Virus record (IMG/VR): IMGVR_UViG_3300046167_000589
Span: 1-22,713 of that record
Reading direction: 5' to 3' (one strand)
Source: a virus
Length of the DNA stretch: 22,713 nt
Each line of letters starts with the position of its first letter. Position 1 is the stretch's first letter. This document shows positions 1 through 22,713 of the stretch, in pieces. The position numbers were made by a program, and so were the translations under genes. A model generated the notes under the pieces. It was not told the origin of the DNA and searched no databases. It was given only the letters and a program-made list of their open reading frames with translations.

Positions 1-1
1 T

Positions 2-1903
2 GAGGAATACATGAGGCTGTATCGCAACCAGTGGTCTAAGCAAGATCAGGAGCGACAGAGCGAGCGGTCTAAGTTGATTGCTCCAGCGCTAGCGCAGGCT
101 GTTGAGTCCAACGTAGCAGAGATAGAAGAAGCTACCTTCGGACGCGGTAAGGTCTTTGACATCAAGGACGACGTACAGGGCCAAGACCCCACACAGGTGG
201 CTTACCTACGGGAGAAGCTACACGAGGACTTCGCAGTAACACGCCTGCGGTCTTCTATCGCTGAGGTTCTGGTCAATGCGGCTGTGTACGGCACAGGCAT
301 CGGTGAGGTCGTGATCGACGAGATCAAGGTGTACAAGCCAGCGACTAAGCCCATGATGGATGGGATGATGAATGAGATAGGCGTGGAGGAGACTTACCGC
401 CCTGTCGTTAAGCTCAACCCTGTACAGCCTAAGAACTTCTTGATTGACCCAGCAGCACCTAACGTAGACGAAGCCATAGGCTGTGCGGTAGATGAGTATG
501 TTAGTCGTCACATTGTAGAAGAACTACAAGAACAAGGAGTCTACAAGGACGAGGAGTTCGTAGGTGACGCAGCAGCGGACTCAGAGATAGAGTTCGACTC
601 AGAGATAGACTCACGTCCTAAGGATCGTATTCGTCTTACTAAGTACTACGGTAAGGTGCCACGAGAGCTTCTGATAGAAGAAGGCGCAGACGAAGAGGAC
701 ATGGAACCCGGCCACTACGTTGAGGCTGTTGTTGTGATAGGCAACGAGGGCGTCCTACTGAAGGCTATTGCTAACCCCTATATGTGTCAGGATCGTCCTG
801 TTGTGGCTTTCCAGTGGGACATCGTACCGTCAGTCTTCTGGGGACGTGGGGTCTGCGAGAAGGGCTACATGAGCCAGAAGGCTCTAGATGCTGAGCTACG
901 CGCTCGTATCGACGCACTAGCACTCACGACACACCCCATGATGGCAGTGGACGCTACACGCATCCCACGGGGCCACAAGCTAGAGGTACGGCCCGGTCGT
1001 ATGCTACTGACTAACGGTGATCCTAAGCAAGCGATCATGCCGTTTAACTTCGGTCAGCTCAACGCTATTACATTCCAGCAGGGTGCTGCGCTACAGCAGA
1101 TGGTAGCTCAGGCTACGGGATCTTCTGATAGCTCGACACCACAGGTACAGAACGACGTAACGGCAGCAGGCATGTCGATGGGTCAGGGCGCTGTCATCAA
1201 GCGACAGAAACGTACGCTAGTGAACTTCCAAGAGAACTTCTTGATTCCCTACGTGAAGAAGTCAGCGTACCGATACATGCAGTTCGACCCTGAGAACTAC
1301 CCTGTGCAGGACTACAGCTTCCAAGTCTTTAGCTCACTAGGGGCTATGGCTAGGGAATACGAAGTAGGACAACTCTCTCAGATGCTACAGATGATCCCAC
1401 CGGAGTCACCCGCTCACGGCGCTATCATCAAGGGTATTGTAGATCACTTGAATGTGACTAACCGAGATGAGATCATGCAGGCTATAGATCAGGCTAACCA
1501 GCCTAATCCTGAGGCAGAGCAACAGGCACAGCAACAGCAGCAGGAGCAGCATCAGGCTCAGATGGCGATACAGCAGGGTCAGGTGGCATTGCTACAGGGT
1601 CAGGCTGCTGAGTCTAAGAGCAGGGCTGAGAAGTACTCTGTAGAGACTCAACTGATGCCGGACGAGCTAGCGCTTAAGTACGCTGAAGACGAGGACTCCA
1701 AGGCGTTCGAGCGTAAGGCACGTATGGGTGATCTACTTCTTAGAGAGCAAGAGCTACAGCTCAAGCAGGACACAGAGGTAGAGCGAGCTAAATCCAAGGC
1801 TGAGACAGAGATGGTTCAGCAACTAGTCAGAGGAGCACCAGATGGATCTACTGCAAATACAGGCCCTTCTGGTCGGCCTCCAGCAACAAATAACGGAGCT
1901 TAG
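2..1903 (+). CDS. Portal protein (5'-partial)
   Basis: Dodecameric portal at the capsid vertex through which DNA is packaged and ejected. The N-terminal part has the look of podoviral portals: an ERSKLIAPAL stretch followed by AEIEEATFGRGK, then a VNAAVYGTGIGEV helix region and NPVQPKNFLIDP. The last ~130 residues (from about base 1500) are Gln/Glu/Lys-rich and strongly helical, as expected of a portal barrel or crown extension. The first Met is at base 11, but the frame is already open from base 2 (Glu-Glu-Tyr before it), and EEYMRLYRN reads like the interior of a portal rather than its start. The gene therefore probably begins upstream of the window; TGAGGA could alternatively serve as a ribosome site for the Met at 11. 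The 3' end overlaps the collagen-like gene by 62 nt. Family call is confident; subfamily is not resolved. Confidence 0.88.
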   Translation, partial: EEYMRLYRNQWSKQDQERQSERSKLIAPALAQAVESNVAEIEEATFGRGKVFDIKDDVQGQDPTQVAYLREKLHEDFAVTRLRSSIAEVLVNAAVYGTGIGEVVIDEIKVYKPATKPMMDGMMNEIGVEETYRPVVKLNPVQPKNFLIDPAAPNVDEAIGCAVDEYVSRHIVEELQEQGVYKDEEFVGDAAADSEIEFDSEIDSRPKDRIRLTKYYGKVPRELLIEEGADEEDMEPGHYVEAVVVIGNEGVLLKAIANPYMCQDRPVVAFQWDIVPSVFWGRGVCEKGYMSQKALDAELRARIDALALTTHPMMAVDATRIPRGHKLEVRPGRMLLTNGDPKQAIMPFNFGQLNAITFQQGAALQQMVAQATGSSDSSTPQVQNDVTAAGMSMGQGAVIKRQKRTLVNFQENFLIPYVKKSAYRYMQFDPENYPVQDYSFQVFSSLGAMAREYEVGQLSQMLQMIPPESPAHGAIIKGIVDHLNVTNRDEIMQAIDQANQPNPEAEQQAQQQQQEQHQAQMAIQQGQVALLQGQAAESKSRAEKYSVETQLMPDELALKYAEDEDSKAFERKARMGDLLLREQELQLKQDTEVERAKSKAETEMVQQLVRGAPDGSTANTGPSGRPPATNNGA

Positions 1904-2165
1904 AAACGGAGGCGTTCAGGGCGAAGTTGGCGATAAAGGCGATAAAGGCGAGACTGGAGACACAGGCCCTCCCGGTAAAACGGGACAACAAGGGCCTGAG
2001 GGAGAACCGGGGACTAAATGGTTCACGGGTAACGGCGTACCGTCTGAGGACATAGGCATTCTTTATGACTACTACTTAGATGGTACTGATGGGTGGATAT
2101 ACCTAAAGCGGCCTAACGGCTGGATGAACACCGGGGATAACCTGAAAGGGCCTCCGGGTAACTAA
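1842..2165 (+). CDS. Collagen-like virion fibre protein
   Basis: A 107-aa protein with a helical, probably trimerising N-terminus (residues 1-24, QIQALLVGLQQQITEL), ten uninterrupted Gly-X-Y triplets from Gly27 to about Gly57 (for example GDKGDKGETGDTGPPG), and a C-terminal knob of about 50 residues with the pattern GVPSEDIG...YYLDGTDGWIY. Phage collagen-like proteins usually form short trimeric fibres on the virion. The start at 1842 lies inside the portal gene in another frame and is preceded by AGAGGAGC at good spacing, so independent translation is likely. The position between portal and scaffold suggests a head or neck decoration, but that is inference. It has no long family-specific domain beyond the triple-helix repeat. 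Confidence 0.82.
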   Translation: MDLLQIQALLVGLQQQITELRNGGVQGEVGDKGDKGETGDTGPPGKTGQQGPEGEPGTKWFTGNGVPSEDIGILYDYYLDGTDGWIYLKRPNGWMNTGDNLKGPPGN

Positions 2166-2186
2166 CGACCTCTAGGAGAGACAATC

Positions 2187-2336
2187 GTGATAGATGATAG
2201 AAAATTCAACGAGCTAGTAGACAATACGACTAAGTACCTACAGCTATTGATGGACAAGAACACAGCACTTGAGAAGCGCTTAGAAGCTCTCGAAGCTAAG
2301 AAGACAATCAGCAGGAGTAAAGCAGATGACAAGTGA
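2187..2336 (+). CDS. Small coiled-coil peptide, 49 aa
   Basis: A short gene starting with GTG at 2187, preceded by AGGAGAG with about 7 nt spacing and ending TGA at 2336. The product is charged and helical throughout, with a leucine-rich stretch (LVDNTTKYLQLLMDKNTALEKRLEALEAK) that looks like a single coiled coil, then a basic tail. The next gene starts at 2326, an 11-nt overlap typical of this phage. There is no recognisable family. The role is unknown; its place between portal and scaffold suggests a virion assembly or decoration factor. Confidence rests on the ribosome binding site, the snug fit between neighbours and the coherent amphipathic composition. Confidence 0.6.
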   Translation: MIDDRKFNELVDNTTKYLQLLMDKNTALEKRLEALEAKKTISRSKADDK

Positions 2337-2580
2337 ATCTAAATTCTTCGATGATTGCCGTGAGTTGTTCTTAACAGACGGATGGAAAGCATTTAAAGAC
2401 GAAGTAATTGTAGGACTTAATAGCGTACATGTTGCTTCGCTAGAGAGTGCAGAGGACTTCTGGAAAGCAAAGGGAAGGGTAGAAGCCCTTTCTCAGATTG
2501 CTGGCTGGGAAGACGCTGTACTCGCAGCAGAGGCGCAGCAGGAAGCGGATTCGGAGGACTCCTATGAGGAGGCTGTATGA
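2326..2580 (+). CDS. Small acidic helical phage protein, 84 aa
   Basis: An 84-aa acidic protein with Trp-containing helices (FLTDGWKAFKDEV, then DFWKAKGRVEALSQIAGWEDAV) and a Glu/Asp-rich C-terminus. AGGAG lies upstream of the ATG, which overlaps the stop of the preceding 49-aa gene by 11 nt; its own 3' end overlaps the zinc-ribbon gene by 17 nt. Short proteins with an FWKAKGR...GWE pattern occur in head modules of several podoviruses, but I cannot attach a function. Translational coupling to its neighbours argues that it is a genuine late gene, probably concerned with head assembly. There are no metal-binding residues, signal peptide or membrane segment. Confidence 0.75.
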   Translation: MTSESKFFDDCRELFLTDGWKAFKDEVIVGLNSVHVASLESAEDFWKAKGRVEALSQIAGWEDAVLAAEAQQEADSEDSYEEAV

Positions 2581-2779
2581 TGCACGCTGCACTAGCTGCA
2601 ACAAGATAACTGAAGTGTTCGGTAGGGAGTCTGATGATTTCCGGTGTGGAGCCTGCGACTCCCCTGCCGAGCGTATAGTTAGTCCCGTTAAGTGCCACCT
2701 CGATGGCGTGTCTGGGGATTTCCCCGGAGCCGCTATTAAGTGGAAACGCGATCATGAACGGGCAGCACGTCAAGGATAA
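2564..2779 (+). CDS. Zinc-ribbon (FmdB-like) protein, 71 aa
   Basis: The start chosen is ATG 2564 (protein begins MRRLYDARC), because GGAGG sits about 7 nt upstream; the open frame continues upstream to 2498 but without a ribosome site. The product has two CxxC knuckles, CTSC (residues 9-12) and CGAC (about 29-32), the layout of an FmdB-type zinc ribbon, followed by a basic C-terminus with GDFPGAAIKWKRDHERAAR. FmdB-like zinc ribbons are often labelled regulatory and are common as small accessory genes in phages; the actual role is unknown. It overlaps the preceding gene by 17 nt and is the last gene before the short non-coding gap ahead of scaffold. Confidence 0.72.
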   Translation: MRRLYDARCTSCNKITEVFGRESDDFRCGACDSPAERIVSPVKCHLDGVSGDFPGAAIKWKRDHERAARQG

Positions 2780-2841
2780 CCACAGCCAAGTGACCCTTGT
2801 TTATTTAATCTGATAAGCCTTAATAGGCCCGGAGTTTGATA

Positions 2842-3648
2842 ATGGCAACACTGATAGATACCGATGGTGAAATTATTGGAGAGACAACCACATTCGACGA
2901 CTTAGAGGAACAGGTAGCTCCTGTTGAGGAAGCCCCTGAGGCTTCTGAATCCCCTGAGCAACCCGAGAGTGACCTCCCTGATAAGTACCAAGGTAAGTCC
3001 GCTGCGGACATAGCACGAATGCACCAAGAGTTAGAGAAGCGTCTAGGACAGCAGTCCTCTGAGGTAGGCGAACTACGCCAAGCCTTTGACCAGATGGTTC
3101 AATCTAGTGTAAAAGCGCAGCAGGCCCCACCGGAAGTTGAAGAGGTAAGTGATACTGACTTCTTTGCCGATCCGAAAGCTGCCGTAGCACAGGCGATTGA
3201 GAACCACCCTAAGCTACGACAGGCAGAAGCTGTAGCCGTAGAGATGGCTAAGAACCAAGCTCTAGCTAAGCTACAGACTACGCACCCCGACATGAAGACG
3301 ATACTAACTTCTACCGATTTCCAATCATGGGTAGGCAAAAGCCAGTTCCGTCAGGGTCTATACCAACAAGCAGACAGCAACTACGATTACGCAGCTGCCG
3401 ACGAACTACTAACACTGTTCAAGGAAGCTAAAGGAATTGTGGCTGAAGCTGCTAAGATTGAGAAGGTCGCACAGAAGAGTGCGGTTAAGCAAGCCTCAAC
3501 AGGAACGTCACGGTCTGCACCCGAAGGCAAGAGCCGGAAGGTCTACAGACGACGTGACATTATCGAACTAATGAATACCGATCCCAAACGGTACGACGCT
3601 ATGTCTGAGGAGATTATGAAAGCGTATCGGGAAGGGAGGGTTAAATAA
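2842..3648 (+). CDS. Capsid scaffolding protein
   Basis: A 268-aa protein directly upstream of the major capsid gene. It is acidic at the N-terminus (many Glu/Pro), has a central coiled coil (residues about 55-80, ELEKRLGQQSSEVGELRQAF), an FFADPKAAVAQAIENHP segment common in podoviral scaffolds, and a strongly basic helical C-terminus (SRKVYRRRDIIELM...KAYREGRVK), the end that binds coat protein in known scaffolds. The start is ATG 2842 behind CCGGAG; an in-frame TTG at 2836 is less likely. Scaffold proteins template procapsid assembly and leave before maturation. The call comes from position and composition rather than a sequence motif, and is strong because both agree. Confidence 0.85.
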   Translation: MATLIDTDGEIIGETTTFDDLEEQVAPVEEAPEASESPEQPESDLPDKYQGKSAADIARMHQELEKRLGQQSSEVGELRQAFDQMVQSSVKAQQAPPEVEEVSDTDFFADPKAAVAQAIENHPKLRQAEAVAVEMAKNQALAKLQTTHPDMKTILTSTDFQSWVGKSQFRQGLYQQADSNYDYAAADELLTLFKEAKGIVAEAAKIEKVAQKSAVKQASTGTSRSAPEGKSRKVYRRRDIIELMNTDPKRYDAMSEEIMKAYREGRVK

Positions 3649-3657
3649 GGGAATACT

Positions 3658-4530
3658 ATGCCATTAGGTACTAATAACGTAACAAACACGACTGCTGCAA
3701 CTTTCATTCCAGAGTTGTGGTCAGATGAAATCATCGCTGTCTATGAGAAGTCACTCGTGGTTAAGCCTCTTGTCCGCGCCATGTCTATGGTTGGCAAGAA
3801 GGGCGACACCATCCACATCCCTAAGCCGGATCGTGGTAGTGCTTCTGTTAAGGCTGAGTCTACTCAGGTTAATCTAATCGCTGGCACCACTGGCGAGTTG
3901 GTCATCAGCATTGACCAGCACTACGAGTACTCACGTCTTATCGAAGACATCACAGACGTACAGGCTCTGAACAGCCTCCGTAAGTTCTACACCGAAGACG
4001 CAGGCTATGCTCTTGCTACTCGTGTAGATACAGCTATTGTTGCTGAGGGCGCTAACTTTACCTCACAGCTGGAGTTCACCGCTGACGGTGTACAGACTGC
4101 TGCTGGTACTGCTGCTTCTGCATTCAATGACGCTGGCTTCCGGGCTGCTATTCAGGTGCTCGACGACAACAACGTACCCATGAACAACCGTGTATGGGTA
4201 ATCTCTCCTGCTATGAAGAAAGAGTTACTTGGTGTTTCTAACTACATCAGCACTGACTTCGTAACTGGTAAGCCTGTTGAGTCCGGTTCTATCGGTAGCC
4301 TCTACGGTATCGACATCCACGTAAGCACTAACCTGCCTACTGAGAACACTGACGAGAAGGGTTCACTGTTGTTCCACAAAGATGCTATTGTCTTTGCAGA
4401 GCAGCTGGGTGTCCGAGTCCAGACTCAATACAAGCAAGAGTGGTTGGCTGACTTGATGACAGCTGATACCTTATACGGTACTCACATCTATCGCCCAGAA
4501 GCAGGCGTTAAGTTGTTCGGTACGGTCTAA
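3658..4530 (+). CDS. Major capsid protein
   Basis: A 290-aa coat protein of presumed HK97 fold. It begins TAATFIPELWSDEIIAVYEKSLVV, has GKKGDTIHIPKP, a central AGYALATRVDTAIVAEG helix, VWVISPAMKKELL, and a C-terminal strand region LYGTHIYRPEAGVKLFG, all typical of small podoviral major capsid proteins. AAGGG precedes the ATG. Arg codons are exclusively CGN (9 of 9), in line with high expression and in contrast to the ejection genes further on. The gene is followed within 8 nt by a strong hairpin terminator, the same arrangement as T7 gene 10, which would help boost capsid mRNA over distal genes. Confidence 0.93.
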   Translation: MPLGTNNVTNTTAATFIPELWSDEIIAVYEKSLVVKPLVRAMSMVGKKGDTIHIPKPDRGSASVKAESTQVNLIAGTTGELVISIDQHYEYSRLIEDITDVQALNSLRKFYTEDAGYALATRVDTAIVAEGANFTSQLEFTADGVQTAAGTAASAFNDAGFRAAIQVLDDNNVPMNNRVWVISPAMKKELLGVSNYISTDFVTGKPVESGSIGSLYGIDIHVSTNLPTENTDEKGSLLFHKDAIVFAEQLGVRVQTQYKQEWLADLMTADTLYGTHIYRPEAGVKLFGTV

Positions 4531-4537
4531 GCACAAC

Positions 4538-4559
4538 GGCCCCTTCGGGGGCCTTTCTT
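4538..4559 (+). terminator. Intrinsic terminator after capsid gene
   Basis: A six-base-pair GC-only stem (GGCCCC paired with GGGGCC) around a TTCG tetraloop, followed by TTTCTT, begins 8 nt after the capsid stop. UUCG-capped GC stems with a U tract are textbook rho-independent terminators. The distal virion genes have no obvious separate promoter, so it is probably leaky. Confidence 0.85.
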
Positions 4560-4610
4560 ATGTAAGTCCATTGCCCAACAGTGGGCTTCCACAAGAACAC
4601 GGAGATTCTT

Positions 4611-7049
4611 ATGTCCATTACGTATACACCGACGACTAACTTTGGATCAAAAGATAGTCTTCCATCGAACGACCCGAATAAAGTAATTAAGGGCGCTGAG
4701 TTCACTACTGAGTTCACCGCCATCCAGAGCGCCTTCGGATTGGCTGCTCCTTCTTCTAATCCTACTTTCACAGGTACAGCTACGTTTGATAGCGTGACTG
4801 CTAACGCTGTGTCGCTAGGAGATGTAACAACCAGTAACCTCACAGTATCTGGTGCCTTCACCAGCTTAGGCATCGACGACAACGCTACGTCCACGGCTAT
4901 CACGATCGATTCCAGTGAGAACGTGGGCATTGGTACGGACTCTCCTGACGGTACGCTGCATGTTAAAGATACGATAGCCCAGCTCTACGTACAGTCGAAC
5001 GATGGTCAACCATCACAAGTGGTATTTGGGGACGTTACAGACGCCAGTGGTGGAATGATCGAATACACATCTACCGACGCTATGGCATTTAAGACTAACA
5101 ACCTTAACGAGCGTATGCGTATCGACGCCTCAGGAAACGTGGGCATTGGTACCGCAACTCCTGTTAGCACTAATAACTACGGCGGCCTCACGCTAAACGG
5201 TGCTTCTGGCGGGGCGCTATCATTCACTGACGATGACGTACTTGTGGGTAACTTACTATCGTCTGGGAGTGATATGTATTTCGGGACAGGTGGAGACACT
5301 GTGTTCCGTAACGGCGGCTATACAGGCTCTGACGAAGCCATGCGTATTGACTCCTCAGGGAACGTGGGCATCAACACAACGAATCCTAGCATATACGGCG
5401 GCCTCGTAATCGCACAGGATGCAAACACGAGTAGTGATGGTTTTGCGGTAGTAGACTCTACATTGGCTCAATCGGCTAAACTCTGGTGTGATGGGACTAA
5501 CTCCTACTTGTCATCAGGTAACACTGGTAATGATCCGCTCATCCTTAATACTGGCGGTGGAAACGTGGGCATTGGTAACACGAATCCCTCACGTACCTTA
5601 GACATAGGTGATGGCACAAGCTCAGCCCACGTGGGGATCAGAGCTTCTTCTAGTCCTAACATACTATTCACTAGCGGTGGAGCTAATGTAGGGTACATAG
5701 GTACAACTCTGTGGAACACAGGCGCAGGCAGCGATACGGAGCTATCTGTTCGCTCAGAGAATGACCTGACGTTCACCTCTGGTTCTACCGAGCGCATGCG
5801 TATCGACTCCTCAGGAAACGTGGGTATTGGCACGTCTGATCCACAGCAGGCACTGCATGTTGCTGGTGGTGGCTTGCAGATAGAGGGTAACATAAGCGCA
5901 CCCGCCGCTGGTACAGAATCCGCCCTCATTGACTACTTCAACAACAACATGAGATTTTGGTCGCGGGGTACGTCGTCGACACGAGGTACGTTCGAGTTTG
6001 TACAGGTCGAGAATGACGGGCAGAACCAGCAGTCTCCCATGGTCATCGACGCCTCAGGGCAAGTAGGTATCGGCATGACCGCACCATCCGACAGGAATCT
6101 ATCTCTTTACGGTGCAACAAACTGTATCCTGTCAATGCATAACTCTACCTCTGGGACTACAGCGGCTAGTGGCGTACAGCTGCAAGGGGTAGGTAATAAC
6201 GGCTATATGGTGAACTACAATACTGGCGGTGCCTTAGCGTTCTTTACGGCGGAGACTGGAAACAACACGCAAGAGCGTATGCGCCTCGACGCCTCAGGAC
6301 ATCTAGGGATTAAAACTACTCCAAGCCCGTGGCGTACTACGGACGGAGTTATAGAGCTTGGACAACGCTCAAGCCTAGCAGGTCTGTCAATCGATACACA
6401 TCTCTCAACTAATGCCTACTTCTCACAGGCAAGTGGTTGGAAGGCTATAGATACAGCGGCGGCGACTAACTACTATCAAAACGATGGTAGTCATGTATGG
6501 AGAAGAGCTGCAACAACCACAGCAGGCGCGTCCGTTCCTTGGGTGGAGTCCATGCGTATCGACAGCTCAGGAAACTTGCTGGTTGGTACTGATGTTGGCA
6601 CAGGCCCAAGGCTTCGTGTAGAGCGTGGCGGTATTGTTGCGGAGTTCAATAGGTCTAGTGGCACTTCGGCTCTTATTAGCTTCCAGTATGGAGGCGTCGA
6701 TGCTGGATATATCACGTCTAGCGCAGGCGGGACACCTTCCTTTACAGCAGCGTCGGACGAACGCCTCAAGGACAACATTGTTGATCACGAATCAGAACTA
6801 GCTAACGTCATGTCTCTACGTCCTACACGCTGGGACTGGAAAGAGGACGCTAAGGGTTCTGGTGAGGGCTTCATTGCTCAAGAGCTGGAAGCTACAGCTT
6901 GGGCTGATCTGGTGTCTGAAGGTGATGACGGGTTCAAGCAGGTGTCTGGTTTAGGTGCTGTCGAGACTCGTCTTATCAAGGCTATGCAGGAGCAGCAAGC
7001 AATGATTGAAGCTCTGAAGGCCAAAGTGGAGGCGCTAGAGAATGCCTAA
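4611..7049 (+). CDS. Tail fibre/spike with S74 intramolecular chaperone
   Basis: An 812-aa receptor-binding fibre. The N-terminus (SITYTPTTNFGSKDSLPSND) is a short virion-attachment segment. The body holds about eight copies of a repeat with consensus MRIDSSGNVGIGT, spaced irregularly, as in trimeric beta-helical tail fibres. From residue 715 comes an S74 chaperone of endosialidase: SDERLKDN, then LRPTRWDWK, GFIAQELEA and a coiled-coil end (MQEQQAMIEALKAKVEALE). In this family the chaperone trimerises the fibre and cleaves itself off just before the Ser of SDxRLK, so mature fibre should end at about residue 714. The start is ATG 4611 behind CGGAG; the upstream in-frame GTG at 4581 has no ribosome site. 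Receptor unknown. Confidence 0.9.
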   Translation: MSITYTPTTNFGSKDSLPSNDPNKVIKGAEFTTEFTAIQSAFGLAAPSSNPTFTGTATFDSVTANAVSLGDVTTSNLTVSGAFTSLGIDDNATSTAITIDSSENVGIGTDSPDGTLHVKDTIAQLYVQSNDGQPSQVVFGDVTDASGGMIEYTSTDAMAFKTNNLNERMRIDASGNVGIGTATPVSTNNYGGLTLNGASGGALSFTDDDVLVGNLLSSGSDMYFGTGGDTVFRNGGYTGSDEAMRIDSSGNVGINTTNPSIYGGLVIAQDANTSSDGFAVVDSTLAQSAKLWCDGTNSYLSSGNTGNDPLILNTGGGNVGIGNTNPSRTLDIGDGTSSAHVGIRASSSPNILFTSGGANVGYIGTTLWNTGAGSDTELSVRSENDLTFTSGSTERMRIDSSGNVGIGTSDPQQALHVAGGGLQIEGNISAPAAGTESALIDYFNNNMRFWSRGTSSTRGTFEFVQVENDGQNQQSPMVIDASGQVGIGMTAPSDRNLSLYGATNCILSMHNSTSGTTAASGVQLQGVGNNGYMVNYNTGGALAFFTAETGNNTQERMRLDASGHLGIKTTPSPWRTTDGVIELGQRSSLAGLSIDTHLSTNAYFSQASGWKAIDTAAATNYYQNDGSHVWRRAATTTAGASVPWVESMRIDSSGNLLVGTDVGTGPRLRVERGGIVAEFNRSSGTSALISFQYGGVDAGYITSSAGGTPSFTAASDERLKDNIVDHESELANVMSLRPTRWDWKEDAKGSGEGFIAQELEATAWADLVSEGDDGFKQVSGLGAVETRLIKAMQEQQAMIEALKAKVEALENA

Positions 7050-7374
7050 GTATAACGAAAGCCGAGTAAGGGACGTGGAGGTGTACTCTACTTATGAGTA
7101 CGCCCACAGGGTAGAGCTACTGAATCCACTCAACGGAGTACCTAAGGTAATCTTCCACACGAGCTGGGTTGAAGTAGACTCAGAAGGTAATGAAGAACAG
7201 AAGGAGTACAAGCGAACGCTTCAGGAGACTTACCTCTCCAACGAGGTGTTCGATGTGATTCATCCCGACACTGGTGAAGTCGTAGGTCAAGCTGACTACA
7301 ACACACTACTGGGATTAGTCTATTCCTTGTTCTTCCACACAGCAGCTAAGGAGGATTCGGATGTCGTGGTCTAG
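7042..7374 (+). CDS. Hypothetical protein next to tail fibre, 110 aa
   Basis: A 110-aa acidic protein that overlaps the fibre gene by 8 nt and the next gene by 14 nt. It contains HRVELLNPLNGVPKVIFHTSWVEV, then VFDVIHPDTGEVVGQADYNTLL and a short hydrophobic helix GLVYSLFFHTAAKE. It has no signal peptide or clear membrane segment. The gene directly after a fibre is often a fibre chaperone or a minor tail protein, but nothing in the sequence proves either. It is real by gene fit, coupling and typical codon use. Confidence 0.75.
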   Translation: MPKYNESRVRDVEVYSTYEYAHRVELLNPLNGVPKVIFHTSWVEVDSEGNEEQKEYKRTLQETYLSNEVFDVIHPDTGEVVGQADYNTLLGLVYSLFFHTAAKEDSDVVV

Positions 7375-8524
7375 TAATAAAGACTGGATGCTCGCACAGG
7401 AGAAGGCCGGCAAGGCTACGGCTACGCAGAAGGCATGGCTATCTAAGTGGAGGGCAGCAGGATCGCCTAGCACTCAGGCGGGTATGTCTAAGTCTAAGTC
7501 CTCTGCTTCGCAGACTAAGACGGCAGCAGATAAGAAGGCAGCTCAGATGGCAGCTGCTAAGAAAGCAGCGGCGGAGAAGCAGGCAGCTGAAATCAAAAGG
7601 CAGCAGGAGCAGGCCCAGCGGCTTGCAGCTAAGGCAGCTGCTGATGCTAAGGCCGCCGCAGCTAGTCTCACAGGAAAGAACTCTTTAGTCGGAGGCGATG
7701 GTCTTACTAACGAAGAACGCTATGCTAAGCGTAGGGCAGAAGAACAAGCTAAGGCAGCTGCGGCAGCGTATCGTCTAGAAACAGACGAACGCGGCAACGC
7801 TAACGCCTTTGGAACAGAGTGGGATGTCAACAGCAACAGAGACAACCCTTACGGAGTAACCAGCATCAAGGACTCCAGTGGTCTAGGCTTTAGTGGTAAT
7901 CCCGAGCACTTCATTACAACAGGCAATCCTGCTGACATGAAGGGTATTGAGGTTGGCTACAACACCGACAAGAAAGCTAAGCCACCTATGCCTCCTGCCG
8001 AAACTACGAAGGGTCAACCTTCAGGCGGCGGTATCGGTGCTTTCTTTAATGGCATACGCAACGGATCTGCTACTAACATCAAGGGCAATGCCCCAGCTGG
8101 AGGCACAGACGCAGCTGTTACAGTAGACCAGACAGGCGGTAACCCGCTGGGGATGTTCAACGGATTAATGGGTGTTGTAAGCAACGTACGAGATCCGAAC
8201 ACAACTGATCCTATTAAGTTCACTCAGGAAGAGATAGACGCAGAGCTAGCTAAGCGAGAGTACGAGCGACAGAACGCCGAGGCTCTTGCTCAGGCGGAGC
8301 TGTTTAACCCTACGCAAGAGGCAGGGCCTGTTCGTAATCGTAACTTCCAGACGGTAAACTACGGCACTCAGGGAGGGCCTACGGCTGGTGTGAACACAGG
8401 CATTGGGGTAGCAGGACAGTCACAGGCTACGCCTTGGGCTGATGCGTACATGAGAGCACAGCAGTCGTCTGCTAGACAAGGGCCTATCAGTGGGCTATTC
8501 AGCAAGGAAATGGAGAACTCCTAA
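7361..8524 (+). CDS. Putative structural protein, Ala/Lys-rich, 387 aa
   Basis: A 387-aa protein starting at an ATG with a very strong AAGGAGG site. The N-terminal 130 residues are Ala/Lys/Gln-rich with long helical stretches (KKAAQMAAAKKAAAEKQAAE, AAKAAADAKAAAAS), probably a coiled coil or nucleic-acid-like basic rod. The remainder is Gly/Asn-rich and loosely structured (QPSGGGIGAFFNGI, TGGNPLGMFNGLMGVVSN) with a second charged helix around IDAELAKREYERQ. There are no catalytic motifs. Coupled by an overlapping stop and start (TAATG) to the 597-aa gene downstream. Its place between tail fibre and tail tube genes suggests a minor tail or fibre-linker protein; function unknown. Confidence 0.75.
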   Translation: MSWSSNKDWMLAQEKAGKATATQKAWLSKWRAAGSPSTQAGMSKSKSSASQTKTAADKKAAQMAAAKKAAAEKQAAEIKRQQEQAQRLAAKAAADAKAAAASLTGKNSLVGGDGLTNEERYAKRRAEEQAKAAAAAYRLETDERGNANAFGTEWDVNSNRDNPYGVTSIKDSSGLGFSGNPEHFITTGNPADMKGIEVGYNTDKKAKPPMPPAETTKGQPSGGGIGAFFNGIRNGSATNIKGNAPAGGTDAAVTVDQTGGNPLGMFNGLMGVVSNVRDPNTTDPIKFTQEEIDAELAKREYERQNAEALAQAELFNPTQEAGPVRNRNFQTVNYGTQGGPTAGVNTGIGVAGQSQATPWADAYMRAQQSSARQGPISGLFSKEMENS

Positions 8525-10317
8525 TGGAAGAGACAGGGCTTGAGAACGAACTATTAGCAACTAACGAAGCCCTTCCTTCTGAGGAGGAGCGTACTTATAC
8601 TATGATTCTCCACGACGAGAAAGGAGACAATGCTGTAAGCCTCTATGGAAACACTGGACAGGATCAGCAAGACTTGAGCTGGGAGCCTACACAGGTAACT
8701 GAGGCTGAGCTGTCTGAAATCTTTAGCGGGAGTGACAACCTCCAGAACACCTTCGGTGACTTCGACACCTACATGGCGTACATCGAAGAGTCCTCAGAGA
8801 TGATCGAGGCTCAGGACTGGTTCTCTGCTGAAGGCATAGACAACCGTGGCACTGGGGAGATCATAGGCGAAGGGGAAGACTTCGGCGGTGTTGACGTACG
8901 CAACGATGACGACAACCGACAGTCAGACGGCATGGCTCGACAGGGGGCGTATGCCTCTTGGATGAACAGCGAAGAGAACCAAGCCCTGATGCAGAAGTAC
9001 GGCATTCCTACTGAAGAGTTCACCAACGAGAAAGGTGATAGGTTCAGATGGACAGGCACGGGATTTGCTAGAGTCTACAAGATGAACAGGACAGACTTCG
9101 GAGACTACGTTCTAGCTGCTGGTGCTGCTGCTCTAATGGCCGCTGCTCCTGCTCTTGCTGCCCAGCTGGTAGCTACTACAGGGATGTCAGCGATTACGGC
9201 AGGTGCTTTGTCCTCGTCTATTCTCAGCCTGACAAGCCAAGCAGCTACAACAGGGGATGTAGACATCAACCAAGTAGTTAATGACGCCATTCGAGGAGCC
9301 TCTGGTGGCGTGTTTGGAGACTTCGGGGAAGGAGGTGTAACTTCAATAGGAGATATAGGAAAGGCTGTAGCAGACGCCATTAACGACGTCAGCAACGGGG
9401 CGTTTGAACAAACGTACGGAGACGTTGTGTGGGAGGAGACTACGCCTTCTGAGACTTCTGAAGGTGAGTACGACGAGGACGGTAATGTTGTAGTTGATCC
9501 TAACACTGTTCAGATTGATGGCCCTAACTATCCAGTTACTAATACCAACAACGGAGGCGGCGGCGGAGGCGGAGACAGTTCTTCTAATCCTAATCCTACT
9601 GACTCTACAACGGACAACTCTACTAATGGCAGCGATAATCAGTACGAGGTTATTGACAACATAGCCGACGGTACGTGGATGGTTAGAGACAACATAGATG
9701 GAGACGTATGGATTATCCGGGGAGACTACAGCATAGGAGACTTTGTACCTGAGTCGAGCATGGCAGACGCCGTAGGAGCGGGTGGTGATCTAAATAATGT
9801 AGATACAAATACAAACACAACCGATAACACAACCGATAACACTAACGAAACCGATACTGAAGATCCTTCAGACAGAGTTAATCAGGTTATTGATATACTC
9901 GGGAACACTATAAATTCTATCCCTAATACGGTAGATCCTAATGAGTCAGTTGACCCTAATGACGCAGTTGATCCCAACGAGTCAGTTGATCCTAACAACG
10001 GCGTTGACCCTAATGACGCAGTTGATCCTAACGATGGCGATGGCGACGGGGATGGTGACGGCAATGGGAACGGAACCGGGACTGGGACTGGAAACGGCAA
10101 TGGAGACGGCAACGGCGACGGTGATGGTGACGGGGATGGTGATGGAGACGGCGACGGTAATGGCGACGGAAGCGGAGGGGGTCTTCTCGCAGGCGGCGGT
10201 AACTTCACGCCTAAGTGGGGAGAGCTGTTCAAGTACACCGACATAACGCCAGCTCAGGCTAAGAAGATGGCTCCTATGTACGAATACATCAAGCAAACTA
10301 AAGGGATGCTTTCATGA
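8524..10317 (+). CDS. Putative virion protein with VDPN and DG repeats, 597 aa
   Basis: A 597-aa protein, very acidic. Residues 1-180 look globular (GYGD-free, with [20 protein letters not shown]). Residues about 197-245 are hydrophobic ([20 protein letters not shown]) and could insert in a membrane. Then follow a Gly/Ser/Asn/Thr linker, a small domain ([17 protein letters not shown]), six tandem VDPNxx repeats (about 470-505) and a DG/NG/TG repeat (about 504-553) resembling Ca2+-binding DxDxDG runs. It ends with [20 protein letters not shown] and a helix [16 protein letters not shown], a tail pattern seen in other marine phage virion proteins. It overlaps its neighbours by 1 and 4 nt. The role is unknown; a flexible fibre or ejected membrane-active protein are both possible. 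Confidence 0.78.
9931..10038 (+). repeat. Six tandem 18-bp repeats (VDPNxx)
   Basis: Six in-frame 18-bp units, each encoding V-D-P-N plus two residues (ES, DA, ES, NG, DA, DG). Copies differ mainly at third codon positions, so selection or recent expansion acts on the protein level. They lie inside the 597-aa gene. Confidence 0.9.
10033..10190 (+). repeat. Low-complexity Asp/Asn/Thr-Gly repeat
   Basis: About 50 codons alternating GGN with GAY, AAY or ACN. The pattern gives DG, then NG/TG, then DG blocks ending in SGGG. Alternating Asp-Gly is reminiscent of DxDxDG calcium loops but no complete RTX nonapeptide (GGxGxDxUx) is seen. The DNA is a near-hexanucleotide repeat that could slip in replication. 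Confidence 0.88.
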
Positions 10318-10958
10318 ACTATTTACAACTAGTGAACGGTGTCCTCATGCGTATGCGTGAAGACACGGTATCAACCGTAGTGTCTTCTGATCCTGTAGTT
10401 GCTATCGTAGCGGCTCATGTCAACGACGCTAAGAGGATCGTCGAGGACGCCCACCTATGGAACGCTGAGCGATACGAGTGGACTATCAGTAGTGTGGTAG
10501 GGCAGGATACTTATTCTTTGACAGACAGCGGTGAGAGCCTCCACATAGAGTACTTCTTAGGGGACGACGGCAGTGAGCCAGTAGAGCTACGCTTGCAGGA
10601 CATGAAGCGTAAGAAGGCACAGGGGTCAGCTAATGGCCCTTGTCAGTACTTCTCCCCTAACGGACTCGACAGCAATCAGGACGTAAAGGTAGAGCTATAC
10701 CCTGCCTCTACGGCTGCTGTGACGTACACGGTAGGTGGACACAGGCGACTGCCTGATCTATCTGCTGATGACGATAAGCTCATCATACCGTCTAAGCCTG
10801 TGCTGTACTTAGCATTGGCTATGTCGGCAAGAGAGCGAGGCGAGGTAGGCGGTCAGACGGCTGCTGAGATATTTACGTTAGCTGATACTTACTTGTCAGA
10901 TTCTATAGCTATTGACGCTGGTCTTAACTATCTTGATAACATTTGGATGACTGTATAA
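10314..10958 (+). CDS. Tail tubular/head-tail adaptor protein (T7 gp11-like)
   Basis: A 214-aa protein beginning [17 protein letters not shown] and containing HVNDAKRIVEDAHLWNAERYEWTIS, the helical N-terminal pattern of podoviral tail tubular protein A or adaptor proteins. A DTYSL-type strand and KLIIPSKPVLYLALAMSARERGE near the C-terminus also fit. Such proteins form a dodecameric ring below the portal that links head to tail. The ATG overlaps the stop of the 597-aa gene (ATGA), and the stop overlaps the next start (TAATG). Its position right before the gp12-like nozzle protein is the usual order in T7-like virion modules. The call is by family pattern and synteny, not by alignment. Confidence 0.83.
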   Translation: MNYLQLVNGVLMRMREDTVSTVVSSDPVVAIVAAHVNDAKRIVEDAHLWNAERYEWTISSVVGQDTYSLTDSGESLHIEYFLGDDGSEPVELRLQDMKRKKAQGSANGPCQYFSPNGLDSNQDVKVELYPASTAAVTYTVGGHRRLPDLSADDDKLIIPSKPVLYLALAMSARERGEVGGQTAAEIFTLADTYLSDSIAIDAGLNYLDNIWMTV

Positions 10959-12646
10959 TGGCACAACAACAGCAGAACATTTCGATCTCTGCTCCGGGCT
11001 TCCAAGGTCTAAACACCGAGGACTCGCCGTTGCAGCAAGACCCCGGATTCGCCTTGGAAGCCGACAATTGTGTTATTGATAGATTCGGTAGGATCGGCGC
11101 TAGAGAGGCATTCGATAACTACACCAACAACGACAACATATCGTACTCCACTAACCCTGCTATGGTCACTGAGACTAAGCAGGTGTATCAGCTAGGCGGT
11201 GGAGTCATCGGCACGACACGCCATGACCTAGGCATACTAGGGCATCTACAGTACAGCGGTGCTGGTTCTCTTGTTCAGGAGGACTACTACATTGTACGGT
11301 TCGATGCAGAGGACATGGATGCAATCTCTTACCCTACGGTGGCTATTCCGGCTAACCTAGTAAGGGCAGACATCGTGTACTTCAACGATGCAATCTACAT
11401 ATTCAGTAAAGGTAACATCGCACTTAAGTACACAGGCACCATAGTTAATCTATTCTCAGGAACAATAGACGTAGACTACATACCGCCTAGAGACGACAGC
11501 GGTATCATTGCTAACAACATCGACGGAGACGTAGGTTGCTCAGCGTACGGTAGGCTGTGGGTATCGGGAGTCAACAACGACTACGATACTATATATTATT
11601 CTGATCTTCTTATTGCTACACAGTGGTACGACGGAAGAGCCACACCAGCGGATACCCAGAACACAGGCGGTATTATTGACGTGTCTCAGTACTGGCCTAA
11701 CGGCGGTGACCGAATCGTGTCGATACAGGCACACAACAACTTCCTAATCATCTTTGGAAGACAGTCGATTCTGCTGTACTCGTCAGTCAATAACTTTGCT
11801 GACCCTGCAGATATGGGTGGTCTAATACTACAGGATGCTATCAGCAGCATGGGCGCTGTAGCTAGAGACGCAGTAACTAACATAGGATCTGATCTTCTCT
11901 TTGTAGACGACTCAGGCGTGCGTTCGCTAGGAAGAACAATACAAGAGAAGTCAGTACCTATTGGAGACCTAACGGCTAACGTCAAGCGAGACATCTCTAG
12001 CCTTATACGAGACGAGCCTAATGATGCTGTGTCTTTGTTCTACATGCCTGACAAGAACTTAGTAGTATGTAACTTCGGTGACACAGAGCAAGCGTACGCT
12101 ATCGAGATGAGAGCACCCTCAGCTACAGGAGGCCAGAAGATAACTCGGTGGACTGACTGTAAGTTCAGGCGTGGTCTTTACGTCGAGCAAGAGGATGACG
12201 TATACACACTGCTGGCAGGCAAGGACACAGGCGGTGCGCTTTGGTACAACAACTACCTAGAGTGGAACAGTCAGCCCTATCAGATGAAGTACGGTTCTAA
12301 TGCGTTTACCTTCGGAGACGCAGTACGACAGAAGTTCTTGAAGAAGATAGACTTCACCTTAGTAAGTACCTTTGCTGACGCTGATGCTGTTGTTAAGTGG
12401 GGATACGGTGGTTTCCTGACTGACACAGCAACTAAGGTTGTTAGTGCTCAGCAGCCTGCGCTCTATAACGTGTCTGAGTTCAATGAATCAGAATACGGGC
12501 CGGGACTAACTACGCTAAGGCGGTACAAGACAAACACTAACGGTAGCGGTGACCTAGTAAGGGTTGGGCTAGAAGCGGATATAGCAGGTAACTCACTGTC
12601 TATACAAGAGATTAATGTTCAGACCCTTCTGGGGAGGATTTACTGA
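10958..12646 (+). CDS. Tail tubular protein B / nozzle (T7 gp12, P22 gp10-like)
   Basis: A 562-aa protein with the typical opening ISAPGFQGLNTEDSP followed by DPGFALEADNCVIDRFGRIGAREAF, a signature of nozzle or stabilisation proteins in marine podoviruses. The middle is beta-rich with repeated blades (DIVYFNDAIYIFSKGN, GRLWVSGVNNDYDTIYYSDL, NNFLIIFGRQSILLY), consistent with a beta-propeller. It would form the hexameric tail nozzle that plugs the DNA channel. The start is ATG 10958 (TAATG junction with the preceding stop); the longer open frame from TTG 10943 is unlikely. The stop overlaps the following start as TGATG. Confidence 0.87.
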   Translation: MAQQQQNISISAPGFQGLNTEDSPLQQDPGFALEADNCVIDRFGRIGAREAFDNYTNNDNISYSTNPAMVTETKQVYQLGGGVIGTTRHDLGILGHLQYSGAGSLVQEDYYIVRFDAEDMDAISYPTVAIPANLVRADIVYFNDAIYIFSKGNIALKYTGTIVNLFSGTIDVDYIPPRDDSGIIANNIDGDVGCSAYGRLWVSGVNNDYDTIYYSDLLIATQWYDGRATPADTQNTGGIIDVSQYWPNGGDRIVSIQAHNNFLIIFGRQSILLYSSVNNFADPADMGGLILQDAISSMGAVARDAVTNIGSDLLFVDDSGVRSLGRTIQEKSVPIGDLTANVKRDISSLIRDEPNDAVSLFYMPDKNLVVCNFGDTEQAYAIEMRAPSATGGQKITRWTDCKFRRGLYVEQEDDVYTLLAGKDTGGALWYNNYLEWNSQPYQMKYGSNAFTFGDAVRQKFLKKIDFTLVSTFADADAVVKWGYGGFLTDTATKVVSAQQPALYNVSEFNESEYGPGLTTLRRYKTNTNGSGDLVRVGLEADIAGNSLSIQEINVQTLLGRIY

Positions 12647-14403
12647 TGGGTTTATTAAGTGTAGTAGGTGGTATTGGTTCTGCTGCGGCGGGTCTCAATA
12701 CAGCTGACGATATACAGGGTCTAGGTGCTAGTGCCAATCAACAGATGGCAGACCTAGCAACGCAGGTAAAGGGCGATACTGCCTTCACTGGATATGGAGT
12801 ACAGACAGGACTAGGAAGCAGCACTGTTGACGCACAGGGAAACACTAACCTAGGCGTAGGGCCTAACGCTGCTATGCAGGGCATGTCCGGAAGCATGATG
12901 GGCAATGCTCAGTCAGGCTTCGGTAATGCTGCCGCAATGGCAGGAGCTGCTAGCGGTAACCCAGCGTACGGGCAGGCCATGGGTGGTATGGCTACAGCTC
13001 AGGGCATGGCTATGAACAACCAAGGCAATCCTGCTTATCAGCAAGCCATGGGGATGTACGGCCAGAACGCTAACAATTCAATGATGGGCGCGGCTACGGG
13101 AATGATCGGTCAAGGAGCGCAGAACGCTGCTTATGGGCAGGCGATGGGTGGTCTTAATCAGTCCAATCAGATGGCTATGCAGAACAGTCAGAACGCTCAG
13201 ATGGGCGGGGCTATGAACCAGCTCGGGCAAGCTAACGCACTCACTGGGGCTAACGCACAGAACGCAGCCTACGGACAGGCCATGGGCGCACAGAACGCAG
13301 GTATGCAGGGACTCGCAGGCCAGCAGGCAGGGGCATTAGGAGCCTCACAGCAGGCCATGCAGAACGCTATGGGCGACAGGGCAGGACGTGAGCAGTCAGT
13401 GTACGACAGAGCTATGTCTATGCAGCAGCCGGGTCTAGACGCCGCCAGAGCCTCTCAGCAGGCCCGTGAGTTCGCTCAGGGTCGAGGAGGTGTTAGGGGT
13501 AGTCAGTTCGGTGGAACCGCTGAGGATGCCGCTACGGCCCGCGCACAGGCACAGGCACAGAACCAAGCAGCCTTTCAGGCGATGGGTCAGGCCGAGGCAG
13601 AGATGCAGGGACAGGCAGCTATGGCTAGCCAGTTCGGTCAGATGGGTCAGGCAGCAGCTGGACTACAAGGACAACTCGGCAGCAACATGGGCCAGCTCGG
13701 AGCACAGAATGCACAGCTCGGGCAGGCAGCTGGGTCACAGTTGGCACAGAACGCTGGACTCCAGAGCAGCATGGGCGCTCAGAACGCACAGCTCGGGCAG
13801 GCAGCTGCGGGTATGCTGGGACAGAACGCTCAGGCAGCGGGTTCGCTAGGCGCTCAGAATGCTCAGTTGTCTCAAGCAGCAGGACAGGCACTAGGAAGCT
13901 TAGGTGCTCAGAACGCACAACTAGGACAAGGCGCGGCAGCAGGCATGGGCCAGCTAGGCGGACAGCAATCACAACTGGGTCAGTCAGCAGCCGGTATCTA
14001 CGGCAACATGGCGAACCAGATGGGTCAGCTCGGAAGTCAGCAGGCACAGCTAGGCCAAGCAGGCGCTGGTCTGATGAGTCAGATAGCAAACCAACAAGGC
14101 AACATGGGACTGAATGCTTATCAGCAGTCGTTCCTGCCAATGCAGCAGCAGATGCAGATGATGCAACTGGGCGGACAGAACGCAGATCGCTTCCAGTCTG
14201 GTCAATTCACAGGTGCAAACTTAGGTGCTCAGCTCGGCCTCGGTGGTATACAGGCACAGGTGAACGCAGCCAAGACAGCCGCAGAGCTAGAAGGCAACAT
14301 CTACACTGGCGCTATGGACGCAGCAGCGGGAATGACCGGGGGTGCTTTGGGTAACATAAACACAAGCAATCCTACGGTTGATAAATTCCTCTCATGGTTA
14401 TAA
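12646..14403 (+). CDS. Putative internal virion protein, Gln/Ala/Gly-rich repeats, 585 aa
   Basis: A 585-aa protein dominated by Gln, Ala, Gly, Met and Asn. The N-terminus (LLSVVGGIGSAAAGL) is hydrophobic. Residues about 105-220 carry copies of NxAYGQAMG. Residues about 350-475 carry six or so copies of LGAQNAQLGQAAG. A charged segment (REQSVYDRAMSMQQPGLDAARASQQAREFAQGRGG begins near 250) separates the two. The C-terminus (QSFLPMQQQMQMMQLGGQN...AAKTAAELEGNIY) is helical. By position this is the first of three genes after the nozzle, where T7 has ejection proteins gp14-16. Long Gln/Ala helices suit a protein stored in the capsid and ejected to line a channel, but no direct homology is claimed. 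Confidence 0.78.
   Translation: MGLLSVVGGIGSAAAGLNTADDIQGLGASANQQMADLATQVKGDTAFTGYGVQTGLGSSTVDAQGNTNLGVGPNAAMQGMSGSMMGNAQSGFGNAAAMAGAASGNPAYGQAMGGMATAQGMAMNNQGNPAYQQAMGMYGQNANNSMMGAATGMIGQGAQNAAYGQAMGGLNQSNQMAMQNSQNAQMGGAMNQLGQANALTGANAQNAAYGQAMGAQNAGMQGLAGQQAGALGASQQAMQNAMGDRAGREQSVYDRAMSMQQPGLDAARASQQAREFAQGRGGVRGSQFGGTAEDAATARAQAQAQNQAAFQAMGQAEAEMQGQAAMASQFGQMGQAAAGLQGQLGSNMGQLGAQNAQLGQAAGSQLAQNAGLQSSMGAQNAQLGQAAAGMLGQNAQAAGSLGAQNAQLSQAAGQALGSLGAQNAQLGQGAAAGMGQLGGQQSQLGQSAAGIYGNMANQMGQLGSQQAQLGQAGAGLMSQIANQQGNMGLNAYQQSFLPMQQQMQMMQLGGQNADRFQSGQFTGANLGAQLGLGGIQAQVNAAKTAAELEGNIYTGAMDAAAGMTGGALGNINTSNPTVDKFLSWL
13690..14070 (+). repeat. Degenerate repeats (GAQNAQLGQAA) in 585-aa gene
   Basis: At least six imperfect DNA copies of a unit spelling Gly-Ala-Gln-Asn-Ala-Gln-Leu-Gly-Gln-Ala-Ala, often sharing CAGAACGCACAGCTCGGGCA, with variable spacers. 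Third-position changes show that the protein pattern is kept while the DNA drifts. Confidence 0.85.
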
Positions 14404-14414
14404 GGAGAAACTAA

Positions 14415-15815
14415 ATGGCTGGACAATCACAAGCAGCAAACCTCGGGGGGATGTTGTCTCAAATAGGCAACACTCTCGGGACTTCTGTTGACTCAGAGAA
14501 CTACGTCCGTGGTACTCAGAACATGTTCCGGCCTGATGTTGAGGCCGATGACATCGAGGGACAGCGGCGTCTAATGAACTGGCAGACTCAACTGGGCCGT
14601 ACCGATGAGGCCCGGAATACCATGCTGGGCATTAACCAGATGGAGGAGCAGGCTAGGAGGGAAGCTAAAGAGGCTAAGGAGTTACGTACAGGCCAGATGC
14701 AGACTTCAATAGCGCAGCGTAAGTCTGCGATTAGAACAATCATGAATAATAAGAACATGACAGAGTCTGCTCGAAAGGCGGCGCTTGATGGTGTTACTCA
14801 AAGTATCATGGTTGATGCTCCTACTGCTGGTTATAACCCTATGGACTTTGAGGACATTACAGGAACTATTCGAGAAGAAGATAAGGCGAATAAACTTAGG
14901 CAGCTCCAGCTAGACTCAGAGCAGAGTGCTGCGGAGCAGAAACAGAAAGACGAGAAAGCGGAACAGGTTATTAACGGCATGCTAGCCAAAGGAACCGTCC
15001 CCGGATCTGCTGCTTGGACTCAAGCAACTGAAGAGGGCGGTCTTCTTTCTAATAACATACAGTACGCTCAGGCGTATGAGACTAACTACTTGCAGCTAGA
15101 GTCTCAAAGGGCAGCAAGACTTCAGAGAGAGAATGAGGCCAGTGCTGTTCTTGCTCCAATAGAGGTGTCTCTTCTTTCTTCTGCAATAGACATTCTTCCA
15201 GAAGACCATGTTCTTTATAATCAATCAAAAGCTCTTAAAGAAAAGATAAAGGAGCTAGATAATAAAGAACCCGGAGCTGTTGTAAACCCAGCCGAAAGAA
15301 GCCAAGCAAAGGCAGAACTTCAAAGGCTAGAGAGCTTGTTAGTACCTGCAATTAGTTCTATACAGACGGCAGATAAGTCAGAAGAAAGGATAGCAAATGC
15401 TATCAATCAGAGAGTGGACATGGCAATTGCTAATGCTACTCCTGACCTTGCTCAGATAGAGGAAATAGATACAGACCTTGAGGATCGTATTTCCGATCCG
15501 TTATTTAACTCAAACGAGGGCTGGGTTGCAGGTACTAAGCAGACTCTAATAAAGCCAGATTGGGTTACTAAGCTTGCGGATCTTTATGGAGTGACTGTTC
15601 CTGCTAAGGAGGAAGGTCAGTACTACACTACTTCTGAGCTTTCTAAGGCAATAGCAATGGCACAAGCATCTCAGCCTTATGAGGGAATGCGTGTAGAAGT
15701 TCCCGAGTCGTCTTTAGGAAAGCCTAAGCCTAGGGAAGACAAAGGCAATACCTTAGAGGGAACTCTTAAGGAAATACAAGACGGGATTACCCCTAAGACT
15801 AGAGTTACAATGTAA
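14415..15815 (+). CDS. Putative internal virion (ejection) protein, coiled coil, 466 aa
   Basis: A 466-aa protein after a strong AAGGAG site. It opens with a Gly/Ser/Gln segment (AGQSQAANLGGMLSQIGNTL), then DVEADDIEGQRRLMNWQTQLGR and a long charged helix (INQMEEQARREAKEAKELR). The middle and C-terminal parts are mostly helical with coiled-coil content (LESQRAARLQRENEA, KALKEKIKELDNKE). There is no signal peptide, membrane segment or enzyme motif. The place matches T7 gene 15, a scaffold-like tube component of the ejectosome. Codon use shifts towards AGA/AGG and A/T-ending codons in the second half of the gene. The homology assignment is inferred from synteny. Confidence 0.75.
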   Translation: MAGQSQAANLGGMLSQIGNTLGTSVDSENYVRGTQNMFRPDVEADDIEGQRRLMNWQTQLGRTDEARNTMLGINQMEEQARREAKEAKELRTGQMQTSIAQRKSAIRTIMNNKNMTESARKAALDGVTQSIMVDAPTAGYNPMDFEDITGTIREEDKANKLRQLQLDSEQSAAEQKQKDEKAEQVINGMLAKGTVPGSAAWTQATEEGGLLSNNIQYAQAYETNYLQLESQRAARLQRENEASAVLAPIEVSLLSSAIDILPEDHVLYNQSKALKEKIKELDNKEPGAVVNPAERSQAKAELQRLESLLVPAISSIQTADKSEERIANAINQRVDMAIANATPDLAQIEEIDTDLEDRISDPLFNSNEGWVAGTKQTLIKPDWVTKLADLYGVTVPAKEEGQYYTTSELSKAIAMAQASQPYEGMRVEVPESSLGKPKPREDKGNTLEGTLKEIQDGITPKTRVTM

Positions 15816-15828
15816 TAGGAGAATTAGA

Positions 15829-18534
15829 GTGGCTACTTGGTATCTTGAGAAAGACGGTATAGAGTTCGATGTTGAAGCCAAAGACATTGAAGAAGCAAAG
15901 AGTAAGGTTAATGCTTACTTTAAGGAAAGAGAGCCAAAGAAGGAAACCAAGAAAGCGGACATGTCTACCCTAGACAAGGCTGCCGCCGTAGCCACTACGT
16001 TCACCGAAGGATCTATAGGGGGAGGAGATGAGCTAGGAGCCATTGGCAGTATGCTTGGGGGTTCTGTTTATGATCTATTCAATACGGACAAAGACTTGTC
16101 TAAGGTGTTTACTGATAACTTCAAGTGGGATCAGCAAATAGAGCGACAACAGAAAGGAATAGACAGGCTTAGCGATGAGCACCCGGTTCTCTCAGAGGTA
16201 GCTAATGCAGCAGGAATGGTCACAGGGTTAGCGATACCTGCTGCTACTCTATCTAAAGGCAACGCCGCTGCTAAAGTAGTAACGGCCGCAGCAGAAGGCG
16301 CAGTATACGGAGGCTTGTCTTCTAGGGGAGAGGACAGAGCGGAGGGCTTAATGACTGGGGCTGTGATTGGAGGAGCCTTAGGGGGAGCAGGAGTATTAGC
16401 AACCAAATGGCTAACTAAGTCTAAGGATGAGATAGCCAGAATAGACGCAGAAGAGGCAGCTAGGGCAGACAAAGCAGCTGAAGATGATTCGTATATCTGG
16501 GGCGAAGAAGGCTTGGGAGATGTGTCTGCTCCTCTTGTTCAACAAGGCCCTTCTGTTAAGAAGATAGACTCAAGTACTCAGAAGAAGAGCAGGAAGTTTC
16601 TAAAAGACACAGAGGATAAAGAGAGAGTCACTACTCCTTCGGGACTTTGGGCTAAGACTAAAGACCTTTGGAACTACGGAACTAGAGGAACAGCAGAAAG
16701 GGTTCAGGATCTAACGGGAAATAAGAGAGCAGGGATGCTAATAAAGGATGTCGAGATCCTGACAGAGCAGAGTTCTTCAGCAATTGACGATGCTTTTGAG
16801 GAGCTTGCTCCTTTAGCCGGGAGTCTGACTGCCCGAATGCAGCAGGACATCCTCAATATAGGAGCAAAGAACGGAGACTCTAGAGTTACTTACGAGAGCG
16901 TTTTAGAAGGAGCTAAGTCTCCAGAAGAGGCCAAGGCATTTCAAGAGTACTTCGACGTATTGAAAGAAGTCAGGAAGACTGACCTGCCGGGCTGGAGTAG
17001 CAAGAAGAAAGACTACGCCCCTTCTCTCACTAAGGGTGGCGATGCTGGAGATGATAAACTAGGAGTCAATGACTACGAGAATCCCTTAATTGCTTTGAAG
17101 GATCTGGCTAAAGATGTTCAGCAAGCTCGTATCCTTGCGCGGCGCTTTGGAGTTACCGAAGGGGAGCTTGCTAAACTTAAGCCCAAGGGAAGACAGAGTA
17201 GGCTAGATTCTGTTATTGATTTGATTGAGCAAAAGGCATCCCTTCAGGCAGGAAGAACGACTAAGAAGGGAGTCAGAAAAGGAACCGATCAGTCCAAGAA
17301 AGCAGCTGCTGTTTTAGCAGACGGTCTTAGGTCTACTTTAATCAATTCTAAGAAAGGAGGAGAGGCAGTAGGATCTATTGCTAGGAAATTCGCTTCGACG
17401 GGACTACTAGCTAACTGGGGAAACGCAGCCTTGAACGTAGTTGAAGGGGCTACTCTTCCTATCTATCAGAATGGATTCAAGGCATGGGCCGCCACTGTTC
17501 CTAAAATGCTTGCTGCTACTTTTAACAAAGGAAAGTCGGAGGCTGATCCGCAATGGTTGTCTACTAAAGAGTTCGGGCAGGACAAGCAATTCATGGGAGA
17601 AGTTGCTGCTGAGGCTGAAGGAAAGGTAGCCAAGATGGTAGATAACGTAGGCGCATTTACTTATAAGTGGACAGGAGTCCAGAGAGTAAACGACATGGGA
17701 GCGGAGGGTTTAGCCAATACTGCCCTTACGTTTGCTAGGGACATGGCTAAGAAAGGAGATGAGAAGTCACTAAGTCGGCTGCGTAACCACGTAGCTGCGG
17801 AAGGAATGAGTACTAAGGAATTTAACACCTTAGTAAAAGACCTAAGAAGTGGCGGTCGGTCTGCTCCTGTAGATACCTTTGCCGGTCGGGCCATGCTGGC
17901 GCTACAGCCTAGAGGTGCGTCTTCAATGCCTCAGTTCTACAATGACGTTCCTAACGGGAGAGTCGCCTACTCTATGTTGTCCTACATGAACCGAATGTAT
18001 AATGTAATACGCAACGACATAGGGGACAACCTAGCAGACGCTCAGAAGTATGGGATAAACACAGAGAGGGGACGTAAAGCCCTTAAAGAAGCCTCTGTAA
18101 ATGGAGTATCTTTTGCTGCCCTAATGGGACTAGTGAACGGGGTGTGGAACGATGGAAGGTTAGCTTTGTTTGATGGTGAGAAACGAGAAGCCTTAATGAA
18201 AGGAGAGATAAGGGGAAAGGACTTAGGGACTTCTGATGAGTTCCTAGGATGGATGCTTGAGTCTACTACTAATCAGATGGGATCTCTGGCTAGTTCTGGT
18301 CTAGTTAATACAAGGGCAGAAGAGTACGGTGGTTCTAAGTTAGACTTCGCTCCTCCGCCTCTTAAGATGGTAGGCCAGTTCGGTGAAGGTCTGTTCGATG
18401 TAGTTACTGAACAAGATCCTACGAAGCTGCTACGCTTTGGTCAGTCCTACATACCCGGAGTATCGCAGCTGGACAAAGGCAGACGTGCAGTGACAGGCGA
18501 CAGGCTGTTTCAAGAGATAGCCTATGACAATTAA
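15829..18534 (+). CDS. Putative large internal virion (ejection) protein, 901 aa
   Basis: A 901-aa protein starting with GTG behind AGGAG. The first 45 residues form a small beta-alpha domain (ATWYLEKDGIEFDVEAKDIEEAKSKV begins it). Residues about 120-195 are Gly/Ala-rich and hydrophobic (VANAAGMVTGLAIPAATLSK, then MTGAVIGGALGGAGVLATKW), likely membrane-active. The rest is large, charged and helical, with FTYKWTGVQRVNDMGAEG and a conserved-looking C-terminal third (LSYMNRMYNVIRNDIGDN; PPPLKMVGQFGEGLF). I see no lysozyme or lytic transglycosylase motif. Size and position match T7 gp16, the protein that leads genome entry. Arg codons are mostly AGA/AGG (13 of 17 between 16561 and 17400), unlike the capsid gene. 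Confidence 0.77.
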   Translation: MATWYLEKDGIEFDVEAKDIEEAKSKVNAYFKEREPKKETKKADMSTLDKAAAVATTFTEGSIGGGDELGAIGSMLGGSVYDLFNTDKDLSKVFTDNFKWDQQIERQQKGIDRLSDEHPVLSEVANAAGMVTGLAIPAATLSKGNAAAKVVTAAAEGAVYGGLSSRGEDRAEGLMTGAVIGGALGGAGVLATKWLTKSKDEIARIDAEEAARADKAAEDDSYIWGEEGLGDVSAPLVQQGPSVKKIDSSTQKKSRKFLKDTEDKERVTTPSGLWAKTKDLWNYGTRGTAERVQDLTGNKRAGMLIKDVEILTEQSSSAIDDAFEELAPLAGSLTARMQQDILNIGAKNGDSRVTYESVLEGAKSPEEAKAFQEYFDVLKEVRKTDLPGWSSKKKDYAPSLTKGGDAGDDKLGVNDYENPLIALKDLAKDVQQARILARRFGVTEGELAKLKPKGRQSRLDSVIDLIEQKASLQAGRTTKKGVRKGTDQSKKAAAVLADGLRSTLINSKKGGEAVGSIARKFASTGLLANWGNAALNVVEGATLPIYQNGFKAWAATVPKMLAATFNKGKSEADPQWLSTKEFGQDKQFMGEVAAEAEGKVAKMVDNVGAFTYKWTGVQRVNDMGAEGLANTALTFARDMAKKGDEKSLSRLRNHVAAEGMSTKEFNTLVKDLRSGGRSAPVDTFAGRAMLALQPRGASSMPQFYNDVPNGRVAYSMLSYMNRMYNVIRNDIGDNLADAQKYGINTERGRKALKEASVNGVSFAALMGLVNGVWNDGRLALFDGEKREALMKGEIRGKDLGTSDEFLGWMLESTTNQMGSLASSGLVNTRAEEYGGSKLDFAPPPLKMVGQFGEGLFDVVTEQDPTKLLRFGQSYIPGVSQLDKGRRAVTGDRLFQEIAYDN

Positions 18535-18552
18535 TCACAAGGATGCAGTAAC

Positions 18553-18903
18553 GTGAGTACTGAAGATGTAGAAAGAAAGATAGCTCACCTAGAGCGTAGC
18601 GTAGCTGCCCTTGGGAGTCAGACTGTTGTAAACAGCGAGGCTTCCAAGGGTCTGGTGCGTACCTCTGAGGAGCGACTGCACTACATACGAGAGAGATTCG
18701 ATAAGCTAGATGCCACTGTGTCTCAGGCGGAGAGTAGTAACAAGTACTGGACGACTACGCTTCTGTCTGTGATCTTTGCCGTGGCTATCTCTGTGAACTA
18801 CATGTACGTAGAGCCACTAGTAGAGAAGCAGGGCCTGATAGACAGGAGGTTAATGGATGCTGAAGCGAAGCTTAATCGTATTATCCACAATGATGATGAT
18901 TAG
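18553..18903 (+). CDS. Coiled-coil protein with one membrane segment, 116 aa
   Basis: A 116-aa product starting with GTG, preceded by AAGGA at long spacing. Residues 1-60 are charged and helical (VERKIAHLERSVAALGSQ; RFDKLDATVSQAES), residues 66-86 form one transmembrane helix (YWTTTLLSVIFAVAISVNYM), and the C-terminus is again charged helix ending in HNDDD. The last 47 nt overlap the lipoprotein gene in another frame. Embedded or overlapping membrane-protein and lipoprotein genes recall spanin pairs (Rz/Rz1), but typical inner spanins have an N-terminal rather than central membrane helix, so a holin-associated or other lysis or virion role is equally possible. Confidence 0.75.
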   Translation: MSTEDVERKIAHLERSVAALGSQTVVNSEASKGLVRTSEERLHYIRERFDKLDATVSQAESSNKYWTTTLLSVIFAVAISVNYMYVEPLVEKQGLIDRRLMDAEAKLNRIIHNDDD

Positions 18904-19249
18904 TTGTACTGGTCTTGGAGGGGAAGCACTCAAGCAGGTAGCTGGAGCGGCCATAGGAGAGCGTAGGGCGGCCATAGAGGCACGCGTCAACGCAGGGAAG
19001 GGTGAGGCAAGGGGTGACCAGAGCGTCGCTCAGAACGCCAATACGGCCCTCTCAGGGCAGGTCAACACTACCAGTGATTACGGGGATGTGGGGAAGGTAG
19101 TCAACGAGTCAGGACTAAAGCTGCATGAGTTGCTGCTACTAGTCCTGCTCGCTGGCTGGGCGATACCGTCGCCCTCGGAAATGCTACTTAGTATGGTACG
19201 TGTAGTACGTAATGCTAGGTATGTATGGAGACACCAGCCTCCACCCTAG
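18857..19249 (+). CDS. Phage lipoprotein with C-terminal membrane segment, 130 aa
   Basis: A 130-aa protein with a lipoprotein signal (basic MLKRS, hydrophobic core, MMISC with lipidated Cys17). A polar Ala/Gly/Asn-rich linker follows, then a second hydrophobic segment at residues 91-107 (LLLLVLLAGWAIPSPSEML region) and a basic tail. Small phage lipoproteins ending in a membrane segment with GW-x-x-PSP occur near lysis genes of other podoviruses (recollection, not alignment). AGGAGG lies about 8 nt upstream of the ATG, inside the overlapping 116-aa gene. Its stop TAG is part of a CTAG that is also the stop of the opposing gene. Outer-membrane spanin-like or exclusion function are candidates; neither is shown. 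Confidence 0.72.
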   Translation: MLKRSLIVLSTMMMISCTGLGGEALKQVAGAAIGERRAAIEARVNAGKGEARGDQSVAQNANTALSGQVNTTSDYGDVGKVVNESGLKLHELLLLVLLAGWAIPSPSEMLLSMVRVVRNARYVWRHQPPP

Positions 19250-19581
19250 CAGCCTGAGCCGCCAAAGGTGAGACTGTCGCATTCTTCAGTCTCTTCTTCT
19301 GGCTCTGGCTCAACAACAACCTCCTCGGAACAGCTGTAGCTGCCGCCTCCGAAGGTGAAGCCAGTGTCCTGAGTACAGCTCTCAGTGACCTGAACGCTAG
19401 GCACTAGCGGACGTATGTCAAATCCACCCTCATTGAAGCGAGTGAACTCCCACAGCTGGCCTTCGCTTATGTAGACCCTAGAGCCTACCGGCAGGTCTAG
19501 CTGTGTTCCATCGTTGAGGTACAGTGTAGCCGCGTGTGTGGCTGATGCTGTTAATAATAATGCTAATACAAAGTTCTTCAT
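19246..19581 (-). CDS. Secreted Cys-rich protein, 111 aa
   Basis: The start chosen is ATG 19581, where the protein begins with a clear Sec signal peptide (MKNFVLALLLTASATHA, cleavage before ATLYL) and GGAGAG lies upstream; a longer frame to 19695 lacks this logic. The mature protein has a beta domain (LYLNDGTQLDLPVGSRVYIS, WEFTRFNEGGFDI) and a C-terminal tail with four Cys, two similar TFGGGSYSC / TFGGSGC endings and an acidic Pro/Glu linker between. It should be periplasmic or secreted, with likely disulfides. It is the last gene of the operon, coupled to the 68-aa gene by ATGA. Function unknown; an envelope-modifying or superinfection-exclusion role is conceivable. Confidence 0.75.
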   Translation of the reverse strand: MKNFVLALLLTASATHAATLYLNDGTQLDLPVGSRVYISEGQLWEFTRFNEGGFDIRPLVPSVQVTESCTQDTGFTFGGGSYSCSEEVVVEPEPEEETEECDSLTFGGSGC

Positions 19582-19784
19582 TCTTGCTCTCCGTCGTTTG
19601 CGATCCGACCCATGTCGGTGTGTAGTCGAACCCGGAAGTATTCCTCCGCACGTTCTGTGTAAAAGTTCTTCATCCTTAAATCTAGTTCCTCCCATGGCTT
19701 GTTAGTCTGGATACGAATGGTAGTCCCAGCAGTTTCATACCACTGGGCATACCCTTCATCTAGCTTCTCTTCTTTAATCCTCAC
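19578..19784 (-). CDS. Hypothetical protein, 68 aa
   Basis: A GTG start at 19784 with AAGGAGG six bases upstream, inside the end of the 53-aa gene (11-nt overlap). The product is a small soluble mixed protein (EGYAQWYETAGTTIRIQTNK; ERAEEYFRVRLHTDMGRI) with no membrane segment or known motif. Its stop overlaps the start of the secreted protein as ATGA, so translation of the two is probably coupled. Real by ribosome site and spacing; function unknown. Confidence 0.7.
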   Translation of the reverse strand: MRIKEEKLDEGYAQWYETAGTTIRIQTNKPWEELDLRMKNFYTERAEEYFRVRLHTDMGRIANDGEQE

Positions 19785-19935
19785 TTAGATCCTCCTTGAT
19801 CTTCTCTAGTATAGCCAGAAGCATGTTCCTTTCTATTAGGATTCCGCGCATGTAGCTATGGCAAGCCATGATGTAGAAGCCAGCAGCGATCAAGCCGCCA
19901 GCCCCTACACCTAATGCCCATGTTGATACAATCAT
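19774..19935 (-). CDS. Small membrane protein, 53 aa
   Basis: A 53-aa protein whose ATG overlaps the stop of the ribonucleotide reductase gene (ATGA) and has GGGAG upstream. Residues 5-25 form a Gly/Ala-rich transmembrane helix (WALGVGAGGLIAAGFYIMA), followed by a charged amphipathic helix (LLAILEKIKEDLSED) that would face the cytoplasm if the N-terminus is outside. It overlaps the next gene by 11 nt. It is a typical phage membrane microprotein; function unknown. Confidence 0.65.
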   Translation of the reverse strand: MIVSTWALGVGAGGLIAAGFYIMACHSYMRGILIERNMLLAILEKIKEDLSED

Positions 19936-21827
19936 TCTGCACTCCCTACGATTTCACAGACGCCGCCAGTACAGGCAAGCTCTTGACTACTTGTTGTTGT
20001 ATCCTCTAGCTCATAACTAGGGAACAGCGACCAGTCTACCTCAGGGAACTCCTCAACAGCCAGCTCGTAAGCAAGGCTATCTATCTGCTGATACGGTGCC
20101 TGTTGGTACGTACCGTTATCGTATGGCAGCATACTAACACCACTCATAATATCCCAGTTGTCCCATACCCACTGCATCATGCCGAGGTAGTTGTCATCCG
20201 TGTAGTACACAGTGATGCTAGGCTTATGCTCACACCACGCCTCTTGGTATATCTTCCATAGTCGGAGTTGCTCCAGCGCATCCTGCTCGTCCCTCGTCAC
20301 CGCTGTATCTGGTGTCTTGATAGGGAAGCTGAAGATGGTGGTGGTGTCCGGCTTCATGACACACGGCTCATTAGGTACGCCTTGGTCACGCATGAAAGCA
20401 GTCATTGGATCTTTGTTATCCTGTCGCACTGTCCGTGTGTAGAACCTAGAGTAGGCTGGGTGAATGCCTGAGCTGCACAAGGCTAGCTGGCTCACCGTAC
20501 CACTTGGCTTGACACACGTTATAGCTACAGACACAGGGATCTTCAGCTGCTTGGCCCACTTCTTGTTCACCGTGATGGCATGCTCCCGCATGGTGGTTAG
20601 CCATTCGGTTAGCTTCTCGTCACCTTCGCTTCCGTTCAGGACAGGGTGATCCATGATGCCTGTTAGGCTCACACCCAGCAGCCGTTCTTCCTCACAGTTG
20701 TTCTGCCATACCTTACGCAAGTAGCGGAAGTCCGTCAGTGTAGACTGCAACGTACCAAAGATAGTAGCAGCGTCCACCTTATGCAGCAGGTCTTCAAGCC
20801 TGTCGTCAGCCCGGACTATAACCTCAGAGAGATTACAGAACTCAGACGGTCGAAGGATGATCTCGGAACAGGGGTTACAGCCCCACTTGTGTCCAGTCTC
20901 TCTGCGACCGTGTGACTCAATGATCTTATCCGCAGCTTCACGGTTGAAGAAGCCTCGCTCACCGCTGTAGCTCTCGTACAGGGCTTTGGACTGGTTCATG
21001 TAGAAGTGGAAGTCAGGCTTCTTCTCGTAGCAGGCTGAGTTATTAGCCAACGCACGTTGCCCGTCTGTGTTCCACCAAGCACCAGACTTAGCCGTAGCCA
21101 TGCGATCAGACGTTGGTGAGCTTAAGGAGATCAATGCACTGCGTCGAACCCCACCGACCACCACAATGGCAGCGACTTTACAGATGAGATCGTGTGCCTC
21201 TAGGTCTGTCAGCTTACGGCCAGCAGCCTTGCGGAACAGAGCCACTGTGAAGTTGAACAGATCCACCAGCGGAGCAGGGCCTGACGCTCGACCACCGAAG
21301 GTCTTGAGCTTAGCACCAGCAGGGCGTACCTTACTCACATCCCACGATGGTACTTCACCAGTCCACAGCATAGCGAGCAGCTGCTTGAATGCCTTAGCCC
21401 ACCCCACCTTGGAGTCAGCCACTACAATCACTGAGTCTGTATCATGGAACTCTTCAGCTACGATGGGTAGCTTAGCAACCTCGTCACGCTCACAGCTAAA
21501 GCCTACGCCTGTCCCACAAAGTAGGATGTACATGCACTCATCGAAGGCCCGAGGGTGGTCGATGCTGAGGTAGGCACAGTTGTATCCAGCTACGTGGTCA
21601 CGATCCAGCGCAGGGCCAGCAGTCATGAGAGCACGCATACTAGGTACTACGTCTAAGTCTACGATCATCTTACGTAGGGTGTTGGCTTGCATGTTCGTAA
21701 GCAAACCCTTGTCTTTCCAGTAGTTAGTGTAACGAGAGCATGTCTCGTCCCATGTCTCACGTCGGCCAGCGTACTCAATCCATCTGGCGTAGCGGGACAT
21801 GGCTATAAAGTTCTGGTAATCATTCAT
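19932..21827 (-). CDS. nrdJ: Adenosylcobalamin-dependent (class II) ribonucleotide reductase
   Basis: A 631-aa monomeric-type reductase that makes deoxyribonucleotides from ribonucleotides (NTPs in the Lactobacillus leichmannii type) using vitamin B12 coenzyme. Visible active-site features: Cys84 (CAYLS; equals Cys119 of L. leichmannii), CGTGVGF at 104-110, NPCSE at 318-322 with the thiyl-radical Cys320 and Glu322, and Cys331 eleven residues on, the redox partner. A C-terminal pair Cys619/Cys624 (CTGGVC) would relay electrons from thioredoxin-type donors. It is about 100 residues shorter than the L. leichmannii enzyme. The start is ATG 21827 behind AAGGA; the frame is open to 21989 but upstream codes for another small gene. 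It needs cobalamin from the host, and is common in marine phages. Confidence 0.95.
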   Translation of the reverse strand: MNDYQNFIAMSRYARWIEYAGRRETWDETCSRYTNYWKDKGLLTNMQANTLRKMIVDLDVVPSMRALMTAGPALDRDHVAGYNCAYLSIDHPRAFDECMYILLCGTGVGFSCERDEVAKLPIVAEEFHDTDSVIVVADSKVGWAKAFKQLLAMLWTGEVPSWDVSKVRPAGAKLKTFGGRASGPAPLVDLFNFTVALFRKAAGRKLTDLEAHDLICKVAAIVVVGGVRRSALISLSSPTSDRMATAKSGAWWNTDGQRALANNSACYEKKPDFHFYMNQSKALYESYSGERGFFNREAADKIIESHGRRETGHKWGCNPCSEIILRPSEFCNLSEVIVRADDRLEDLLHKVDAATIFGTLQSTLTDFRYLRKVWQNNCEEERLLGVSLTGIMDHPVLNGSEGDEKLTEWLTTMREHAITVNKKWAKQLKIPVSVAITCVKPSGTVSQLALCSSGIHPAYSRFYTRTVRQDNKDPMTAFMRDQGVPNEPCVMKPDTTTIFSFPIKTPDTAVTRDEQDALEQLRLWKIYQEAWCEHKPSITVYYTDDNYLGMMQWVWDNWDIMSGVSMLPYDNGTYQQAPYQQIDSLAYELAVEEFPEVDWSLFPSYELEDTTTSSQELACTGGVCEIVGSAE

Positions 21828-21910
21828 GAAAGATCCTTGTAGATTGCAATACAAAAGAGGACTAGCAAACCAGCTAGCCCAGCGAATAGTCCAAAGAGAA
21901 AGCAGCTCAT
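21824..21910 (-). CDS. Membrane microprotein, 28 aa
   Basis: A 28-aa peptide (begins MSCFLFGLFAGLAG, ends IAIYKDLS) that is essentially one transmembrane helix with small-residue GLFAGLAG packing motifs and a short cytoplasmic tail. The ATG has AAGGA upstream and overlaps the stop of the 70-aa gene (ATGA); the stop overlaps the reductase start (ATGA). Such perfect chaining makes chance unlikely, though its only role could be translational coupling into the reductase gene. Confidence 0.6.
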   Translation of the reverse strand: MSCFLFGLFAGLAGLLVLFCIAIYKDLS

Positions 21911-22119
21911 AGTATCTTCCTTGCAAACACACGGTCAGCCAGATGACTATTGTAGCAATGCTCTTGCTGGAAGAAGAAGAGAATATCAATAACGCATACA
22001 GCCCACATCCTGTTCTCCCTCCAGCACCTGCCGCTTAGTGTCTCATTAGGATCACCGATGAACACAGCCGCGTTAAGCAGCTGCGACAGGGCGGTAGCGA
22101 TGTTGATTAGATACTTCAT
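21907..22119 (-). CDS. Conserved phage protein of unknown function, 70 aa
   Basis: A 70-aa protein with the pattern LLNAAVFIGDPNETLSGRCWRE, then VIDILFFFQQEHC near the middle. Short phage and prophage proteins with a GxPxETLSGRxxR...LFF...HC layout are widespread (recollection), with no assigned role. Its hydrophobic stretches are short, so a peripheral membrane protein is plausible. AAGGAG lies eight bases before the ATG. Its start overlaps the stop of the 21-aa gene (TGATG) and its stop overlaps the 28-aa gene (ATGA). Confidence 0.8.
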   Translation of the reverse strand: MKYLINIATALSQLLNAAVFIGDPNETLSGRCWRENRMWAVCVIDILFFFQQEHCYNSHLADRVFARKIL

Positions 22120-22184
22120 CAGTCGATCTCCTTAACAACCAGATAGCCGATGATAACCATAAGTAGTACCTCAGCAGGGGTCAT
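22119..22184 (-). CDS. Membrane microprotein, 21 aa
   Basis: A 21-aa peptide, MTPAEVLLMVIIGYLVVKEID, with one short hydrophobic helix and charged ends. The ATG overlaps the stop of the diphosphohydrolase gene (ATGA) and has GGAGG upstream; the stop overlaps the next start (TGATG). Real translation is likely from this fit, but length makes it the least certain of the microproteins. Confidence 0.5.
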   Translation of the reverse strand: MTPAEVLLMVIIGYLVVKEID

Positions 22185-22657
22185 CTCTTCAGCTCCTCCG
22201 GGTGATTCTCTAGCATGTGCAGCATCTGGATTAGATTACACGCTGCGTGTGCTATGTGACTGCGGCCTGATTCGTCGTCGTTGTCTTCACCCGCCTGCCA
22301 TGCAGACATGTGTCTCTGTAGACAGGCGAAGCTAACCTCCCAGCTGGTGGGCTTGAGCCAGTTGCCACGCTCGTACTTGCTAGCCCCGTACTCCAACACC
22401 TTAGCCACCTCTGCGAGTGCAGCCATAGGGATGAGGGAGTAGTCGGGCTTGCCTGTGTTGTGGCGTAGGCTCCGGTTAGGTTTCATGTAGTTCATCATAC
22501 GTGCATCGTACTCGTCGTGTGCCTTGGCCCGTTCAGCCTTCTTATCTTTGGAGTTAAGTAACTCGTCTAGCTTCTCACCTTTCGGCCTGATAGCTGCCGC
22601 TGCGAACTTGTACTCAGGCGTCTCGTCTAATGGCATGTTCCTAGTGCACCGTGTCAT
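22181..22657 (-). CDS. dATP/dGTP diphosphohydrolase-family (DUF5664-like) protein
   Basis: A 158-aa protein whose C-terminal half matches the phage dATP/dGTP diphosphohydrolase N-terminal (DUF5664) pattern: HNTGKPDYSLIP, ALAEVAKVLEYGASKYERGNW, SFACLQRHMSAWQAGEDNDDESG and HIAHAACNLIQMLHM. Glu, His and Asp side chains in these helices resemble MazG-type metal sites. It may trim dNTPs and so act with the ribonucleotide reductase three genes downstream in pool control; the exact substrate is unknown. The start chosen is ATG 22657, with GGGGAGG at good spacing; ATG 22693 and 22636 are alternatives. The upstream gene ends inside this gene's 5' end. Confidence 0.8.
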   Translation of the reverse strand: MTRCTRNMPLDETPEYKFAAAAIRPKGEKLDELLNSKDKKAERAKAHDEYDARMMNYMKPNRSLRHNTGKPDYSLIPMAALAEVAKVLEYGASKYERGNWLKPTSWEVSFACLQRHMSAWQAGEDNDDESGRSHIAHAACNLIQMLHMLENHPEELKR

Positions 22658-22713
22658 CGTCGTCCTCCCCGTAAACCTCAGTGTACTCATCATTGATTAT
22701 AGAAGTTACTAAG
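22641..22713 (-). CDS. C-terminal end of an upstream gene (partial), acidic tail
   Basis: A reading frame open from the window edge and closing at TAG 22641 encodes 23 residues ending EVYGEDDDTVH. The acidic tail and the overlap of its stop with the next gene's start by 17 nt fit the chained architecture of this operon. The identity cannot be judged from so little. Confidence 0.4.
   Translation of the reverse strand, partial: LVTSIINDEYTEVYGEDDDDTVH

Follow-up and report, generated by a model that had tools for sequence, protein, structure and literature searches.

A small collagen-like fibre gene that begins inside the portal gene of an uncultured podovirus, and its recurrence at the same site in relatives

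Collagen-like fibres are already known from phages, as is a collagen-like head protein in SPP1. This protein, gp12, is described as 64 aa long, as forming collagen-like trimers that sit at the hexon centres in 180 copies, and as non-essential (PMC6316719, PMC6813328); its function has been called elusive (PMC5292684), and a review gives its role as host adhesion (PMC7602432). The same review describes phi29 gp8.5 as a trimeric head fibre thought to help attachment (PMC7602432), and phage 7-7-1 is reported to have head fibres that bind a host surface structure (PMC12796354). On the tail side, the EPcl prophage fibres and lambda Stf-type side tail fibres are described as modular proteins with a coiled coil beside a collagen stalk and a C-terminal domain (PMC3368898), and the SU10 adaptor is reported to dock six long fibres (PMC9509320).

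The window analysed here, a stretch of 22,713 nt from IMG/VR record IMGVR_UViG_3300046167_000589, carries a head module of podovirus type on its + strand, in which a collagen-like fibre gene of 107 aa (1842-2165, +; ATG 1842 to TAA 2165) lies between the portal gene and a probable scaffold gene. Like SPP1 gp12, for which we rely on description only (PMC6316719, PMC7602432, PMC6813328, PMC5292684), the protein is very small and collagen-like, is encoded in the head block and has a helix predicted beside its collagen part, but it is longer (107 versus 64 aa), and gene 12 of SPP1 lies between the scaffold and capsid genes. With the EPcl and lambda Stf-type fibres it has in common the putative coiled coil beside a collagen stalk, the C-terminal domain and the modular build, but it is far smaller and its gene lies elsewhere; the side-tail-fibre domains PfN and Pf2 are not among its Pfam matches, Collagen being the only family matched at E <= 1. 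The likeness to phi29 gp8.5 is likewise one of description, and gp8.5 is helical, not collagen. The head modules of SU10 and HMO-2011-type podoviruses have their portal and capsid families in common with the window, at a portal identity to the closest phage records of only 23-27%. In HMO-2011 a small annotated gene also begins inside the portal gene and is followed by a gene of 762 aa, and in CRP-345 a gene of 1246 aa follows the portal; the stretches of HMO-2011, CRP-345 and CHOED examined hold no run of 8 or more Gly-X-Y triplets.

The portal gene (11-1903, +; 630 aa) matches SU10_portal with 77.2 bits, P22_portal with 31.6 bits and a portal PHROG at E 2.2e-45. The fibre gene is followed by a 49-aa ORF with a GTG start (2187-2336, +), an 84-aa ORF matching neither Pfam nor PHROGs (2326-2580, +), a zinc-ribbon-like ORF of 71 aa (2564-2779, +; Zn_ribbon_8 20.6 bits, below the cut-off of 34.4) and the probable scaffold of 270 aa (2836-3648, +), which precedes the capsid gene and matches PHROG 13678, of unknown function, at E 1.1e-15 and the scaffold PHROG 19777 only at E 0.017. 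The major capsid protein (3658-4530, +) is recognised by family matches, and its matches include MAG contigs labelled as several phyla. Next comes a long fibre gene, distinct from the collagen-like one, whose end is a Peptidase_S74 chaperone (4611-7049, +, from an internal start; the ORF is listed as 4581-7049). L001 also contains the 49-aa ORF, at +284..433 counted from the portal stop, and a 51-aa ORF of L009 is similar by eye. Between 1500 and 3700, promoter-like sites (2 versus 1.4 expected) and terminator-like sites (3 versus 1.7 expected) are near chance, and no tRNA was found in the window. Elsewhere in the window we noted a 597-aa ORF with a long GD/GN/GT repeat run and VDPN repeats (8524-10317), a 585-aa ORF with many AQNAQLGQ-like repeats (12646-14403) and, on the strand opposite the structural genes, a 685-aa ORF (19932-21989, -) that presumably resembles ribonucleotide reductase.

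The sequence-only reading had claimed a collagen-like gene starting inside the portal gene, and the ORF, its triplets, its ribosome-binding site and its conservation confirm that this gene is real. The site AGAGGAG (1829-1835, +) lies 6 nt 5' of the fibre ATG, and the 16 bases 5' of the ATG are identical in 9/9 contigs of the close group. A protein search returned 56 loci, 9 of them the window's own group and 47 matched mainly through the collagen repeats. The ORF is intact in 8 of the 9 close IMG/VR contigs, the ninth (L092) being cut by the contig end. Whole-protein identity in this group is 97-100% in seven contigs, near-copies that are not independent evidence for the gene, and 86% in L091. 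The protein has 12 consecutive Gly-X-Y triplets; shuffling its residues 20,000 times gave at most 8 in a row, and elsewhere in the six window frames runs reach at most 4 triplets. Pfam Collagen (PF01391) scores 26.9 bits on the protein (hmmscan, E 4.1e-6), just below the cut-off of 27.2, and 28 bits, above it, in the genome search at the gene. The whole protein had no tblastn match at 1e-5 among 50,697 phage records.

The fibre gene is under purifying selection. In the one pair that informs this, the window and L091, pN/pS over the 107 codons is 0.22 (17.5 synonymous and 12.5 non-synonymous changes); the first 20 codons give 0.32 (2.5 and 2.5), the stalk codons 0.66 (4 and 8) and the last 48 codons 0.03 (10 and 1). 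The sole length change between the two is a stalk six residues longer in L091, with the stop at the same place. A tip that is tightly held beside a stalk that drifts is as a spacer would predict.

Three parts can be told apart in the protein. The leucine-rich residues 1-23 (1842-1910, +) would make up a short coiled coil, holding three chains in register and attaching the fibre to the particle. The twelve triplets of residues 24-59 (1911-2018, +) would then wind into a collagen triple helix of about 10 nm, and the C-terminal domain of 48 residues (2019-2162, +) is the proposed exposed tip, which would make weak, reversible contact with the host surface. We infer trimerisation, a virion location, adhesion and these roles for the two ends. 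By shuffling, the window N-terminus is more alike to those of L005 and L019 than expected (0/2000 shuffles) and to that of L008 (p 0.0035); the likeness is weak for L073 (p 0.04), only marginal for L018 (p 0.08) and not significant for L011, L031, L032 and L045 (p 0.12-0.76). Among seven other fibres, 15/21 pairs of N-termini have p < 0.05, uncorrected for multiple tests. Leucine-rich helices resemble each other, so such likeness may exist without kinship. A strict pattern for the window tip was matched in 11 collected loci, all of the window's own close group.

The fibre gene overlaps the portal 3' end by 62 nt (1842-1903, +) in the +1 frame relative to portal, covering two bases of portal codon 611, codons 612-630 and the stop; the overlap had been described as the last 20 portal codons, which is correct to within one codon. 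It is 56 nt in L005, L008, L017 and L019. The portal frame is Gly/Pro-rich here, as had been said, and reads NTGPSGRPPATNNGA. The further idea, that this tail shares the collagen character of the fibre, did not hold up: residues 611-630 are the least conserved part of the portal, they lie past its last predicted helix, and the fibre frame is the constrained one in 3/4 comparisons. Among 32 aligned portals, the mean frequency of the top residue is 0.29 for 611-630 versus 0.77 for 1-600, the fall beginning near residue 580. The last helix (563-607) comes from a low-confidence model (mean pLDDT 51.8) that was used for helix limits only. Counted at the first, second and third fibre codon positions, the overlap of the window differs by 7/4/12 changes from L005, 8/6/14 from L017 and 7/4/10 from L019, and 8 to 10 of 18 residues are alike in the fibre frame but 2 to 5 of 18 in the portal frame. 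L008, compared ungapped though it has one extra residue near its start, shows no skew (10/13/13), with 3 and 4 of 18 alike in the two frames. The third-position skew in 3/4 comparisons thus implies that the fibre frame bears most of the constraint on the overlap. In L092 (near 4001-4060) the portal is two codons shorter, yet its fibre agrees with that of the window residue for residue in the 18 codons compared. A portal tail acting as collagen-like partner of the fibre was therefore rejected, the tail being poorly conserved and the L092 portal ending earlier with the fibre unchanged. The C-terminus of P22-type portals is located within the capsid, apart from any outer fibre. Judged from these comparisons, the Gly/Pro-rich portal tail looks passive.

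To place the site among relatives, we scanned the best 80 of 599 confirmed portal matches, a sample rather than a census, which with the window gave 81 rows. Dropping L014 (no portal stop), L026 (early portal stop) and six loci with < 300 nt after the portal left 73 scored loci, and a locus counted as having a collagen ORF at the site if >= 10 triplets in a row occurred in the interval from 90 nt 5' to 700 nt 3' of the portal end. The early stop in the L026 portal frame, like a frame change in the L091 portal match near 1040-1053, may be an assembly error or real. The site had been called unusual for a collagen fibre; for this lineage it is not, since 25/73 scored loci from the best 80 of 599 matches, window included, have a collagen-like ORF there (absent in 48/73), and the SPP1 head module is described as holding a gene for a collagen-like capsid protein (PMC6316719). 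Among the 25 is L023, although its portal frame ends unlike the others. With identical portals removed, 62 rows remained for a portal tree, 23 with collagen and 39 without; the tree calls for 6 gains or losses of collagen, of which well-supported branches require 4; with shuffled labels the number is about 19. Collagen ORFs at the site are thus clustered on the portal tree yet have been gained or lost repeatedly, at least 4 to 6 times.

Starting inside the portal gene is not peculiar to fibres. In 35/48 collagen-free loci from the best 80 of 599 matches, another small ORF starts 91 to 124 nt before the portal end; such starts are common in these loci and one is present in HMO-2011, so the overlap is best seen as gene packing. 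The suggestion of co-production with the portal accordingly reduces to adjacency: the fibre gene has its own ribosome-binding site, and those 35 loci start a different small ORF inside the portal. In the collagen-free clade a small coiled-coil gene directly follows the portal. In 12 of the 24 non-window collagen loci this gene sits 1.0 to 5.7 kb further on (some matches weak, E up to 0.007), which fits, without proving, insertion of a fibre gene in between; it was not found in the other 12/24 or in the window, and no kinship between it and the 49-aa ORF of the window was detected at E <= 1. Soon after the portal in L063, L066 and L076, where other relatives have fibres, there is a 224-237 aa ORF with a VMYSGGMDS motif, which we take to be QueC- or PAPS-reductase-like.

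The fibres at this site vary. Complete fibre ORFs of relatives are 166 to 422 aa long, with one open ORF of 629 aa, and when 15 fibre ORFs are aligned, the stalk follows a short N-terminus rich in leucine. Directly behind the stalk, 13/15 have by eye a common segment (GVGVES..ADGDLVFTLTDG or similar) that is missing from the window and L091; beyond this segment several dissimilar groups of ends can be told apart, some short, some with long extra domains or coiled coils. The window fibre is the shortest of the 15 versions and is without the segment common to the others. Of ten proteins from the site scanned with Pfam, eight are above the Collagen cut-off, and two, the L020 ORF and the second one of L008, have no family match at E <= 0.1. 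In some relatives (L043:8543-8890, L045:5681-6034 and, with a shorter ORF, L073 and L074) the collagen fibre gene is followed by a separate ORF that is like the fibre end domain by eye, which would suit a tip copy maintained on its own.

Wherever both portal and capsid genes were matched in IMG/VR records (6/6: G000, G002, G003, G004, G008, G010), the portal-adjacent collagen lies between them. A capsid-based scan of genome contigs gave 6 loci, with a portal in 5 and a collagen ORF at the site in one of these 5 (L145:1588-2106; 172 aa, 11-nt portal overlap), on a contig in a MAG labelled Flavobacteriales and with a portal about 47% identical. L147, L148 and L149 have no run of 8 triplets, L150 has a triplet run far downstream, and in L146, for which no portal was matched, such a run follows the capsid gene. 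In G005 a collagen-bearing ORF of 655 aa lies shortly 3' of the capsid gene, and G002, the record of L022, has more collagen matches on both strands near 37130-37624, about 11 kb beyond the portal site and at the record end, either repeats or a second fibre. A collagen stalk therefore does not fix the place of a protein, as the G005 ORF and the further G002 matches illustrate.

Based on these findings, we tentatively propose, as our leading reading, that the gene product is a small accessory fibre of the virion, trimeric and serving adhesion, for which we slightly prefer a place on the capsid surface to one at the neck or tail. The versions that relatives have at this spot are longer and different, so the fibre is probably of a familiar accessory attachment kind and not tied to the portal protein; it would be one member of an exchangeable cassette of anchor, stalk and tip beside the portal in a podovirus lineage. 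The decoration of head or neck suggested earlier is possible. Head attachment of the SPP1 gp12 kind is slightly favoured over neck or tail by analogy, on account of the gp12 precedent, the collagen gene lying between portal and capsid in 6/6 records, and phage phiAC-1, in which a homologue of the L011 tip comes directly after a putative capsid gene. Against a head placement stand the 15 tail families among the 25 PHROGs listed of 51, the tail annotations for the L011 tip and the G005 collagen after the capsid gene.

The same points give weight to a side fibre attached to the neck or tail, whose N-terminus would dock on the adaptor, the portal clip or another fibre and whose tip would bind a host receptor, portal proximity being only historical; we hold this to be possible but doubtful. 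The best PHROG of the fibre protein is a tail-fibre family (E 4e-9) that spans residues 17-98 and so reaches into the tip, and of 51 PHROGs matched at E <= 1, the 25 listed comprise 15 tail, 9 unknown and 1 head-and-packaging. These matches come largely from collagen repeats common to unrelated fibres, however. Among the 25 listed of 51 only two, both of unknown function, reach residues 1-16. The L011 tip matches 13 phage records, 6 of them annotated as tail or tail fibre; for the tips of L045 and L017 no match among phage records was found, which counts against either simple placement, on the head or at the neck or tail. A capsid-cement fold for the L011 tip was set aside, as Phage_cement_2 is weak (16.8 bits against a cut-off of 24) and the model is unusable (mean pLDDT 32.5). 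The window tip has 8 sub-threshold matches, 5 called tail fibre (E 0.3-4, not significant). The best-matching portal family is that of SU10, with its fibre-docking adaptor (PMC9509320), and the G005 ORF would suit a tail-side location. The window already has its long S74 fibre at 4611-7049, though, and the gene is part of the head block in all six records listed earlier.

It is improbable, in our judgement, that a longer fibre gene has been cut down to this one, which would still be translated but have little or no function. The greater length of the relatives' fibre ORFs would suit such an origin, as would the end of the protein, KGPPGN, where it stops shortly after a new G-P-P triplet that could be the start of a lost second collagen block. 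But a remnant would not be expected to keep its last 48 codons at 10 synonymous to 1 non-synonymous change against L091, nor to share the L091 stop with only six stalk residues of length change. A non-virion protein, such as an assembly aid for portal or scaffold, is very improbable: the gene does lie between portal and probable scaffold, but 48/73 scored loci from the best 80 of 599 matches have no collagen ORF at the site (they may have one elsewhere), and the varying protein ends among relatives fit an outward-facing part better.

Returning to the accessory adhesion fibre, we also put forward a broader and rather speculative version, which we consider unlikely as a whole: a lineage of uncultured podoviruses would have a dedicated adhesion-fibre locus beside the portal, with a common N-terminal dock and freely exchanged collagen stalks and tips. 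Its product would sit on the head or at the portal vertex and serve adsorption in addition to the S74 fibre, as a second organ separate from it, and the window phage would have the minimal version. Among the open-licence literature matches listed, judged by title or abstract start, no description of a portal-adjacent collagen fibre was found; as far as these matches show, the recurrent portal-adjacent position in an uncultured lineage and the minimal version of 107 aa are new. As it stands, our analysis revises the idea that the portal tail is collagen-like and shows that the fibre site recurs. Should the cassette prove to be an exchangeable adhesion organ of the head or portal vertex, phages of this lineage would depend on more than their tail fibres for host attachment, and the exchange of tips at a single locus could mark adaptation to host surfaces in metagenomes.
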